Source: Thermosulfurimonas sp. F29 (lineage in GTDB: Bacteria; Desulfobacterota; Thermodesulfobacteria; Thermodesulfobacteriales; Thermodesulfobacteriaceae). From it: 64,000 nucleotides of DNA. The notes below the pieces were generated by a model. That model was not told the DNA's origin and searched no databases. It saw only the letters and a list, made by a program, of their open reading frames with translations. The DNA lies in assembly GCF_019688735.1 (NCBI RefSeq), contig NZ_JAIFYA010000002.1:434001-498000 (forward strand). The letters are read 5' to 3'. Both the position numbers and the translations under genes were made by a program. Positions 1-64,000 of the stretch are shown piece by piece; position 1 is the first letter of the stretch; each line of letters starts with the position of its first letter.

Positions 1-578
1 ACCGGCAAAAGCTCCCCCACTTCGAGGATCGTGCGGAAAAAGAGGTCGCCTTTCTCCCCCAGTCGGGCGTGAAACAGGGGTTTTTGCCAGCCCACCACGC
101 AGCCGAAGAGGTTCTTCACCGCCAGTGTAAGAAGAAGCTGATCGTGAGCCTTAAACCTGGGTAGATTCACGATCAAATCGGCACAAAGGGCTTCCCGGGC
201 CAGCCTCACGGTAACCCCGCAGGCCAGCCTTACGGGGACTGAAGGAGTGAAACGGACGATTCTCACGGGAAGGCCGGAAAGAGCCCGGGTGAGTCCCGAG
301 GCCCGGGCCACGCTCCGGGCCGTGCCGAAGGCCGGCGAGTCCCCCACCGTGACCTCCGCTCCCCGCTCCAGCAACCACTCGCACACCGCCCGCACCACCA
401 CCGGATGGGTGCAGGAAAGGGCGGCGTTCCTCGGGGCCACCAGGTTGGGTTTCACCAGCACGCGCTGTCCCGGGACGACCTCGAAGCGGAGTTCCCGGAA
501 AAGCCCGGCCACCGCCCCTCGCACCCCGGCGGGCTCGTAGGAAACACAGTACGCACACCGTACGGGAATCCCGGACAC
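1..578 (-). CDS. DUF362 domain protein, 5' portion (runs off the window)
   Basis: Reverse-strand reading gives a protein with the DUF362 hallmarks: VLVKPNLVAPRNA, then THPVVVRA, then RFKAHDQLLLTLAVKNLFG. DUF362 proteins are usually iron-sulfur or quinone-linked proteins of unknown function, often with a C-terminal 4Fe-4S domain; that part would lie off the left edge and cannot be checked. The start is taken as GTG at 578, preceded by a GGAGGG-like ribosome site; no ATG is available. It is divergent from the PqqD operon, with about 160 bp between them. Confidence 0.75.
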   Translation of the reverse strand, partial: MSGIPVRCAYCVSYEPAGVRGAVAGLFRELRFEVVPGQRVLVKPNLVAPRNAALSCTHPVVVRAVCEWLLERGAEVTVGDSPAFGTARSVARASGLTRALSGLPVRIVRFTPSVPVRLACGVTVRLAREALCADLIVNLPRFKAHDQLLLTLAVKNLFGCVVGWQKPLFHARLGEKGDLFFRTILEVGELLP

Positions 579-665
579 CTCGACCTTCCCTCCGCCAGTC
601 TCCTTCGGTACAGTTAATCGCTTCCGCGACCTCCGGCCCCGTTTAACGAATCGTGGCCTTCCGTT

Positions 666-694
666 TTGCTAAATTCTCGGAAAGCCATTATAAC
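666..694 (+). promoter_or_regulatory. Sigma-70-type promoter of the PqqD/ATP-grasp operon
   Basis: TTGCTA at 666-671 and TATAAC at 689-694 are separated by exactly 17 bp and lie about 45 bp upstream of the ATG at 738, which has an AGGAGG ribosome site. This is the only good promoter match I see ahead of the six-gene operon. Confidence 0.5.
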
Positions 695-709
695 CTTTAA
701 TTCAAAGGT
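693..709. promoter_or_regulatory. Inverted repeat at the predicted transcription start (possible operator)
   Basis: ACCTTT at 693-698 and AAAGGT at 704-709 form a perfect 6-bp inverted repeat with a 5-bp spacer. It overlaps the end of the -10 box and the expected start site, which is where a repressor would block initiation. No regulator gene is adjacent, so a function as operator is inference. Confidence 0.35.
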
Positions 710-737
710 CTAACGGTAAACAATCAGGAGGCCGGAA

Positions 738-986
738 ATGAAGCTGCGTCGTCTGGCGGTGAGCGAAGAAGGTTTCGTCTTCGATCCGGAGACCGGAAAC
801 AGTTATACGGTAAACGAAACCGGACTCCGGATCCTGAGGCACCTTAAAGAGGGACTACCCCCCGAAAAGATCGTGGCGGAGCTGGTGAAGGAGTACGAGG
901 TGAGCCCCGAGGAGGCGGAAAGAGATCTCTACGAGTTTGTGGAGACCCTGAAGGGACTCGGGCTGTGGGAGGGTGAACATGGTTAA
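738..986 (+). CDS. PqqD-like RiPP recognition element (RRE) protein
   Basis: 82 residues with the PqqD fold pattern: two or three beta strands (RLAVSEEGFVFDPETGNSYTVN), then helices ending in a conserved YEFVETLKGLGL. Stand-alone PqqD-like proteins bind the leader of a ribosomally made peptide or protein and present it to a modifying enzyme. It is the first gene of the operon, has an AGGAGG site, and its last 8 bases overlap the ATP-grasp start. The likely client is the leader-like N-terminus of the decarboxylase two genes on, which is inference from that sequence and from position. Confidence 0.8.
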   Translation: MKLRRLAVSEEGFVFDPETGNSYTVNETGLRILRHLKEGLPPEKIVAELVKEYEVSPEEAERDLYEFVETLKGLGLWEGEHG

Positions 987-2007
987 GGTGGCCGTCTCAG
1001 GCATTAATGCCGTGGACAATCCGGGGCCGGGACTGGGCATCATCAAGGGACTGCGGGAGGGAAAGATCCCGGTATCCATCGTGGGGCTGGCCTACGACGC
1101 CATGGAACCGGGCGTTTACCTTACGGAACTCATAGATCGGGCCTATCTCATGCCCTACCCCTCCGAGGGCGAGGAACCCTTCCTGAATCGCCTCCTTTAC
1201 ATCAAGGAACGGGAGGGCCTGGAGGTGGTCATCCCGGCTCTCGACGCGGAGCTTCCCCTTTTCATAGATCTGGCTCCGCGACTGGCCTCTTACGGCCTCA
1301 AGACCTTTCTTCCCACCCGCAAACAGTTCCGACTGCGGGCCAAGGATCACCTCCCCGTGGTGGCCGAGGCCGTGGGCATAAAGACCCCCACCACCCTGTC
1401 GGTCTCCTCCTACGAGGAACTGGGCCGCGCCCTTTCCGGACTCCGGTTTCCGGTGATGGTCAAGGGCCTTTTTTACAGAGCCCTGCGGGCCTACACCGAG
1501 ACCGAGGCCAGGCAGCACTTCCAGACCATCGCCGCGGAATGGGGCTACCCCGTGATCCTTCAGGAGGTGGTGGAGGGCGAGGAAATGAATGTGGTGGGCG
1601 TGGGAGACGGAGAGGGTGGACACTTCGGTCTCTTGGCCATCAAAAAGCTCTGGATCACCTCCCTCGGGAAAATCTGGACCGGGGTTACGGTGACCCATCC
1701 GGGACTTCTCGCCGCCGCGGAGGAATTCGTGCGACACTTTCGCTGGCGAGGAGCCTTCGAGCTCGAGACCATCGTTTCCGGAGAGGACATTTACCTCATC
1801 GAGATCAATCCCCGCTTTCCGGCCTGGGTGTACTTCGCCGTGGGAGTGGGGATAAACCTTCCGGAAAGACTGCTCCGGGCCGCCCTGGGGCAGGAACCCG
1901 AGAGAGACTGGGAATATCCCGCGGGAAAGCTCTACATCCGCTTCACCGACGATCTGGTAACGGATCTAGAGATATTTCAGCACATGGTCACCAGGGGGGA
2001 AAGATGA
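979..2007 (+). CDS. ATP-grasp ligase associated with PqqD
   Basis: 342 residues. An N-terminal pre-ATP-grasp (PurK/CarB-like) region is followed by an ATP-grasp domain with MVKGLF (ATP-binding lysine), LQEVVEGEE and the metal-binding ELETIVSG...YLIEINPRFPAW segment. ATP-grasp enzymes activate a carboxylate as acyl phosphate and join it to an amine or thiol. ATG 979 is preferred over the in-frame GTG at 973 because GGGAGGG sits just upstream of it. The gene overlaps its neighbours by 8 bp and by ATGA, so the three proteins are probably made together. The substrate is unknown. Confidence 0.8.
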   Translation: MVKVAVSGINAVDNPGPGLGIIKGLREGKIPVSIVGLAYDAMEPGVYLTELIDRAYLMPYPSEGEEPFLNRLLYIKEREGLEVVIPALDAELPLFIDLAPRLASYGLKTFLPTRKQFRLRAKDHLPVVAEAVGIKTPTTLSVSSYEELGRALSGLRFPVMVKGLFYRALRAYTETEARQHFQTIAAEWGYPVILQEVVEGEEMNVVGVGDGEGGHFGLLAIKKLWITSLGKIWTGVTVTHPGLLAAAEEFVRHFRWRGAFELETIVSGEDIYLIEINPRFPAWVYFAVGVGINLPERLLRAALGQEPERDWEYPAGKLYIRFTDDLVTDLEIFQHMVTRGER

Positions 2008-3344
2008 AAAGAACTTATCAGAAACCCACCATCGTCAAACTCCAGGTCGGTCTCCTACGGGACAAAAAAAGCGGTCTTTCCCGGCTCCTGCGACGGGAGA
2101 TCGACGGAGTGCCGGTAAGAGATCTGGTGGAACGATTCGGGTCTCCGCTCTTCGTCTTTTCCGAAAGAAGACTGCGTCAGCAGTTTCGGCACCTGAAAAG
2201 ACTCTTCGAGGGATACTATCCCCGGGTGGAATTCAGCTGGTCTTACAAGACCAACTATCTGGACGCCATCTGCCGCATCTTTCACCAGGAGGGGGCCAGC
2301 GCGGAGGTGGTTTCGGACTTCGAATACGAAAAGGCTCGAAGGCTAGGGATGTCCGGAGACCGGATCGTTTTCAACGGACCTTACAAGCCCAAAGAAGTCC
2401 TGCGCAAAGCGGTGGAGGAGGGAGCCCGCATAAATGCGGATTCCCTGGACGAGATCCTGGATCTGGAGGAAATCGCCCGGGAGACGGGGCAAAAGATCCG
2501 TATCGGTCTCCGGGTGAACATGGACACCGGGATTTACCCCCGATGGGATCGGTTCGGTTTCAACCTGGAGTCCGGCGAGGTGCTCAATGTGGCCCGGAGG
2601 ATCGCCGCCGGAGGCCGGCTCGAGGTGGTGGGCCTTCACTGTCATCAGGGCACCTTCATCCTGGAGCCGGAGGCTTACGGTCGGGCCGCGGAAAAGCTGG
2701 TGCGTCTCGCCCGCAGGCTGGAGGAAGAGTTCGGCTGGACCATCGAGTATCTGGATCTGGGCGGAGGGTTTCCCTCCCGCAACCGTCTAAAGGGACTCTA
2801 CCTTCCTCCGGAGGTGGCGGTGCCACCGCTTTCGGAATACGCGGAGCGGATCGGCCGGGCCCTTCTGGCCTCTCTCCCCCCGGGAGACTACCCCCTCTTG
2901 ATCCTGGAGACCGGAAGGGCCCTGGTGGACGAGGCCGGCTTTCTCATCACCACCGTGCGGGCCTGCAAGCGTCTTCCGGATGGCCGGCGGGCCTATGTGC
3001 TCGACGCGGGAGTGAACCTGCTCTTCACCTCCTTCTGGTACCACTTCCGGGTGGAAATAGAGAAAGAGGTGGCCGGTCCCCCGGAGCCCTGCGTGCTCTA
3101 CGGCCCCCTGTGCATGAACATAGATGTGGTGGAGGAAAACGCCCTACTCCCTCCCCTTTCCCGGGGCACCAGGCTGATCCTGTCCCCGGTAGGAGCCTAC
3201 AATGTGACCCAGTGGATGCAGTTCATCACCTACCGACCCCGGGTGGTCCTCGTTACCGAGGAGGGAAGGGTTGAAGTGATCCGCGAGGCCGAAACCCTGG
3301 AGGACATCGTAGCCCGGGAAAGGATACCCGAACACCTGCGATGA
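2004..3344 (+). CDS. PLP-dependent decarboxylase (fold type III) with leader-peptide-like N-terminus
   Basis: 446 residues. From about residue 33 it is a diaminopimelate/ornithine-type decarboxylase: PLP lysine K82 in SWSYKTNY, HCHQGTF, LGGGFPSRN, ETGRALVDEAGFL, and the C-terminal GPLCMNIDV cysteine/aspartate motif. The extra first 32 residues are odd: they begin MKRTYQKPTIVKLQVG, a Y-x-x-P-x-I pattern close to the Y-x-x-P-x-L motif that lasso-peptide leaders present to PqqD-like RRE proteins. With a PqqD protein and an ATP-grasp ligase directly upstream, the enzyme itself may be the modified or carrier protein. Substrate specificity cannot be read from the sequence. Confidence 0.8.
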   Translation: MKRTYQKPTIVKLQVGLLRDKKSGLSRLLRREIDGVPVRDLVERFGSPLFVFSERRLRQQFRHLKRLFEGYYPRVEFSWSYKTNYLDAICRIFHQEGASAEVVSDFEYEKARRLGMSGDRIVFNGPYKPKEVLRKAVEEGARINADSLDEILDLEEIARETGQKIRIGLRVNMDTGIYPRWDRFGFNLESGEVLNVARRIAAGGRLEVVGLHCHQGTFILEPEAYGRAAEKLVRLARRLEEEFGWTIEYLDLGGGFPSRNRLKGLYLPPEVAVPPLSEYAERIGRALLASLPPGDYPLLILETGRALVDEAGFLITTVRACKRLPDGRRAYVLDAGVNLLFTSFWYHFRVEIEKEVAGPPEPCVLYGPLCMNIDVVEENALLPPLSRGTRLILSPVGAYNVTQWMQFITYRPRVVLVTEEGRVEVIREAETLEDIVARERIPEHLR

Positions 3345-5434
3345 GAGACTTAAGGCCCGTCGCAAACTCCATCCTGAACAGTTACTCCGGGGTGCTCTTT
3401 TTCTCCCGCCCGGCCGGCGGACTGGCCATCCTGCTTTTCACCCTGGTACTCAATCCCAATCTGGGGCTTTCCGCCCTGGTCTGCCTGCTCTCCGCCTACC
3501 TCTGCGCCCGCCTCCTGGGCCTTAAGGAAGACTTTCTGCGACTGGACTTCTACATATACAACCCCCTGCTGGTGGGGCTCTCCATAGGCTACTTCTTCCG
3601 GCTCGACCTCCTGAGTCTCCTCTTCCTGGTGCTCATGGGTGTCTTCACCTTCTTTCTGACCTACGGCCTTTCCTCGGCCTTCTCTTACTACCTCAGACTT
3701 CCCGTGCTGAGCCTTCCCTTCGTGATCGGAAGTCTCATCGCCACCCTGGCCTCCTACCACTATTCCAACCTGTTCGTAAAGGCCCTTTACGCCCGCAAAC
3801 TCTTCCTTTTCACCTCCCTTCCCCTGTGGCTTGACGGCTTCCTTAGGGCCCTGGGAGCGGTGTTTTTCATGCCCCATCCCCTGGTGGGGCTGGGACTCTT
3901 TCTGGTGCTTCTTCTGGCCTCTCGCATCCTGGCTTTTCTCGCTCTGGCGGGGTATCTGGCCGGAAGCCTCCTGGTCTACCTCTTCACCGGCTCCTCCGCG
4001 GAGGCCTTTTCCAACCTCGCCCACTTCAACTTTATCCTCATCGCCATGGCCCTGGGTGGGGTCTTCCTGATTCCCTCACCCAGGAGCTACCTCCTGGCGC
4101 TCATCGCCTCCGCCATGGCCGTCCCCCTCACCGAGGCCTCCCGGGCCTTCTGGGAAAGGTTCGGTCTTCCGGCCTTTGCCCTGCCCTTCAATCTAACCAC
4201 CCTGCTGGTGCTGTACGCGCTGGGGGTCTCGGGATACCGTCGTCTCACCGGTTATTATCGTGGAACCCCGGAAAGCACCCTGGATCACTACCTGACCTGG
4301 GAGAAACGGTTTCCCTCCACGGCCTGGGAAGTGGAGCTTCCGGTGAGCGGTCGCTGGACGGTGTGGCAGGGTCCGGACGGACAGTTCACCCACAAGGGGC
4401 CCTGGCGATACGCCCTCGATTTCGTGATTACCGACGAGGAGGGACGCACCCACGGCGGAGACGGAACGCGCCTTGAGGACTACTACGCCTACCGCAAGCC
4501 CGTTCTCTCCCCGGTGAGCGGGCGCGTGGTGGAGGTGGTGGACGGTCTCCCGGACGAGCCTCCGGGCTCGGCCAACCGCGAACAGCCCTGGGGCAACTAT
4601 GTAGTCATCCACGACCAGCGGGGTTTTTACGCGGTGCTGGCCCACCTGAGCCCGGGCACCGTAAAGGTAAAGAAGGGGGACTGGGTGGTGAAGGGAGCCC
4701 TCGTAGGGCTTTGCGGAAGTTCCGGCTATTCTCCGGAACCGCATCTCCACCTCCACCTTCAAACCGGGCCGGAGCTGGGGTCTCCCACCATTCCCTTCCT
4801 CTTCAGCGGCTATCTCAGGAACGGAGAGTTTCACGCCCTTTCCCTTCCCGCCGAAGGGGAAACGGTGGAACCCGCCCTCCCGGAAAAACGGCTCAAACAG
4901 AGCCTCAACCTTCTTCTGGGACAAAAATTCACCTACGAGGTACAAGGGGAGGAAGGCTCCGAGGAAATCCTCCACCTGGAGGTAAAGATGGCCCCTGACG
5001 GGACCTTTTACCTCACCGACGGAAAGGCGCGTCTTTACTTCGCCCAGCGGGGGGCGGCCTTCTGTTTCCTGAATTACGAGGGGACGAACCGTTCCCCCCT
5101 GCGCTGGTTCTTCCTGGCCGCCCCTAGGATCCCCCTGAACCTCCGCCCGGGGATCTCCTGGTCTGACCACCTTCCGCTGGAAATCCTGCTGCCTCCCCTC
5201 AAAAAAGGGCTGTATCTCTTCCTGATTTCCTTCTGGCCCTCTTTTTTGCGTCTGGAGGCCCGCTATCAGGCCCTGGGAAGATTTGACTTCCGCGGAAGGA
5301 TTATCTTTAATGATTATGAGGTGGAAACCGCTGTAAAAATCCATCCCCTGGCGGGGTTTGAGGAAGTGGTTATCCGGAGAAAAGGACGAACCCTGAGACT
5401 TAGACGGAGGGAAAACGATGAGGAGAATGCTTAG
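3341..5434 (+). CDS. Urea-transporter-like membrane domain fused to an M23-type peptidase domain
   Basis: 697 residues. Residues 1 to about 310 are a chain of hydrophobic helices with urea transporter features (NSILNSYSGVLFFSRPAGG near the start; NPLLVGLSIGYFF). Residues about 330-490 resemble an M23/LytM peptidase: WRYALDF (D360), GNYVVIHD, VLAHLSPGTVKVKKGDWV and HLHLHLQ (H468, H470, H472). The canonical first zinc-ligand histidine, four residues before the Asp, is Arg here, so peptidase activity is uncertain. The remaining 200 residues are unassigned. It starts by ATGA overlap with the decarboxylase, so it belongs to the same operon. It may export, trim or sense the product, which is inference. 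Confidence 0.8.
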   Translation: MRDLRPVANSILNSYSGVLFFSRPAGGLAILLFTLVLNPNLGLSALVCLLSAYLCARLLGLKEDFLRLDFYIYNPLLVGLSIGYFFRLDLLSLLFLVLMGVFTFFLTYGLSSAFSYYLRLPVLSLPFVIGSLIATLASYHYSNLFVKALYARKLFLFTSLPLWLDGFLRALGAVFFMPHPLVGLGLFLVLLLASRILAFLALAGYLAGSLLVYLFTGSSAEAFSNLAHFNFILIAMALGGVFLIPSPRSYLLALIASAMAVPLTEASRAFWERFGLPAFALPFNLTTLLVLYALGVSGYRRLTGYYRGTPESTLDHYLTWEKRFPSTAWEVELPVSGRWTVWQGPDGQFTHKGPWRYALDFVITDEEGRTHGGDGTRLEDYYAYRKPVLSPVSGRVVEVVDGLPDEPPGSANREQPWGNYVVIHDQRGFYAVLAHLSPGTVKVKKGDWVVKGALVGLCGSSGYSPEPHLHLHLQTGPELGSPTIPFLFSGYLRNGEFHALSLPAEGETVEPALPEKRLKQSLNLLLGQKFTYEVQGEEGSEEILHLEVKMAPDGTFYLTDGKARLYFAQRGAAFCFLNYEGTNRSPLRWFFLAAPRIPLNLRPGISWSDHLPLEILLPPLKKGLYLFLISFWPSFLRLEARYQALGRFDFRGRIIFNDYEVETAVKIHPLAGFEEVVIRRKGRTLRLRRRENDEENA

Positions 5435-6284
5435 AACGGTTCTCACGGTATTGGCCCTGGGACTTTTCCTGGCCGGAGGAACCCCTGCGGGAACCCTCAA
5501 AAAGTACATGGCCCTGTACGGGACCTATCTCAACTACGGCAACTCTCGTTTCAAGGAGGACGGGTACGCCCTCACCGCTTACGGGAGTTTCGGAGACGGC
5601 CTTCACCACGGGGTGGAAGCCGCGGTCTCTCAGCTTCACCTGAACTACGACTCCGGCTATAACGATCTGGATCAGACCGACCTAACCCTGGCCTACACCA
5701 ACACCGGAAGCCTCCATCCCAACCTCTCCTTGCGGGTGGGGGGCCACTACATCTCCAGCGACGACGACCTCACCGACGACGGAAAGATCGTTTTCGGAGA
5801 CCTCACCTATCTCGTGCCCTATCGCTGGAATGTGGGTCTTGAGGTGGCCTACTCGGATTATCACCGGGGGGTGGATGTGCTCCAGTTCTCCCCGCACGCG
5901 GGCTACTTCCTGAAGCTGGGCGAGCGCTCTCTCTATCTCGAAGCCCGGGGCTACTACATAAACCTGGACGAAAACGAAAAACTGGGCCTTTCCATGGAAA
6001 ACTACTACTCCCTGGAGCTTTCGGCCACCTGCACCCGGGGACCTTTAAGCGTCAAGCTTTCCGGGTGGGCGGGGCAGCAGGTCTTTGCGGTGAAACGGGC
6101 CGGGTTCGTGGTTTACAACCTCACCGAAAAGTATCGGGGCGGAGTGACCGGGGAGGTAACCTATCGCTATCGGAAAAAGTATGTCCTGGGTCTTACGGCG
6201 AGCTGGAACACCTATAAGGAGATCGAGTCCGAAAAAGCCGTGAACCAGAGCGTGCTCACCGCCTTTTTCGGTTTCAACTTTTAA
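5418..6284 (+). CDS. Outer-membrane beta-barrel protein
   Basis: 288 residues with an N-terminal signal peptide (RTVLTVLALGLFLAGGTPAG) and then many alternating, aromatic-rich beta strands, ending in VLTAFFGFNF with a C-terminal Phe as in BAM-inserted barrels. It overlaps the transporter/M23 gene by 17 bp. No family is recognised. In this operon it could be the outer-membrane pore or receptor for whatever the upstream genes make. Confidence 0.7.
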   Translation: MRRMLRTVLTVLALGLFLAGGTPAGTLKKYMALYGTYLNYGNSRFKEDGYALTAYGSFGDGLHHGVEAAVSQLHLNYDSGYNDLDQTDLTLAYTNTGSLHPNLSLRVGGHYISSDDDLTDDGKIVFGDLTYLVPYRWNVGLEVAYSDYHRGVDVLQFSPHAGYFLKLGERSLYLEARGYYINLDENEKLGLSMENYYSLELSATCTRGPLSVKLSGWAGQQVFAVKRAGFVVYNLTEKYRGGVTGEVTYRYRKKYVLGLTASWNTYKEIESEKAVNQSVLTAFFGFNF

Positions 6285-6307
6285 CCGCGGCCCGCGGAGG
6301 GGTACGG

Positions 6308-6940
6308 GTGAGGTCTCTGGTCCGGGGAGGGCTTTTTCTCCTGGGGCTTCTGGTGTGGTGGGGCGCCCCGCTCAAGGCCCTGGACTACGAGGCCATAAAG
6401 AAGGCCTATTACGAGTCCTATCGTCTGGAGCGGGAGGGGCGCTATGCCCGGGCCCGGGAGGCCCTGCGTCCGGTCTACGAGACCTTTCCCCGGGCCTACA
6501 CGGTTAACCTCCGTCTGGGCTGGCTTTACTACCTGGAGGGACGCTATCGAAACGCCATAGAGCATTACCAGATCGCCGCGGCCGCGGCGCCGCAGGCGGT
6601 GGAACCCCTCCTGGGGCTGAGTCTTCCCTATCTGGCCCGTAAGGACTGGCGAAGGGTGGAGGAACTGATGTACCGCGTTCTCAAGATCGACTACTACAAT
6701 TATTACGGCAACCTGCGCCTGGCCCGTGCCCTCAGGGAGGAGAAAAAGTACCGCCAGGCCGAGGCGGTGTGCCGGAAGATGCTGGCCCTTTATCCCACCG
6801 ATGTGGCCTTCCTCACCGAGCTGGCCCTGACCCTGGAACTTTCCGGTCGCCACAGGGAGGCCCGCACCCTTTTCGGAGACATCCTCATCCTGGATCCCGG
6901 CAACCGGGTGGCCCGCCGATACCTCTCCGGGAATCGCTAG
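6308..6940 (+). CDS. Secreted TPR-repeat protein
   Basis: 210 residues beginning with a signal peptide (LVRGGLFLLGLLVWWGAPLKA) and containing about four tetratricopeptide-like helical repeats (for example NLRLGWLYYLEGRYRNAIEHY and LARALREEKKYRQAEAVC). The start is GTG at 6308, preceded by GGAGGGG. It lies 23 bp after the barrel gene and ends the operon. TPR proteins scaffold protein complexes; here a periplasmic partner of the barrel or the M23 domain is plausible. Confidence 0.7.
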   Translation: MRSLVRGGLFLLGLLVWWGAPLKALDYEAIKKAYYESYRLEREGRYARAREALRPVYETFPRAYTVNLRLGWLYYLEGRYRNAIEHYQIAAAAAPQAVEPLLGLSLPYLARKDWRRVEELMYRVLKIDYYNYYGNLRLARALREEKKYRQAEAVCRKMLALYPTDVAFLTELALTLELSGRHREARTLFGDILILDPGNRVARRYLSGNR

Positions 6941-6978
6941 ACCTTTCCCCCCGGGGTATTTGCAGTAAAATAAGTTCC

Positions 6979-7845
6979 ATGCGCACCGTAACCGTGGAAG
7001 GAGTCACCCTGCACCTCTCGCATCCCGACGAGCTCCACCTGGTCTGCGTGGGCCAGGAGGAGATCATTCAGCAGATCCTTGCGGCCTGGATGCTGGTGGA
7101 CGAGCGGGACCTCCCCCTCAACCCCCGTCTGGTGGGCAAACCCGGCGTGGGGAAGACCACCCTGGCCTACGCCGCGGCGAAGAGGCTCTCCCGCGAGGTC
7201 TATATCTTCCAGGCCACGGTGGACACGCGTCCCGAGGATCTCATCGTGACTCCGGTCATCTCCGAGGAGGGCCGGATCAGGTACATGGCCAGTCCTATCG
7301 TCACCGCCATGATCCGGGGCGGAGTGGCCATCATCGACGAGGCCAACCGCATGAGCGAAAAGAGCTGGGCCTCCCTGGCTCCGCTTCTGGACTCCCGGCG
7401 CTATGTGGAGTCCATCGTGGCCGGCATAAAGATCCAGGCCCATCCCGACTTCCGTCTCTGCGTAACCATGAACGAGGACGCCTCCACCTTTGACCTCCCG
7501 GAGTACATCCATTCGCGCCTCCAGCCCCAGATCTTCGTGGACTTTCCGGAGGCCGAGGAGGAAAGGGAGATCCTGCGGGCCAACCTGCCCTTTGCCGACG
7601 AAGACCTTCTCAATTACCTGGTCTCCTTTCTTCAGGCCGCTCATCGCGGCGGCGAGCCCTACAGCGTGCGCGACGGGGTAAACATCGGCCGTTACGCCCT
7701 CAAGCGGCTCCGGAGTTGTGACCGGGAACGCCCCCTCGCGGAAGTACTGCGGCAGGCGGTGATCCAGATCCTGGGGCCCGAGGCCCTGGTTTACCTTCCG
7801 GAAGGCGGAGAATCCCGCGGTAGGCCGCGCCTCCGTCCGGTCTAG
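6979..7845 (+). CDS. MoxR-family AAA+ ATPase
   Basis: 288 residues. Walker A is GKPGVGKTTLA (about residue 54), Walker B VAIIDEANRM, followed by TMNEDASTFDLPEYIHSRLQP, the MoxR sensor and arginine-finger region. ATG 6979 is chosen because the homology begins there; the open frame extends further upstream over the TPR gene. MoxR ATPases act as chaperones for metal or cofactor insertion, usually with a VWA-domain partner. No VWA gene follows; the next gene is its only obvious partner. Confidence 0.8.
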   Translation: MRTVTVEGVTLHLSHPDELHLVCVGQEEIIQQILAAWMLVDERDLPLNPRLVGKPGVGKTTLAYAAAKRLSREVYIFQATVDTRPEDLIVTPVISEEGRIRYMASPIVTAMIRGGVAIIDEANRMSEKSWASLAPLLDSRRYVESIVAGIKIQAHPDFRLCVTMNEDASTFDLPEYIHSRLQPQIFVDFPEAEEEREILRANLPFADEDLLNYLVSFLQAAHRGGEPYSVRDGVNIGRYALKRLRSCDRERPLAEVLRQAVIQILGPEALVYLPEGGESRGRPRLRPV

Positions 7846-7847
7846 TC

Positions 7848-9677
7848 ATGTTCCGGATCGTCCAGGGGGGCACGGAATTCTTCCTTCTCCCGATCCTTCA
7901 TGGGAGCCTGGAGTTCGCTCAGGCGGTTCACCTTCGTCTCCGCGAGATCGAACCCGAGGCCGTGGCGGTGGAATATCCTCCCACGCTCGCCGGGCCTATC
8001 CTCCGGGCGGTCCGGCGTCTTCCGTACCTTTCGGTGATCCACTACACCGAACGGGACGGTACCGAGGTGTATCTCGTGGTGGAGCCGGTGGAGCCCCTGA
8101 TCGAGGCCGCAAGGTTCGCCCTGGAGAGGGAACTTCCGGTCTTCTTCGTGGATCTGGACCTGGAGGGCTATCCGGGAAGAAGAGACCCCTTTCCGGATCC
8201 CTATCTGGTTTTCCGTCTGGGCTACGAGCGCTATGTGGAGGAGGCCCTGCGGGTGGACTTTCCTCCGCTTCCTCAGGACGAAAGCCGCGAGCTGGCCATG
8301 GCCTACGGGCTCCGCAAACTGGCCGGGCGCTTCCGCCGGGTGGCCTTCGTGGTGGGGCTGGCTCACGCGCGTCGGGTGGGGGCCTGGCTTGCCCGGCCCG
8401 ATCTTCCCACCCCTCTGGCCTCCGCTCGCCGTGAAGGAGTGAGGGTCTTTCACCTCTCCGCCGAGGGGTCGCGGGAGGTGCTCTCGGAGGTCGGTTTCCT
8501 CCAGGGAGCCTACGAGGAGGCCCGCCGGCTGGGGAAACTCCCCCTCGACCGGATCCGGCTTCACGAAGAGCTGGTACGAAAGGCCGGTGAGGCCTACGCC
8601 CGGGAATTCCGGGAGGTCCTCCCTCCACGGGCCCTTGCGGTGATGCGACAGTTCAGAAGGAACTGGGCCCTCCTTTCCGGACGCCTGATTCCGGACTTCT
8701 ATCAGCTTCTGGTGGCCGCCCGGGGGACGGGGGGCGACGATTTTGCCTGGCACCTGTGGGAGATCGGAACCCGCTATCCCTATCAGACGGAAACCCCCGA
8801 TCTGGTGCCGCTGGACCTGCGCCTTGAGGATCTGATGAAACCTCACCGCCGGATCCGCTTCTTCCGCCGCATGAAACCCCTTCACCGGCGCCGACTCGTT
8901 CCCGTTAAAAAGAGACCCCCGGAACGCCGGCCCGGGGAGTGGAAGGAGGCCTGGAAGGGGGGAAACATCTGCTCCTTCCCCCCGGAGGACATCGTGATCG
9001 AGAACTTCGGGCGCGAGGCCATGCGTCGGGCCCTGCGGGTGATCTCCGAGGAGCTCCGCCGGGTGGAACCCTTCACGGTGTCCCTCAAAGACGGACCAGA
9101 CCTTCGCGAGACCATACGCCGCTGGCACGAGGGGCGCATCTATGTGGTGGACGCCCCGGCGGCCCCGGGGCGCGCCGGATCGGTGGTGGTCATCTTCGAG
9201 GAGGACGATCCCCCTCCCGGTGGCCGGGAGGAATACCCCTGGAAACTCACCTGGCACGGGGAACACGAAGAGGAGTCCGACATGGCCTTCTACGCCACCC
9301 CGCCCGGGGAGGTGGTCATAGGGCCGGGGATCTCCCGCTGCGTTTACGGGGGATTCATGCTCACCTATCCCCCCATGCGGGTCTACGATGTCTGGAGCGA
9401 CTCCTACTTCGACTTCGCCCGCACCAAGGCCGAACGCCTGCTTCTCGCCGGCATAGATTATTCCCTGGAACGGTACATCGTCTATGTGGCCCGGAGACCT
9501 CCGAGCGCTCTGGCGCGAAGCTTTGCCGCTCGACAGGGCAAAAAGGTGGTCTATCTACCCCTGGGCAGTTTCTCGCCCCTTCTCCTCCGGCGGATCCGTA
9601 CCTTTCATGTGCTCGAAGGGCACCATGTACGCTCCTACGCCCATCGGTTCATAAATACCGATCCTCAACAGGGGTGA
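7848..9677 (+). CDS. MoxR-linked protein with TraB-like N-terminal region
   Basis: 609 residues, starting 2 bp after the MoxR stop. Residues 1 to about 185 resemble TraB/PrgY-type proteins: AVAVEYPPTL, VFFVDLDLEGYPG and FVVGLAHARRVGAWL. The rest is unassigned; the C-terminal third (from about residue 360) is strand-rich with several WSDSYFDFA-like aromatic segments. Coupling to MoxR suggests they work as a pair. The TraB-like assignment is from motif resemblance only. Confidence 0.55.
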   Translation: MFRIVQGGTEFFLLPILHGSLEFAQAVHLRLREIEPEAVAVEYPPTLAGPILRAVRRLPYLSVIHYTERDGTEVYLVVEPVEPLIEAARFALERELPVFFVDLDLEGYPGRRDPFPDPYLVFRLGYERYVEEALRVDFPPLPQDESRELAMAYGLRKLAGRFRRVAFVVGLAHARRVGAWLARPDLPTPLASARREGVRVFHLSAEGSREVLSEVGFLQGAYEEARRLGKLPLDRIRLHEELVRKAGEAYAREFREVLPPRALAVMRQFRRNWALLSGRLIPDFYQLLVAARGTGGDDFAWHLWEIGTRYPYQTETPDLVPLDLRLEDLMKPHRRIRFFRRMKPLHRRRLVPVKKRPPERRPGEWKEAWKGGNICSFPPEDIVIENFGREAMRRALRVISEELRRVEPFTVSLKDGPDLRETIRRWHEGRIYVVDAPAAPGRAGSVVVIFEEDDPPPGGREEYPWKLTWHGEHEEESDMAFYATPPGEVVIGPGISRCVYGGFMLTYPPMRVYDVWSDSYFDFARTKAERLLLAGIDYSLERYIVYVARRPPSALARSFAARQGKKVVYLPLGSFSPLLLRRIRTFHVLEGHHVRSYAHRFINTDPQQG

Positions 9678-9683
9678 GACCCC

Positions 9684-10334
9684 TCAACACTCCCCCCGCA
9701 CCTCTCGATTCAGACGCTCGAAGAATTCCTCCATGAAACGGTGGCGTTCCTCGGCCAGTCGGCGTCCGCTCCGGGTGAGCAGACGATCCTTTATCTTCGA
9801 AAGCTTGAGCTTGAACTCCCGCCAGGCGGTGTCCTCCGCTGAGTAGGGTTCGGTCTTTTCGAGGTCCACCTCCGGATTGTGAAGGCGGGCCCCCACCTCG
9901 CCGGCGAAAAGAAAGGCCCGGCCTATTCCCACCGCACCGAGACTGTCCAGTTTATCGGCATCAAAGAGGACCTTCTCCTCGAGGGTTTCCGGGGGTTCTC
10001 CCCGCCGAAACCGGTGGCGTCTTATGGCCCGTACCACCCGTTCGATGAAGTCCCGGGGAAGGCCTTCCTCCTCGAGAATCCTTCGGGCCAGCTCGGCCCC
10101 GTATTCAGCGTGGCAGATACGCCCCCGGGTGCGGGCTTCCTCGCCGCGACCTATGTCGTGAAGGAGGGCCGCCACCCGCACCACCTCCGGGTCGGCGCCT
10201 TCCTCACGGGCCAGACGCTCGGCCAGTCGCAGCACCCGCTCCACATGATCCAGGCGATGCGAGGTCCCGTTGGCCTCGTAAAGCTTTCGGGCTCGCTCCC
10301 GTAGTCTCTCCCAGGTGGCCTGATCAAGCCTCAT
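9684..10334 (-). CDS. HD-domain phosphohydrolase
   Basis: 216 residues with the HD metal-site pattern: H in SHRLDHVERVL, HD in ALLHDIGRG, then HRFRRGEPP and DADKLDSLGAVG. It is probably a nucleotide or phosphate-ester hydrolase of the YedJ/YfbR-like group; the substrate is unknown. The ATG at 10334 (MRLDQATW) is chosen because it overlaps the end of the MFS gene by 11 bp. The two genes form an operon that converges on the TraB-like gene with a 6-bp gap. Confidence 0.7.
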   Translation of the reverse strand: MRLDQATWERLRERARKLYEANGTSHRLDHVERVLRLAERLAREEGADPEVVRVAALLHDIGRGEEARTRGRICHAEYGAELARRILEEEGLPRDFIERVVRAIRRHRFRRGEPPETLEEKVLFDADKLDSLGAVGIGRAFLFAGEVGARLHNPEVDLEKTEPYSAEDTAWREFKLKLSKIKDRLLTRSGRRLAEERHRFMEEFFERLNREVRGEC

Positions 10335-11541
10335 GCCGAAACCTCCACCACAGGAGAAAGATAAGCCCCCCGGAGACCAGGGCCGCAATCCTAAGGGCCG
10401 GGGCCGCCCCCACCCTTTCGGCCACCGCCCCCCAGAAAAGGCTTCCCGCCGGGAAAAGCCCGAAGAAGCACCAGCTGAAAAGCCCCAGCACCCGCCCCCG
10501 CATCTCGTCCTCGCACAGGGTCTGAACCCGGGCGTTTCCGTTCATGATGATATTTACCATGAGAAACCCGACGAGGGCCAGAAGGAGTCCTCCCTTAAGG
10601 ATCCCTCCTCCCAGGGTAAGGAAAAAGATCGCCGGCGGAAGAAGCAGGGCCGAAAAGAAGATGAGCCTTCCCTGGGGGAGACGACGCCCCAGGGTGCCGG
10701 CAAAGCCCGCTCCGAGAAGCGCCCCCAGCCCGTTTGCCGCCATAAAGAAGCTGAACTCCCGGGCTCCTCCGTGGTAGAGTTCGCGGGTGAGGGGGGGAAG
10801 GAGCACCGCGTAGGGAAAGAGCCCCACGCTCACCAGCATTACCAGAAGGAGGACTCCCTTTATGGCGGGTCTCCGGGCGGCATAGGAAAGACCCTCCCGC
10901 AGGGAAAGGAAAAGACCGGTTCGGGGGGGTTTGCGTTCCTCCGGGAGGTCCATAAGCGCCACCGCCGTCATCACCGGGAGGTAACTCGCCGCGTTGAAGA
11001 GAAAGCAGTAGGCCAGCCCGGAGAAGGCCATGAGCCAGCCGGCGAGCGCCGGCCCCAGGAAACGGGAAAGGTTAAAGGCGAGAGAATGAAGGGATAGGGC
11101 CGAGACCAGGTCCTCCCTGCCCACCATGTCGTAGATGAAGGCGTTGCGCACCGGAAACTCCAGGGCCACTCCCACGCCCAGAAGAAAGGCCAGCAGAAGG
11201 ATGTGCCAGGGGCGGATCAGCCCGGTGAAAACCAGGAGAAAGAGGAGAAACGCGGAAAGGGCGGCCACGGACTGGGCCGCGATCAGCACCTTCCTCTTGG
11301 AGAAGTGGTCGGCGATGACCCCGGCAGGAAGGGCCAGAAGGAGCACCGGGAAGGAACCCAGGGCTCCGAGAAGCCCCAGGTAGGCCGAGGAACCGGTCAG
11401 CTCGTAAAGGAGCCAGCGCTGGGCCGTGGTGTGCACCCAGCGGCCGAGAAGGGAAAGGCCCTGAGCCATGATGAAGTAACGAAAGTGTTTCCTGCGCAGA
11501 GGCAGAACCAGTCCCTGCGCCAGTTCCACCCAGAAAGCCAT
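10324..11541 (-). CDS. MFS transporter (EntS/MFS_3-type)
   Basis: 405 residues with about 12 transmembrane segments. The loop after helix 2 reads GVIADHFSKRKVLI, the conserved MFS motif A, and NGNARVQTLCEDEMRGRVLGLF is typical of the enterobactin-exporter-like MFS_3 group. The cargo cannot be told. It is the first gene of a two-gene operon with the HD protein. Confidence 0.75.
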   Translation of the reverse strand: MAFWVELAQGLVLPLRRKHFRYFIMAQGLSLLGRWVHTTAQRWLLYELTGSSAYLGLLGALGSFPVLLLALPAGVIADHFSKRKVLIAAQSVAALSAFLLFLLVFTGLIRPWHILLLAFLLGVGVALEFPVRNAFIYDMVGREDLVSALSLHSLAFNLSRFLGPALAGWLMAFSGLAYCFLFNAASYLPVMTAVALMDLPEERKPPRTGLFLSLREGLSYAARRPAIKGVLLLVMLVSVGLFPYAVLLPPLTRELYHGGAREFSFFMAANGLGALLGAGFAGTLGRRLPQGRLIFFSALLLPPAIFFLTLGGGILKGGLLLALVGFLMVNIIMNGNARVQTLCEDEMRGRVLGLFSWCFFGLFPAGSLFWGAVAERVGAAPALRIAALVSGGLIFLLWWRFRHEA

Positions 11542-11629
11542 GGCCCTAATCTTAACCGCGAGGCCCCCCTTTGCCTAGAAAGGCCGAAGCTGCTAATCTT
11601 TGCCTGAAAAGCTCCGAGGAGGGAGGGTC

Positions 11630-12175
11630 ATGGAGATCAATCCCGAGAAAGAGGTAGCGGCCCTGGTGGGGAAACTTATGCTGGCGGCGGCCCGGACGGC
11701 CCCCAAGGCCCGGGGACAGGACGAACTGGTAACCGCTCTGGTCGTTGAGGGGGAGGAAAAGGAGGCCCTCGCCCGGGAGATGGAGAGGGTGGCCGAGAGG
11801 GGTAAGGCCTTTGCCTTTTTCAAGCGCGACGCGGACAATGTGCGAAGGGCCGAGGCCGTGGTCCTCATCGGACTCGATTTCAAGCGACCGGTGGGGGTGA
11901 ACTGCCGGGGGTGCGGCTTTGACTGCGAGGGTATCCTCAAGGCGGAAAGAAGCGCGGGGGATTACGAGGGGCCGGTCTGTGCCATGCGCCTCATTGATCT
12001 GGGGATAGCGGTTGGTTCGGCGGTGAGCGTGGCCAAGGACCTCTGCGTGGACAACCGGGTGATGTACACCATCGGTGTGGCGGCCCGGAGGCTGGGATGG
12101 CTCTCGGCGCAGGTGGTGCTGGGGATACCCCTGAGCATCAAGGGCAAGAACATCTTCTTTGATCGCAAGGCATGA
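11630..12175 (+). CDS. DUF2148 protein (ferredoxin-like cysteine motif)
   Basis: 181 residues. The conserved centre is GVNCRGCGFDCEG with a further Cys in GPVCAMRLIDLGIAVGSA and DLCVDNRVMYTIG, matching the DUF2148 family found in anaerobes. It may bind an iron-sulfur cluster, but the function is not known. ATG 11630 is chosen because GGAGGGAGGG lies just upstream. It overlaps the transporter gene that follows (ATGA). Confidence 0.7.
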   Translation: MEINPEKEVAALVGKLMLAAARTAPKARGQDELVTALVVEGEEKEALAREMERVAERGKAFAFFKRDADNVRRAEAVVLIGLDFKRPVGVNCRGCGFDCEGILKAERSAGDYEGPVCAMRLIDLGIAVGSAVSVAKDLCVDNRVMYTIGVAARRLGWLSAQVVLGIPLSIKGKNIFFDRKA

Positions 12176-12600
12176 ACGGTAAGGCCCTGGCCCTGTGGCT
12201 TCTGACCCTCCTCTTCTGGGGGTCTTCGCCTTTGCTCGAAAAGCTGGCCCTGCGGGCCGTCTCGCCCCTCCTCGCGCTCACCATTCGAACCTCCGTTGCG
12301 GCGGTGGCCCTGGTGCTGGCGGCCCTTCTCACCGGCGAGGCCGGCGGGATCCCGGAGGTCAGCCCGCGGGATCTCCTGATCCTCGGGGCAAGCGGGATTC
12401 TCGCCGGGTTTCTGGGGATGCTCACCTATTTTTCCCTCCTCAAGACCGGAGCGGCCTCAAAGATCGTTCCCCTCACCGCGGCCTATCCCCTGGTAACCGC
12501 GGTGCTGGCCCTCCTGATTCTCCGGGAGGATTTGACCCTTACGCGTCTTCTGGGAATACTTTTAACCGTGGCGGGGCTGATAATCCTTCAGAGGAGCTGA
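12172..12600 (+). CDS. EamA-type small membrane transporter
   Basis: 142 residues with five hydrophobic helices and the single EamA half-unit pattern (LFWGSSPLLEKLAL at the start, LTAAYPLVTAVLALLILREDLT near the end). Single-EamA proteins dimerise to form a DMT-type exporter. It is translationally coupled to the DUF2148 gene. Confidence 0.75.
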   Translation: MNGKALALWLLTLLFWGSSPLLEKLALRAVSPLLALTIRTSVAAVALVLAALLTGEAGGIPEVSPRDLLILGASGILAGFLGMLTYFSLLKTGAASKIVPLTAAYPLVTAVLALLILREDLTLTRLLGILLTVAGLIILQRS

Positions 12601-12603
12601 GGG

Positions 12604-14328
12604 GTGCGCAATCAGGAGGTGGCGGAGGTCTTCAAAAAGGTGGCGGCCCTTCTCGAGATCAAGGGGGAGAATCCCTACCGGGTGCGGGCCTATCAGCGGG
12701 CGGCTCAGAACCTCGAGGCCTTAACCCGGGATGTGGAGGAGCTGGCCCGCCGGGGGCAGCTTACCCGCATACCGGGCATAGGGGCGGATCTGGCCGGAAA
12801 GATCAAGGAGATCCTGGAGACCGGTACCCTTTCCCTGTACGAGGAGCTCAAACGGGAGATCCCCGCGGAGCTCCTGAAATTCCTCGAGATCCCCGGACTC
12901 GGCCCCAAAAAGGCCAAACTCATTTACGACGCCCTGGGCATAAAGACCCTGGAGGACCTGGAGAAAGCCTGCCTGGAACACAAGATCGCCCGACTTCCGG
13001 GGATGGGCTACAAGACCGAGGAGAAGATTCTGAAGGGGCTCAAGCTCCTGCGGGAAAAGATCGGCCGCAGGCCTCTCGGAGAGGTGCTGCCGCTGGCGGA
13101 GGAACTCCTCGATTATCTGCGGAAAAAGGCCCCGGTGGATCGCATCGCGGTGGCGGGAAGCATTCGCCGCCGCCGGGAAACCGTGAAGGACATCGACATC
13201 CTGGTCACCTCCCGGAATCCTCTCCGCGTAATGGAGACCTTCGTGGCCTTCGGCCGGGTGGAAGAGGTCCTGGCCCACGGCGAGACCAAGACCAGCGTGC
13301 GCATAAGCCCGGGGATACAGGTGGACCTCCGGGTGGTGGACCCGGAGTGCTGGGGGGCGGCGCTGGCCTACTTCACCGGCTCCAAGGCTCACAACATTCG
13401 TATCCGGGAGATGGGGGTGGAGCGGGGGCTTAAGATCAACGAGTACGGCGTCTTCCGGGGAGACCGGAGGATCGGAGGCCGGGAGGAAGAGGAAGTCTTC
13501 GCCGCGGTGGGACTTCCCTGGATTCCGCCGGAACTGCGGGAGGATCGGGGGGAGATAGAGGCCGCCCTTGAGGGACGACTTCCGGATCTCGTTAAGTACG
13601 AAGACCTGCACGGCGACGCCCATGTGCACTCCAAGTACAGCGACGGGCACTCGAGTCTCGAGGAGATCGCGGCCTTTGCGGAATCCCTGGGGCTTTCCTG
13701 GGTGGGGATCTGCGATCATTCCCAGGGTCTCAAGGTGGCCGGAGGGGTGCCAGTGGAGGCCCTGATGGAGAAAAAACGGGCCATCGAGGAATTCAACCGG
13801 CGTTCGAAAGGGGTGAAACTGATTTTCGGAGCCGAGGTGGACATTCGGGCGGACGGAACGCTGGACTATCCCGACGAGGTGCTCGCCGAGATCGATCTCG
13901 TCATCGCCGCCATCCACACCGGGTTTCAGCAGCCGGAGGAACAGCTCACCGCCCGGGCGGTGGCGGCCCTCTCCCATCCCCTGGTGCACGCCCTGGCCCA
14001 TCCCACGGGTCGGCTGCTGGGTGAACGCGAGCCCTACGCCCTGGACCTCACCAGGGTGATCGAGGCGGCGGCCGGGCACGGCAAGGCCCTGGAAATAAAC
14101 GCCTTTTACAACCGCCTGGATCTGAACGACATCCACGCCCGCCAGGCCCGGGAGGCCGGGGTGAAGCTCCTCATCGGGACCGACGCCCACATCGCCGACC
14201 AGATGGCCCAGCTCGCCCTGGGGGTGGCCGTGGCCCGAAGGGCTTGGTGTGAGAAAGAGGATGTGCTAAATACATTATCGTACGAGGAATTTCTGGACTG
14301 GCTCAAAAAGGTGAGGGGGCAATTCTGA
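12604..14328 (+). CDS. polX: DNA polymerase/3'-5' exonuclease PolX
   Basis: 574 residues, the normal length for bacterial PolX. N-terminal helix-hairpin-helix segments ([31 protein letters not shown]) are followed by the X-family polymerase core ([19 protein letters not shown], metal aspartates; [15 protein letters not shown]) and a C-terminal PHP domain ([21 protein letters not shown] region, with TDAHIADQM at the end). PolX works in base-excision and gap repair. The start is GTG at 12604. Confidence 0.92.
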
Positions 14329-14606
14329 TGGGTCGGAAACGCGTACATGTCTGGATCTCCGGGAGAGTTCAGGGGGTCTGGTTCCGGTCCTACACCAAAA
14401 AGGAGGCCGACCGGCTGGGGGTAAAGGGCTGGGTGCGCAATCTCCCCGACGGAAGGGTGGAGGCCGTTTTCGAGGGGGAGGAAGAGGCGGTGGAGGCCAT
14501 GGTGCGCTGGTGTCATGTGGGCTCGCCTCTTGCGGAGGTCACCGGTGTGGAGGCCGTGGAGGAACCCTACACCGGTGAGTTCAGGGACTTTTCCATAAGG
14601 TATTGA
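14328..14606 (+). CDS. acyP: Acylphosphatase
   Basis: 92 residues, complete. It contains the catalytic signature [16 protein letters not shown] (Arg) and [17 protein letters not shown] (Asn), followed by the usual C-terminal FSIRY. It hydrolyses acyl phosphates such as carbamoyl phosphate. Its ATG shares a base with the polX stop codon. Confidence 0.92.
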
Positions 14607-14610
14607 TCCC

Positions 14611-15753
14611 ATGATCGACCCCGAAAGGCTGAAACTGGAATTCCTGACCCTGGCGGGTATAGACAGTCCCTCCACCCGGGAGAGGGATCTCGCCCAGCAC
14701 CTGATTTCGGTGTTCGAGGCCCTGGGAGGGGAGTGTTTCTTCGACCACTCCGCGGTTTACAGTCGCTCCAACACCGGGAACCTCATCGTGAGGATCCCCG
14801 GGCGTTCCGACCTGGAGCCTCTTCTTCTCTCCGCCCATCTCGACACGGTGGAGCCCACGCCGGAGGTCCAACCGGTGGAGGAGGCCGGGATTATTCGGAA
14901 CGAAAAAGGGGGGCTCGTCGGGGCCGACGACAAGAGCGGCATTGCGGTTATCATCGAGCTGGTGCGGGCGCTTCGGGATTCCGGGGCTTCCCATCCCCCG
15001 CTTGAGCTGGTCTTCACCACCTGTGAGGAGATCGGGCTTTTCGGCGCCCGATACCTGGATTACCGGCTGCTCAGGGCGAAGATGGGCTACATCCTGGACT
15101 CGGAGGACCCCCGAAAGGTTATCGTGAAGGCTCCGGAGGCCATAAAATTCAGGTTGAAGGTGCTGGGCCGGGCCGCGCACACCGGACTCGAGCCGGAAAA
15201 GGGCCTCAGCGCCATAAAACTGGCCGCCGAGGCGCTGGCCCGCCTTCCCAACGGACGCATCGACGAGGAAACCACCCTCAACTTCGGCACCATCAAGGGG
15301 GGTAAAGCCACCAACATCGTTCCCGAGGAGGTGCTCATCGAAGGGGAAATACGGAGTCACGACACCGCAAAGATAGACTCCCTGTGGGAGAGGATCAACG
15401 AGACCTTTCGGGAGGTCTGTTCGCCCCCGGAGCCCGACGGTCGTCCGGCTTTCTCCGCTCACCGGGAGGAGATGTTTCCCCGTTTCCGCGTGGATCCGGA
15501 ACATCCGGTGCTGAGGTTGCTTTCCCGGGCGGCCTCACGCCTGGGGATGGATCTGGAGTACGCCAAGAGCGAGGGGGGCTCGGACGCCAACATCTTCAAC
15601 CGGAACGGTATCACCTGCGTGATCCTGGGCACGGGGATGCGTCGGGTGCACTCCCCGGAGGAATACCTGGTGGTGGAGGACATGGTCCTCTGCACGAAGC
15701 TCCTTTATGAAGTGGTGGTCAGCGCCGGGGAGGGCGCTCTCCAGCCTGATTAA
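14611..15753 (+). CDS. M20-family metallopeptidase (PepT-like)
   Basis: 380 residues. Zinc-binding and catalytic motifs are present: SAHLDTVEP, GADDKSGIAV, TTCEEIGLFG, LDSED and the late GTGMRRVHSPEEY. The insert between about residues 180 and 290 is the M20 dimerisation domain. It is probably a di- or tripeptidase of the PepT group. It overlaps the comF gene by 47 bp. Confidence 0.85.
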   Translation: MIDPERLKLEFLTLAGIDSPSTRERDLAQHLISVFEALGGECFFDHSAVYSRSNTGNLIVRIPGRSDLEPLLLSAHLDTVEPTPEVQPVEEAGIIRNEKGGLVGADDKSGIAVIIELVRALRDSGASHPPLELVFTTCEEIGLFGARYLDYRLLRAKMGYILDSEDPRKVIVKAPEAIKFRLKVLGRAAHTGLEPEKGLSAIKLAAEALARLPNGRIDEETTLNFGTIKGGKATNIVPEEVLIEGEIRSHDTAKIDSLWERINETFREVCSPPEPDGRPAFSAHREEMFPRFRVDPEHPVLRLLSRAASRLGMDLEYAKSEGGSDANIFNRNGITCVILGTGMRRVHSPEEYLVVEDMVLCTKLLYEVVVSAGEGALQPD

Positions 15754-16414
15754 CTTCTTCTTCCCGGACCGTTGCCTCCGATGCGGAATCCGTCCGGGCC
15801 CGGAACGGTTTCTCTGCCCGAACTGCCGGAAGGATCTTCCCCGTCTCACGACCGGGTGTCCGGTCTGCGCCGTTCCCTATCCGGAAGGGGTGCCTCCGCA
15901 CCCCTGCGGAAGGTGTCTTTCGGGACGAAGTTTCGATAGGGTGATAAGCCCTTTCCGTTACGAAGCTCCGGTGAGCGACTGGATTCGGGCCCTTAAGTTC
16001 GGGGAGGATTTTTCTCTCGCCCGCCCTCTGGGAAGACTTCTACGCCAGGGCCTTCCGGAAGCCCTCTCCTGGGACCTGGTGGTCCCGGTGCCCCTTTCCC
16101 GGGAACGCCTCCTTAAGAGGGGTTTCAACCAGAGCGCCCTGCTGGCCCGCTTTGCCTTCGGGGATTTCGCGGACCTTCTGGTGCGCGTGCGCGAGACCAG
16201 ACCCCAGAACGAACTTTCCGGCTCCGAACGCCGGCTAAATGTTAGGAGGGCCTTTGCGGTGAGGCCCGGAATTTCGCTTCTCGGCACACGGGTCCTCCTC
16301 GTGGACGATGTGCTCACCACCGGGGCCACGGCGGAGGAATGCGCCCAAGTGCTCAAGGAGGCCGGGGCCGCGGAGGTAATCGTGGCGGTGCTCGCCCGGG
16401 CCTCAAAAAGTTGA
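15707..16414 (+). CDS. comF: ComF-family phosphoribosyltransferase-like protein
   Basis: 235 residues. An N-terminal four-cysteine zinc ribbon (CLRCG, CPNCRKDL, CPVC, CGRC) precedes a type I PRTase domain with VLLVDDVLTTGATAEECA. ComF proteins take part in DNA uptake in competent bacteria, and homologues are found widely. No other competence genes are nearby. The start lies inside the peptidase gene; no better one is available. Confidence 0.85.
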   Translation: MKWWSAPGRALSSLINFFFPDRCLRCGIRPGPERFLCPNCRKDLPRLTTGCPVCAVPYPEGVPPHPCGRCLSGRSFDRVISPFRYEAPVSDWIRALKFGEDFSLARPLGRLLRQGLPEALSWDLVVPVPLSRERLLKRGFNQSALLARFAFGDFADLLVRVRETRPQNELSGSERRLNVRRAFAVRPGISLLGTRVLLVDDVLTTGATAEECAQVLKEAGAAEVIVAVLARASKS

Positions 16415-16441
16415 TAGACTTGAAGAAAGGAGGTAAAGCGC

Positions 16442-16849
16442 ATGGGGGTCATTTTTAAGACCGTAAGGCTCAGGGGTTCAAAGGGGGAGAGGGAGGTGAG
16501 GGCCCTCTTCGACTCCGGGGCCAGCATGTCCTTCATCAGGGAGGGTCTGGCCCGGGAGCTGGGAATGATAGAGCCCCTTCCCGATCCCCTGCGCTTTGAG
16601 ACCGCCAAGGCCGGAGAGGAACTGGTGGTGGATCGCAGAGTCGTGCTGGACTTCTATCTGGACGGGGACCGGCTTTCGGACGAGTTTCTGGTGGTGTCCG
16701 ACGACTGGGCCACGGAGGAGGTGATCGTGGGGGCCTCCACCTTTCAGAAGTGGCGTCTGGTGCCGGACTTTGAAAGGGAGGAGGTGTACAGCGCCCGTCC
16801 GGTGAAAAAACACATGCTAAAACGAAGGAAAAACTCCCCCCGGATATGA
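16442..16849 (+). CDS. Retropepsin-like aspartic protease domain protein
   Basis: 135 residues with the DSGAS active-site motif (ALFDSGASMSFIRE) of single-domain retroviral-type aspartic proteases and a second strand EEVIVGASTFQKWRL. These act as homodimers. It has a very strong ribosome site (AAAGGAGGT) and overlaps the nitrilase fusion gene by ATGA. The substrate is unknown. Confidence 0.65.
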   Translation: MGVIFKTVRLRGSKGEREVRALFDSGASMSFIREGLARELGMIEPLPDPLRFETAKAGEELVVDRRVVLDFYLDGDRLSDEFLVVSDDWATEEVIVGASTFQKWRLVPDFEREEVYSARPVKKHMLKRRKNSPRI

Positions 16850-18090
16850 AAATCGCCCTCCTTCAGGCCGGCTCGGAGGAAGAACTCCGGAGGTTGCTTC
16901 ACACGGTAAGGGAAGTCGATCTGGTGGTGGCTCCGGAGCTGGCCCTCACCGGATACGAGGACCTGAAACCGGAAAGGGCCGAAGAGACCCTGCGATCCCT
17001 GAAGGATTGGGTGGGGCGGGTCGGAATCCCTGTCCTTCTTGGACATCCCGTCTTTCGGGAAGGAAGGCCTTACAACGGCGCTCTGCTGCTTTTTCAGGGA
17101 AAAGAGGAGGTGGTGGCGGAAAAGAGGGTCCTTTTTCCGGGGCTTGATGCGGAGTGTGGCTTCCGCCCCGGGGAGATCTCGCGGGTCTTTCCGCTTACGG
17201 AGGAATTTCACGGGGGCGTGCTCATCTGTTACGAACTGCGTTTTCCCGAGCTGGCCCGGGCGCTCGTAGCCCGGGGAGCGGGGGTGATCTTCGTGCTGGC
17301 CCGGTGGCCGGCCTCGCGGATCGAACATCTCCACCTTCTGGCCCGGGCCAGGGCCGTGGAGAACCAGGTCTTCGTGGTGGTGGTAAACGCCGTGGGCACC
17401 CTTAAAGGGGAAAAGCTGGGCGGGAGGAGTATGGTGGTCTCCCCCCGGGGGGAGATCCTGGCCCGGGCCGGAGCGGAGGAGACCGTGCTCACGGCGGATC
17501 TCGTCCCGGAGGAGCTTCACGCGGCCCGGGGGCTTTTCAACACCTCGGCTTCCCGTCCGGTCCCCTCCGCCGCGGAGAAGGTAAAGAGCCTTCCGGAACT
17601 GCTGGAAGAGGTGGCCCGGCGCAGGAAACTCGGGCACCGGATGGTCTTCACCAACGGGTGTTTCGATCTGCTGCACGCCGGACATGTTAGTTATCTCGAG
17701 GAGGCTCGCCGGCTGGGGGACTTTCTGGTGGTGGGACTCAACTCCGACGCGTCGGTTAGGCGCCTCAAGGGGCCGGAGCGCCCCGTTAATCCCGCCGAAC
17801 ATCGGGCCCTGGTTCTCGCCGCCCTTTCCTGCGTGGACTATGTGGTGATCTTCGAGGAGGACACCCCCGAAAGGCTCATCCGGGCCCTCTCGCCGGAGGT
17901 GCTGGTGAAGGGGGCGGACTGGCCCGAGGACCGGATCGTGGGGGCGGACTATGTGAAGGCCCGCGGGGGACGGGTGGCGCGGATCCCCTTCCGGTTCCGG
18001 GTCTCCACCACCCGTATCATCGAGCGGATTCGACGGCCCGCCACCCCAGATCGAAGGCCCGAAGGTTCAGATCGAGATAGGCGGGCTTAA
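16846..18090 (+). CDS. Fusion: nitrilase-type amidohydrolase + RfaE2-type cytidylyltransferase
   Basis: 414 residues. Residues 1-235 are a carbon-nitrogen hydrolase with the whole Glu-Lys-Cys triad (APELALTGYE; EKRVLFPG; VLICYELRFPEL). Residues 245-400 are a nucleotidyltransferase like HldE/RfaE2, which makes ADP-D-glycero-beta-D-manno-heptose: FTNGCFDLLHAGHV, GLNSDASVRRLKGPERPV, VLVKGADW and a STTRIIERI tail. Both halves look intact. I know of no standard enzyme with this architecture. The last 74 bp overlap the tail of iorB on the other strand. Confidence 0.8.
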   Translation: MKIALLQAGSEEELRRLLHTVREVDLVVAPELALTGYEDLKPERAEETLRSLKDWVGRVGIPVLLGHPVFREGRPYNGALLLFQGKEEVVAEKRVLFPGLDAECGFRPGEISRVFPLTEEFHGGVLICYELRFPELARALVARGAGVIFVLARWPASRIEHLHLLARARAVENQVFVVVVNAVGTLKGEKLGGRSMVVSPRGEILARAGAEETVLTADLVPEELHAARGLFNTSASRPVPSAAEKVKSLPELLEEVARRRKLGHRMVFTNGCFDLLHAGHVSYLEEARRLGDFLVVGLNSDASVRRLKGPERPVNPAEHRALVLAALSCVDYVVIFEEDTPERLIRALSPEVLVKGADWPEDRIVGADYVKARGGRVARIPFRFRVSTTRIIERIRRPATPDRRPEGSDRDRRA

Positions 18091-18616
18091 CCGCCTTCTT
18101 CAGGGCCGCAAGGAAGGCCTCGCGCCCGAAGGGAAGCACGCCCGTGGCGGCCAGAGCCCCGAGCAAAACCACATTCAGGGCCCGGGTGGATCCGGCCTCC
18201 TGGGCCAGCTCCTCCCCGGAAAGGAGATACACCCGGGGAAGAACCCCCCTGAGTCTTTGAAGCAGTGGCGGAAGCTCCGGATAGGTGGCGAGACCGTCCT
18301 TTACGATCTGGGGCACCACGGGATCGGTACTTACTATGGCCGTGGCCTCCTTCCTGCACCGGGAAAGGGCCCGGAGGGCCTCCACCGGCTCCAGGGCCAC
18401 GAGCACATCGGCCTCTCCCGGTGAAATATAGGGGCTCCGGACCGCCCCGACCACGATGTTCGTCTCCACCACTCCTCCCCTCTGGGCCATTCCGTGGACC
18501 TCGCTCATGGCCACGGGATATCCCTCCCGAAGGGCCGCTTCGCCCAGAACCCGCGAAAAAAGGAGTATCCCCTGACCTCCCACGCCCACCGCAAGGATCC
18601 GGTAACCCTCAGCCAT
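18017..18616 (-). CDS. iorB: Indolepyruvate:ferredoxin oxidoreductase beta subunit
   Basis: 199 residues. ILAVGVGGQGILLFSRVLGEAA followed by SEVHGMAQRGGVVETNIVVG is the gamma/beta-domain signature of 2-oxoacid:ferredoxin oxidoreductases of the Ior type. With IorA it oxidises aryl pyruvates from aromatic amino-acid transamination to aryl-acyl-CoA, reducing ferredoxin. It lies 9 bp after iorA, with AGGAGG in the gap, so the two are co-transcribed. Confidence 0.9.
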   Translation of the reverse strand: MAEGYRILAVGVGGQGILLFSRVLGEAALREGYPVAMSEVHGMAQRGGVVETNIVVGAVRSPYISPGEADVLVALEPVEALRALSRCRKEATAIVSTDPVVPQIVKDGLATYPELPPLLQRLRGVLPRVYLLSGEELAQEAGSTRALNVVLLGALAATGVLPFGREAFLAALKKAVKPAYLDLNLRAFDLGWRAVESAR

Positions 18617-18625
18617 CGCCTCCTC

Positions 18626-20311
18626 CTAGCCCTTGAATTTAGCCCGGTAGAGTACACAGGGCGCCTTGGAAACGATCACTCCGAGTTTCCCGGAGGTGAA
18701 AATCGGTTTGACGGCCTCCGCCGCTTCCTTCTTCCGGTAGGGATTGATCTCCACCGTGGGAATCCCCAGGCTCCGGCAGAACTCCGTTATGGAAATCACC
18801 GGCCTTTCCCGGAGGGACTCCGGACGCAATTCCTGCGAGGGAACGGGCTGATGGCCGGTCATGGCCGTGGTGTCGTTGTCCAGCACCACCAGGGTGAAGT
18901 TGTGCCCCTGGTAGAGGGCGTTTATGAGCGGGGGGATGCCTGCGTGGAAAAAGGTGGAATCCCCGATGAAGGCCACGATCCGCTGGTCCGTGGCCACGGA
19001 GAAACCGCAGGCCGATCCTGCGCTTGAGCCCATGCAGAGGAGGTAATCGGCCATCCGGAGCGGAGGAAGCAGCCCCAGGGTGTAGCAGCCGATGTCGGTG
19101 GGATAGACGGTGTTCTCCTCCTCGCCGAGCTCGCGCAGTACCTCCTTGACCACCCGGTAGGTCTCCCGGTGGGGGCAGCCGGGACAGAGCGTGGGCGGCC
19201 TCGGGGGGAGTTCGGGAACCCAGGAGGTATCCGGGATCTCCGGGGGTCGATAGTCCACTCCGAAGGCCCGGGCCAGGGCCTCCCGAACCTGGCCGGGGTG
19301 AAATTCGTGATAGCGGGGAAGATATCCCTCGGCCTTGCCCAGGATCCGCACGGAAAGGCCCCTTTCAGCCACCACCACCTTTAAAGCTTCCTCGAGATAG
19401 GGCTCGAGTTCCTCCACCACCAGGCATCGCTCAAGCCCGGAGAGAAACTCCGCCGCGAGATTCCGGGGGAAGGGATGGGTGAAACCCAGAAGTAGCACGG
19501 AGACCTCGTCCGAGAGCCCGAGTTCCTCCAGGGCGTCGAGCACATAAAGGACCGAAACGCCGGAGGCCACCACCCCCAGAGGTCCCTTCCTGATCATGCG
19601 GTTCCATTCCGAACGGGAGGCCAGTTCCTCGGCCTCCCGGGCCTTTTCCAGTAGAATCCGGTGGCGTTCGCGGGCCACCGCCGGTACCGGGATCCAGCGT
19701 TTGAGGTCCTTCTCGAAACGGCCCTTCTCAAAGGAGGAGTAATCCCGGACCCTTCCGCAGGTAACCACCCCGCGGGCGTGGGAGACCCGGGTGGTGGTTC
19801 GCAGGATCACCGGGAGCTCCAGTCTTTCCGAAAGCTCGAAGGCGTAGGCGGTCATGCGCCGGGCCTCCTCCGGGGTGGCCGGCTCGAGCATGGGCACCCC
19901 GGAAAGCCGGGCGTAGTAACGATTGTCCTGCTCGTTCTGGCTGGAATGGCAAGAGGGGTCGTCGGCGGTGACCACCACCATCCCGGCCCGCACCCCCACA
20001 TAGGCCAGGGTAAGGAAGGGATCCGCGGCCACATTGAGCCCCACATGTTTCATGCAGGTCAGCGAACGAAGTCCGCTGGCCGCGGCCGCAGCCGCCACTT
20101 CCATGGCCACCTTCTCGTTCACCGAAAACTCGAAGTAAAGCCCCGGAAGCTCCCGGGAAAGGGCAAAGAGGTTGTTCCCTATCTCCGAGGAGGGAGTCCC
20201 CGGATAGGCCGCACCCACCCGGACTCCGGCCTCAAGCGCTCCGCGCACTATGGCCTCGTTTCCCAGAAAAAGGACCCTTTCACCTTCCCGCGGCGCAAGT
20301 ACCGGATGCAT
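18626..20311 (-). CDS. iorA: Indolepyruvate:ferredoxin oxidoreductase alpha subunit, without C-terminal ferredoxin domain
   Basis: 561 residues. The N-terminal half has the pyrimidine-binding domain (GAAYPGTPSSEIGNNL, MKHVGLNVAADPF, ADDPSCHSSQNEQDNR); the C-terminal half has the TPP-binding domain (LCPGCPHRETYRV, TDIGCYTLG, GDSTFFHAGIPPLINALY). Most IorA proteins go on to a dicluster ferredoxin domain; this one stops after SKAPCVLYRAKFKG. The open frame continues far upstream of 20311, but homology and a GGAGGCGGAAGG site fix this ATG. Confidence 0.9.
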   Translation of the reverse strand: MHPVLAPREGERVLFLGNEAIVRGALEAGVRVGAAYPGTPSSEIGNNLFALSRELPGLYFEFSVNEKVAMEVAAAAAASGLRSLTCMKHVGLNVAADPFLTLAYVGVRAGMVVVTADDPSCHSSQNEQDNRYYARLSGVPMLEPATPEEARRMTAYAFELSERLELPVILRTTTRVSHARGVVTCGRVRDYSSFEKGRFEKDLKRWIPVPAVARERHRILLEKAREAEELASRSEWNRMIRKGPLGVVASGVSVLYVLDALEELGLSDEVSVLLLGFTHPFPRNLAAEFLSGLERCLVVEELEPYLEEALKVVVAERGLSVRILGKAEGYLPRYHEFHPGQVREALARAFGVDYRPPEIPDTSWVPELPPRPPTLCPGCPHRETYRVVKEVLRELGEEENTVYPTDIGCYTLGLLPPLRMADYLLCMGSSAGSACGFSVATDQRIVAFIGDSTFFHAGIPPLINALYQGHNFTLVVLDNDTTAMTGHQPVPSQELRPESLRERPVISITEFCRSLGIPTVEINPYRKKEAAEAVKPIFTSGKLGVIVSKAPCVLYRAKFKG

Positions 20312-20506
20312 CACCTTCCGCCTCCCCTGAGGTTTGCCCCTTTTTACCCTCTCCCCTACCCCTTGACAACCGTGACCGGACGGGAGTTTGTTACAGAAGG
20401 TTCCGGTATCGTAAATGTAGAGCCAAGCTCTCGACATCTGGGGAGCCGGATCTCTCCGGAAGAAGAGAGGCCATGGCGAAAAAAATCTCATGTAGAACTT
20501 TAACGC
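20312..20506. other. Divergent intergenic region between iorA and the uvrA paralogue
   Basis: 195 bp between two divergent genes. TTGACA at 20363-20368 points toward the uvrA-like gene, but I see no good -10 box at 16-18 bp from it, and no clear promoter for iorAB. No hairpin or small gene is supported. Confidence 0.4.
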
Positions 20507-22828
20507 ATGCGAATCGAAAATATTTCCACCCATAATCTTCGCATATCCGAGCTTGAGCTTCCGGAAAGGACCCTCGTCGTCATAACCGGCCCCTCGGGAT
20601 CGGGAAAGTCCAGTCTGGCCTTCGATACCCTGGCCCGGGAGGGTCGTCGTCGGTATCTCCTGGCCCTTTCGGTAAGCGAGGAGGTGCGCCTTCCGCCCCC
20701 CGCCAGGGTGGAAAGAGTCGAAGATCTCCCTCCGGCCATAGCCCTTCCCCAGCGAATCCCCCCTCGCAATCCCCGGATCACCGTGGGAACGATAACCGGG
20801 ATACTGGAGAAGTTTCGCCGGCTCGCCGCGGAGATCGGCGAGGTCCCCTGCGGTTCCTGCGGGAGATCCGTACGCGTGAGCACGCTTTCGGAAATCCTGG
20901 ACCGCTTCGAGGGTCTTCCCCGGGGAACCCGGATCTTCGTCACCGCCCCGGTAGGGGAAAGATCCCCCGCCGCCCTTTCCTACCTTCTGGGAGAGGGTTT
21001 CAGCCGTTTCTGGATAGACGGCGAGATTTACGATCTCACCGAGGAATCTCCCCCGCGGGAGATCCGACGGGCCGAAGTGGTGGTGGACCGAATCGTCGTT
21101 AAGGAAGGCCTGCGTATGCGCCTCATCGAAGCCCTGAGACTGGCCGAGAGGCTCTCCGGAGGCCCGGTAATTCTCCGCACGGTCGAGGGGGGGGCCTTCC
21201 CCTTCACTCTGGGTGGGCGTTGCCCGGAGTGTCTCTCGGAGGTCCCCTCCTTCGGGCCCGAGGACTTCTCCTTCAATCATCCCCGGGGGGCCTGTCCTTC
21301 CTGTGAGGGGCTGGGAGAGGTCCAGGGTAAGCCCTGTCCGGACTGCGGGGGGCTCAGACTGAAGCCGGAGGCCCTTCGGGTGAGACTCTTTGGGCGCCCC
21401 TTCGGGGAACTCCTCGCGCTTTCGATTCGGGATCTCGTCCGATTCCTCAAGGGAGCCGAAGCCGAAGGCCTCACCGGAGAAGTGCTCCGGGCCTTTCGGG
21501 AGGATCTGCTGAGCGTGCTTGAAGTGCTTTCCCGCCTGGGGGTGGGCCATCTTTCTCTGATTTCGCCCTTTCACCGCCTCTCCACCGGGGAACGAAAGCG
21601 GGTGGAACTGGCCGCGGTGCTCTCTCAGAGGCTTTCGGGAACTCTTTTCGTGCTGGACGAACCAGGGCTGGGACTCTCGCCCTCGGAAAAAGAGACGCTC
21701 CTTGCCTTCCTGCGGGATCTGGTCTTTCGGGGGAACACGGTCGTGGTGGTGGAGCACGACCCCCTCTTCGTGAGGAGGGCGGATCTGGTGGTGGAGCTCG
21801 GTCCGGGGGCCGGTTCCGAGGGAGGGCGGGTGCTCTTCGTGGGGCCGCCCGAGGCCCTGTCCGTCCGATCCGATCTTCCCACCGGGGCTTTTCTGTCCGG
21901 GAAAAAACGCCTGAAAAGATCGTTTCGCCCTGAAGGAAAACGGCTCCGTGTCTCCGGGCTCTCCCTCCTCCTGGAGGGCCTCAATGTGCTCTGTGGAGCC
22001 TCGGGAGCCGGAAAGACCCGCCTTCTCGAAACCCTGGCCGCAGAACTCAACGAAAAGGGTTTCCCCTCCCTTTTCCTTTACGGAGAACTTCCGGGGAAGA
22101 CCCGGGGGAGGGTGGCGAGCTTCCTTTCCGTTTTCGACGAGATACGAAGGATCTTTGCCGCCACCCCCGAGGCCCGGACCATGGGCCTTACGCCGGGACA
22201 CTTCAGTCCCTTTTCCCGGGAAGGGCGCTGTCCTTATTGTCGCGGGGAGGGGCGCAGGATCTTCCGGATATCCGGCCTCCTGGAGACGGAGATGCCCTGT
22301 GAGGAATGTCGGGGCACCGGGCTGCGTCCGGAGGCCCTCAGGGTCACCTACCGGGGTCTCTCTTTGCCCGAGGTGTTGAATCTCTCCGTGAAGGAGGCCC
22401 TTTCTTTTTTTGCCCGGATTCCACCGGTGGTGGAAAAACTGCGCCTGGCGGCCAACAAAGGGCTGGAATATCTCCGTCTGGGGCAGGATCTGCGCACCCT
22501 CTCCGGCGGAGAGAAGTTGCGTCTTCGTCTGGCCCGGGAACTTATGCGTCGGGAGGGGGCCCGGTTTTTACTCCTGGATCTCCCCTCCATGGGTCTTCAC
22601 CTCTCCGATCTCGAAAGACTCCTCCTCGTGTTTGAGGATCTCCTCAGACAGGGAAAGACCCTGATTCTTGCCGAAAACCAGCCCCTTCTGGTGCTCCTTG
22701 CCGACGAGATCGTGGTGCTCTCAAAGGGACGGGTGAACTTTACCGGCCCGCCCACGGAATTCCTGGCCACGGAACACCCCCTGGCCCGCGACCTGGAACC
22801 CTATCAGTACTTCGTGGAGATAGAGTGA
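20507..22828 (+). CDS. Divergent UvrA-like ABC protein, second ATPase site degenerate
   Basis: 773 residues against about 940 for UvrA. Domain order is that of UvrA: Walker A ITGPSGSGKSSLAFDT, PRITVGTITGILEKF, zinc pairs CGSCG and CPECLS...CPSCEGLG...CPDCGG, signature LSTGERKRVELA, Walker B LFVLDEPGLGLS and EHDPL; then a second half with CGASGAGKTRL, CPYCRGEG, CEECRGTG and LSGGEKLRLRLA. In the second half the Walker B glutamate is lost (LLDLPSMGLH) and the switch His is Asn (AENQP). It may be a paralogue for lesion recognition or for another role, rather than the main UvrA. Its stop overlaps rsmD (GTGA). Confidence 0.85.
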   Translation: MRIENISTHNLRISELELPERTLVVITGPSGSGKSSLAFDTLAREGRRRYLLALSVSEEVRLPPPARVERVEDLPPAIALPQRIPPRNPRITVGTITGILEKFRRLAAEIGEVPCGSCGRSVRVSTLSEILDRFEGLPRGTRIFVTAPVGERSPAALSYLLGEGFSRFWIDGEIYDLTEESPPREIRRAEVVVDRIVVKEGLRMRLIEALRLAERLSGGPVILRTVEGGAFPFTLGGRCPECLSEVPSFGPEDFSFNHPRGACPSCEGLGEVQGKPCPDCGGLRLKPEALRVRLFGRPFGELLALSIRDLVRFLKGAEAEGLTGEVLRAFREDLLSVLEVLSRLGVGHLSLISPFHRLSTGERKRVELAAVLSQRLSGTLFVLDEPGLGLSPSEKETLLAFLRDLVFRGNTVVVVEHDPLFVRRADLVVELGPGAGSEGGRVLFVGPPEALSVRSDLPTGAFLSGKKRLKRSFRPEGKRLRVSGLSLLLEGLNVLCGASGAGKTRLLETLAAELNEKGFPSLFLYGELPGKTRGRVASFLSVFDEIRRIFAATPEARTMGLTPGHFSPFSREGRCPYCRGEGRRIFRISGLLETEMPCEECRGTGLRPEALRVTYRGLSLPEVLNLSVKEALSFFARIPPVVEKLRLAANKGLEYLRLGQDLRTLSGGEKLRLRLARELMRREGARFLLLDLPSMGLHLSDLERLLLVFEDLLRQGKTLILAENQPLLVLLADEIVVLSKGRVNFTGPPTEFLATEHPLARDLEPYQYFVEIE

Positions 22829-23364
22829 GGATTACGGGAGGTGTTCTCAAAGGATTGCGTCTTGCGGCGCCCTCCGGGCGAGGTACCCGACCCATGACCG
22901 AAAGGGTGCGCAAGGCCCTGTTTGACATCCTGGGGGAGCGGGTGAGGGGGGCGAGAGTGCTCGATCTCTTCTCCGGTTCCGGGGCCCTGGGAATCGAGGC
23001 CCTCTCCCGGGGAGCGGAAGAGGTGGTCTTCGCGGAGGCCGATCCCCGGGTCTGCGCGGTGATCAGGGAAAACCTTCGCCGCCTTCGTCTGGAGAAAAGG
23101 GCCCGGGTGATAAGGGCCGTCCTTCCCCGTGATCTCCTTCGGGTGCCCGAGGGGCCTTACCACCTGATCTTCATCACTCCTCCCTACGGAAAGGGGCTGG
23201 CCGAAAGGACTCTTAAGGCCCTTCCCCCGGCCCTCCTTGCCGAGGAGGGGCTTATCGTGGTAGAAGAAAGAGTCGATGCGGCTTTGAGCGAGGAGTATTC
23301 CGTTTTCAGGAAGCTCCGGGAAAAAAGCTACGGACAGACGGTGCTTTACTTTTATGGACGGTGA
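22825..23364 (+). CDS. rsmD: 16S rRNA (guanine966-N2)-methyltransferase RsmD
   Basis: 179 residues. RITGGVLKGLRLAAPSG at the start, TRPMTERVRKALFDILG and VLDLFSGSGALGIEALSRGA are typical RsmD motifs. The catalytic motif, normally D-P-P-Y or N-P-P-Y, reads FITPPYGKG here (Thr in the first position). The start is GTG at 22825, overlapping the previous stop. It is followed by coaD, the common rsmD-coaD arrangement. Confidence 0.88.
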   Translation: MRITGGVLKGLRLAAPSGRGTRPMTERVRKALFDILGERVRGARVLDLFSGSGALGIEALSRGAEEVVFAEADPRVCAVIRENLRRLRLEKRARVIRAVLPRDLLRVPEGPYHLIFITPPYGKGLAERTLKALPPALLAEEGLIVVEERVDAALSEEYSVFRKLREKSYGQTVLYFYGR

Positions 23365-23869
23365 AACCACTCCCCGGATCGCGGTCTATCCCGGAACCTT
23401 TGACCCGGTAACCAACGGGCATCTGGATCTCATCCGACGGGCCCTTCGTCTCTTTGATCGCCTTATCGTGGCCATAGGAGAGAATCCCGCCAAAAAACCC
23501 CTCTTCGGTCTCGAGGAAAGGCTGGCCATGCTTGAGGAGGCCGTGGCCGACTGGCCGGAGGAGGAAAGAAAGCGCCTTGAGATCACCAGTTTTTCCGGGC
23601 TTCTGGTGGAGTTTTGCCGCAAAAGAGGGGCCCGGGTCATCGTGCGAGGGCTTAGAGCGGTCTCGGACTTCGAATACGAATTTCAGCTGGCCCTGATGAA
23701 TCGAAAACTGGCCCGGGACATAGAAACCGTCTTTCTGATGCCCGGTTTCCGCTGGATCTTCATAAGCTCCACCATAATCAAGGAGGCCGCCCGCTTCGGA
23801 GGGGACCTGGAGGGGCTGGTTCCCCCCGGGGTCGCCAGGAGGCTGCGTGAAAAGTTCCGTCTGGGTTAA
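23354..23869 (+). CDS. coaD: Phosphopantetheine adenylyltransferase
   Basis: 171 residues. The nucleotidyltransferase motif VYPGTFDPVTNGHLDLI, VRGLRAVSDFEYEFQLALMN and the ISSTIIKE signature are all present. It makes dephospho-CoA from phosphopantetheine and ATP. It overlaps rsmD by 11 bp and the next gene by 23 bp. Confidence 0.93.
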   Translation: MDGETTPRIAVYPGTFDPVTNGHLDLIRRALRLFDRLIVAIGENPAKKPLFGLEERLAMLEEAVADWPEEERKRLEITSFSGLLVEFCRKRGARVIVRGLRAVSDFEYEFQLALMNRKLARDIETVFLMPGFRWIFISSTIIKEAARFGGDLEGLVPPGVARRLREKFRLG

Positions 23870-24623
23870 GCTTCTCCTAGTCCTTCTCTTCCTGATGCTA
23901 CCTTTTTCTTCCTTCGGAACCGTTGCCGGGCCCTGCTACCTCCGATTCCGGGTCACCTGGGAATTTATTCCGGTGGGCCGGATCGAGCTCTGGAATACCG
24001 GCCGGGAACTCGTGGCCTATTCCCGCACCACCGGTCTCGGGGCCCTGATCTTTCCCTTCCGCTCCCTCTGGCGCACCCGTCTCGATCCGAGAGGTTTTCC
24101 TCTCAAGACCCGCATCGAGGTCGTGGAAAGGGGACATCCCAAACTCAAAATCTTTACCTTCGAGGTGGGAAAGGGACGGGTGGTCAGGGAGAAGCTCACC
24201 CCTCACAAAAGGGTAAGAGAGATCTATCGGATCCCCCTTCCGGCCTACGACGAGCTCTCGGCCTTCTGGGCCACTCTGGCCCATCCTTGGAAGGCCCCCG
24301 GAGAACGCCTCCTCCTTCCGGTCTTTGCCCGGGGGAGGATTCACCGGGTCACCCTTGAGGCCCGGGCCTTTGAAGAGATACGCACCTTTCGAGGGTGGGA
24401 AAGGGCCCTGCGGCTCGAGGCCCTCATGCCCTTTGAAAGCGAACTGATCAGGCGTTCGCGACGCCTGAAGCTTTACCTGTCCCCGAAGGGATTGCCTCTG
24501 GCCGGAGAGGGCGACATTCCTCTGGGACACCTCAAGGTTTACCTGGAAAGGGTTTTAGCGGGATCACGCATCCCGCCACCACCAGGAGCACTTCTTCGCA
24601 AAGGCTGGCCAGCGTCCTATTGA
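23847..24623 (+). CDS. Secreted DUF3108-family protein
   Basis: 258 residues with a signal peptide (VWVKLLLVLLFLMLPFSSFGT) and a beta-rich mature part (LRFRVTWEFIPVGRIELW, AYSRTTG, FPLKTRIEVVERG) typical of DUF3108, a periplasmic family of unknown role. The start is GTG at 23847. Its last 92 bp overlap the 3' end of cobU on the other strand. Confidence 0.7.
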   Translation: MKSSVWVKLLLVLLFLMLPFSSFGTVAGPCYLRFRVTWEFIPVGRIELWNTGRELVAYSRTTGLGALIFPFRSLWRTRLDPRGFPLKTRIEVVERGHPKLKIFTFEVGKGRVVREKLTPHKRVREIYRIPLPAYDELSAFWATLAHPWKAPGERLLLPVFARGRIHRVTLEARAFEEIRTFRGWERALRLEALMPFESELIRRSRRLKLYLSPKGLPLAGEGDIPLGHLKVYLERVLAGSRIPPPPGALLRKGWPASY

Positions 24624-25047
24624 GGCGCCCCAGGAGGTTTACATACCGCCGGGTGAGAGGGTCCGGAGCCACCGGGGAAAGCCCCACCTCGTTTGAGACC
24701 AGGAACAGGCGCCCGGAAAAGGTCTTCACCTCCTCGACGAGATCCCGAAACCTTCCCTCCGGGTCCTCTCCGTAATGGAGGAGGTTCCCCACCCACACCG
24801 TCAGACAGTCCACCACGGTGGTCCTCCCCGAGGACCGGCGCAGGGCACCGGCGAGATCCAGGGGTTCCTCCAGGGTGAGGAACTTTCCTCCCCGTTCCCT
24901 TCGGTGGCGGGCGATCTTTTCCTCCATCTCCTGATCCGTGGGTTCGGCGGTGGCGATGAAGACACGGGGTGAAGGCGCCGAGAGCGCCATCCTCAGCGCC
25001 AGACGACTCTTCCCGGAGGCCGTGCCCCCCAGAATCAGGGTCCGCAT
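24532..25047 (-). CDS. cobU: Adenosylcobinamide kinase/adenosylcobinamide-phosphate guanylyltransferase
   Basis: 171 residues. P-loop LILGGTASGKSRLAL at the N-terminus, IATAEPTDQEMEEKIARHRRER (the conserved histidine) and VDCLTVWVGNLL identify CobU, which attaches GMP to adenosylcobinamide in B12 assembly. No other cobalamin genes are adjacent. Tail-to-tail overlap of 92 bp with the DUF3108 gene. Confidence 0.9.
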   Translation of the reverse strand: MRTLILGGTASGKSRLALRMALSAPSPRVFIATAEPTDQEMEEKIARHRRERGGKFLTLEEPLDLAGALRRSSGRTTVVDCLTVWVGNLLHYGEDPEGRFRDLVEEVKTFSGRLFLVSNEVGLSPVAPDPLTRRYVNLLGRLNRTLASLCEEVLLVVAGCVIPLKPFPGKP

Positions 25048-25123
25048 TTCGAGGTTGCTTTTACCCCGGATTTAGCTTAAAGAAAAGGCCAGTGAACCGT
25101 AAAACCCGTGCGGAGGAGAAGAG

Positions 25124-27763
25124 GTGAGGGAGCTTCCCAAGAGTTACGACTTTCGCCAGGTGGAGGAGAAGTGGTATCGCTTCTGGGAGGAAAAGGGCTT
25201 TTTCCGTCCCTCTCTGGAAAAGGGGAAGCCCGCCTTCTGCATCGTCATCCCTCCCCCCAATGTGACCGGAAGTCTTCACATCGGGCACGCCCTGAACAAC
25301 ACCATCCAGGACATACTGGTCCGGTACAAGCGCATGGACGGTTACGACACCCTGTGGCTGCCGGGCACCGATCACGCGGGCATCGCCACCCAGAATGTGG
25401 TGGAGCGGGAGCTGGCCAAAGAGGGCAAGACCCGGCACGACCTCGGGAGGGAGGCCTTTCTCGAACGGGTCTGGGCCTGGAAGGAACGGTTCGGAAACCG
25501 CATCATCGAGCAGCTCAAGCGCCTGGGGGCCTCCTGCGACTGGTCCAGGCTGCGGTTTACCATGGACGAGGGGCTCTCCCGGGCGGTGCGGGAGGTCTTC
25601 GTGCGTCTCTGGGAGGAGGGGCTCATCTACCGGGGGGACTACATCATCAACTGGTGTCCCCGATGTCACACGGCCCTCGCGGACATCGAGGTGGAACACA
25701 AACCCACCCCGGGAAAACTGTGGTATCTGCGCTACCCCCTCGTGGACGGCTCGGGGGAGGTGGTGGTGGCCACCACCAGACCGGAGACCATGCTGGGAGA
25801 CACGGCGGTGGCTGTCCATCCCGAGGACGATCGTTATCGGGATCTCGTGGGCAAGCGGCTCCGGCTTCCCCTCCTCGGGCGCGAGATCCCCGTCATCGCG
25901 GACCGCAGCGTGGATCCGGAGTTCGGTACCGGGGCGGTGAAGGTAACCCCGGCCCACGACTTCGCCGACTTTGAGATGGCCCGCCGGCACGGTCTTCCTC
26001 TGGTGAAGATCATGGACGAAAATGGTCGCCTCACCCGGGAGGCCGGCCCCTATGCGGGGCTCGACCGTTTCGAAGCCCGCCGGAAGGTCCTGGAGGACCT
26101 CAGGGCCCGGGGATTCCTGGTGAAGGAAGAGGACTACGAGGTCATGCTCGGCCACTGCTACCGCTGCGATTGCGTGGTGGAACCCCTGGTGTCCAAGCAG
26201 TGGTTCGTGCGCATGAAGCCTCTGGCCCAGCCCGCCATAGCCGCGGTGGAAAACGGCTTCATCCGTCTGGTTCCGGAAAACTGGAACAACCTTTACTTCG
26301 ACTGGATGTATCGCATCCGGGACTGGTGCATATCCCGTCAGATCTGGTGGGGGCATCGCATACCCGCCTGGACCTGCGCGGACTGCGGAAAGACCTCCGT
26401 CTCCCGGGAGGACCTGGAGGTATGTCCGGAATGCGGCTCCCGCCGGTTGCACCAGGAGGAGGATGTGCTGGACACCTGGTTTTCCTCGGCCCTGTGGCCC
26501 TTCTCCACCCTGGGCTGGCCGGAAAAAACCCCGGATCTCCGGCATTTTTACCCCACCTCGGTGCTGGTGACCAGTTTCGACATCCTCTTTTTCTGGGTGG
26601 CCCGAATGATCATGATGGGTCTTCACTTCATGGGCGAGATTCCCTTCCGCACGGTCTACATCCACGCCCTGGTGCGCGACGAAAAGGGTCAGAAGATGAG
26701 CAAGAGCCGGGGCAATGTCATCGACCCCGTGGTGATGATAGAGAAGTACGGCGCCGACGCCCTGCGGTTCACCCTGGCCGCACTGGCCGCTCAGGGACGC
26801 GACATCAAGCTTTCCGAAAGCCGCATCGAGGGCTACAAGCACTTCGTGAACAAGATCTGGAACGCCGCCCGCTTCGTCCTCATGCACCTTGAGGACTTTG
26901 AGCCCCGGGAGATTCGCCCGGAGGAACTTCCGCTGGTGTCCCGCTGGATCCTCTCGCGGCTCTCCCGAACCGTGGAGAGGGTAAGGGACCGGCTCGAGGC
27001 CTACGAGTTCGATCAGGCGGCACTGGCCATCTATCACTTCTTCTGGAACGAATTCTGCGACTGGTACATTGAAGCGGCCAAACTCTACCTGCGCGAGAAC
27101 CACCCGGCCGGGGAAAGCACGCGAAATGTCCTCTACCGGGTGCTGGAGACCTCCCTGCGGCTTCTCCATCCCTTCATGCCCTTCGTTACCGAGGAGCTCT
27201 GGCAGGCCCTGCCCCACGAGGGGGAAAGCATCATGGTGGCCCCCTACCCGCGGGTGGAAGAAAGTCCCCGAGACGAGGAGGCCGAAAGAGAAATGGCCCT
27301 CCTCATGGAGGTAATCGTAGCCCTGAGAAACATCCGGGCGGATTATCACCTGCACCCCACCCAGGAGATCCCCGCGGTGGTGGTTAGCGAGAATCCCTTA
27401 ATCAGGGAGCTTCTCGAGCGCGAAAGTCCTCTCGTAAGACTTCTCGCCCGGGTGGGAGACTTCGAGATTCGGGAGAGCGGGCCTCCTGAGGCGGCGGCCT
27501 CGGTGGTGCTGAGCGAGGCCGAGGTTTTCGTGCCCCTCAAGGGGCTGGTGGATGTCGAGCAGGAAAGGGCCCGGTTGCACCGGGAAAGGGAAAAGATTCT
27601 TAAGGAAAAAGAACGGGTGGATCAGCGTCTGAACAATCCGCAATTTCTGGAAAAGGCCCCGGCGGAGGTGGTGGAAAAGGAAAGAGAACGGGCCCGGGAA
27701 CTTTCCGAGCGCCTGAAAAAGATCCAGGAAATTCTGGCCCGTTTTGAGGCTTTGTCCGCTTGA
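25124..27763 (+). CDS. valS: Valyl-tRNA synthetase
   Basis: 879 residues, full length. HIGH motif in NVTGSLHIGHALNNT, KMSKS in GQKMSKSRGNVID, the editing domain (TTRPETMLGDTAVAV) and the C-terminal coiled-coil arm (EQERARLHREREKILKEKER). The start is GTG at 25124 after GGAGGAG. Its TGA overlaps the TTG start of the RmuC-like gene. Confidence 0.96.
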   Translation: MRELPKSYDFRQVEEKWYRFWEEKGFFRPSLEKGKPAFCIVIPPPNVTGSLHIGHALNNTIQDILVRYKRMDGYDTLWLPGTDHAGIATQNVVERELAKEGKTRHDLGREAFLERVWAWKERFGNRIIEQLKRLGASCDWSRLRFTMDEGLSRAVREVFVRLWEEGLIYRGDYIINWCPRCHTALADIEVEHKPTPGKLWYLRYPLVDGSGEVVVATTRPETMLGDTAVAVHPEDDRYRDLVGKRLRLPLLGREIPVIADRSVDPEFGTGAVKVTPAHDFADFEMARRHGLPLVKIMDENGRLTREAGPYAGLDRFEARRKVLEDLRARGFLVKEEDYEVMLGHCYRCDCVVEPLVSKQWFVRMKPLAQPAIAAVENGFIRLVPENWNNLYFDWMYRIRDWCISRQIWWGHRIPAWTCADCGKTSVSREDLEVCPECGSRRLHQEEDVLDTWFSSALWPFSTLGWPEKTPDLRHFYPTSVLVTSFDILFFWVARMIMMGLHFMGEIPFRTVYIHALVRDEKGQKMSKSRGNVIDPVVMIEKYGADALRFTLAALAAQGRDIKLSESRIEGYKHFVNKIWNAARFVLMHLEDFEPREIRPEELPLVSRWILSRLSRTVERVRDRLEAYEFDQAALAIYHFFWNEFCDWYIEAAKLYLRENHPAGESTRNVLYRVLETSLRLLHPFMPFVTEELWQALPHEGESIMVAPYPRVEESPRDEEAEREMALLMEVIVALRNIRADYHLHPTQEIPAVVVSENPLIRELLERESPLVRLLARVGDFEIRESGPPEAAASVVLSEAEVFVPLKGLVDVEQERARLHREREKILKEKERVDQRLNNPQFLEKAPAEVVEKERERARELSERLKKIQEILARFEALSA

Positions 27764-28548
27764 AAGACACCCTGATTTTCGTACTGGTTCTGGGTGGATT
27801 CGGGATTCTGGGAACGGCACTGGTCTTCATATTTCGGGAGCTGGGAAGGCTCTCGGAAAGGATGCGTCTCTGGGAGAACTCCCTTGCGGAACTGCGGGAT
27901 CGACTTTCCGCCTTGTCCCCGATGGAGGAATGTGTTAAGGAGTTGAATCAGGAGGTTTTGAGCCTGAGTCGGCTTTTTACGGGTCGGGCTTCCGGTAGAG
28001 GGGGGGAGAGGATTCTGGATGAACTCCTGGCAGCACTTCCACCGGAGATCCTCCTGCGGGAGGTGGAGATGGGCTCGGGACGGGTGGAGTTCGCCCTGAG
28101 GCTTCGGAACGGGCATCTCGTGCCGCTTGACAGCAAATTCGTGGAACCCGCAAGCCTCAACCACAGAAATCTTTCATCCCGGGTCCTCGCCCGGGCGCGG
28201 GAACTTCAAAAATACCTCGAGGACCCCCGGTGTGCGGGGTTCGCCCTGGCCGCCGTTCCCGACGGAGTCTATGAGGCTGTACGCAAAGAGCTTGCCCGGG
28301 CCGCTCTGGAACACCGGGTCGTTCTGGTTCCCTATACCCAGATTCTCCCGGTGGTCCTGATGGTAATCGCCATGGCTCCGAAATTTTCCCCGGAAGGAAG
28401 CAAAAACGGTGAAGAGTTGGACCTATTTTTCGATGAGCTCGAGCGAAACCTGGTTCAGCAGGAAAAACTATTACGGCAGGGACTTCAAAAAATCGGAAAA
28501 TTGATTAATTTAATTTTAAGGAAAAAAACGATTCTAGTCGGTAGATAA
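27760..28548 (+). CDS. rmuC: RmuC-like protein (short form)
   Basis: 262 residues. A single N-terminal membrane helix (LIFVLVLGGFGILGTALVF) and a coiled coil lead into an RmuC domain with FALRLRNGHLVPLDSKF and HRVVLVPYTQILPVVLM. RmuC limits DNA inversion between short inverted repeats and is thought to be a nuclease. At 262 residues it is much shorter than E. coli RmuC. The start is TTG, overlapping the valS stop. Confidence 0.75.
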   Translation: MKDTLIFVLVLGGFGILGTALVFIFRELGRLSERMRLWENSLAELRDRLSALSPMEECVKELNQEVLSLSRLFTGRASGRGGERILDELLAALPPEILLREVEMGSGRVEFALRLRNGHLVPLDSKFVEPASLNHRNLSSRVLARARELQKYLEDPRCAGFALAAVPDGVYEAVRKELARAALEHRVVLVPYTQILPVVLMVIAMAPKFSPEGSKNGEELDLFFDELERNLVQQEKLLRQGLQKIGKLINLILRKKTILVGR

Positions 28549-28549
28549 G

Positions 28550-28891
28550 ATGGCCGAAAAAAGATGGTATAGCCGTTATCCTGTAGCGGTTTCCGGGGCC
28601 CTGGCGAACGGCAACTTGATGTGTAAGGTGGAATTACTGGATCTGAGCATCGAGGGGGCCAGGATCCGGGGGGATCTCTCCCGTTTGAAAAAGGGGGATC
28701 AGGTTCGTCTTTCCATCCTCACCAAGCCCCCCATAAAGCTCGCCGGGGAGGTGCGCTGGTGTCGCAAGACCCCGCAGGGCGTTGAGGCCGGGATCAAGTT
28801 CACCGATATGGACTTCAAGAACCGGCAGCATCTCCAGATCTTCATTTCTCAGATCGCCCTGGCCAAGACTCCGGAGATTTACTTTCGGTAG
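28550..28891 (+). CDS. PilZ-domain protein (c-di-GMP binding)
   Basis: 113 residues made almost entirely of one PilZ domain: RWYSRYPV supplies the R-x-x-x-R motif and DLSIEGARI the D-x-S-x-x-G motif, both needed for c-di-GMP binding, then EVRWCRKTPQGVEAGIKF. It starts one base after the RmuC-like gene. It is the only c-di-GMP receptor candidate in the window; a diguanylate cyclase and an EAL protein lie in the mobile element. Confidence 0.85.
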   Translation: MAEKRWYSRYPVAVSGALANGNLMCKVELLDLSIEGARIRGDLSRLKKGDQVRLSILTKPPIKLAGEVRWCRKTPQGVEAGIKFTDMDFKNRQHLQIFISQIALAKTPEIYFR

Positions 28892-28956
28892 GGCCTTGTC
28901 TCTTTTCCTTTTTCCCGTTAGCTTAAGGCCGAAACTTCAGCTTGCGAGGGGTTGCC

Positions 28957-30282
28957 ATGAAGGTGAACATTGAGGACATAAGCGCAGTGGAAAAACGCCT
29001 CCAGGTGGAGCTTCCTCCGGAAGAGGTGGCCCGGGCCGTAGACCGCACCTGCCAGAAGCTCTCCCGGGAGGTGGATCTCAAGGGCTTTCGCAAGGGCCGG
29101 GTGCCCAAGAGCGTGCTCAAGCGACTCTTCCGGGAACACATCGAGGAACGGGCCGCGGAACTTCTGATCAACGAGACTCTGCCCAGAGCGGTCAGGGAAA
29201 GCGGCCTTGAGCCCATCCTGCGTCCCATGGTGGAAACCTACGGCCGGGTCGACGAGAAGGAGGCCTTCACCTATACCGCCACGGTGGACATCCGGCCGGA
29301 ATTCGAGCTCCCCCGGGAGGCCTACATCGGGATAGAGGTGGAGAAACCCTCGGAGGAGGTTTCCGAGGAGGAGGTGGATGAATACCTCGAGGCCCTGCGC
29401 TACACCTTTGCCGAGGTCAGAAAGGCCGAAGAAGACCATGTTCTCCGGGAAAGGGATGTGGCCATCATCGCCTTTAAGGCCTACGAAGGGGAAAAACCCG
29501 TTCCCGGGCACGAGGCCGAGGCCCTCTATGTGGATGTGGGCACCGGGGAGTTCGACGCCAGGGTGGAGGAAGCCCTCATCGGACACAGGGCCGGCGATCG
29601 AGTGGAGGTGGAGGTAGAATATCCCGAGGACGCCCTGAACGAGCTCCTGGCCGGAAAGAAGATTCGCTACGAGGTGACCATACGGGAGATCTATGTGCGG
29701 GAGCTGAAACCCCTCGACGACGAATTCGTCAAGAAGATGAACCTGGGTTTTGAGTCCGTGGAACACATGCGGGAACGGGTGCGGGCACGGCTTCGTGAGG
29801 AACGAAAGCGCAAGGCCGAGGAAAAACTCCGGGAGAACCTCCTGGGCAAGATCCTCGAGAAGGTGGAGTTTCCGGTTCCGGAAAGGTACATCGAGTTCAA
29901 GATCGCCCAGATGCTCGAGGGGATCGCTCAGGACCTGGAGAGCCGGGGGCATACCTTCGAGTCCGCCGGGATCTCCGTGGAGCGTCTCAGGAAAAAGCTG
30001 CGTCCCGTGGCGGAACGACAGGCCCGGGAAGAGTTCGTGCTGGAAAAGATCGCCGAGCAGGAGAACATCACCGTCACCCAGGAGGAGATGGAGGAGAAGG
30101 CCCGGGAGATGGCCAGGGCCTCGGGGGGAAAGCCGGAAGACGCCATGCGGGTGATCATGACCTACATGGTTCCCAAGCTCCTTGCGGAAAAGACCTTGCA
30201 GTTCCTTATTGCCCAAGCTAACTTAAAGGACGGCCGAGAAAACGAGGCTTCCGGTGAGACCGGGGAAGCCGGAGAGGGATAA
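28957..30282 (+). CDS. tig: Trigger factor
   Basis: 441 residues. The N-terminal ribosome-binding signature GFRKGRVPKSVLKRLF is present, followed by a PPIase region (DVAIIAFKAYEGEKPVPG) and the C-terminal helical arms. It folds nascent chains at the ribosome exit. ATG 28957 is chosen over the upstream in-frame TTG because the family starts at MKVNIED. It begins the tig-clpP-clpX-lon cluster. Confidence 0.93.
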   Translation: MKVNIEDISAVEKRLQVELPPEEVARAVDRTCQKLSREVDLKGFRKGRVPKSVLKRLFREHIEERAAELLINETLPRAVRESGLEPILRPMVETYGRVDEKEAFTYTATVDIRPEFELPREAYIGIEVEKPSEEVSEEEVDEYLEALRYTFAEVRKAEEDHVLRERDVAIIAFKAYEGEKPVPGHEAEALYVDVGTGEFDARVEEALIGHRAGDRVEVEVEYPEDALNELLAGKKIRYEVTIREIYVRELKPLDDEFVKKMNLGFESVEHMRERVRARLREERKRKAEEKLRENLLGKILEKVEFPVPERYIEFKIAQMLEGIAQDLESRGHTFESAGISVERLRKKLRPVAERQAREEFVLEKIAEQENITVTQEEMEEKAREMARASGGKPEDAMRVIMTYMVPKLLAEKTLQFLIAQANLKDGRENEASGETGEAGEG

Positions 30283-30285
30283 GGG

Positions 30286-30903
30286 ATGCCGCTCATTCCC
30301 ATAGTTATAGAACAGACCGGACGGGGGGAGAGGGCCTACGACATCTACTCGCGCCTCCTCAAGGAACGGATCGTTTTCATCGGCGGAGACATCGACGACC
30401 ATCTGGCCAATCTGGTCATTGCTCAGCTTCTCTTCCTGGAGGCCGAGGATCCCGAGCGGGACATCATGCTCTACATTAATTCTCCCGGGGGGCTGGTTAC
30501 CGCGGGGCTCGCCATTTACGACACCATGCAGTATGTGAAGCCGGACATCTGCACCATCTGCATGGGGCAGGCGGCCAGCATGGCGGCGGTGTTGCTGGCC
30601 GCGGGCACCAGGGGCAAACGCTACGCCCTCCCTCACGCCCGCATTATGCTCCATCAGCCCATAGGGGCCTTTCACGGACAGGCCACCGATGTGGACATCC
30701 AGGCCCGGGAGATCCTGCGCCTGCGCGAATTGCTGAACGGGATCCTCTCCCGTCACACCGGTCAGCCGCACGAGCGTATCAAGGAGGACACCGAGAGGGA
30801 CTTTTACATGTCTGCGGAAGAAGCCCTTCAGTACGGCATTATCGATAAAATCATCACGCCGCGGGAGGCCAAAAAATCCACGGAGGATCGGAAGAACCCA
30901 TGA
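30286..30903 (+). CDS. clpP: ATP-dependent Clp protease proteolytic subunit
   Basis: 205 residues. Catalytic Ser98 ([12 protein letters not shown]), His123 ([10 protein letters not shown]) and the Asp in the [17 protein letters not shown] region are all present. It forms the barrel degraded-protein chamber with ClpX, whose gene overlaps it by ATGA. Confidence 0.96.
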
Positions 30904-32147
30904 ATCACTCCAGGATAACCGGGGAACTTCACTGTTCCTTCTGCGGAAAGAGTCAGCAGGAGGTTCGCAAACTCATCGCCGGCCCCTCCGTTTACATCTG
31001 CGACGAATGCGTGGAGCTCTGCAACGAGATCATTGCCGAGGATTACGAGAAGGAGCTGGCCGAGGAAAGGCTCAGGGAGATACCGAAGCCCTCGGAGATA
31101 AAGGCCTTCCTGGATCAGTATGTGGTGGGACAGGAGCGGGCCAAAAAGATCCTGGCGGTGGCGGTGCACAATCACTACAAGCGCATAGAGGGCGGGGGCA
31201 ACCTTCGGGATGTGGAACTCCAGAAGAGCAACATCCTCCTCATCGGTCCCACCGGTTGCGGAAAGACCCTTCTCGCGCAGACCCTGGCCAAGTTTCTGAA
31301 TGTTCCCTTCACCATCGCCGACGCCACCACCCTCACCGAGGCGGGGTATGTGGGTGAGGATGTGGAGAACATACTCCTCAACCTGCTTCAGGCCGCGGAC
31401 TTCGACATCGAGCTGGCCCAGCGGGGCATCGTATACATCGACGAGATCGACAAGATCGCTCGCAAGGCGGAAAGTCCCTCCATCACCCGGGATGTTTCCG
31501 GAGAGGGGGTCCAGCAGGCCCTCCTCAAGATCCTCGAGGGCACGGTGGCCAACATTCCTCCCAAGGGAGGACGGAAACACCCTCAGCAGGAGTACATTCG
31601 CCTGGACACCACGAACATCCTCTTCATCTGTGGTGGGGCGTTCGTGGGGCTTGAGGACATCATCCGGCAGCGGCTCGGAAAAAGCGGTCTCGGTTTCGGT
31701 GCGGAGATAAAGAGCGTCAGGGAGATGTCCATAGGGGAGATCCTGGCTCAGGTGCAGCCCGAGGATCTCATCAAGTACGGGATGATTCCGGAATTCGTCG
31801 GGCGCATCCCGGTGGTGGCCACTCTGGACGAGCTCACCGAGGAGGAGATGGTGAGAATTCTGGTGGAACCCAAAAATGCCCTGGTCAAGCAGTACCAGAA
31901 GCTCTTTGAGCTCGACGGGGTGGAGCTCCGCTTTACCGAGGGGGCGCTTAAGGCGGTGGCCCGGGAGGCCCTGCGCCGGAAGACCGGGGCCCGGGGTCTC
32001 AGGGCCATCCTGGAGGAGGCCATGCTGGAGGTCATGTACGAGCTCCCTTCGCTCGAAGGGGTGCGGGAATGCGTGGTCACCGAGGATGTGATCTTGCGCG
32101 GGGAAAAGCCGATTTTAATTTATGAAAAAAAGGCCCAGGAAGCCTAA
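30900..32147 (+). CDS. clpX: ATP-dependent Clp protease ATPase subunit ClpX
   Basis: 415 residues. N-terminal zinc-binding domain ([23 protein letters not shown]), Walker [13 protein letters not shown], Walker [10 protein letters not shown], pore and C-terminal regions normal ([27 protein letters not shown]). It unfolds substrates for ClpP. Confidence 0.97.
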
Positions 32148-32183
32148 TAAAAGTGAAAGAGGCCCGATGGCCGAAGGAGGGTT

Positions 32184-34607
32184 ATGAGTACGGAACGAAC
32201 CGGACTTTTGAGGTTACCCCTTTTACCCTTAAGGGACATCGTCCTTTATCCTAATTCCCTGGTTCCCCTCTTTATCGGGCGGGAAAAGAGCATTCTGGCG
32301 GTAGAGCACGCCCTTTCCACGGGGAAGGAGATCTTTCTGGCCGCGCAGAAGGACGCCCAGATCGACGATCCCGGAGAGGACGACATCTATCGGGTGGGCA
32401 CCATTGGACAGGTGATCCAGGTCTTGCGGCTTCCCGACGGGACCATCAAGGCCCTGGTGGAGGGCAAGCAGCGGGGCCGGATCGTGCGTTTCGTGCCGGA
32501 CTACGACTTCTTCGTGGTGGAGGTGGAACCGAAAACCGAGGTCATCGAGGCGGGGCCCGAGCTTGAGGCCCTGGTCAAGCTCACCCACGAGGCCTTTCAG
32601 GAATACAGTCAGATCAACAAGAAGCTTTCCTCCGATCTGGTGAACAACATTCTGCGGATCAACGAGCCGGCCAAGCTGGCCGATCAGGTGGCCACGGTGC
32701 TCAACCTGAAACTCCCCCAGAAGCAGAGGCTTTTGGAACTCACCAGCGTGCGCAAGCGTCTGGAGCTGGTTTACGGATATCTCCGCGGTGAGATCGAGGT
32801 GGCCCGCGTGGAACAGCGGATCAAGGAGCGGGTCAAGAAACAGATGGAAAAGAGCCAGCGGGACTACTACCTCAACGAACAGATGAAGGCCATTCAGAAG
32901 GAGCTCGGGGAACGGGAGGATGGCCGGAGCGATCTTGCGGAGCTGGAGCGCCGGATCAAGAAAAAGAGGTTGCCCCGGGAGGCCGCGGCGGTGGTGCGGC
33001 GCGAGTTCAAGAAGCTTTCCATGATGTCGCCCATGAGCGCCGAGGCCACCGTGGTGCGCAACTACATAGACTGGATTCTGGCTCTACCCTGGTACGAGAA
33101 GACCCGGGACAAGCTGGATCTCGAGGAGGCCGAACGCATCCTGAATGAGGATCACTACGGTCTGGAGAAACCCAAGCAGAGGATTCTGGAACACCTCGCG
33201 GTGCAGAAGCTGGCCAAGAAGATAAAGGGTCCCATCCTGTGTCTGGTGGGGCCTCCGGGGGTGGGGAAGACCTCGCTGGCCCGGTCGGTGGCGAGAGCCC
33301 TCGGGCGGAACTTCGTGCGCATGTCCCTGGGCGGGGTGCGGGACGAGGCCGAGATCCGGGGGCACCGGCGCACTTACATAGGGGCGCTTCCCGGAAAGAT
33401 AATCCAGGGTATGCGCAAGGCCGGCACCATTAATCCGGTCTTCTGCCTGGACGAGGTGGACAAGATCGGCACAGACTTCCGGGGGGATCCCGCCGCGGCG
33501 CTGCTGGAAGTGCTCGATCCCGAACAGAATCACGCCTTCCAGGACCACTATCTGGAACTGGGCTACGATCTTTCGCAGGTGTTTTTCATTACCACGGCCA
33601 ATGCGCTTCACACCATTCCGCCTCCGCTTCTCGATCGGATGGAGATCATCGAGATTCCCGGCTACACCGAGGAGGAGAAGCTTGAGATTGCCAGAAACTA
33701 TCTCCTGCCCCGGCAGCTTGAGGCCCACGGACTCAAGCCCGATCAGGTTCCCATCCCGGACAAGACCATCCTGGAAATCATCCGTCGTTACACCCGGGAG
33801 GCCGGGGTGCGGAACCTGGAACGGGAGCTCGCTACCATCTGTCGCAAGATCGCCCGGGAGGTGGCCAAGGATCCGGCGGCCTTTCGCCCCTTCCGGATCA
33901 CGGTCCGGAAGCTTCCCCGATTCCTAGGGGTGCCGCGCTATCGTTACGGTGTGGCGGAAGGCAAACCCGAGGTGGGCATGGCCACGGGCATGGCCTGGAC
34001 CGAGACCGGAGGCTCGCTCCTTCAGATAGAGGCCGTAATCATGCCCGGAAAGGGGCAGCTTCACATCACCGGGAAACTCGGGGAGGTCATGCAGGAATCC
34101 GTGCAGGCCGCCATGAGCTATGTGCGTTCCCGGGCGCACCAGCTCGGTCTTCCCGCGGACTTCTATCAGAAGGTGGACATCCATGTCCATGTGCCGGAGG
34201 GGGCCATACCCAAGGATGGTCCGAGTGCCGGGATCACCATCGCCACGGCCATAGTGTCGGCTCTTCTCAAGATCCCGGTAAAGAACACGGTGGCCATGAC
34301 CGGGGAGATCACGCTCCGGGGACGGGTCCTTCCTGTGGGAGGGCTTAAGGAGAAGTTGCTGGCGGCCCGGCGCGGAAACATCGAAACGGTAATCCTTCCC
34401 AAAGAAAACGAAAAGGATCTCAAGGAAATCCCGGGCAAGGTGCTCAAAAACCTGCGGATCGTGATGGTGGAGCACATGGACGAGGTCCTTAAAGAGGCTC
34501 TGGTCCTCGAGGATCCGGAAAAGCTCTTCCGGGATGTTCCGCCGCTGGACATCTGGACGCTGGTGAAACAGAAAGAAAAAGAGGTCGAGGAGATTCGACC
34601 TCATTGA
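32184..34607 (+). CDS. lon: ATP-dependent protease La
   Basis: 807 residues. Lon N-terminal domain ([19 protein letters not shown]), AAA+ domain with [15 protein letters not shown], and the C-terminal protease domain with the Ser-Lys dyad Ser681 ([10 protein letters not shown]) and Lys724 ([10 protein letters not shown]). It has a GGAGGG site 36 bp after clpX and closes the protein quality-control cluster. Confidence 0.97.
34581..34602 (+). terminator. Hairpin at the 3' end of lon
   Basis: GAGGTCGA (34581-34588) and TCGACCTC (34595-34602) form a perfect 8-bp stem with a 6-base loop spanning the last lon codons. There is no T-run after it, so it is at best a weak or Rho-assisted terminator or an mRNA 3' stabiliser. 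Confidence 0.35.
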
Positions 34608-34632
34608 CAGAGGGCGGGTTTGCGGTTATTTT
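34604..34632 (+). promoter_or_regulatory. Promoter of tRNA-Val
   Basis: TTGACA at 34604-34609, a 17-bp spacer and TATTTT at 34627-34632, eleven bases before the tRNA. A second -10-like TATAAT lies at 34729-34734, just ahead of tRNA-Asp. Confidence 0.6.
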
Positions 34633-34643
34633 AGGCCCCCGGA

Positions 34644-34718
34644 GGGCGGATAGCTCAGTGGGAGAGCATCGGCCTTACAAGCCGGGGGTCAGAGGTTCGA
34701 ATCCTCTTCCGCCCACCA
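34644..34718 (+). tRNA. tRNA-Val (anticodon TAC)
   Basis: All four arms fold: acceptor GGGCGGA/TCCGCCC, D arm AGCTCAGTGGGAGAGC, anticodon loop CTTACAA and T arm AGAGG-TTCGAAT-CCTCT. CCA is encoded at 34716-34718. Confidence 0.95.
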
Positions 34719-34748
34719 GAATTTGGGTTATAATATAGAAGTGCCGGC

Positions 34749-34826
34749 GGGGCTGTAGTTCAGCACGGTTAGAACGCCGGCCTGTCACGCCGGAGGTCGC
34801 GGGTTCAAGTCCCGTCAGCCCCGCCA
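34749..34826 (+). tRNA. tRNA-Asp (anticodon GTC)
   Basis: Acceptor GGGGCTG/CAGCCCC, D arm GTTCAGCACGGTTAGAAC, anticodon loop CTGTCAC and T arm GCGGG-TTCAAGT-CCCGT, followed by an encoded GCCA end. Confidence 0.95.
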
Positions 34827-34833
34827 TCTTTTT

Positions 34834-35631
34834 ATGTCTATGACCTGGCCAGCGACTTTCCTCCTCAAAAAGATCCTGCTTTACCTCCTTTACCCCTCGG
34901 GGCTGGTTTTCGTCTTTCTGGTGGGGGTTAGTTTTTACGCCCTCTGGGGAAAGCGCCGGGGGCGAAGGCGGGCTCTCCTTTTCGTAGCCCTTATCCTCTA
35001 TTACCTGTCGAGCACGCCCTTCCTTCCCTATTTTCTCCTCAAGCCGCTCGAGGCGGGTTTCAAGCGGCCCTCCCCCGAGGAGATGGCCGGAGTGCAGGCC
35101 CTGGTGGTGCTCCCGGCCCGGATATACGGTAAAGAAAATCTGAGTCTCGAGGAACGATTCAGTCGCGAGACCTGGGCCCGTTTCATGACTGCGGTAAGGC
35201 TGGCGCGGCGGATACCCGGGGCGGAGATCATAGCCGTGGGCGGTTCTCTGGAGGGACCGGGGTCGCGTTATCTGGCCGAACTGGGACGGGAACTGGGGGT
35301 CAGGGTGGTGGCGCTGGACGAGGCTCCGGACACCATCACCAGTGTAAGGCTTTTGCGCCAACGGCTCCGGGGCAGGAAGTTCCTTCTCGTCACCAGTGCC
35401 CATCACCTGCGCCGGGCCATCTACCTCTTCAACCGGGCCGGTCTCCATCCCGTGCCCTATCCCGCGGTGTTCCTGTCCCATCAGGCCGACTTCCGTCCCT
35501 TTCATGTCCTGTATCTCCTGCCGGATCCCGTATATCTCGAGCTCACCAACGAGGCCGTCCACGAATATCTGGGCCTTTCCTTTTACCGATTGAGAGACCT
35601 CATCCTCGGAGGTGGGCATGGAGCGCCTTAA
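34834..35631 (+). CDS. YdcF/ElyC-type DUF218 membrane protein
   Basis: 265 residues. Two N-terminal membrane helices precede a DUF218 domain (VQALVVLPARIYG, RLARRIPGAEIIAVGG, EAPDTITSVRLLRQRL, LLVTSAHHLRRAIYLF). ElyC-like proteins act in envelope biogenesis. It begins 8 bp after tRNA-Asp without a clear ribosome site, so the start (34834 or ATG 34840) is unsure. Its 3' end overlaps gmhA by 14 bp. Confidence 0.8.
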   Translation: MSMTWPATFLLKKILLYLLYPSGLVFVFLVGVSFYALWGKRRGRRRALLFVALILYYLSSTPFLPYFLLKPLEAGFKRPSPEEMAGVQALVVLPARIYGKENLSLEERFSRETWARFMTAVRLARRIPGAEIIAVGGSLEGPGSRYLAELGRELGVRVVALDEAPDTITSVRLLRQRLRGRKFLLVTSAHHLRRAIYLFNRAGLHPVPYPAVFLSHQADFRPFHVLYLLPDPVYLELTNEAVHEYLGLSFYRLRDLILGGGHGAP

Positions 35632-36190
35632 AAGTATTCTTGAGGCCTCGCACCGGGCCACCCGGAAGTTCATCGAGGCCGAGGGAGCCAAGATCCTGGC
35701 CCTGGTGGAAAAGACCCGGGAGACCTTTTCCCGTGGTGGAAAGCTCCTTATCTTCGGAAACGGCGGAAGCGCCGCCGACGCTCAGCATCTCGCCGCGGAA
35801 CTGGTTAACCGATTCAGACGGGAGAGGGCTCCGCTTCCGGCCCTGGCCCTTACCACCGACACCTCCATCCTCACCGCGGTGGGAAACGACTACGACTTTG
35901 CCCTGATCTTCGTGAAGCAGATCGAGGCCCTGGGACGGCCCGGGGACATAGCGCTGGGCATAAGCACCAGCGGACGGTCGGAAAATGTGATTCGGGCCCT
36001 GGCCCGGGCCAGGGAGATAGGGCTTTACACGGTGGGACTCACCGGGGGCGACGGCGGAAACCTTCCCGAAGTAGCGGATCTGGTTCTCACCGTTCCCTCC
36101 CGGGAAACCCCGCGTATTCAGGAGGGGCACCTTCTCTTTCTGCACATCTTTGCCGAGCTCCTTGAGGAGGCGTGTTTTGGCGAGGCCTGA
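35618..36190 (+). CDS. gmhA: Sedoheptulose-7-phosphate isomerase
   Basis: 190 residues. GGKLLIFGNGGSAADAQHLAAELVNR is the SIS-domain signature of GmhA, with ALTTDTSILTAVGNDY, GISTSGRSENVI and the final QEGHLLFLHIFAELLE. It makes D-glycero-D-manno-heptose 7-phosphate for LPS core, so the cell is diderm. ATG 35618 follows GGAGGTGGGC and is preferred over the in-frame GTG at 35612. Confidence 0.93.
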   Translation: MERLKSILEASHRATRKFIEAEGAKILALVEKTRETFSRGGKLLIFGNGGSAADAQHLAAELVNRFRRERAPLPALALTTDTSILTAVGNDYDFALIFVKQIEALGRPGDIALGISTSGRSENVIRALARAREIGLYTVGLTGGDGGNLPEVADLVLTVPSRETPRIQEGHLLFLHIFAELLEEACFGEA

Positions 36191-37136
36191 GCCCCTGAGC
36201 TTTGAGGGACTGCGCACCTATTCCCTTCGCGAGCGTCCCAGCAAGGTTTCGGTGGAAAAGCTGGGCCGGGCCTTTGAGGCCGGTCTTTCCTTCCGGGACT
36301 TCTTGAAGAGTCTTCCCCGGGAGCTGGCGGCCCGGGATCTTCTGGAGGTGGCCCGGCGGGTGGTGGAGGCCCGACGAGGGGGGCGTCCCTTCATAGTGGC
36401 CTTCGGGGCCCATGTCGTCAAGGTGGGAGCCGCTCCCTATCTCATCTCCCTTATGGAAAAGGGGTTGCTCACGGCCCTGGCCACCAACGGGGCCTCCATG
36501 GTGCACGACGCGGAGCTGGCCATGTGCGGCAACACCTCCGAGGATGTGGCCCGGGCCCTGCGTGACGGAAGCTTCGGAGCGGCCCGGGAGACCGGGGAAC
36601 TCCTCAACGAAGCCGCCCGCCTGGCCAGGGAGACCGGGGGACTGGGACGGGCCCTGGGAAAACTCATCGCCGAATCGGACTTCCCCTATCGAAAACTCAG
36701 TCTTTTCGCCAGGGCCTACGAGCTGGAAATTCCGATAACCGTCCATGTGGCCCTCGGCACCGACATAGTCCACATCCACCCCTCGGCCAGAGGGGAGCAC
36801 ATCGGGGAGGCCACCTTCCTGGACTTTCGGATCTTCTGCCGGCTCGTCTCGGAGCTCGAGGGAGGTGTCTTTTTGCTGGCCGGTTCGGCGGTGCTCCTTC
36901 CGGAGGTCTTTCTCAAGGCCCTTTCCGCGGTGCGCAATCTGGGTTATCGGGTGGAACACTTCACCACCGTCAACTTCGACTTCATTCGCCAATATCGCCC
37001 CTTAACCAATGTGGTGCATCGCCCTACCCTTTCGGGGGGAAAGGGTTATAGTATTACCGGACACCACGAGATCCTTATTCCGCTCCTTTACGGAGCCATT
37101 GTGGAGATGTGGGAGGGCGGCCATGCCGATCTATGA
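36177..37136 (+). CDS. Conserved protein, possibly deoxyhypusine-synthase-like
   Basis: About 319 residues. The middle reads GRPFIVAFGAHVVKVGAAPYLISLMEKG then LLTALATNGASMVHDAELAM, recalling the glycine-rich NAD region of deoxyhypusine synthase-type proteins, but I see no clear catalytic lysine motif. The family assignment is tentative. TTG 36177 is chosen because GAGGAGG lies 6 bases upstream; the frame is open to 36150. It overlaps gmhA by 14 bp and the FmdB-like gene by 14 bp, so it belongs to that operon. Confidence 0.5.
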   Translation: MARPEPLSFEGLRTYSLRERPSKVSVEKLGRAFEAGLSFRDFLKSLPRELAARDLLEVARRVVEARRGGRPFIVAFGAHVVKVGAAPYLISLMEKGLLTALATNGASMVHDAELAMCGNTSEDVARALRDGSFGAARETGELLNEAARLARETGGLGRALGKLIAESDFPYRKLSLFARAYELEIPITVHVALGTDIVHIHPSARGEHIGEATFLDFRIFCRLVSELEGGVFLLAGSAVLLPEVFLKALSAVRNLGYRVEHFTTVNFDFIRQYRPLTNVVHRPTLSGGKGYSITGHHEILIPLLYGAIVEMWEGGHADL

Positions 37137-37344
37137 GTTTGAATGCGAGGCCTGCGGGGAGACCTTTGAGGAGCTCGTCTTCGGCTCCACCGAGGGAGTG
37201 AAGTGTAAAAAGTGCGGAAGCGACCGGGTGCGGCGGCTCATGTCCGCCTTCGGTTTTCGTAGCGGAGGGAAGTTCGTAAGCAGCTCCGGGGCCGGGGGAG
37301 CCTGCAGCGGTTGCGCCGGAGGCACCTGCAGCACCTGTCACTGA
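37123..37344 (+). CDS. FmdB-type zinc-ribbon protein
   Basis: 73 residues. MPIYEFECEACGETFEELVF followed by CKKCGSDRV is the FmdB/CxxC putative regulatory-protein signature. The tail is glycine-, serine- and cysteine-rich and ends GGTCSTCH, a common ending in this family. The true ATG (37123) overlaps the previous gene, and a strong terminator follows. Confidence 0.85.
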   Translation: MPIYEFECEACGETFEELVFGSTEGVKCKKCGSDRVRRLMSAFGFRSGGKFVSSSGAGGACSGCAGGTCSTCH

Positions 37345-37345
37345 C

Positions 37346-37367
37346 GGGGGCTGAAAGCCCCCTTTTT
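37346..37367 (+). terminator. Intrinsic terminator after the gmhA operon
   Basis: GGGGGCT and AGCCCCC form a perfect 7-bp stem with loop GAA, followed by TTTTT. It separates the gmhA operon from hemC. Confidence 0.85.
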
Positions 37368-37406
37368 AAGTAAGCGCCTTCGGGGGCGGCGGAAAGGGAG
37401 TTATCG

Positions 37407-38327
37407 GTGAAAAGGGTACTTCGGATAGGCACCAGGGGAAGCAAGCTGGCCCTGGCGCAGACGGGCTGGGTGGCCGAAAACATTCGTAGGCGTTTTCCCG
37501 GGATAGAGATCGAAACCGTCATCATTAAAACCAAGGGAGACAAGATTCTCGATGTGCCTCTGGCCAAGATAGGAGGCAAGGGGCTTTTCGTAAAAGAGAT
37601 CGAGGAGGCCCTTCTCAGGGAGGAAATCGACCTGGCGGTGCACAGCCTGAAGGATGTGCCCTCGGAACTTCCGGAGGGCCTTGAAATAGCGGTCATCCCT
37701 TCCCGGGAGGATCCCCGGGATGTGTTTATCGGGCTGACGGCCCGGTCCCTGGAGGAGCTGCCTCGGGGGGCCCGCGTGGGCACGAGCAGTCTTCGCCGGA
37801 AGGCCCAGCTCAGGCGGTTGCGTCCCGATCTGGAAGTCCTGCCCCTCCGGGGCAATGTGGACACGCGCCTGCGGAAGTTGAGGGAGGGGCAGTACGAGGC
37901 CATTCTACTGGCCGAGGCCGGGCTTAAACGGCTGGGGCTTGCCGTAGAGAGGACCCCTCTTTCCCCGGAGGTCATGCTTCCGGCCGTGGGGCAGGGGGTG
38001 CTGGCCCTGGAAATCCGTTCCGGGGACGCGGAGACCAGGTCTCTCGTATCCTTCCTGCACGACGAGGGCACGGCCCTTTGTGCCAGGGCGGAAAGGGCCT
38101 TTCTCCGGCGGCTCGAGGGGGGGTGTCAGGTGCCCCTTGCCGCCCACGCGGTCCTTAAGGGAAACGAACTCCTGGTGGAAGGCTTCATCGCCGACCCGGA
38201 GGGGGAACGGTTTTACCGGGAGGGGGTCCGTGGCTCCCCGCGGGAGGCCGAGGAGCTGGGGACCATCCTGGCCGAACGCCTTTTAGCCCGGGGGGGGCAG
38301 GCCATTCTGGAGGAGCTCCTCACATGA
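37407..38327 (+). CDS. hemC: Porphobilinogen deaminase (hydroxymethylbilane synthase)
   Basis: 306 residues. RIGTRGSKLALAQTGWVA at the start, KTKGDKILDVPLAKIGGKG, HSLKDVPSELPEGL, and the cofactor-attachment cysteine in RLEGGCQVPLAAHA. The start is GTG at 37407. It overlaps the cobA-hemD gene by ATGA, giving a tetrapyrrole pair. Confidence 0.95.
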   Translation: MKRVLRIGTRGSKLALAQTGWVAENIRRRFPGIEIETVIIKTKGDKILDVPLAKIGGKGLFVKEIEEALLREEIDLAVHSLKDVPSELPEGLEIAVIPSREDPRDVFIGLTARSLEELPRGARVGTSSLRRKAQLRRLRPDLEVLPLRGNVDTRLRKLREGQYEAILLAEAGLKRLGLAVERTPLSPEVMLPAVGQGVLALEIRSGDAETRSLVSFLHDEGTALCARAERAFLRRLEGGCQVPLAAHAVLKGNELLVEGFIADPEGERFYREGVRGSPREAEELGTILAERLLARGGQAILEELLT

Positions 38328-39829
38328 AAAAGGGGAAGGTCTATCTGGTCGGTGCGGGGCCCGGTGATCCGGGGCTTATCACCCTCAAGGGTATAAAGGC
38401 CCTCGAACGGGCGGAGGTGGTGATCTACGACTACCTGGCCAATCCCCGGCTTCTTTCCCATGTGCCCGAGGAGGCCGAACGAATTTATGTTGGGAAAAAG
38501 GGGGGGCATCACACCCTTTCTCAGGAGGGGATAAATCGTCTGCTGGTGGAAAAGGCCCTTTCCGGGCGCACGGTGGTCCGCCTCAAAGGGGGAGATCCCT
38601 TTATCTTCGGACGGGGCGGTGAGGAGATCGAGGCCCTCCTTGAGCACGGCATTCCCTTTGAGGTGATCCCCGGGGTGACCTCGGCCTTTGCCGTTCCGGC
38701 TTACGCCGGCATTCCGGTCACGCATCGAGACTACACCTCCACCCTGGCACTGGTTACCGGGCACGAGGCCGAGGGCAAGGAGGATTCCGCCATCGACTGG
38801 ACGGCCCTCTCCCGCATAGGAACCCTCATCTTTCTCATGGGAATGAAAAACCTTCCTCGGATCTGTGAAAATCTCAGGAAAAACGGTCGGTCTCCGGAAA
38901 CCCCCGTGGTGGTGATTCAGTGGGGAACCACCCCCCGACAGCGGGTGGCCGAGGGTACCCTTGAGGACATCGTGGAACGGGTGAAGGAGGCGGGTCTTTC
39001 GGCCCCGGCCATCATTCTGGTGGGAGAGGTGGCCCGACTGAGGAAGCGCTTTCGCTGGTTCGAGGCCCGACCTCTTTTCGGAAAGAGGATCGTCGTGACC
39101 CGGACTCGCGAACAGGCCAGTAAGCTGGTGGAGAGTCTGGAAGCCCTGGGGGCGGAGTGCCTGGAGATTCCCACCATCAGGATTGTTCCTCCGGAAAGCT
39201 TTGAGCCTCTGGATGCGGCCTTGCGGGAAATAGAATCCTTCGACTGGGTGATATTTACCTCGCAGAACGCGGTCCGGTACTTTCGCGAAAGACTTTACGC
39301 GGCGGGGAAAGACGCCCGGAGTCTTTCCCGGGCCCGGATCGCGGTGATTGGCACGGCCACGGCCCGGGCCCTGGAGGATGTGGGGCTTAAGGCGGACCTG
39401 ATACCCGAAGAGTTTCGGGCCGAGGGGCTGGTGGCGGCCTTTGAGAGAGTAGACCTTAAGGGACGAAGGATACTTCTTCCGCGGGCGGAGGTAGCCCGGG
39501 AGATCCTTCCCGAGAGGCTCCGGGAGATGGGGGCCACGGTGGAGGTGGTGCCGGCCTATCGAACCGTGCTTCCCGAGGAGTCCCGCAGGGCCCTGATTTC
39601 GGCCCTGGAAGAGGGAGTGGACATGGTGACCTTCACCAGCTCCTCCACCGCGCGGAATTTCTTCCGGCTAATCGAGGGGCGAGAGAGGCTGCTCGAGAAT
39701 GTGGTCCTGGCTTCCATAGGCCCCATAACCAGTCAGACCCTCCGGGATCTGGGTTATCCACCGGCGGTGGAAGCACGGGAATACACCATAGCCGGCCTGG
39801 TGCGGGCCATTTTGGAATATTTTTCTTGA
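38324..39829 (+). CDS. cobA-hemD: Fused uroporphyrinogen-III C-methyltransferase and uroporphyrinogen-III synthase
   Basis: 501 residues. Residues 1-245 are a SUMT methyltransferase ([56 protein letters not shown]). Residues 248-501 are HemD ([46 protein letters not shown]). The fused enzyme turns hydroxymethylbilane into uroporphyrinogen III and on to precorrin-2, feeding sirohaem, haem and B12. Confidence 0.93.
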
Positions 39830-39853
39830 CAGGCCGACCAGGGGTGGTATTTT
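39826..39853 (+). promoter_or_regulatory. Promoter of tRNA-Lys
   Basis: TTGACA at 39826-39831, a 16-bp spacer and TATTTT at 39848-39853, 11 bases before the tRNA. It has the same layout as the tRNA-Val promoter and overlaps the hemD stop codon. Confidence 0.65.
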
Positions 39854-39864
39854 AAGGGACGGGT

Positions 39865-39937
39865 GGGCCGCTAGCTCAACTGGTAGAGCAATGGACTCTT
39901 AATCCATAGGTTCCAGGTTCGAGTCCTGGGCGGCCCA
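39865..39937 (+). tRNA. tRNA-Lys (anticodon CTT); integration site of the element
   Basis: Acceptor GGGCCGC/GCGGCCC, D arm GCTCAACTGGTAGAGC, anticodon loop CTCTTAA and T arm CCAGG-TTCGAGT-CCTGG. The bases after the discriminator A are CTA, not the CCA encoded by the two other tRNA genes in the window, so the CCA end may have been lost when the element integrated. Confidence 0.95.
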
Positions 39938-40001
39938 CTAAATTCTCGGTTTCTTCAAGATTTACGGAACACACTAATTGAGACCACTTCTCAACAAGAC
40001 T

Positions 40002-40075
40002 TCTGGTGACTGTCTGGTGACTGCCTCTTGAAACCTTTGACTATCAAGGCTTTCCAGAGGGACTTTTAGGGACTT
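40002..40075. repeat. Direct repeats beside attL (candidate integrase arm sites)
   Basis: TCTGGTGACTG occurs twice in perfect tandem (40002-40012 and 40013-40023), and AGGGACTT occurs twice ten bases apart (40058-40065 and 40068-40075), one helical turn. Short direct repeats with helical spacing between the tRNA end and the integrase gene are where tyrosine recombinases of this kind bind their arm-type sites. I see no other gene in 39941-40114. Confidence 0.5.
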
Positions 40076-40114
40076 GTTTGGGGTTTTGAAAGTTCGATTC
40101 CCGATTTTGGGCGA

Positions 40115-41533
40115 TTATTCGGAATTTTTCTTGCGGCGATAATCGGTGAGAGAGACCACCTTGGTGGGTGAAGAGAAGATGGATTCCACCATCTCAGCCC
40201 TGAGCCGGGCGTAGCGTCTGGTGGTCTGTGGAGACTTATGTCCCAGGGCAGCGCCAACCTCTTCGTAAGAATACCCGCCCCTCAATCTCTGCATGGCAAA
40301 ACTATGCCGGATAGCAGCGTAAAGAGAAATGTTAATCCCGGCTTTCTTGCACGCCTCTTTCCATATAGCCAGCAATCTCTTGTAAGGATAGGCTATCCAC
40401 CTGTTCCGGTCTCGATACGAAAAAACAAACATCGAACGCTTGTTCCGGGCTTGTTCTTCAATTATCTCTCGGATGCGCCCCACAAGCGGTATCACCTTCG
40501 GGGCTTTCTCTTTCGGCGTCTCTACCAGCCGGTCCAGAGAAAAAGACCGGTGAATGATGGCGTAGCCCTCTCTCAGGTCCACGGCGTCCCACATAAGCGC
40601 TCGCAGTTCCCCTATCCGAAGCCCGGTGAGGAACCCGAACTCGATGATAGGACGGTGTTCCGGCGGGATGTGGGACAGGATGAGGGCTTGTTGTTCGGGT
40701 GAAAGCCATCGGATAGGCGGTTCCTCCGGTTTAATCTCGTGGTCCGGAAAAGTGGGAAGCTTCTCTATCCGGTCAATCCTCTTGAGCCAGTTGAAAAAAG
40801 CCCGCAGTTCCACAAAACATTTCTTGACCGAGCTTTTTGAAAGCCCGGAATTAAAAAGGTCTTCCATCAGCTTGTGAAGGTGATAACCCCTAATGTCCCG
40901 AACGTCTAAAGTTCCCAGAGCCGGAATGAGCCGGTTCCGAAACCAGCTTTCCTTCGCCTGGAACCCTGCCGGGGACATAACCTTTTTCCGCTCGGACAAA
41001 TACTGCTCGGCCAGATTCTTGAAAAGGAACTCTTCCAGTTGTGACCGAACCCACTTGCTGGGGTCAAACGTCCCCTGGTCAATCTCGTATTGAATCAAAG
41101 CCGCATACTTTTTCGTAGAATGGTAGTCAGAAAATGCATCCCCCCGGTTGTTGCAAAATATCCGATACCGGTGACCGTTAAGGTAAAAGTCAAGATAGTA
41201 TTTAGCGGGTTTCCCCTTACATTTCGGACACACAAAGCCGTAGGCGGTCTCTTTAAAAGCCTTGCGACACTTGGGACATTTGCTCGGCTTGGGACGGATT
41301 CGCACCGTCTTCCCTCTACGAGACGGCCTCTCTGCCTCTGCTAGCTCTATCAGCCGTTCTAGCAAATCCTGTGGAAGCTTGTCAATCACCCCGTAACCTC
41401 GCCGTGGTCGCTTTTTCTTTCCTTTTAGGTCGCCCTTATATTGAAGAAAAAGAAGGACACGGGATGGGAAAAAAGAGAGTAGAGGCACCCTGGCGTGGTT
41501 GACAGATTTGTGAGCCGACGCCTTCTTTTCCAT
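40115..41533 (-). CDS. Tyrosine recombinase/integrase with N-terminal zinc ribbon
   Basis: 472 residues from ATG 41533; the frame is open to 41614 and GTG 41389 is another possible start. An N-terminal zinc ribbon (CPKCRKAF, CPKCKGKP) precedes an arm/core-binding region and a catalytic domain with TGLRIGELRAL, AIRHSFAM, ALGHKSPQTTRRYARL (nucleophile Tyr). The first His of the usual H-x-x-R box is Ala here. It faces tRNA-Lys and presumably excises and integrates the element. Confidence 0.88.
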   Translation of the reverse strand: MEKKASAHKSVNHARVPLLSFFPSRVLLFLQYKGDLKGKKKRPRRGYGVIDKLPQDLLERLIELAEAERPSRRGKTVRIRPKPSKCPKCRKAFKETAYGFVCPKCKGKPAKYYLDFYLNGHRYRIFCNNRGDAFSDYHSTKKYAALIQYEIDQGTFDPSKWVRSQLEEFLFKNLAEQYLSERKKVMSPAGFQAKESWFRNRLIPALGTLDVRDIRGYHLHKLMEDLFNSGLSKSSVKKCFVELRAFFNWLKRIDRIEKLPTFPDHEIKPEEPPIRWLSPEQQALILSHIPPEHRPIIEFGFLTGLRIGELRALMWDAVDLREGYAIIHRSFSLDRLVETPKEKAPKVIPLVGRIREIIEEQARNKRSMFVFSYRDRNRWIAYPYKRLLAIWKEACKKAGINISLYAAIRHSFAMQRLRGGYSYEEVGAALGHKSPQTTRRYARLRAEMVESIFSSPTKVVSLTDYRRKKNSE

Positions 41534-41564
41534 CTGAAGGCCCCAAACCCGGAGAAGAAAAACC

Positions 41565-42191
41565 ATGCGCAGGATCGCCTTCGAGCCGAAAGACCTTTTC
41601 CGCTTCGAACCCATTGTCGATCGGAACGGACGTTGCTGGGGAGTCGAAGTGCTTTTTCACTTTCCGTGGTTGCCCAATGCGGTCCTCTTCGCCCGCCCCA
41701 ATCCGTCCCTGGAGAAGCACGTGTTCGACCTCTTCGCGAGGCACGTGCTTCCCGAGCTGAACGGACGGGCGCCTCGCTACACCTTCAACTTTTCGGTTCA
41801 GGCGCTCGTCGAGCACCGCAAAGCCGTGTCCAAAGCCCTTGAGCGCCACCCCCGCCTTTTGATCGAGATCACGGAGCACTCCGACCACAATGACGAACGC
41901 CTTCAAAGCGAACTGAAGGCCCTAATGTCCGACTTCAGCGGCCGCTTTCTGCTGGACGACTTCCTTTCCGGTCCGAAGGCTCCGGACCGGCTGAACGCCC
42001 TGGAGCCTCACCTGGCGGCCCTGAAGATGGATCTGGACTCGGCCAGGCGTTGCTACGTGCGCACACAGATCCCCCTCATCCTCGAAAGAATCGAAACCCC
42101 TGACGATCTCCGGGAAGCCAAACACCTGGGCGCCCAGTACTACCAGGGACGCCTGTTCGACATCCTCTCCCCCGTTCCCCGCTCCTCCTGA
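41565..42191 (+). CDS. EAL-domain protein (c-di-GMP phosphodiesterase-like)
   Basis: 208 residues, a stand-alone EAL domain: FEPIVDRNGRCWGVEVLF (E-V-L for E-A-L), NFSVQAL, LLIEITEHSD, FLLDDFLSG, ALKMDLDSA, ERIETPDDLREAKHLGAQYY and QGRLFD. Most metal-binding acidic residues are kept, so it may hydrolyse c-di-GMP, although the domain is shorter than the usual 240-250 residues. It is divergent from the integrase. Confidence 0.75.
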   Translation: MRRIAFEPKDLFRFEPIVDRNGRCWGVEVLFHFPWLPNAVLFARPNPSLEKHVFDLFARHVLPELNGRAPRYTFNFSVQALVEHRKAVSKALERHPRLLIEITEHSDHNDERLQSELKALMSDFSGRFLLDDFLSGPKAPDRLNALEPHLAALKMDLDSARRCYVRTQIPLILERIETPDDLREAKHLGAQYYQGRLFDILSPVPRSS

Positions 42192-42202
42192 GAACGACAC
42201 CG

Positions 42203-43126
42203 ATGTCCGGAAAGAGAAACGAAAGGTTCAATCCCCCGGTTTCGTCCTCCGCAACCAGGATCATGGCTTTCCGCTGGTACGGAGGAAAGTTTTCGCACGT
42301 GGACTGGATCGTTCCGTTGCTACCCCCTGCCTTCCACTACTGCGAGCCGTTCGGAGGGTCCGCCGCAATTCTGCTGAACAAGGAGCCCTCTCCGGTCGAA
42401 ACCTACAACGACATAGACGGAGATCTGGTCAACTTCTTCAGAACCCTGCGGGACAAACCCGAAGAGCTCATCAGGAAACTCTATTGGACGCCCTTTTCCA
42501 GGGAAGAGTTCCTGAAGGCCTGGGAGGCGCGGGGGAGAACCGATCTTGACGATGTGGAGAGGGCCAGGCTCTTTTTCGTTCGGGCTGAACAGGTTCGTCT
42601 CGGGCTTGCTCAGCGAGCCACCCCCGGACGGTGGGCCTGGTGCAAACTTACGAGCAGGCGAGGCATGTCGGGAGCGGTTTCCCGCTGGATTTCGAGAATC
42701 GAGGCGCTCTGGCTGGTGGCCGAAAGGCTCAGAACGGTCCAGATAGAGCATGACGACGCCCTCGAAGTCATCAAGAGATACGACAGCCCGGACACCCTGT
42801 TCTATCTGGACCCCCCTTATGTGCATGAAGCGAGAAGCGATCCCAACGCTTACGGAAACGAAATGGATGCGGCCGATCATGAAAGGCTGGCGCGTCTCTT
42901 ACGTCAAACGCGGGGAAAGGTGGCGCTTTCCGGCTACAATTCCCCCCTCATGGAGGACCTCTACGGCGATTGGCCCAGGGTGGAAGCACCGGAAAGAACC
43001 ATTCAATCAAGCAAGGGCAAGCGAAGGGAAGTTCTGTGGGTGAACTACGCCTTGGAGGAGATACCGAATTGTGGACAGGTTGTCGATCGGCTCAGAGCCA
43101 AAGGATTTGTTTTCAGGAGTTTTTGA
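42203..43126 (+). CDS. DNA N6-adenine methyltransferase (D12/Dam class)
   Basis: 307 residues. FRWYGGKFSHVDWI (motif X/I region), YCEPFGGSAAILLNK, YNDIDGDLVNFFRTL and the catalytic LFYLDPPYVHEAR (D-P-P-Y) identify a class-alpha D12 adenine methyltransferase of the phage type. No partner endonuclease is adjacent, so it probably protects the element or regulates it. ATG 42263 (MAFRWYGG) is an alternative start. Confidence 0.88.
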   Translation: MSGKRNERFNPPVSSSATRIMAFRWYGGKFSHVDWIVPLLPPAFHYCEPFGGSAAILLNKEPSPVETYNDIDGDLVNFFRTLRDKPEELIRKLYWTPFSREEFLKAWEARGRTDLDDVERARLFFVRAEQVRLGLAQRATPGRWAWCKLTSRRGMSGAVSRWISRIEALWLVAERLRTVQIEHDDALEVIKRYDSPDTLFYLDPPYVHEARSDPNAYGNEMDAADHERLARLLRQTRGKVALSGYNSPLMEDLYGDWPRVEAPERTIQSSKGKRREVLWVNYALEEIPNCGQVVDRLRAKGFVFRSF

Positions 43127-43179
43127 TTTTCTACCCGTAGAGACGGAAGACAAATGCTGCTTTTCTTTTTCAGGCGGCG

Positions 43180-43512
43180 ATGGCGATCGAGCTGAAACGG
43201 TGTCCGATTTGCGGCGAAAAACGCTTTGTTTTCCTGGAGGCCGGATGCTGTTTCGACTGCGAAGCCGAGTATATAGTAACCGGCAAACCGAAACTTCCCA
43301 GGAGAGGTTCACCGATGCCCGGCCGATGCCCGGAAAGAAAGAAAGACGAAAACAGGAAGCCAACCTTGGAGAACCCGGTTCTGAAACTGGACTTCTCGGA
43401 ATACCCGGAGATTTTCGACCGGCTTTGCCGGGCCGCCCGGGCTGATTTTCGCACGCCGGAGCTCGAGGTCCTGTGGTTGCTCGATCAGCACCTTCCGCGG
43501 GACTCCGGCTAG
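43180..43512 (+). CDS. Small zinc-ribbon protein of unknown function
   Basis: 110 residues. CPICGEKRFVFLEAGCCFDC looks like a zinc ribbon. The C-terminal part (SEYPEIFDRLCRAARADFRT...VLWLLDQHL) resembles the Arc-type helices seen in small DNA-binding proteins. The ribosome site is weak. It lies 53 bp after the methyltransferase and overlaps the 3' end of the GGDEF gene by 4 bp. Confidence 0.5.
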   Translation: MAIELKRCPICGEKRFVFLEAGCCFDCEAEYIVTGKPKLPRRGSPMPGRCPERKKDENRKPTLENPVLKLDFSEYPEIFDRLCRAARADFRTPELEVLWLLDQHLPRDSG

Positions 43513-44318
43513 ATCCGCTTCCGCACCACCACTACTCCCCTGCGCTTGGCTTCGTACATGGCCTGATCGGCACGCTCAAGCACAGCGGAGGGTGTGTCCG
43601 CGGCAATCACGTTAGTCACCCCCGCGGCAAACGACAACCTGAACTTCACCTTTTCGCCACCACGCAAAGCGCACCTCTCCTGAACCTCGCCAAGATCATC
43701 GTGCAGCGACCGCACGAACCGCTCCGCCTGGTCCAGAGTCACATCCGCCAGAACCAGCACGAATTCGTCTCCGTATATGCGAAAAGCGTGATCCTTGCCT
43801 CTGAGGTTTCTCAACAAAAATTCCGCAAACCTTCGCAGCAGAAAGTCTCCCGCCTGGTGCCCACAGGTGTCGTTGATTTTTTTGAAACCGTTCAGGTCCA
43901 GAAAGACCACGGCGAAGTCCTGCCGGAAAACACGGGGATGCACGTCTTCGTTAAAGTACAGTTCGAAGGCGCGACGGTTCCAGAGACCGGTGAGGTCGTC
44001 CCGCAGCAGCTCCTCCCGGAAGGCATCCACCGTGTCGCGCAGGTTCCGCATGCGACTCCGCAGGGCATCGATTTCGGCGGAAGACACCAAGGCTCCGCGC
44101 GCCATGCGATTGAGCACATTCAACGTTTCCTCGATCAACTCCAGCAGTTCGAATGAAGCGGACGCTTCGGGCTGCGAACGCTTCCGCATCTCCTCGAAAG
44201 CGCGGAAGTAGACTTCCGGAACGGGCGTCTTACCGCCCTTGAGAAGATCCAGAAAGACGCGCCAACACAGAATCAACTCCCTCCGCTTCTCCAAAAGGAG
44301 CGTCTCCAGTGCGCTCAT
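43509..44318 (-). CDS. GGDEF-domain diguanylate cyclase
   Basis: 269 residues. The N-terminal 110 residues are helical with no recognised sensor. The C-terminal GGDEF domain has DDLTGLWNRRAFE, FLDLNGFKKINDTCGHQAGDFLL and RIYGDEFVLVL (Y-G-D-E-F at the signature), then ADQAMYEAKRRG. The active-site acids are present, so it may make c-di-GMP. It converges on the zinc-ribbon gene, and an EAL protein lies 1.3 kb away in the same element. Confidence 0.85.
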   Translation of the reverse strand: MSALETLLLEKRRELILCWRVFLDLLKGGKTPVPEVYFRAFEEMRKRSQPEASASFELLELIEETLNVLNRMARGALVSSAEIDALRSRMRNLRDTVDAFREELLRDDLTGLWNRRAFELYFNEDVHPRVFRQDFAVVFLDLNGFKKINDTCGHQAGDFLLRRFAEFLLRNLRGKDHAFRIYGDEFVLVLADVTLDQAERFVRSLHDDLGEVQERCALRGGEKVKFRLSFAAGVTNVIAADTPSAVLERADQAMYEAKRRGVVVVRKRI

Positions 44319-44341
44319 CGCAGGTTCCCTCCTCGCAATAA

Positions 44342-44689
44342 TCAGGTTCCAACCTTAAGCCGCCAAATTTCCCAGAGAAGCGACAGAACAAAAACGATTT
44401 CGTAGGCACGGATTCGGCGGAACAGTTCGTCGGCCCCGCGGCCGAAACCGAAAAGTCCGAAGGCGAAGATCGAAAGCGGAAAGATCATGGGGTTGGTTCT
44501 GAAGGCCGCGGCGATCCTGCCCTGAAGGAGAAGGCGCACGGCGTCGGTCATGCCGCAGCCCGGACAGGGATGTCCCGTTAAAGTCCGCACGGGGCAGGCC
44601 CACGGCAGTTCGAACCGGGAAAGAAACATCTTCCCGGCAACGAGAACCAGGACGAATGCGGCGGTTCTCAACAAAACCCTTCGGATCAT
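44342..44689 (-). CDS. DUF2752 membrane protein
   Basis: 115 residues. The family hallmark CPVRTLTGHPCPGCGMTDAV lies between hydrophobic helices; about three membrane segments. The function of DUF2752 is unknown. Its start overlaps the stop of the DUF4234 gene upstream (ATGA). Confidence 0.8.
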   Translation of the reverse strand: MIRRVLLRTAAFVLVLVAGKMFLSRFELPWACPVRTLTGHPCPGCGMTDAVRLLLQGRIAAAFRTNPMIFPLSIFAFGLFGFGRGADELFRRIRAYEIVFVLSLLWEIWRLKVGT

Positions 44690-45051
44690 GCGCGGTTTTT
44701 CCCTTCGACGGCTGAAAGGATTTCGTTTATTTCGTGTTGTTGGAGGGCGTCCGTCAGGATTCCCAGGGAGATGAGGGCGAGGATTAGAGACAGGGCAGGC
44801 AGGCTTTCGGAGGGCTCGAGATCGAAACGGCGTCGAACCTCCACAATGCGTTTGCCCATGACGTATTCGTGGTACAGGTTGTAGAGACCGCAGGTCAGCA
44901 CGGTGAAAAGAAGCCAGCGTCCGAAGGAGAACTCCTTCCGGCCCAGGAGAACGTTCATCGTCCGCATTTGCAGGTACTGCCAGTACAAATCCCAGAGACC
45001 GCAGGTGAGGAAGGTGAGAACGACATGTTTAGCGATCGATTCGGGCCGCAT
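44686..45051 (-). CDS. DUF4234-like membrane protein
   Basis: 121 residues with three or four membrane segments. LTFLTCGLWDLYWQYLQMR and LFTVLTCGLYNLYHEYVMGKR repeat the aromatic pattern of DUF4234 proteins. It is coupled to the DUF2752 gene. No function is known. Confidence 0.65.
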   Translation of the reverse strand: MRPESIAKHVVLTFLTCGLWDLYWQYLQMRTMNVLLGRKEFSFGRWLLFTVLTCGLYNLYHEYVMGKRIVEVRRRFDLEPSESLPALSLILALISLGILTDALQQHEINEILSAVEGKNRA

Positions 45052-45124
45052 CGCCGACCTCCTTTTCGAGAGTTTTTGTTTCCCGGAAAAGAAAAGCGGA
45101 AACGAAAGGTTCGCCGCAAGCCAA

Positions 45125-45655
45125 CTAACGACACAGACACATCATGAGCCGGGTTTCTCGCCAGAGTCCGCGGGCGTGCGTTTCGGCCTGCCGAAGGGCG
45201 GGACCGTAAACGGCTTCGGCTTCCCGGTTCCGTCGGTAAATGCAGGCGTAACCGTTTTCGATCATCCACTTGCCGAAATCGAGGTCCGGAGGGATTACGA
45301 TTCGGGCGAGGAGTCGTCCGTAGTAGCCCCTTCCCTCCGGGATCACCTCCACCACGCGCCGGTCGAGCAGGCGCATGGCCGCAAGAGAGGCTTCCCGTCC
45401 GAGGCGCCGGATGCTTTCGGCATCCACATGGCATCGCCTGGCGTCACGGCTGAGCTTCCTTGAGGGGAACTTCTCCGGGGTGTCAATGCCCCAAATTCTT
45501 ACCTTCACCCGACGACCGGATGCGAGGTTTTTGACCCACACCGTGTCGCCGTCCACGACGCGCAGGATCCGGGCCCGGAAGGGGCGGATGGGGAGGTTTT
45601 CGTCCGAGGCGAGACCCGGCGACGCGGTAAGGGACAGCCAGAGGGCGGCGATCAA
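45125..45655 (-). CDS. Secreted thermonuclease-like (SNase) protein
   Basis: 176 residues. A short hydrophobic N-terminus precedes an SNase domain: RILRVVDGDTVWVKNL, KVRIWGIDTPEKF (Arg and Asp of the active site), REASLAAMRLLDRRVV, EGRGYYGRLLARIV and WMIENGYACIYRR. It probably degrades DNA outside the cytoplasm. The start is TTG at 45655, preceded by GGAG. Confidence 0.8.
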   Translation of the reverse strand: MIAALWLSLTASPGLASDENLPIRPFRARILRVVDGDTVWVKNLASGRRVKVRIWGIDTPEKFPSRKLSRDARRCHVDAESIRRLGREASLAAMRLLDRRVVEVIPEGRGYYGRLLARIVIPPDLDFGKWMIENGYACIYRRNREAEAVYGPALRQAETHARGLWRETRLMMCLCR

Positions 45656-45691
45656 GATCAGGACCGCTCCACGGTCCGGTCCCGCTGAGAC

Positions 45692-45817
45692 TCAGGTCGA
45701 ACCGCACGAGTGCCGCGGTTCTCTACGGTCCGCGGATCGGTCAACCGCCCACAGAAAAACGACGAAACTTAACAGAGCGCCGAGGCCGAAGAAGAGAACG
45801 GCGAACCAGTCGGTCAT
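45692..45817 (-). CDS. 41-residue single-helix membrane protein
   Basis: Begins MTDWFAVLFFGLGALLSFVV, one membrane helix, then a charged tail ending HSCGST. ATG 45817 is preceded by AGGAGGAGACAC, an excellent ribosome site, which is the main support. It overlaps the end of the next gene upstream in another frame and lies 36 bp before the SNase gene. Confidence 0.5.
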   Translation of the reverse strand: MTDWFAVLFFGLGALLSFVVFLWAVDRSADRREPRHSCGST

Positions 45818-46133
45818 GTGTCTCCTCCTTGTCAGTATCGGTTTTAAGAATTGCACCGAGTTTCTTAAGAGAAACGGAAGTTTCCATCAAGGGGACGCAG
45901 CGCTCTCCGGTTTCGGTTCGTTCGATCCGCATCAGGGTGAACCTCGCCCGTCTCCGATCGAGGACGAACTGAAGGAGGGTCCCGTCGTCTCCCACCGGGA
46001 CGGTGTCGCCCGCGGCAAGAAGCGTCCGGTCGCGATCAAGGTCTCGCATGGCCTGCACAAGGCGTCTGCGGCCCTCGGAGCCAAGGATGGTGAGAAGTTC
46101 CTCGATATCAAGCCCGTTCTTTTCGGCGCTCAC
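45741..46133 (-). CDS. Hypothetical protein
   Basis: 130 residues. ELLTILGSEGRRRLVQAMRD and LLAAGDTVPVGDDGTLLQFVLDRRRARFTLM look like a small mixed alpha/beta domain; no family is recognised. GTG 46133 is chosen because GGGAGGAG lies 5 bases upstream; the frame itself is open to 46211. The arginine-rich C-terminus overlaps the 41-residue membrane protein in another frame. Confidence 0.5.
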   Translation of the reverse strand: MSAEKNGLDIEELLTILGSEGRRRLVQAMRDLDRDRTLLAAGDTVPVGDDGTLLQFVLDRRRARFTLMRIERTETGERCVPLMETSVSLKKLGAILKTDTDKEETHDRLVRRSLLRPRRSVKFRRFSVGG

Positions 46134-46140
46134 GGCACTC

Positions 46141-46420
46141 CTCCCGCGGCGGTCAGCCGAAACAAACTTTCTCCAACGCTTTAACCGTAACCAAGACGAT
46201 GGTAATGACACCGATAAAGATGATCGGGTCGATCATGCAATTAAGTTTCTGGCAGATCGGGTTTCTTGGTTTAAAAAGAACTTAGCCCTGCGAAAACCGA
46301 ACGATCTTGGAACGGGAATACTTTGATCTTAGGGAAATCGTCCGTGGTTTCAGCGGTGGTTAGCCGCGGGAACAGAAAACAGGGCCAAGCGGCAGTCTCC
46401 CGCGGTGGTCAACCGAAAAA
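46141..46420. repeat. Three imperfect copies of a GC-rich palindromic repeat
   Basis: CTCCCGCGGCGGTCAGCCGA (46141-46160) and CTCCCGCGGTGGTCAACCGA (46397-46416) match at 18 of 20 positions, and GCGGTGGTTAGCCGCGG (46353-46369) is a third, more distant copy. Each carries the short palindrome CGGN(5)CCG. The first copy overlaps the ribosome site of the gene starting at 46133. Confidence 0.45.
46153..46236 (-). CDS. Possible 27-residue membrane peptide
   Basis: Begins MIDPIIFIGVITIVLVTVKA and ends in VCFG; a single hydrophobic helix. There is no ribosome site, so this is only a possibility. It lies 19 bp upstream of the hypothetical gene at 46133. Confidence 0.25.
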   Translation of the reverse strand: MIDPIIFIGVITIVLVTVKALEKVCFG

Positions 46421-46706
46421 CAGTCTCGCCAGAACTTCGGTTCCGGCTATGACGGCGGACAAAGGCGGCGATGGAGGGAGAAGACTCCGGCCTTAAAGCC
46501 GGGGAGGAGACCGCTACTATCCGTTCGTTCCCTTCGCAGGAAGCGTCCTGCTCCGCCCTTTAGGACGTGATTGACAAGTCACTATTCCCTCGTAAGACCT
46601 TCGTAAGAGGACAAGAAGCATTTCGAATACTCTCTGCGAAGTCTTTACCTCCTCAAATATTCAAGTTACTTTAGTAGAGTATTCTCAAAAAAGGAGGAAA
46701 GATAAA
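46237..46706. other. Non-coding region between two gene blocks of the element
   Basis: 470 bp without a supported gene. It holds two of the palindromic repeats, an omega-RNA-like hairpin (see 46471-46512), a TTGACA at 46571-46576 with a weak TAAGAC 16 bp later, and two CGTAAGA copies 11 bases apart at 46591-46597 and 46602-46608. The 3' end is AT-rich and leads into the ribosome site of the small secreted peptide. Confidence 0.4.
46471..46512 (+). ncRNA. Omega-RNA-like 3' hairpin, possible relic of an IS605/IS607 right end
   Basis: ACTCCGGCCTTAAAGCCGGG followed by GAGGAGACC has the shape of the conserved 3' hairpin of TnpB-associated omega RNAs: CCGGC stem, CTTAAA loop, GCCGG, then GGGAG before the guide. 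In one frame it reads EKTPALKPGRR, similar to the end of TnpB proteins. No tnpB or tnpA gene remains nearby, so this is a remnant or a stand-alone copy at most. Confidence 0.35.
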
Positions 46707-46799
46707 GTGAGGGGTGTTCTCGTTTTTTTATTTTGTTCTTTTTTTCTTTGGGTAGGTAGTGCCGGTGCTGCAGAGCGACTCTTGGCCGGAGGGATGTGA
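46707..46799 (+). CDS. 30-residue peptide with a signal sequence
   Basis: GTG 46707 has AAGGAGGA 7-10 bases upstream. The translation starts MRGVLVFLFCSFFLWVGSAG and continues AAERLLAGGM: a textbook signal peptide with A-x-A cleavage that would leave about ten residues. It stops at TGA 46797. After the TGA the same frame reads FYVCDGNTGCRQ then stops, so it could also be a broken or read-through gene. Confidence 0.4.
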   Translation: MRGVLVFLFCSFFLWVGSAGAAERLLAGGM

Positions 46800-46899
46800 T
46801 TCTATGTCTGCGACGGCAACACCGGATGCCGGCAATAATCCGCGGGAAAAATATGTTTCTCCTGCGGAACAGTTCCAAAACTCATCAGGGAGGCGTGTT

Positions 46900-48102
46900 A
46901 TGAAGAAAAGTTTGCTTTCAGGGGTGTTGGGGTTTGTGTTGGTTCTGGCCTTTTTCATCGCGGGCATCGCTTCGGTTCGGGCGGCGACTCTTGATCTGAG
47001 CGATCCCGAGACCTGGGAGTTCTACGGACGTGTCTTCGGCGAGCCCGGGGAAACGGGATTCCTCTTCGGAGGAATGGAGGATGATCACATTAGAAAGTGT
47101 CGTCCCGCGTGGTGGGCGGGACCGGCGTATAACTTTGCCATCCCGAAAAAGGCCTTTCGTGCTCCCTTTGATCTGAAATTCCGGGCCCAGTTCTTCGACA
47201 CCGATGTGGGTTTCAACGCCTTTTACCTTGCTTGCGTGGATCCCGCCAACTTTCGCCTGCCGGAGGATTGTCAGGGTGAGATGATACCGGGACAGGTCGA
47301 CATGCCCTTTGAGCTTACCCTGGGCAACGCCTGGAATCAGCCTGAGGATCAGGTCTGTGTCTCCCTGGGGACCGGCCACTACGACTGGACCTGTCAGAGC
47401 GAGGACGGAGTGCGCTTTGCCGCCGGCGAGTTTCACGACTTTGAGGTGAAAATGACCGCCGACAACACCGTTCAGGTCTTCGTGGACGGACATCTGCTCA
47501 AGAGCACCCGGGTGGAACCCTGTCCCACCGGCTGGTATCTTCTTGTGCTTCGTTCTTACGATGCGCAGGCCGACTTCATTAACGGCACTATGGAGGCGCA
47601 GGCTCTGGTCGGCCCCGGAGAATACGGCAACGAAACTCACGAAACTCCCGGAGAAACGGGAAACGAAACGGAAAACGCCTGTGTTCCCGAACATCCCGAG
47701 GGGTGCGGCACGCCTCTGGAGTGCGCGGCCGCGAACGGATTCTGGTGTAACGGCACCTGTCAGGCGGAGCCCTGCAACGGTGGTGATTATCAGGCCGGTT
47801 TCGAGGAAGGGAAGCGGTGGTGCCGGGAGCATCCGCAGGAGTGTGGTCTTCCCTCCGTCTGTGAGGAACCGCAGTCCGTTCAGGATATATTGCGGAACAT
47901 CTGCGCCGCCCGGGTCCTTATAGAGGGAGCCTTCCCGCACGAAAGGTTGATTCTTAAGATTCCCTGTGTGATTGTTTACGGTGATGATGGAAAGCCGGTG
48001 AACTACCGGGCGCTCCTCAACATCAACCAGACTCCGGAGGGGCGAATCTTCCTGGATGTGGGAGGCCTCCAGAGCGGAATCCCGCACCGCTCCGAGCAGT
48101 AA
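46900..48102 (+). CDS. Secreted cysteine-rich protein with lectin-like beta-sandwich
   Basis: 400 residues. ATG 46900 follows AGGGAGGCGTGTT; a signal peptide (LLSGVLGFVLVLAFFIAGIA, cleaved after VRA) leads into a region of about 240 residues with FHDFEVKMTADNTVQVFVDG and GWYLLVLRSYDAQADF, typical of LamG/concanavalin-like folds. A Thr/Glu/Asn-rich linker, a segment with about ten cysteines and a conserved-looking C-terminal part (ICAARVLIEGAF...) follow. Codon use is nearer the chromosome than the rest of the element (one ACGT seen). A strong terminator follows. Confidence 0.6.
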   Translation: MKKSLLSGVLGFVLVLAFFIAGIASVRAATLDLSDPETWEFYGRVFGEPGETGFLFGGMEDDHIRKCRPAWWAGPAYNFAIPKKAFRAPFDLKFRAQFFDTDVGFNAFYLACVDPANFRLPEDCQGEMIPGQVDMPFELTLGNAWNQPEDQVCVSLGTGHYDWTCQSEDGVRFAAGEFHDFEVKMTADNTVQVFVDGHLLKSTRVEPCPTGWYLLVLRSYDAQADFINGTMEAQALVGPGEYGNETHETPGETGNETENACVPEHPEGCGTPLECAAANGFWCNGTCQAEPCNGGDYQAGFEEGKRWCREHPQECGLPSVCEEPQSVQDILRNICAARVLIEGAFPHERLILKIPCVIVYGDDGKPVNYRALLNINQTPEGRIFLDVGGLQSGIPHRSEQ

Positions 48103-48116
48103 TCTCTCCGAAAATC

Positions 48117-48151
48117 AGAGGGGGGGTAATCACACCCCCCCCTCTTTTTTT
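48117..48151 (+). terminator. Intrinsic terminator after the secreted protein
   Basis: AGAGGGGGGGT and ACCCCCCCCTCT pair almost perfectly around a short loop and are followed by a run of seven T. Confidence 0.9.
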
Positions 48152-48182
48152 AAAGGGGCCGGAGGTCAACTATCTCCTCTTC

Positions 48183-48527
48183 TTAAGGAATCCACGTCGT
48201 CAATCTCTCAGTCGCGTCCCATTCGCGGCGGAGGTTCTGAGGGGATTGTCCCGCCCTGAGCACGGTGCAGATGACCATCCACAGAGGCAACTCCTCCGGC
48301 GAAGACCAGAAAAGCGAACGGTCCGCGCCGTAATCGCGCCAGCGGACCGGCTGAAGGTCTCCGGGTTCGTGAAGGGTTGCCGCTTCCGCAGTAGCTTCCG
48401 AACTCAGGGCCTCGGAAAGCAAAATGCGTATCAGTGTTTGATACCCTATTCCCATCCGAGAAGCTCGTCTCCTTAGCCTTACCAGCAATTCTTCCGGCAG
48501 CCTAACGGTAACTTTGCGGCTAGGCAT
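48183..48527 (-). CDS. Ribbon-helix-helix (CopG-like) DNA-binding protein
   Basis: 114 residues. The N-terminus KVTVRLPEELLVRLRRRASR then MGIGYQTLIRILLSEAL is a CopG/Arc-type RHH domain. The remainder (VRWRDYGADRSLFW...LRREWDATERLTTW) is unassigned. RHH proteins are often antitoxins, but no toxin gene is beside it. ATG 48527 is chosen from homology; ATG 48545 is also in frame. Confidence 0.65.
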   Translation of the reverse strand: MPSRKVTVRLPEELLVRLRRRASRMGIGYQTLIRILLSEALSSEATAEAATLHEPGDLQPVRWRDYGADRSLFWSSPEELPLWMVICTVLRAGQSPQNLRREWDATERLTTWIP

Positions 48528-48590
48528 TGTATGGATATTGTACATACCGCAAAATCGCCGGGCAACACTGAGGTGTTCCTTCGCAAGGAA

Positions 48591-48935
48591 TCAACGGGCG
48601 GGCCTTTCTGTCAGATCCGTCCTCCGAAAGTGGCACTTAAGGCATCCCCTCAGCTCTTCGGCTCCGCCGCACCGGATGAGCACTGTCCTCAGATCATGAC
48701 AGTCGAAGCAGTCCGCCCCGCAGACGGAATGAGCGTTCCTAACCGCAGGCCCGGAAGTCAACCGACGATGACAGTCCGTACAGGTTTCGACCGCCGCGTG
48801 GCGGGCGTCCCGCGGAATCCTGTGGCAAAGGCGACAGTCCGAGGCACAGGAAAAGGCCGGGGAAAACAGGCCGACCGAAAACAGGCCTGCAACAAACAGC
48901 AGAAACAGGAATTTTACCAAACAATTTAAAAACAT
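48591..48935 (-). CDS. Small secreted multihaem cytochrome c (four CxxCH)
   Basis: 114 residues. A signal peptide (KFLFLLFVAGLFSVGLF) is followed by four haem-binding motifs in about 75 residues: CRLCH, CTDCH, CFDCH and CLKCH. It would be a periplasmic electron carrier. It lies directly downstream of, and overlaps by 10 bp, the sigma-like regulator, which may control it. Confidence 0.75.
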   Translation of the reverse strand: MFLNCLVKFLFLLFVAGLFSVGLFSPAFSCASDCRLCHRIPRDARHAAVETCTDCHRRLTSGPAVRNAHSVCGADCFDCHDLRTVLIRCGGAEELRGCLKCHFRRTDLTERPAR

Positions 48936-49789
48936 CGCTTCGGCTTCGCCTTATACGGGGTTACTATTAGCTTTTTCCCTTCGTATTCGATTTCCACCGG
49001 AATTTTCGCCGTCCAGGCCGCGCTTAAGATGAGCCCAACCGTGTAGTGTTCGTAATTATGTTTGCACAGACGTTTGCGCATGGGAGCAGGAAGTCGCCGT
49101 TTGAGTTCGGGAACATCCACCGGGATACGGATGTACACTTTATCCTTGATGAGACCGTACTGCCTGCGAATGAGATCCGGTGGAACCACGGAGGACACAA
49201 TGGGAAACCAAGGGCTGGAGCGAAAACGGTTGCGTTTGAGCACCCCCGTGCGAGAGACTTTTTTCCCTCTGACTGTCGGACGACGACCACGCCTCAAAAT
49301 GGACATGGAGCGTTTGGTTAGTTGCCGTGCGGTCTCATGCGATATTTGCAGCTTTTGCGCAATTGCTTTGTAACTGAAACCCTCCATGCGGAGCCGCAGA
49401 ACTGTGCGCTCGAAAGTATTGAGCAACTTTTCAGCCTGATGTTGAAGCAGACAGCATTCATCCACTTGCGTGGCAACGGCTAAGCTATCAAGCCGGTCAA
49501 GAGCGGCTCCGTCCGTATCATCGTCAGCGGGGTGGAAAAGATCCTCCAGGTAGCTGGTCCTACAAGTCCGGGGAAGGTACTTGCTGAGCACATGCGCTCC
49601 GGCGAACGTGCGCACCTTCCTCGACACGGGCAAATTCTTCTCCGAAACGTACCGCCAGAGAAACAGGGCCAACTCCTGCTCTAGGTCTTCCTGATACGGT
49701 GCAAGCGCCGGAAAACGCTCTACCAGAGAACGGGCATCGGCCCTGGCGAATTTGAGAACCATGTCCATTGGAGAAAAGCATCTCATCAT
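48926..49789 (-). CDS. Sigma-70 region-4-like regulator
   Basis: 287 residues. An N-terminal helical part (LVERFPALAPYQEDLEQELA) recalls sigma-factor region 2, and FERTVLRLRMEGFSYKAIAQ followed by KLQISHETARQLTKRS is a clear region-4 helix-turn-helix. The C-terminal 110 residues (IRIPVDVPELKRRLPAPMRK) are unassigned. It may be a specialised sigma factor of the element. The exact start among several ATGs is uncertain. Confidence 0.6.
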   Translation of the reverse strand: MMRCFSPMDMVLKFARADARSLVERFPALAPYQEDLEQELALFLWRYVSEKNLPVSRKVRTFAGAHVLSKYLPRTCRTSYLEDLFHPADDDTDGAALDRLDSLAVATQVDECCLLQHQAEKLLNTFERTVLRLRMEGFSYKAIAQKLQISHETARQLTKRSMSILRRGRRPTVRGKKVSRTGVLKRNRFRSSPWFPIVSSVVPPDLIRRQYGLIKDKVYIRIPVDVPELKRRLPAPMRKRLCKHNYEHYTVGLILSAAWTAKIPVEIEYEGKKLIVTPYKAKPKRCF

Positions 49790-49840
49790 CTAAACTCACA
49801 CTACCATTTCCCCCCACCCGGAGATCTTTTCACGCTACCC

Positions 49841-50722
49841 TCACCCTTTTCTTTGGTGGACAGATGTGTGCACTATAGCTATGATGTTGCGCCACCGTCC
49901 GTCGCGGGTAGCCTTTTCGAACACCGTGGCGAGCTCCTTTAGGAATGACTTCGTCGTCGCAGAACGATACAGTTCGAACCGAAAGCGTCCGGAGAGCCGT
50001 GCAAAAAGCGGCCAAGCAGCAAAGAAGTCGTTCATTCGCATAGCATCAACGAGGTTTCCGCAGAGGTCGGTTATCGGGGTGCGATGCTCGGAAACGGAAG
50101 CACGGGAATAGAAGGTGTCTTTCAGCCAGACGATCTGAGAAATGCCGTACGGGTAGGTTCCCCAGATAGCTTTGGAAAGGAAAACCAGATGGAGCTTCTC
50201 GAAGCCATCCCGCAGGGCATTTCGAGCACGCGCGATGACATCCGGATTACGGACTCTTTCGGCGGCAAGCAGGTCCCGCCAGGCCATGGTCAGTTCGGCC
50301 GGAACGGTCCACAATTCGGATAGCCCCGGAGCGCCCGGCCAATCCGAACCGAAGATCCGTCTTCCGCACCGGACCGCCGCGGCGACGGCCTCCGCGAAGG
50401 CGGCTTCCTCTTCCATTCGCTGAGGATCCCACTTCTCATTTAGCGCGGACAGTAGGTGCGCAACATGCACGACCAGCTCGGAACAGGTTCGACCGAACTC
50501 CGGTTCCTCCTCAACATCGTTCTCCGATTCGGACAAGACACTCCACTTCCGCTGAAGTCTCTCAAATGTGCTCTTAAGGTCGGGAAAAATCTCATCGGGA
50601 GGAGGAGGGGAGGACGCAACACCGTGAAAAATGTCAATGACATGCCACGTCGCCTCTGAGAACAGGCGGTCCAAAGCCATTATGGATCGGATCGCGTGAA
50701 AGTTTTCAAAAAAGTCTTTCAT
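49841..50722 (-). CDS. Hypothetical protein
   Basis: 293 residues, mostly helical, acidic near residue 70 (ESENDVEEEPEFG). No motif is recognised. ATG 50722 is chosen because AAAGGAGAAA lies upstream; the open frame further upstream runs through the neighbouring gene. It is in a long minus-strand series of small genes. Confidence 0.5.
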   Translation of the reverse strand: MKDFFENFHAIRSIMALDRLFSEATWHVIDIFHGVASSPPPPDEIFPDLKSTFERLQRKWSVLSESENDVEEEPEFGRTCSELVVHVAHLLSALNEKWDPQRMEEEAAFAEAVAAAVRCGRRIFGSDWPGAPGLSELWTVPAELTMAWRDLLAAERVRNPDVIARARNALRDGFEKLHLVFLSKAIWGTYPYGISQIVWLKDTFYSRASVSEHRTPITDLCGNLVDAMRMNDFFAAWPLFARLSGRFRFELYRSATTKSFLKELATVFEKATRDGRWRNIIAIVHTSVHQRKG

Positions 50723-50742
50723 AAGTGTTTCTCCTTTCTTTT

Positions 50743-51717
50743 TTATTCCGGCGGCGCCACCCACATCCGCCACTTGCGCCAGCCGTCTTTCTCCATTTTT
50801 TCCTCGTCCACGCCGAAAACGCCAATGTAAAGCACCACGCCCCTTTTTTCGTCCAGGTGAAACCGCAGGAACCCGAACCGGTCGCTTCCCGCGTAGTCGG
50901 CGAGCCAGAAGGCCGGATGGAAAAGCCCTTCCTCGCAAAGGACGTTCATCTTTTCCGCGAGCTCCCGGCCCATCTTCGTGCGGCAATTCACCACGAGAGT
51001 CCAGGGGTCGGTCTTCGACAGGCGAAAGGGCGTCCGCCTAAGAACCGATTCGTCCTCGATCGGTTCCGTGAGGGCCACCCTGTCCGGACCGACCAGCTTC
51101 AGGTTTTCCCGCAGGGGTTCCGGGAGTTTTTCTTTGACCAGGGAAAACAGTTTCTCTCGGGCCGCAACCGCACGGTCGTAGGCCCGGAAGATTTCTTTCT
51201 TGACCTTTTCCGGTGGCTCGAAGACCGGGGCCGAAAGGACTTCCGGGATCACGCCCTGGAGACCCTCGATTACTGCCTCCCTGAACTTCGGGGTCTTCGC
51301 CGCAAGCTCCACCAGGGCCCGGAAGTCCTCCGGCTTGAAGTGGACGCTTCCGATCCGGGCCTCCTTCACGTTTTGCACCTCGCCGAGAACCCGGAAGGGA
51401 AGAACCAGAAAGAGGTTCTCATCTGGATTTCTTTTCTCCGCTTCCGCTCGGGCTTCGGGCTTCAAAGCCGCGAGTCGAGCCCGATCCATGTAGTAGATTG
51501 CCGCTCCACCGCCGCAGCCGTTGGGCATGATTGCTTCCTTGAGAACATCCGCAACGTCCGCAATGTGGATGTTCTCTTTCCGTTCGAGGCGTTCACCGAT
51601 CGGATCGCGCCCGTTCTCCGCCTGCCACACCAGGATCTCGGCCCGAAGACAGGTGGCCGGGATTTCCGGGTCGAAAGGCGGTTCGGTGAAGTAGAAACGG
51701 GGAGTATGTTTCGCCAT
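50743..51717 (-). CDS. Hypothetical protein
   Basis: 324 residues. Sequence is well formed (FYFTEPPFDPEIPATCLRA; FLRFHLDEKRGVVLYIGVFG) with a helical middle rich in Glu and Lys, but no family is recognised. ATG 51717 (MAKHTPRF) is chosen because AAGAGGT lies nearby; further in-frame ATG codons exist upstream. Confidence 0.5.
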   Translation of the reverse strand: MAKHTPRFYFTEPPFDPEIPATCLRAEILVWQAENGRDPIGERLERKENIHIADVADVLKEAIMPNGCGGGAAIYYMDRARLAALKPEARAEAEKRNPDENLFLVLPFRVLGEVQNVKEARIGSVHFKPEDFRALVELAAKTPKFREAVIEGLQGVIPEVLSAPVFEPPEKVKKEIFRAYDRAVAAREKLFSLVKEKLPEPLRENLKLVGPDRVALTEPIEDESVLRRTPFRLSKTDPWTLVVNCRTKMGRELAEKMNVLCEEGLFHPAFWLADYAGSDRFGFLRFHLDEKRGVVLYIGVFGVDEEKMEKDGWRKWRMWVAPPE

Positions 51718-51777
51718 GATGGACCTCTTGTGTGCCGTAGTTTTTAAGGTAGAAACCGAATGTTTCTCCATTTTCAT

Positions 51778-52077
51778 TTATGCCAGTCTGTCCCAATTCC
51801 GAACCAATGCAAGTAACAGTTCAACTCGATAAACATTGTCGTCCAAAGGAAGTCTTATTTCTCTCCAAGTCCGCGCTGCGGCTTCAAGAAGAACGCCCGC
51901 GGGTATTTTGAGTATTTCGGCGAGCTTGACAATCTTTTCGGGGGCTGGAGGGTTGCGTCGTCCACGTTCAATATCTGAAAGATAAACGACCGACCAGCCC
52001 ATCATTCCCGCCACATCCGAAAGACGAAGCCCTGCGTGTTTTCTGGCCTCGCGAAGCGCGACTCCAAAGGGAGTCAT
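51778..52077 (-). CDS. XRE-family regulator (copy 1)
   Basis: 99 residues. LREARKHAGLRLSDVAGMMG and WSVVYLSDIERGRRNPP make an XRE helix-turn-helix. The C-terminal part (IPAGVLLEAAARTWREI) is shared with the second regulator at 55340, so the two are paralogues within the element. Confidence 0.8.
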   Translation of the reverse strand: MTPFGVALREARKHAGLRLSDVAGMMGWSVVYLSDIERGRRNPPAPEKIVKLAEILKIPAGVLLEAAARTWREIRLPLDDNVYRVELLLALVRNWDRLA

Positions 52078-52103
52078 TTCTCCACCGTCTCCCCCTCCAA
52101 AAT

Positions 52104-52355
52104 TTACAAGGAAGGCGTTACAGGTTCCGCTCTTTTTTGCCTTTCCAAACGCTTTTGCAACAGGTGTTTCGGGACCAGCACCACCGCCAGGTAGCCGTCC
52201 GCTCCGCCGAAGACAAAACTCCGAAGAGAGGAAAACTTCGTTCGGTCTGCTATGCCCAGCTCTTCACAGAACCGGGTCCCATCAAAAAGCCCCCGCCCAG
52301 TAGCGATAAAAACCAGGTTGTCCTCAAAATCAAGTTTTAAGCGCTGTATTTTCAT
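52104..52355 (-). CDS. Hypothetical protein
   Basis: 83 residues, beginning MKIQRLKLDFEDNLVFIATG. No family is recognised. It has a GGGAGGTG site and overlaps the stop of the upstream gene (ATGA). Confidence 0.45.
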   Translation of the reverse strand: MKIQRLKLDFEDNLVFIATGRGLFDGTRFCEELGIADRTKFSSLRSFVFGGADGYLAVVLVPKHLLQKRLERQKRAEPVTPSL

Positions 52356-53116
52356 GATTCACCTCCCTTTTGGACTGTAGCCGTTAAATCTTCCACATAC
52401 GGATTCACCCCCAGCGCATGGGTGAGCACCTGGCCGGTCTTGATCTCGATGTCCTCAAGGCTCATCTCCCCGGCATAAGGTTGCATCATCTCGGCTAGAG
52501 CCCTGCGGAATTCCTTGTTCCGCCGGAAAATCTTCTCCTCCGCCCGCTTGTCTATCTCGAAAACGAAATGGACTCCCCCGCACGGTGTGGAGCAGGCGTA
52601 GCGGAGGTTTTCGAGAAGTCCGATCTCTCCGAACCGGGCCCCGGCTTCCGCCGCAAACTTCCTGAGCAACGGAAGCTCAACCACACCCGGTGTGTCCACA
52701 TCCACCAGCACGAACTTCGGTCGGCCCCGCTCCCGTGTCGACCGATGAACCGCCGTGATCCACTCCTTGTCCAGGTGCTGAAGAAAAGCGAGGTCTGAGG
52801 AGGAAAGCCTCTCCTTCCCCGCTGAGGCCGTTCTGACGAAGAAATCCGAAAGCTCCTTAAATAGCAACGAAGCTCCCTTGAAAAGACTCCGCGGCTCGAA
52901 GGTGATAAGCAGGGAGATTCCGTCCGGAAAAACGGTGGAAAGCACCTCGACCGGCCACTCGCGGTCCCGGACACGTTGGGTTTTGAACATGAGGCCTTCG
53001 AGAAAGGTTCTGGTTTTATCTGCAAACCGGGATCGCTCGCCCGCAAGGACCAGGCGGTTGAGGCAAATTTCCTTGCCGCTGACACGCCCACTGTGAGAAA
53101 GCCCAGTTTCTCGCAC
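52352..53116 (-). CDS. Protein with primase-polymerase-like motifs; possibly the 3' part of a frameshifted gene
   Basis: Up to 254 residues. FVLVDVDTPG (D-x-D) and, 50 residues on, STPCGGVHFVFEI (G-x-H) recall the two metal/nucleotide motifs of archaeo-eukaryotic primase or PrimPol domains. That reading is tentative. The reading frame begins inside the kinase-like gene, from which it differs by one base. It either starts at an internal ATG such as the one at MFKTQRVRD or continues the kinase by a frameshift near 53080. Confidence 0.5.
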   Translation of the reverse strand: MRETGLSHSGRVSGKEICLNRLVLAGERSRFADKTRTFLEGLMFKTQRVRDREWPVEVLSTVFPDGISLLITFEPRSLFKGASLLFKELSDFFVRTASAGKERLSSSDLAFLQHLDKEWITAVHRSTRERGRPKFVLVDVDTPGVVELPLLRKFAAEAGARFGEIGLLENLRYACSTPCGGVHFVFEIDKRAEEKIFRRNKEFRRALAEMMQPYAGEMSLEDIEIKTGQVLTHALGVNPYVEDLTATVQKGGES

Positions 53117-53610
53117 AAAGCCAGTTCGTTTTCCATGCGTCCGTCCTCAATGAGGACGAAATGACCATCATCCATGGCTGCAAGTGCCTGTTCTTCCAGG
53201 TGCTCGACCCAGAAGTTCGGATCGCGCCGCCGTACCACGTCCGTCCCCACCCATTGCATGAGCCAGCGCCAGGTGGCGGGGACCCCGCCGGATACCCGCC
53301 GCTCAAGCTCGGCCCGCTCGCCCTCATCGAGCCCGGGAAGACCCGCCGCAATGAGGAAATTGTTCAGTCGTTCCACGGCGGCGGGTGAAAAATCTACTGT
53401 TTCGGCTTTCTTGAGTTCCTCATCCGAGAGGGGGCGAAACGGATCCGCAAGGAGTTCCCGGCAAAGCTCCTTGAGTGCACCGGCGAAGGCGAGCCGGACG
53501 GTGTTGCGACTGCCGAGGTCCCACAGCTCCCACTCCACCATGGAAGCCAGGGTGGACTTGCCGGAACGCTTGTGACCGAAAAAGGCGACGCCGGGAAACC
53601 TCGGTTTCAT
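53084..53610 (-). CDS. P-loop deoxynucleotide-monophosphate-kinase-like protein, frame lost near 53085
   Basis: The first 175 residues look coding: VAFFGHKRSGKSTLASMVEW (P-loop), KAETVDFSPAAVERLN, WRWLMQWVGTDVVRRRDPNFW and FVLIEDGRMENELALCEKLG, in line with phage-type dNMP kinases. Beyond about 53085 the open frame runs on to 52552, but it turns into Ser/Arg/Pro-rich sequence, while the other frame takes over with normal protein. I read it as a frameshift or overlapping-gene junction. It follows the dUTPase (ATGA overlap). Confidence 0.6.
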
Positions 53611-54332
53611 TGTGGTCCTCCTTTTTGGGGTTTGCCTGGATAGACCTCGATGAGCCGCCGAAACAGCTCATCTTCGAAGACGGCCAGAGATTTCTCATCC
53701 GTCGGCGGCGCGAGCTCCTGCGCAAGCCGCATCATCCACCGGTTGTCCTCTTCGCCGTCCGGCCCCCAGATCCTGCGGTATTCGCCCTTTTTAAGCCCCA
53801 TCTCCTGCCGGAACCGGTTGAGGACATTTTTCCCGAAGTAGAGTTTCGCTAGATCTTCGAAGGACAATCCGACGATTCCGGTGAGCCGGGCCAGGTCCTG
53901 AACGACACCGTTTGCCGAACAGAAAAAGGTTTTCGCGATGAGTATCTCGACGGCCTCAAGCACCCGCTCTGCGCTTTCCGCACCCTCGGAAACGCAGGGA
54001 TTGTCGAGATGACGCTCGATTTCTGGAGCGAGCCGGAACGCCCACTCGGCCACGGTGTAGGTTTTCCGCAGGTACTCGGAGTCATGCCGCTCCTGAAGCG
54101 CCCATGAGATCCAGAAGTGCCAGATGTCCACCACTTCAAGCCTCGCGTTGTCCCAATTCGGTTCGCCCGTCGCCCACCACTTCCAGGGAAGGCTGTCGAT
54201 CAGCTCCGCACACTCCTGCCGGATCGCCCGCGGCCAGGGGAAACCCCTTTTCTCCCATTCTGGGTCGATCTGGCGGTTGAGCTCGGCTTGGCGCTCGAAC
54301 ATCAGTTTCAGGATCGAGGCGATCTCAGACAT
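53607..54332 (-). CDS. Dimeric all-alpha dUTPase
   Basis: 241 residues. ILKLMFERQAELNRQI, then RAIRQECAELIDSLPWKWWA and NARLEVVDIWHFWISWA give the E-x-x-E and E-x-x-D metal sites and the tryptophan pattern of the dimeric dUTPase family (as in kinetoplastids and several phages). It removes dUTP from the pool. It is coupled to the P-loop kinase-like gene. Ribosome site AGGAGGGCG. Confidence 0.8.
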   Translation of the reverse strand: MSEIASILKLMFERQAELNRQIDPEWEKRGFPWPRAIRQECAELIDSLPWKWWATGEPNWDNARLEVVDIWHFWISWALQERHDSEYLRKTYTVAEWAFRLAPEIERHLDNPCVSEGAESAERVLEAVEILIAKTFFCSANGVVQDLARLTGIVGLSFEDLAKLYFGKNVLNRFRQEMGLKKGEYRRIWGPDGEEDNRWMMRLAQELAPPTDEKSLAVFEDELFRRLIEVYPGKPQKGGPQ

Positions 54333-54424
54333 TGACGCCCTCCTTGTTTTCTTCGTTTTCTTCGCCGACTATCAAGCGGTACACATCGGTTACTTTTTTG
54401 TCGGGATGATGCACCTAGCACTCT

Positions 54425-54679
54425 TCAAGTGTCCTGAGCCGCGCCGCAAGCACTTTGCGTTCCACACCGCAAATGTCTTTTCAAAATTTCTCTGGCTCTC
54501 TTTTCACACATTGCGGGATCGAACACGGGCAACCTTTCTCCTCTTTCCCATGCCTCGCGTGCCTCTTTCGGGCTGGCGTATTCCTCGGTCCGGTACCGAC
54601 AGTCGGTAACGACATAGAGCCACCGGGGGCTTAAGTGAGGACCTCTGTCTACAGGTATTACGATTGGGCGATCAAGCAT
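54425..54679 (-). CDS. Hypothetical protein
   Basis: 84 residues. VIPVDRGPHLSPRWLYVVTD then YASPKEAREAWERGERL; no family is recognised. AAGGAGGTAAGCC before ATG 54679 is a strong ribosome site. Confidence 0.5.
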   Translation of the reverse strand: MLDRPIVIPVDRGPHLSPRWLYVVTDCRYRTEEYASPKEAREAWERGERLPVFDPAMCEKRAREILKRHLRCGTQSACGAAQDT

Positions 54680-54752
54680 GGCTTACCTCCTTCTCACAGT
54701 CTTTTTTGTCATTCCTTTTTGTGCTTTTGACTCCTTTGATTCCCCATCCACT

Positions 54753-55118
54753 CTAGGGGTTCCTCCGCGCCGATAACAACCTGACCGCCTCCTCCGCCAC
54801 CCTCAGATGCATGCGCCTTATCCGCTCGAACTGCTCGAATTCGTTCAACCCGGGCACATGCTTGCGCCAGGCGAACTCTCCGCACAGGTCGTCGAGGTAC
54901 TCGATCAGACGCCCGGCGCGATCCCGCGGAATGGCTCCTCCCTCGGCGAGCTGTCCCAGAGCGATCAAAAACTCCAGGTGCAGATACCGCTGGGGTTTTT
55001 CGCGGAAACTCCATCCCCACCCGAAGTACTCCACCAGAGGCGAAAGCGCCCGGAGCAGGTGTTCGCCTCGTTTCTGCCAGTATGGGGTCTCACCACTGAT
55101 TCGATTACCGATTTGCAT
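54753..55118 (-). CDS. Hypothetical protein
   Basis: 121 residues, helical, with YFGWGWSFREKPQRYLHLEF and DRAGRLIEYLDDLCGEFAWR. No family is recognised. It has a GGGGGAAGGA site before ATG 55118. Confidence 0.5.
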   Translation of the reverse strand: MQIGNRISGETPYWQKRGEHLLRALSPLVEYFGWGWSFREKPQRYLHLEFLIALGQLAEGGAIPRDRAGRLIEYLDDLCGEFAWRKHVPGLNEFEQFERIRRMHLRVAEEAVRLLSARRNP

Positions 55119-55131
55119 GGTCCTTCCCCCC

Positions 55132-55320
55132 TTAGCAATAGTCTCTCATGGCCTTCGCCCGCCAGGGACAGCTGGAACACTCTGGCTCGAAACCCTGGCG
55201 GAAACCTTTCTTTTTCGAAGCTTTTTCCCTGAGCAACGGGGAAAACAGAATGGCTTTCGACAGCAACGCAAATACCAAGACGGTTAGCGATCCGAGTGCA
55301 AAAACGGCAAGATATTCCAT
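55132..55320 (-). CDS. Small membrane protein with C-terminal cysteines
   Basis: 62 residues. One membrane helix (YLAVFALGSLTVLVFALLSK), then a basic stretch and CSSCPWRAKAMRDYC. GGAGAGGTCA before ATG 55320. Confidence 0.5.
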   Translation of the reverse strand: MEYLAVFALGSLTVLVFALLSKAILFSPLLREKASKKKGFRQGFEPECSSCPWRAKAMRDYC

Positions 55321-55339
55321 TGACCTCTCCTTTCTCTCC

Positions 55340-55984
55340 TTAAGTACAGCTTTTGGAGCCCTTCCTTTTTGAAAGGATTTTCCTCAAAACTTCGATAACC
55401 TTGATTGCCACATCTTCTGTGAAATTGTCCCACTCGCGAGCGATGAGGAGGAAAAGTTCGCGTCTGGAACCGGAGCCTTCCAGAGGAAGCGACACGAACC
55501 CCCAATCTTTTGCCGCGGCTTCTAAAAGAACCCCTGCAGGAACTCCGACTATCTGTGCGAGTTTCAGCATCATTTCCGGTTTTGGAGGATTCCTGCGTCC
55601 ACGCTCGACATCCGAAAGGTAAACGATCGACCACCCCATGGCCTCGGCCACATTTTTGAGGGTAAGTCCGGCGTTCTTTCTGGCTCTACGCAAAGTTTTT
55701 CCGAACAAAGACATGGCAGTATATCCATCGTCCTCCTCGATCCGCTCTATTCTCAACTTTTTCATTTCTTCCAGAGATTGCTCGATTACCACCGGCTCCA
55801 CCGGCCCTCGACCTGCTTCAAGTATCCTGGAAACCTCCTCCGGTTTGAGCCTGCGCTCACGGTCAAATATGAGGAGTATGTTACGGTTGGTGAAAAGACT
55901 TTTGGCCACTTCCTCAAAAACTTTTTTGAGCCTTAGAGCTTCAATTTCCTCAGGAAAAAGACCGGGGTCAGCACTCACGCACAT
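55340..55984 (-). CDS. XRE-family regulator (copy 2) with N-terminal extension
   Basis: 214 residues. Residues 1-90 form a separate region (FEEVAKSLFTNRNILLIFDR, ending RIERIEEDDGYTA). Residues 91-150 are an XRE domain paralogous to the 51778 protein (GWSIVYLSDVERGRRNPP; VPAGVLLEAAAKDWG). The RIERIEEDDGY string also ends the small protein at 56018. An internal ATG (MSLFGKTLRR) just after this string could start a short form, so the gene may be a fusion of a small protein and an XRE gene. Confidence 0.75.
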   Translation of the reverse strand: MCVSADPGLFPEEIEALRLKKVFEEVAKSLFTNRNILLIFDRERRLKPEEVSRILEAGRGPVEPVVIEQSLEEMKKLRIERIEEDDGYTAMSLFGKTLRRARKNAGLTLKNVAEAMGWSIVYLSDVERGRRNPPKPEMMLKLAQIVGVPAGVLLEAAAKDWGFVSLPLEGSGSRRELFLLIAREWDNFTEDVAIKVIEVLRKILSKRKGSKSCT

Positions 55985-56060
55985 GACGCACCTCCTTTAT
56001 TTTTTTTGAGTCCTTTCTCAGTCCATATACCCATCATCCTCCTCGATCCGCTCGATACGC
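55718..56060. repeat. Duplicated segment coding RIERIEEDDGY
   Basis: The stretch near 55721-55752 and the stretch near 56025-56058 share TCCTCCTCGATCCGCTC and flanking bases with very few differences. Both are read in the same coding frame, one inside the XRE gene and one at the end of the small protein. Confidence 0.6.
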
Positions 56061-56197
56061 CACTCCCTGAGCCCCTCCCGAATCACGCGCTTCTCCTCAT
56101 CCCGGCGGTAACTTCCTTTTCCCTTCTTCGGGCGGTGAACTCCGCCGCGGGGAACGAGAGGCATACGATAACCCTCGATGTGCTTATCTTTGTCCAT
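56018..56197 (-). CDS. Small basic protein ending in RIERIEEDDGYMD
   Basis: 59 residues, rich in Lys and Arg, no family known. GGGAGGTGTGTG before ATG 56197 is a good ribosome site, and the start overlaps the upstream gene by 14 bp, as is usual for real genes here. Its last residues repeat part of the XRE copy 2 protein. Confidence 0.5.
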   Translation of the reverse strand: MDKDKHIEGYRMPLVPRGGVHRPKKGKGSYRRDEEKRVIREGLREWRIERIEEDDGYMD

Positions 56198-56375
56198 CAC
56201 ACACCTCCCTCTTAACCCTCCTGAACGCCTCGAGCCGTCCCTTGATCCTTTCCTCGATGAGCCTCTTCTCTATCCGAAGCTCCGACGGAAGCTCCTCGCC
56301 AATCCGATTGACCTCTTCGAGATGCGCTTCCGTCTCGGCAATCATTCGGTCCACCATCTCGCAAAACTTCTTCAT
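56184..56375 (-). CDS. Coiled-coil small protein
   Basis: 63 residues, almost one helix: MVDRMIAETEAHLEEVNRIG then RIEKRLIEERIKGRLEAFRR. GGAGGCCACGG precedes ATG 56375. It overlaps the 3' half of the membrane-protein frame, which here looks non-coding. Confidence 0.5.
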   Translation of the reverse strand: MKKFCEMVDRMIAETEAHLEEVNRIGEELPSELRIEKRLIEERIKGRLEAFRRVKREVCDGQR

Positions 56376-57045
56376 CCGTGGCCTCCTCGCCGGTTTCATG
56401 CGTTCTTCTAAGCGTCTCGCCCAGCGGACAGCATCCGCTCGGCGCAAGAGGCTCCGTTTCTTCGGTCCCAGAATCGACGAAGCAGGCGGCGCGAATGTCC
56501 AGTTGCCCCGGCTCCGGGTTCCTTACGAATTCCCACTTCTTCCCAAAAAAACCGTCCGCCACGCACGCCGCCAGCACCCGCTCCACACCCGGCTCACCCA
56601 GCATGCACCGGGCCTCCCACACGGCCCGACGGGCACCGGGGAGGTCGTGGAAATCCTTGGTCCACAGGCGCATGGTTCCCTCTTTCTCGATCAAAGCGAG
56701 ACCGAAAACGCGAGAACGCAAAAAGATGAGCAGCATGCCAGAAATTGCCGTGAGACTGACCAGGGTTGACAGTCCCGCAAGAGCACCCAGAAAAAACAAC
56801 GACCGATTGAAATACCAGAGCTTCAAAATGACGAACGCAAAAATGGACCACGCAATACTCAAGAGAAACACCTGTTTGATCCGGTAAGGCAGGGACTCCT
56901 GGTACTTTGCGATGAAGGCTCCGAGGGAATCGAACCGATGCCTTCGCCTGTAAAACTCATACGCCTGAATGGCACCGACGACCCAGAAGGCCGCGGTGAA
57001 AACGAAGGCGTGACACATCAGAAATTCTTTAATCGTTTGAATCAT
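56212..57045 (-). CDS. Membrane protein, C-terminal end uncertain
   Basis: Open frame of 277 residues. It has a hydrophobic segment near the start (VFTAAFWVVGAIQAYEF) and two clear helices (VFLLSIAWSIFAFVILKLW; SLFFLGALAGLSTLVSLTAI), then a soluble part to about residue 205. The last 60 residues are Gly/Arg/Ser-rich and overlap the coiled-coil gene out of frame, so the true C-terminus may have been lost by a frameshift. The start overlaps the methyltransferase stop (ATGA). Confidence 0.5.
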   Translation of the reverse strand: MIQTIKEFLMCHAFVFTAAFWVVGAIQAYEFYRRRHRFDSLGAFIAKYQESLPYRIKQVFLLSIAWSIFAFVILKLWYFNRSLFFLGALAGLSTLVSLTAISGMLLIFLRSRVFGLALIEKEGTMRLWTKDFHDLPGARRAVWEARCMLGEPGVERVLAACVADGFFGKKWEFVRNPEPGQLDIRAACFVDSGTEETEPLAPSGCCPLGETLRRTHETGEEATDEEVLRDGGPNDCRDGSASRRGQSDWRGASVGASDREEAHRGKDQGTARGVQEG

Positions 57046-57659
57046 GCCGCTCCTCCGGCGATGCGGTCGAACAGGGGAAGTACGCGGGCGCTTTCGGTCT
57101 TCCGGCTCTTTTGAGACAAGCGCCGCTCCGCAACCATGGCCACGGCCAGAGAAATTTCGTAGGGAATCATGGCTCTGAGCTCCTTACGATCGGGATGAGG
57201 CCAGAGTTTCGTTTTACCGTAAAACTTCCGATCATTTCCTACGAGTTTTTTCAGCTCGTCAAAGGGGAACCATCCCCACAGGTAAAAAGGCCCCAAACGG
57301 CAGGGGGCCTTGCCGAGCCACCTCTGAGCACCCCGCACATTTTCGAGAATCCATAGCTTCGGAGAAAGTTCCCGAACGATCCGGAAAACCTCCCAGACCA
57401 GGGAAAGGGCTTCCGGCGAGGGACGATCCTCTTCGTACCAGGGTTTTTCCGCCCGGGAGAATTCGTCGCAGGGTGGAGAAGCCCAGAGAAGATCCACCCT
57501 CTCCTCGCCGGGCCACCGATCCAGAAAGTCGCGCACATCGCAAAGAAAGTCCGGCGCGAACCTCGGATCCACGTCGACGGTGTACACCTGCCATCCGCGC
57601 TCGCGCATGGCACGCGAGGCGCCGCCCAGGCCGGAAAAAAGATCCAACATCACGAACAT
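57042..57659 (-). CDS. Small C5-cytosine DNA methyltransferase
   Basis: 205 residues, against 300 or more for most. Motif I LDLFSGLGGASRAM, motif IV ASPPCDEFSRAEK (catalytic Cys) and motif VI LENVRGAQRW are present, and AMIPYEISLAVAMV resembles the last conserved motif, so the protein is compact rather than cut off. There is little room for a target-recognition domain. No restriction enzyme is adjacent. It is the second DNA methyltransferase in the element. Confidence 0.78.
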   Translation of the reverse strand: MFVMLDLFSGLGGASRAMRERGWQVYTVDVDPRFAPDFLCDVRDFLDRWPGEERVDLLWASPPCDEFSRAEKPWYEEDRPSPEALSLVWEVFRIVRELSPKLWILENVRGAQRWLGKAPCRLGPFYLWGWFPFDELKKLVGNDRKFYGKTKLWPHPDRKELRAMIPYEISLAVAMVAERRLSQKSRKTESARVLPLFDRIAGGAA

Positions 57660-57904
57660 GTCTCCGCCCGTGTTTGCCGTTTTACGGTCCTTCCCGTCCT
57701 TTGATGCCGTGCGGAATCGGCGGACGGAACGGTCGAAGCCGTCTCCGGGTACTTCCGTCTCAGATAAGCCTCATGCCATTCCAGGATCCGTTGAACCCGC
57801 TTGAACCGCACCATCCTCTCCCACCGGGTGTGCGTCCGGTGGCCGAGAATGGCCAGCCCGCACCGGGGCATCTTCCGCTTGTTCTCGCGGTACCTGCGCT
57901 TCAT
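57650..57904 (-). CDS. Hypothetical basic protein
   Basis: 84 residues, strongly basic (MKRRYRENKRKMPRCGLAIL). No family is recognised. It is coupled on both sides: ATGA with the gene upstream and a 10-bp overlap with the methyltransferase. Confidence 0.4.
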   Translation of the reverse strand: MKRRYRENKRKMPRCGLAILGHRTHTRWERMVRFKRVQRILEWHEAYLRRKYPETASTVPSADSARHQRTGRTVKRQTRAETCS

Positions 57905-58101
57905 CGTACGCCCGCTTCCCCCGCGCATTCCCGACAGGCCAGATGAGCCACGCCGTTCTCAACCCGCGGGAAGGCGTCCGCCTCGGACACGATGAGCCTT
58001 CCGCAACCGCGGCACAAAGGAAGCCTTCCCTCCCGCCGGGCCCGGCGATAAAGAGCCTGGGCTCGACGGCGCCGAATCCACGTGCGAATTTTCTCCGTCA
58101 C
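57901..58101 (-). CDS. Small zinc-ribbon protein
   Basis: 66 residues. A basic helix (TWIRRRRAQALYRRARREGR) precedes CRGCGRLIV and HLACREC, a four-cysteine ribbon. It is probably a small DNA-binding or regulatory protein. Confidence 0.5.
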   Translation of the reverse strand: MTEKIRTWIRRRRAQALYRRARREGRLPLCRGCGRLIVSEADAFPRVENGVAHLACRECAGEAGVR

Positions 58102-58119
58102 CGCGCCGCCTCCTTGGCC

Positions 58120-58563
58120 CTAATATTCCGCACTCACCTTGTGCCCTTCGCAGACCTCCTCCACACGGTCCTCAATAAGCTGACCGTTCCTCCAGACACG
58201 CTTGCGCACCTTACGGCACTCGGTCCGGGTCCGCGGATCATAGTAGGCTCCGGAAACCGGCTCCGCCCGCACCACCTCGCCCGCCTGCGTCCGATAGGTC
58301 ACAGGGCGCCCGGTCCGTGCAGCCTGAAGCTCGGCCTGCCTCGAAACGTGCGCAAGACCACCACCGAGAACCGCTCCCGCCGCCGCACCGATGGCCGCCC
58401 CGCGCCAGGGATTGTCCTTGTCGATGAGGGCTCCGAGACCCGCTCCCACCACCGCTCCGAGACCGGCTCCCTTCGCTTCAGGTGAAGCCTGCTGCACCGT
58501 CGAAACACAGGCCGAAAGAAGCAACACCAGCACAATCCCCAAAATGCCCAGGCGTTTCATCAT
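58120..58563 (-). CDS. Glycine-zipper lipoprotein
   Basis: 147 residues. Lipobox LLLSAC after a short hydrophobic helix; then GAGLGAVVGAGLGALIDKDN and GAAIGAAAGAVLGGGLAHV form a glycine zipper as in Rcc01693/SlyB-type outer-membrane lipoproteins. The C-terminus carries a VRKRVWRNGQLIEDR segment. ATG 58563 overlaps the stop of the upstream gene; the same frame is open far upstream, which is not coding. Confidence 0.7.
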   Translation of the reverse strand: MMKRLGILGIVLVLLLSACVSTVQQASPEAKGAGLGAVVGAGLGALIDKDNPWRGAAIGAAAGAVLGGGLAHVSRQAELQAARTGRPVTYRTQAGEVVRAEPVSGAYYDPRTRTECRKVRKRVWRNGQLIEDRVEEVCEGHKVSAEY

Positions 58564-58989
58564 GGCCGCACCCCCTTTCTGTAAAAGTGTGTGACCCTCC
58601 GTTGACGCCGTTTCCCGTCCGAAAACGGCGCCTCCTCCACGACCCTCCTGATTCCCTCCACCGCCGCAACCGGAACCCCCATCCGCTCCGCTACACGAAC
58701 AAGCTCCCTCAAATGAGATGCCCGCACGCGCCTCGGCTTCCCCGCGTAGCGCTCCCGCACCGCCTTGTCCCGCCATTCCCGAAGCACCCGCACGTCCACC
58801 CCCGCCCCTCCGCGCCGTCTCCGTCTCCGGCCAGAGCACGTCCTCAAGCCAGTCGGAAAGCCTCCGGTTCCGCGGACCCGCCAGGAGGTCCCGATACCAC
58901 TGCGTAATCACCGCTACAGCGAGGTTCTCCTCGGGAAGGGAAGGCTTCGTGCGAAAGAAGTCCTTGAAGGAACTTTCAAGCTCAATCAT
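58560..58989 (-). pseudogene. Hypothetical gene with one extra G in a homopolymer (frameshift)
   Basis: From ATG 58989 (with GGAGGAAGGG) the frame gives MIELESSFKDFFRTKPSLPE to ...VLWPETETARRGG, then turns Gly-rich; one frame over, the sequence continues normally as VDVRVLREWRDKAVRERYAG to HFYRKGVRP and ends by overlapping the lipoprotein ATG. Removing one G from the C5/C4 runs near 58799-58808 (plus strand) joins the two into a 143-residue protein. Either a real frameshift, a sequencing error, or a second gene starting at an internal GTG. Confidence 0.5.
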
Positions 58990-59010
58990 GACCCTTCCTC
59001 CCCGTCGTCC

Positions 59011-59799
59011 TCAACCCAAATTAAGAGAAATCTCCACCGTCTCCTCCCTGACCCTTTTCGCCCCACCGCGAGACGGACGAACCGGAAGGTCCCGCAAATT
59101 CGCCCTCCTCTCAAACCAGTCCTCCGCCCGGTTCGCCCCCAAATACCGCTCCTCCTTCGTCCCCACAAGTATGTACGCCTTCTTCAGCTCCTTGGGCGTT
59201 ATCTCCACCATGTCTATCGCCCGCCTGACCACATCGAAGTGCAACGCCACCCGCTCCCGACCCAGCGCCTCCGTCACCTCCCACGGCTCAATCCCGCCCC
59301 TTCCCGAAAAAATCCTCTCCCGAAAGGACCGCCACATCTCCACATCCCCGTCGCACAGCCACGTGAGATACTCCTGCAACTCCGTAATGAACCCCGGCGG
59401 CCCCGTGTTCGCCCACACAATCAGCGCCACCAAATCCGCCCCATCGTGAAACATCTCCCCCCGTCCATCCGGCCTCTCGTACCGCTCATACCAGAGACGC
59501 GTCATGATCAAATACGGAACCACCCCCCGCAACCACTTGATGGCCAACACCTCAAGCCTCCCGAACTCCTCCCACAACGCAAAAGGCGAATACCGAGGAA
59601 ACAACATGTCCCTCAAAACCATCTGCGCCTTCGCATAGAGGGGATGAAAATCCGCATCAATCGGCGCACCACGCTCGTCCACCGCCGTCACCCGAACCGG
59701 CGGCGACGCAAACAACACCCCCTTTTCATAACGCCCCTGCCCCTCCCTCCGCTCCGGTTCGTCCCTCCTCCCGAAAAACCTCTTGAGATCAATGCCCAT
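59011..59799 (-). CDS. Hypothetical protein
   Basis: 262 residues. Contains LYAKAQMVLRDMLFPRYSPF, aromatic-rich MTRLWYERYERPDG and VALIVWANTGPPGFITELQE. No family is recognised. GGGGGTGAGCC precedes ATG 59799. It lies at the head of a minus-strand set with the frameshifted gene and the lipoprotein. Confidence 0.5.
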   Translation of the reverse strand: MGIDLKRFFGRRDEPERREGQGRYEKGVLFASPPVRVTAVDERGAPIDADFHPLYAKAQMVLRDMLFPRYSPFALWEEFGRLEVLAIKWLRGVVPYLIMTRLWYERYERPDGRGEMFHDGADLVALIVWANTGPPGFITELQEYLTWLCDGDVEMWRSFRERIFSGRGGIEPWEVTEALGRERVALHFDVVRRAIDMVEITPKELKKAYILVGTKEERYLGANRAEDWFERRANLRDLPVRPSRGGAKRVREETVEISLNLG

Positions 59800-59869
59800 G
59801 GCTCACCCCCTCAAAGGTGTTTCCTCACCCCTTAGCATAACAAAATCGCCTGCCCGAACTTCGTTCCGA

Positions 59870-60487
59870 TCAGCGACAGGACACCATGACGGCGATCTTG
59901 AGGTGGTCCGCCGAAGCGGCACCGTTCAAAAATCCTTCCCATTCGTCGGTCGCGGGAACCGACCCGTAGCAGTAAGTCTGGTAATCCGCACCCGACACGC
60001 AGTAGTACCCCCAGACCGCCCACTCGTAATACGAAGAAGGCGAACTCGTCGCCTCCGCCCACGCCTCGCTACCCTTGAGCGAGTAAGCCGTAGTCACCTT
60101 CGCCACCGCCGCCTCCACCCGCACCCGATCCCGACTCACCCTTTCCCCGCAGTACACGTAAATCCGCGCCGGTCGGTTCAACCCCGAATCGACGAAGTAC
60201 GGCGAACCGTCACTGTGCCCGGTGGCACTGACGAAAGCATCCCAGTCGCGGTACACCCGCACATCGGCATGCGCTATGGGTAGCGTTCCGCTCCAAGGCA
60301 CCGCCGAAACCGTGAAAACCGCCGAACGCACGACCCTCGGAAGATCAGCCCAGCTCCGTCCCGACGGCAACCTGTCTCTGGCATACCCCCCGGAATCCGC
60401 CGCCCGGACCACCGCCGCCAACCCCAAAAACACCGTCCAGACAATCACCGGAATAATCACCGGGATGATCGCCAAAATTCGTTTCAT
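59870..60487 (-). CDS. Secreted hypothetical protein
   Basis: 205 residues. A signal peptide (ILAIIPVIIPVIVWTVFLGL, cleaved after VRA) precedes a beta-rich mature part with four cysteines (YVYCGERV, WGYYCVSG, QTYCYG, VMVSCR). It has some pilin-like features (a single long hydrophobic N-terminus), but no prepilin motif is clear. GGGAGGTGTCACC precedes ATG 60487; it is divergent from the helicase. Confidence 0.55.
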   Translation of the reverse strand: MKRILAIIPVIIPVIVWTVFLGLAAVVRAADSGGYARDRLPSGRSWADLPRVVRSAVFTVSAVPWSGTLPIAHADVRVYRDWDAFVSATGHSDGSPYFVDSGLNRPARIYVYCGERVSRDRVRVEAAVAKVTTAYSLKGSEAWAEATSSPSSYYEWAVWGYYCVSGADYQTYCYGSVPATDEWEGFLNGAASADHLKIAVMVSCR

Positions 60488-60573
60488 GGTGACACCTCCC
60501 TGCTTCTTTTTCTCACCCTTCCGTAAAAGAGCACGATTCGCCGCCGCTATACAAACGATGCGGGAGGTTGTCC

Positions 60574-63060
60574 ATGACCCTGGAAGAACTCATGAAAATC
60601 GTCCTGACCGACCTAGGATACGCGGAACGCCGCGAACAGATACAGGCGGCCCACTTTCTGACGGTTCCCTGCTGCCGTTCCGAGAACCCTCCCGACAAAA
60701 ACGCCGCCTTTCCGCTTCGCTTCGACAGCGCCGTGGAAGCCGGAACCGGTGTGGGAAAAACCCTGGCCTACCTGATACCCGCTCTGGGAGCACGCTTCGG
60801 GCTTCTCGATGAAACCGTGTGGCTCGATCCCGACCATCCGCGCCTCATCCCCCGCATGTTCGACCTGGACAGGGAAACGGCTCTGGGTCGCATCCCGGAA
60901 AACGAAACCCCATCCGCCGTGCGCATGAGAATCTTCCAGCCGCGTCAGATCTTCGTCTTCACCGCCACTAAAATGCTCCAGGACCAAATCCTGAACCACG
61001 AACTGCCCCGCCTGCAGCGCATCTTCCAAGAACGCTTCAACGTTCACTTCACCTATGCAAAGCTCGTGGGACGCAAAAACTACCTGTGTCGCGCCCGCAT
61101 GCGACGTTTCGTCGAGGAAGCCCGTAAAACCCCGCAGCTTTTCGCCGAGCTCGACACTCTGCGCCGCACCCTGGAAACAATCCTCGCACAACCCGACACG
61201 CAAACCCTGGAGGAAGCCGAGGCTCACCTCCGTTCACGCAACCTCAAACAGGAAGCCGCAGCCCTGAAGGACCTCGCGGACGACGACCAGGCCCCCATTT
61301 TCCCCCCTTCCTCCTCCTCCGACTGCGGTGGCAAACCGGAATGCCAGAAATGTCGATACCATCAGGAAATCAAGCAGAGCGCCATCGCCGACGTGGTGGT
61401 GGGCAACCATTACGTTTTCGCCTATCGGTTTCTTTTCCCCTTGATGCGCGATCCCGAAAAGCCGGCCCGAACCGACTCCGAAGACTCCGCGCGCCGGCTT
61501 CAAGCCCTGCGTGCCTTCCAGGAAGACATGATGGAAAGCCTTGTCATTTTCGACGAGGCGCACTACCTGGAAAAAGCCATAGCGAGGCTCTTCACGCGCG
61601 AAATCTCCCTCAAGCAGCTTGCGGCGGATGCCGAAACGCTTGAGAAGCGTCTTGACGCCCTGAGCGGTTCCTACGCTTCCTCCCTCAAGCACCTTGCGGC
61701 CGCCCAACCGGAAATCGCCGAAGCGAGACAACGGTTTCTCGAAACAATGACGCTTTTCACCGCGGAGCTGCGCGGCCTTCGCCACGACGACTGGCAAAAC
61801 TGGCTCAAGATCGTCCGAGGCGAAATCCCCGAAAAGCTTCCCGTCTGGGAAACGTTTTGCAGCTGTCTGGGCGACCGCTTGGACGAACTCGTCCGTCTAT
61901 CCAACGAACTGAAAGTCGCCTGGCATGAGATACAACGACAGATACGAACCAAAACCACCGCGTCGCTTTCCGTTCTGGAGCGCCAGATCGAGCTTTTCTT
62001 CGAGCACACCCCGGCCTGGCGGCGCTTGCAGCGTTCTCTCCAATACTGGTCCGCCATTCAACGCCTCACCAACGCCCCGGACAAACAAACGGAAAATTAC
62101 GCGGTGGATTTTTCGGCCACCCGACTGGCCCTTGTGCCCATTCGGGTGGCTCACGTGTTGCAGCAATCCTCACGCTGGCAACAGCTCCCCAAAAGCTTTG
62201 TTTCCGCTACCCTGTCGGACGGACGACGCCATCAGCCCTTCCGCTTCTTCGTGAAGTCCCTCGGGCTGGACGAAAACCGGGTGCTTTCGGTGCGACTCGC
62301 TTCGCCTTTCCCATACGCCGAGTGCGCCGTGCTTTATGTGCCGCAGGACGCCCCCGATCCCTCCGCGGATGAGGAAGCCTGGAAGATATGGATGCTCGAA
62401 GAAGCGGAACGCCTCGTTCGGCTCACCAGGGGAGGCGCTTTGATCCTCGCCTCCTCCTGGAAGGACTTGGAAATTCTCGCCGAACACCTCAAGAAAACCC
62501 TGGGGAAGTCCCTGCCCATCCTGGTGCAGGGCGAACGGACCAGCGCTTCCATCCGACAGGAGTTCCTTCGCTCCGACCGCGTGGTGGCCATCGGCACGGA
62601 AACCTTCTGGCAGGGGTTCGACGTGCCGGGTCTGAACCTGCGCCAGGTGATCATCACCCGTCTGCCCTTCATGCCGCCCGACGACCCGATCGTGCGCAAG
62701 CTGATCGAAAACGAACGCCGCCGCTTGCAGGCTCGGTCCGGCGTGGCAAGCGCCCTTCTCGACGACGAAAAAATCTCCCTCAAAATCTTCAGCGAATTCC
62801 AGCTGCCGCGGGCCGTGCTCCTCTTCAAACAGGGGTTCGGACGACTCATCCGTACCGAGCAGGACCGCGGCGTGGTGAGCGTGCTCGACCCGCGCATCCT
62901 GACCCGCCGCTACGGACAAAGATTCCTGGACGTCCTGCCCGGCGAACTCCCCCTGGCCGTTTCTTTTGAGGAACTGAAACAGGACGTGCAACGCCTCTTC
63001 CCAACCCTTTCCAAAACGAGAAGAATGACGGGGAGGCTTGAACCATGGGAGAAATCGTGA
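60574..63060 (+). CDS. DinG-type iron-sulfur superfamily 2 helicase
   Basis: 828 residues. Walker A EAGTGVGKTLAYLIPA, DEAH box VIFDEAHYLEKA, and the late motifs GTETFWQGFDVPG and KQGFGRLIRTEQDRGVV are those of DinG/XPD helicases. Four cysteines spaced as an FeS ligand set follow motif Ia: one in NYLCRARMR, three in DCGGKPECQKCRYH. It would unwind DNA or R-loops. ATG 60574 follows GGGAGG and is preferred to TTG 60568. It leads a plus-strand operon. Confidence 0.88.
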   Translation: MTLEELMKIVLTDLGYAERREQIQAAHFLTVPCCRSENPPDKNAAFPLRFDSAVEAGTGVGKTLAYLIPALGARFGLLDETVWLDPDHPRLIPRMFDLDRETALGRIPENETPSAVRMRIFQPRQIFVFTATKMLQDQILNHELPRLQRIFQERFNVHFTYAKLVGRKNYLCRARMRRFVEEARKTPQLFAELDTLRRTLETILAQPDTQTLEEAEAHLRSRNLKQEAAALKDLADDDQAPIFPPSSSSDCGGKPECQKCRYHQEIKQSAIADVVVGNHYVFAYRFLFPLMRDPEKPARTDSEDSARRLQALRAFQEDMMESLVIFDEAHYLEKAIARLFTREISLKQLAADAETLEKRLDALSGSYASSLKHLAAAQPEIAEARQRFLETMTLFTAELRGLRHDDWQNWLKIVRGEIPEKLPVWETFCSCLGDRLDELVRLSNELKVAWHEIQRQIRTKTTASLSVLERQIELFFEHTPAWRRLQRSLQYWSAIQRLTNAPDKQTENYAVDFSATRLALVPIRVAHVLQQSSRWQQLPKSFVSATLSDGRRHQPFRFFVKSLGLDENRVLSVRLASPFPYAECAVLYVPQDAPDPSADEEAWKIWMLEEAERLVRLTRGGALILASSWKDLEILAEHLKKTLGKSLPILVQGERTSASIRQEFLRSDRVVAIGTETFWQGFDVPGLNLRQVIITRLPFMPPDDPIVRKLIENERRRLQARSGVASALLDDEKISLKIFSEFQLPRAVLLFKQGFGRLIRTEQDRGVVSVLDPRILTRRYGQRFLDVLPGELPLAVSFEELKQDVQRLFPTLSKTRRMTGRLEPWEKS

Positions 63061-63341
63061 CGAGCAAACCCTTCAAGGTGAAGGCCGACGAGGTGAACGT
63101 ACTGGCGCGCCTGGTGCGTGCCATCTCTCAACAGGAAGGTGTGCGCAATGTCTTCGTGCACCTGGAAGACGTAAGCCGCAACGGAAACAGGAATCCCGTG
63201 ATCACGGTGCGACTGGTCTCTTTCTACCCGGAAAGCGATCACCTTAGACAGGCCACAGAACGACTCATAAAGAAAATCGTTCACCGTTTCGTCGAAACTC
63301 GAAAACCGCGCCTCCGCCGCACCGTCGAACTCGGAAGATGA
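63045..63341 (+). CDS. Hypothetical protein downstream of the helicase
   Basis: 98 residues, alpha/beta, beginning MGEIVTSKPFKVKADEVNVL. No family is recognised. It overlaps the helicase by 16 bp and the next gene by ATGA, so it probably acts with them. Confidence 0.5.
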   Translation: MGEIVTSKPFKVKADEVNVLARLVRAISQQEGVRNVFVHLEDVSRNGNRNPVITVRLVSFYPESDHLRQATERLIKKIVHRFVETRKPRLRRTVELGR

Positions 63342-64000
63342 AGCACATACAGCAACACGGTGCAAGCTTCGTTCCGCGTGCCATTCTTCTGCTGGTGCTC
63401 ATAGTGTGGTTGCTTGCTCCGTTTCTTCCCGGAGAATCGTGGGCTTTTAGGTGTCCCTTCTGGGTGAAGGTGAAAAGTGTTTCCGGGGGTGCAGCCTCTA
63501 AGATCGCTCGTCAGGTGCTGATTCGCTTCCGCGAACTGTGGCGCGAAAAAGCCGAGTTCTTTCTGCGCCAATGGCTGGAAAAAGAAGCGCCCTTTTTTGC
63601 CAACCTGTGGGAGCACTACCAGATGCTTCCTCCGACCTTTCGCGTCCCCTTGAACGTGACCGAAGCCCGCGCACCCGATGCCGAAGTGCGGTGGCGCAAC
63701 CTCCTCACCCGCGCGGAAACCGAAGCCTCCCGGCTGAACCTCGGAGGCTGGTCGGATTCCTTCGATGCGGATCCCCTCCCCGGCTACGCATCGTCCTCCT
63801 CGTCATCCGGCCTCCGTGCCTTCGTCGAAGACGCTCAAGCGGGACGCATCGACTACCGCCGCCTGATCGTCGAAGTGCTGCCCGCCCCCCCTGAAACGAA
63901 AAACTCTTCCCGCGAAGCCGTGGAACACCACCTGCGGGAGATCGCCCTTCTGCTGGGTCCCACACCGGCCGACCCGCGTCTCCTGTCAACCGATCTTCCC
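63338..64000 (+). CDS. Exported protein, 3' end outside the window
   Basis: 221 residues are visible. A long hydrophobic N-terminus (AILLLVLIVWLLAPFLPGES) acts as a signal sequence or anchor; the rest is helical and rich in Arg, Glu and Trp (RFRELWREKAEFFLRQWLEK) with a serine run. It could be an element-encoded secretion or conjugation component, but I see no motif that settles it. ATGA overlap with the gene before. Confidence 0.6.
   Translation, partial: MKHIQQHGASFVPRAILLLVLIVWLLAPFLPGESWAFRCPFWVKVKSVSGGAASKIARQVLIRFRELWREKAEFFLRQWLEKEAPFFANLWEHYQMLPPTFRVPLNVTEARAPDAEVRWRNLLTRAETEASRLNLGGWSDSFDADPLPGYASSSSSSGLRAFVEDAQAGRIDYRRLIVEVLPAPPETKNSSREAVEHHLREIALLLGPTPADPRLLSTDLP

Follow-up and report, generated by a model that had tools for sequence, protein, structure and literature searches.

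The decarboxylase encoded by a gene cassette of the window (the whole stretch of 64,000 nucleotides from Thermosulfurimonas sp. F29 that was analysed) is very probably a client of the PqqD-type RRE encoded by the same cassette. This conclusion, drawn from sequence comparison, follows from the conservation of an N-terminal tail of the enzyme, the co-occurrence of the genes, the lack of a free peptide carrying such a tail and the RRE itself, which is nearest to RREs that bind lasso leaders. It suggests that a PqqD reader, encoded two genes upstream of the decarboxylase, has come to act on an enzyme rather than on a peptide.

The sequence-only reading had described three overlapping genes, PqqD, ATP-grasp and decarboxylase, in 738-3344, and both their families and their overlaps are confirmed (Table 1). 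These three genes are real but the unit is larger, since genes encoding a urea-transporter/M23 fusion, a barrel-like protein and a TPR protein are usually found 3' of this core. The 8-base overlap between the first two genes is followed by overlaps of 4 bases between the ATP-grasp and decarboxylase genes and of 4 bases between the decarboxylase and urea-transporter/M23 genes. A GTG at 973 is also a possible start for the ATP-grasp gene; for the third gene, the longest mechanical ORF starts at 1539, and the start at 2004 was deduced from the ATGA overlap and from relatives.

Table 1. Features of the cassette, with positions counted from the first letter of the window
Feature	Positions	Strand	Remarks
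PqqD-type RRE	738..986	+	82 aa; PF05402 E=1e-16; overlaps next gene by 8 bases
ATP-grasp carboxylate-amine ligase	979..2007	+	342 aa; PF15632 and PF02655 above cut-offs
PLP (alanine-racemase fold) decarboxylase	2004..3344	+	446 aa; PF02784 and PF00278; not housekeeping LysA
Leader-like N-terminal extension of the decarboxylase, residues 1-33	2004..2102	+	conserved in 39 sequences
YQKPTI (YxxPxI recognition-like motif), residues 5-10	2016..2033	+	69 sequences aligned
Second conserved block, residues 16-30	2049..2093	+	GxMNKFGxSPxYxRKVR in most relatives; GLLRDKKS... in the window
Urea-transporter-like membrane domain fused to M23 peptidase	3341..5434	+	PF03253 E=7e-62, PF01551 E=1e-12
Predicted secreted, probably outer-membrane barrel protein	5418..6284	+	288 aa; no Pfam or NCBIfam match
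TPR protein with signal-like N-terminus	6308..6940	+	210 aa; GTG start; TPR family matches

The first gene product is assigned to the RREs by its PF05402 match and by its AF2 model (mean pLDDT 90), which displays three strands followed by three helices. Its best solved sequence relatives are TbiB1 (5v1u) and TfuB1 (6jx3), and the top six Foldseek rows obtained with the model are all lasso B1 RREs in complex with their leader (TM 0.80 by query length against 5v1u_D). By comparison, the match to PQQ_PqqD reaches only 16.7 bits for a cut-off of 46. Residues conserved at 95% or more include D63 and F67 in alpha3 and S22 in beta3, and likewise L6, G12, F13, F15 and G20 outside the cleft; the most conserved positions thus map to both the strands and the supposed cleft, and the cleft does not stand out by its conservation. 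YxxPxL is given as a lasso leader motif in the available text of PMC10368454 and PMC12710340.

The N-terminal extension of the decarboxylase comprises 32 residues and begins MKRTYQKPTIVKLQVG... The approximately 32 extra residues noticed from the sequence are real, as the alignment of LysA-type relatives mostly starts at residues 31-34. The announced Y-x-x-P motif is also present, as YQKPTI, but its sixth position is here I and not L. Among the best 80 of 97 ATP-grasp loci, the decarboxylase gene adjoins the ATP-grasp gene in 75, and all 75 of these decarboxylases carry Y-x-[KR]-P-x-[ILVM]. In a second reading, 31 of 32 tailed decarboxylases match the same pattern, the last one having YESPVI, and all 32 match YxxPx[IL]; this set and the loci of the relative and order surveys share some members with the 80 loci, from which they are not independent. 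YxxPx[ILVM] was found in 0/37 other decarboxylase-type matches (three of which, L121, L122 and L127, show no N-terminus) and in 0/734 other ORFs of at least 150 aa read from their first Met (stop-to-stop frames, many of which are not genes). The extension is kept beside the ATP-grasp gene and was seen in none of the 37 other decarboxylase-type matches read, so that the check proposed by the sequence-only reading is passed; this comparison gives good support to the proposal that the RRE may dock on the enzyme. Conservation across 75 loci rules out a chance extension or a misplaced start.

An alignment of 69 sequences (68 loci and the window) indicates that Y5 and P8 are conserved at 100%, K7 at 99% and I10 at 91%. 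Its decarboxylases were picked by the motif, which dropped no complete adjacent decarboxylase, the motif-independent count being all 75. Twelve loci (L039, L050, L052, L053, L054, L057, L069, L072, L079, L090, L102 and L103) were left out because they lack PqqD or decarboxylase or because the decarboxylase is cut or broken. L066 has R and L197 has S in place of K7. As for the NKFG block, its NK, present in 32/32 tails of the second reading, is found in 66/75 loci; it is missing in eight, all from the clade of the window, and replaced by NP in L098. Residues 7-25 have pLDDT below 50 in the decarboxylase model, and this very low confidence is read as a probable disorder of the tail. Among solved chains, the tail profile had three weak matches (best E 0.51), taken for chance, and Pfam DUF5972 matches the start of 2/4 tails below its cut-off. 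The tail of another decarboxylase type (G070/L019, YQKDQT) was set aside: it lacks YxxP, and no PqqD or ATP-grasp match was found within 15 kb.

The three genes also co-occur almost without exception. Decarboxylase and ATP-grasp are found in the same 18/99 relatives, all of which have PqqD too; PqqD has one further match, weak and partial. Among 112 genomes of the Aquificales-type order (the order of G099), 23 have the decarboxylase. ATP-grasp is found in the same 23 and also in G332 (truncated at a contig end) and G355 (broken); PqqD accompanies it in all 25 and occurs additionally in G338 (at a contig end). In G357, G356, G354, G099 and G100, the decarboxylase and ATP-grasp genes are on separate contigs, yet both are kept. 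Three cases count against docking: a cyanobacterial genome (G101/L103) with ATP-grasp but neither decarboxylase nor adjacent PqqD, G030 with an intact decarboxylase and a broken ATP-grasp frame, and G355 with ATP-grasp in pieces inside a contig and only a tail piece of the decarboxylase, near a contig end. The broken frames of G030 and G355 may be sequencing errors or decay. The cassette is present in only 8/291 genomes of one cyanobacterial class, a patchy distribution that suggests horizontal transfer.

An overlooked precursor peptide was sought with the tail profile, a search that would miss peptides with a different leader. No free-standing peptide was found in 47 cassette-related genomes, where strong matches are located only at decarboxylase starts or in contig-end pieces (all others with E of at least 0.0067); among 145 genomes of the phylum of G103, the profile matched only G103 itself.

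The decarboxylase is not the housekeeping LysA. Indeed, it scores 228.8 bits against NCBIfam lysA (cut-off 297.9), carries CMNID in place of the CE[ST]GD (DAP) motif of LysA, and the same genome has a separate LysA-like match (G000:C1:586151). It is not assigned to FslC either (203.3 bits for a cut-off of 500). K82, E302, C370 and Y399 are invariant in 39 sequences. The nearest structure is 7kh2, an N-citrylornithine decarboxylase, and the specificity positions differ from those of LysA and partly match those of FigC: M355 of FigC corresponds to M371, and H357 and R387, which contact citrate in the FigC docking model, correspond to Ile373 and Gln403. This closest solved relative (FigC/FslC) also has in common the Cys-Met and Asn-Gly-Pro-Tyr-Lys motifs; as its chain was compared beyond its first 22 residues, the comparison of tails does not reach its N-terminus.

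The second gene product is an ATP-grasp protein according to its Pfam matches and to EINPRF at 275-280. Across 80 aligned relatives, E261, E263, E275, N277 and R279 each reach at least 95% conservation, and this Glu/Asn motif presumably binds metal. Its nearest solved relatives are 2pn1, CarB and PylC, and it has no match in the plasmid collection. Downstream, the urea-transporter/M23 protein is matched somewhere in 70/80 loci, and its H351, D360, H468 and H470, each at least 95% conserved among 64 relatives, form a pattern that we take to be M23-type. An iterated profile of the 288-aa protein, which its sequence suggests is a secreted and probably outer-membrane barrel, finds 55/119 loci, 52 of them among L031-L110, many loci ending before the gene. 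TPR profile matches occur in 61/119 loci, some being clearly other TPR proteins.

Globally, we prefer to see the tail as a docking tag rather than as a covalent carrier. The cassette would be a small-molecule pathway in which the ATP-grasp ligase would couple a carboxylic acid with an amino acid, and the FslC/FigC-like PLP decarboxylase would act on the resulting conjugate. PqqD, a leader reader of RiPP type, would clamp the YxxPxI tail and bring the decarboxylase to the ATP-grasp ligase; the product or a derivative would then be exported via the urea-transporter/M23 protein and the barrel/TPR pair. The order of the steps and the nature of the substrate are conjectural. Taken as a whole, this explanation, with ligation and decarboxylation in one PqqD-organised complex followed by export, appears somewhat more probable than its negation. 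The conserved specificity residues indicate that the cassette may make and export one conserved compound. Docking alone does not account for the conservation of the NKFG block.

In the best-placed alternative, the ATP-grasp ligase, guided by PqqD, would load the tail with an amino acid; the decarboxylase would then act on a substrate tethered to its own tail or to that of its dimer partner, the M23 peptidase possibly releasing it. YxxPxI followed by GxMNKFG does look like a leader plus a core, and alanine-racemase-fold decarboxylases acting on conjugates are described in the available text of PMC8503589, namely BtrK (glutamate residue, butirosin) and MccE (microcin C); 7ru7 is even named L-glutamyl-[BtrI acyl-carrier protein] decarboxylase, and the ATP-grasp protein weakly resembles PylC. 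The sequence-only reading had likewise assumed that the ATP-grasp protein modifies the extension or uses it as a carrier, which finds no direct support: the tag has no side chain that is at once universal and a plausible acceptor, natural variation at K7 and in the NK rules out either K7 or K20 as a universal acceptor, K20 being lost in the clade of the window and in L098 though the partner genes are present, and Y5 would, by analogy, be occupied by the RRE contact. Distance tests do not help this claim for PqqD either, as partial Mantel tests on 66 loci (the aligned 68 without L047 and L084) showed nothing positive between PqqD and the tail once shared history was taken into account (-0.28), so that tail-PqqD coevolution was discarded. 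The partial correlation between tail and ATP-grasp is weak (0.17-0.18, reached by 1-3/300 permutations) and concerns only the first block, among 18 tests. We consider this alternative unlikely, albeit a serious one. Its fullest version, doubtful as a joint claim, makes the decarboxylase its own RiPP-like carrier, charged with an amino acid via PqqD and ATP-grasp at its N-terminus or at a lineage-specific residue, the attached amino acid then being decarboxylated either in cis or across the dimer, released by M23 and exported through the urea-channel fold; if true, it would be a carrier-protein-like assembly made from RiPP parts without a carrier protein.

The very low model confidence of the tail would also fit a role in regulation or targeting, such as that of an autoinhibitory lid that PqqD relieves, with ATP-grasp outside the complex; since PqqD and ATP-grasp are rarely encoded one without the other, these data do not allow their roles to be told apart. 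This is nevertheless quite improbable, given that ATP-grasp accompanies the tailed decarboxylase with hardly any exception, and given the use of discrete RREs as scaffolds for modifying enzymes, described in the available text of PMC7470986. Finally, a functionless remnant of a fused RiPP precursor, conserved merely through spread of the cassette as its patchy distribution might suggest, is very hard to believe, since Y5 and P8 are invariant while identity to the window protein drops to 54%, and persistence of a neutral tail is not expected.

In genome mining, an RRE is taken to signal a ribosomal peptide natural product, and a short precursor is sought nearby; in this case, the one ligand found to bear the motif is a complete metabolic enzyme, and the cassette is conserved in records whose labels name very different bacteria. 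If the binding is true, RREs would be general tail readers able to organise ordinary metabolism, and orphan PqqD genes would need rechecking for clients among neighbouring enzymes. No earlier description of the cassette was found in the literature among the matches listed, a coverage that leaves most subscription journals outside.

Compared with known systems, the name HPr-rel-A (TIGR04353, cut-off 35) is probably a false carry-over: the PqqD of the window (37.6 bits) and that of L062 (41.4) exceed the cut-off, but that of L105 does not (28.9), and the six cassette genes have no kinase family match. Unlike PqqD-PqqE-PqqA of PQQ biosynthesis, the six genes include no radical SAM enzyme. In butirosin biosynthesis, BtrJ, BtrI and BtrK are an ATP-grasp protein, a carrier protein and a decarboxylase working in a joint scheme. 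The cassette resembles BtrJ/BtrK by its ATP-grasp ligase and its alanine-racemase-fold decarboxylase, of which BtrK is a structural neighbour, but has an RRE and a leader-like tail instead of an acyl carrier protein. Borosins, methyltransferases fused to their own core peptide, share the principle of an enzyme that is itself a RiPP-type substrate, according to the available text of PMC7878506; their peptide is however C-terminal and self-modified, whereas the decarboxylase tag is N-terminal and any modification of it is hypothetical. Lasso systems have discrete B1 RREs (TbiB1, 5v1u/5v1v; TfuB1, 6jx3) similar in sequence and fold and a YxxPx[I/L] ligand motif close to an N-terminus. However, by Pfam and NCBIfam, the six cassette genes include no precursor peptide, no leader protease (transglutaminase-like) and no lasso cyclase (asparagine-synthetase-like), and the motif is carried by a 446-aa enzyme.

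The overlapping array of a PqqD-like RRE, an ATP-grasp ligase and a tailed PLP decarboxylase at 738-3344, first proposed by the sequence-only reading, is confirmed by gene coordinates and conservation. It opens a run of genes, in a genome of 2.3 Mb, whose overlaps suggest that the cassette is carried on one transcript. Among the best 80 of 97 loci found with the ATP-grasp protein, the closest named ones belong to a Thermodesulfobacteriales record (96% identity) and to Thermosulfurimonas and Thermodesulfatator records (89%).

Genes of the cassette in the window
Gene	Coordinates	Strand	Remark
PqqD	738-986	+	first gene of the run
ATP-grasp	979-2007	+	second gene
PLP decarboxylase	2004-3344	+	third gene
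Urea-transporter/M23 fusion	3341-5434	+	fourth gene
Secreted protein, outer-membrane-barrel-like look	5418-6284	+	fifth gene
TPR protein	6308-6940	+	sixth gene, short gap before

The decarboxylase is about 32 residues longer at its N-terminus than LysA-type enzymes (MKRTYQKPTIVKLQVGLLRDKKSGLSRLLRRE). In the sample of 80 loci, two of which (L054 and L055) come from the same genome, it is adjacent to the ATP-grasp gene in 75, and in each of these 75 its first residues include Y-x-[KR]-P-x-[ILVM]. The tail consensus is MKxxYEKPxIxKLxxGxMNKFGxSPxYxRKVRxxIDGV; Y5 and P8 are invariant in 69 sequences, K7 and G16 reach 99% and R30 94%. The motif is also found in 31 of 32 tailed decarboxylases read separately, from genomes partly shared with the 80 loci, and the remaining one reads YESPVI, which leaves YxxPx[I/L] as the strict core. 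Column entropy averages 1.99 bits for residues 1-4, 1.09 for residues 5-16, 1.49 for residues 17-32 and 0.98 for the enzyme body; therefore, the first block of the tail, around YxxPxI, is about as conserved as the enzyme and the second block less so.

The sequence-only reading had asked whether the extension occurs only in decarboxylases beside PqqD and ATP-grasp genes. In line with this, YxxPx[ILVM] lies before or at the match start in none of 37 other decarboxylase-type matches, including a few with an early alignment start. Three of these 37 show no N-terminus: L121, L127 and L122, which covers just the C-terminal part of a cassette enzyme. A different decarboxylase (L168 6942-8309, genome G070), in a cluster without PqqD, has an N-terminal stretch, SHYQKDQTLRLSIGHW, that is probably unrelated to the cassette tail.

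PqqD adjoins the ATP-grasp gene in 77 of the 80 loci and is missing from L103; the match in L079 and L102 starts 16 bases or fewer into the locus. In the five loci where no decarboxylase is adjacent, a tailed one lies elsewhere in the genome (L050, L052, L072), a tail piece lies at a contig end (L090) or the genome has no tailed enzyme (L103). By record label, the best 80 of 97 loci belong to Thermodesulfobacteria, Aquificota, Desulfurobacteriaceae, Verrucomicrobia, Planctomycetes, Gemmatimonadetes, Kapabacteria, cyanobacteria, Thiotrichaceae and others, some assembled-genome labels (one is Klebsiella) being plainly doubtful.

Co-occurrence extends to whole genomes. Among 99 relatives, the tailed decarboxylase (at least 46% identity) and the ATP-grasp gene occur in the identical 18 genomes, and PqqD in the same 18 plus a weak partial match in G078. 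The order to which G099 belongs (Aquificales, going by the label of L050) is represented by 112 genomes; the tailed decarboxylase, full or nearly so, is found in 23 of them, the ATP-grasp gene in 25 and PqqD in 26. The surplus lies in G332, where the ATP-grasp match ends two bases short of a contig end, in G338, where a contig end is eight bases away from the start of PqqD, and in G355, where the ATP-grasp gene is in pieces. Decarboxylase and ATP-grasp genes lie on separate contigs, both being kept, in five genomes (G099, G100, G354, G356 and G357), with PqqD on a third contig in G356. Within a cyanobacterial class (291 genomes), the ATP-grasp gene occurs in 8 (E <=1e-40), and a tailed decarboxylase adjoins it in 7 of these.

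Three genomes count against the favoured reading, in which the three proteins work together. The cyanobacterial genome G101 keeps an orphan ATP-grasp gene (L103 5947-7023) with no PqqD beside it, and a search of this genome found no tailed decarboxylase. In G030, the ATP-grasp gene (L015, G030:C1:1278465-1279485) falls into two frames beside an intact decarboxylase and other intact neighbours, which may reflect decay or a sequencing error. In G355, the cassette is probably decaying: several ATP-grasp pieces in different frames adjoin the PqqD frame inside a contig (L206, G355:C63:15000-17000), and another contig has a tail piece 129 bases from its end. Other layouts also occur. The divergent cassette of G059 (L167 1392-4769) has two tandem ATP-grasp genes followed by a tailed decarboxylase, and its PqqD has an extra N-terminal region; in L044, a second, partial PqqD/ATP-grasp pair (167-917) upstream of the complete cassette suggests a local duplication.

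The best solved sequence relatives of the window PqqD are the lasso-peptide RREs TbiB1 and TfuB1, whose leader-bound structures are also the first structural matches of its model (mean pLDDT 90). The HPr-rel-A system name given by NCBIfam (37.6 bits, cut-off 35) is probably misleading. Lasso leaders carry YxxPxL (in passages of PMC10368454), and YxxP and the alpha3/beta3 cleft are named for their recognition in passages of PMC12710340. PqqD residues L6, A7, G12, F13, F15, P17, G20, S22, D63 and F67 are conserved at 95% or more; in the model, S22 lies in beta3, D63 and F67 in alpha3, and the others outside. The decarboxylase model has a mean pLDDT of 89, with residues 7-25 below 50, a value that is no proof of disorder; the tail, strongly conserved yet unplaced on its own protein, looks like a partner-binding tag. 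Comparative evidence gives good support to docking of PqqD on the enzyme. In the docking model, one of two that remain, PqqD would clamp the tail and couple the decarboxylase to the ATP-grasp enzyme. Correlation tests over 66 loci gave no positive PqqD-tail signal (-0.28 once the enzyme body is controlled for). The tail-ATP-grasp signal was small, 0.17-0.18, and arose in two of 18 tests, for the first block only; both results are weak because of shared ancestry.

The sequence-only reading had further proposed that the ATP-grasp protein modifies the enzyme or uses it as a carrier, a role that is putative and somewhat disfavoured. In favour of such a carrier model, in which the ATP-grasp enzyme would load the tail, the tail has a leader-plus-core look, NK is present in 66 of 75 loci, and the same decarboxylase fold acts on conjugated substrates in BtrK and MccE (passages of PMC8503589). 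However, the tail offers no universal side chain: L066 has R and L197 has S in place of K7, and eight loci of the window's clade as well as L098 lack K20, with the partner genes present. Attachment at the N-terminal amine is possible.

A tail-only profile run over 47 cassette-related genomes matched in 46 at a permissive limit (chance level in G070; none in G332). Strong matches lie only at decarboxylase starts or on contig-end pieces, the two tails of G333 belonging to a full-length enzyme where one contig starts and to a fragment next to the ATP-grasp gene at a contig end; the next-best match (E=0.0067) covers the second block only. Therefore, no short precursor peptide bearing this motif, the only one that the profile reaches, was found in the 47 genomes.

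Only neighbourhood connects the fourth to sixth genes with the first three. The fourth, which joins a membrane domain resembling urea transporters to an M23 peptidase whose histidines and aspartate are conserved, has a match in 70 of 80 loci. The conserved run closes with the barrel-like protein, present in 52 of 80 loci and devoid of Pfam or NCBIfam matches, and the TPR protein (5418-6940), whose matches, including MamA, PgaA and Slam TPR models, are all under cut-off. Of the five split genomes, G100, G357 and G354 keep the barrel and TPR genes close to the decarboxylase; their profiles have no match within the 14 kb read in G356, and the G099 contig ends where they would be sought.

Both cassette enzymes look catalytically active from their conserved residues: ATP-grasp E263, E275, N277 and R279 (at least 95% in 80 relatives) and decarboxylase K82, E302, C370 and Y399 (invariant in 39 sequences), K82 aligning with the PLP lysine of the N-citrylornithine decarboxylase FigC. 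Where three LysA sequences have CE[ST]GD and FigC reads CMQHD, the corresponding residues of the cassette enzymes are CMNID, in which C370 is invariant and M371, N372, I373 and D374 reach at least 90%. FigC M355, H357 and R387, contacts of a docked ligand in passages of PMC7857480, correspond by alignment count, with chain numbers 19 above the paper's, to M371, I373 and Q403. These specificity positions, compared with LysA and FigC, make an amino acid conjugate, N-acylated or of another kind but not citryl, the probable substrate.

Among the matches listed from the open-licence literature, no paper describes PqqD with an ATP-grasp protein and such a decarboxylase, and the cassette does not figure in passages of PMC7470986 (RRE-Finder), PMC12710340, PMC8939145 (graspetide survey), PMC6511847, PMC10352776, PMC4431377, PMC2922099, PMC5067487, PMC10368454, PMC8503589 and PMC7857480. 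Docking of PqqD on the tail would be a new use of an RRE, a reader of leader peptides whose client would here be an enzyme.
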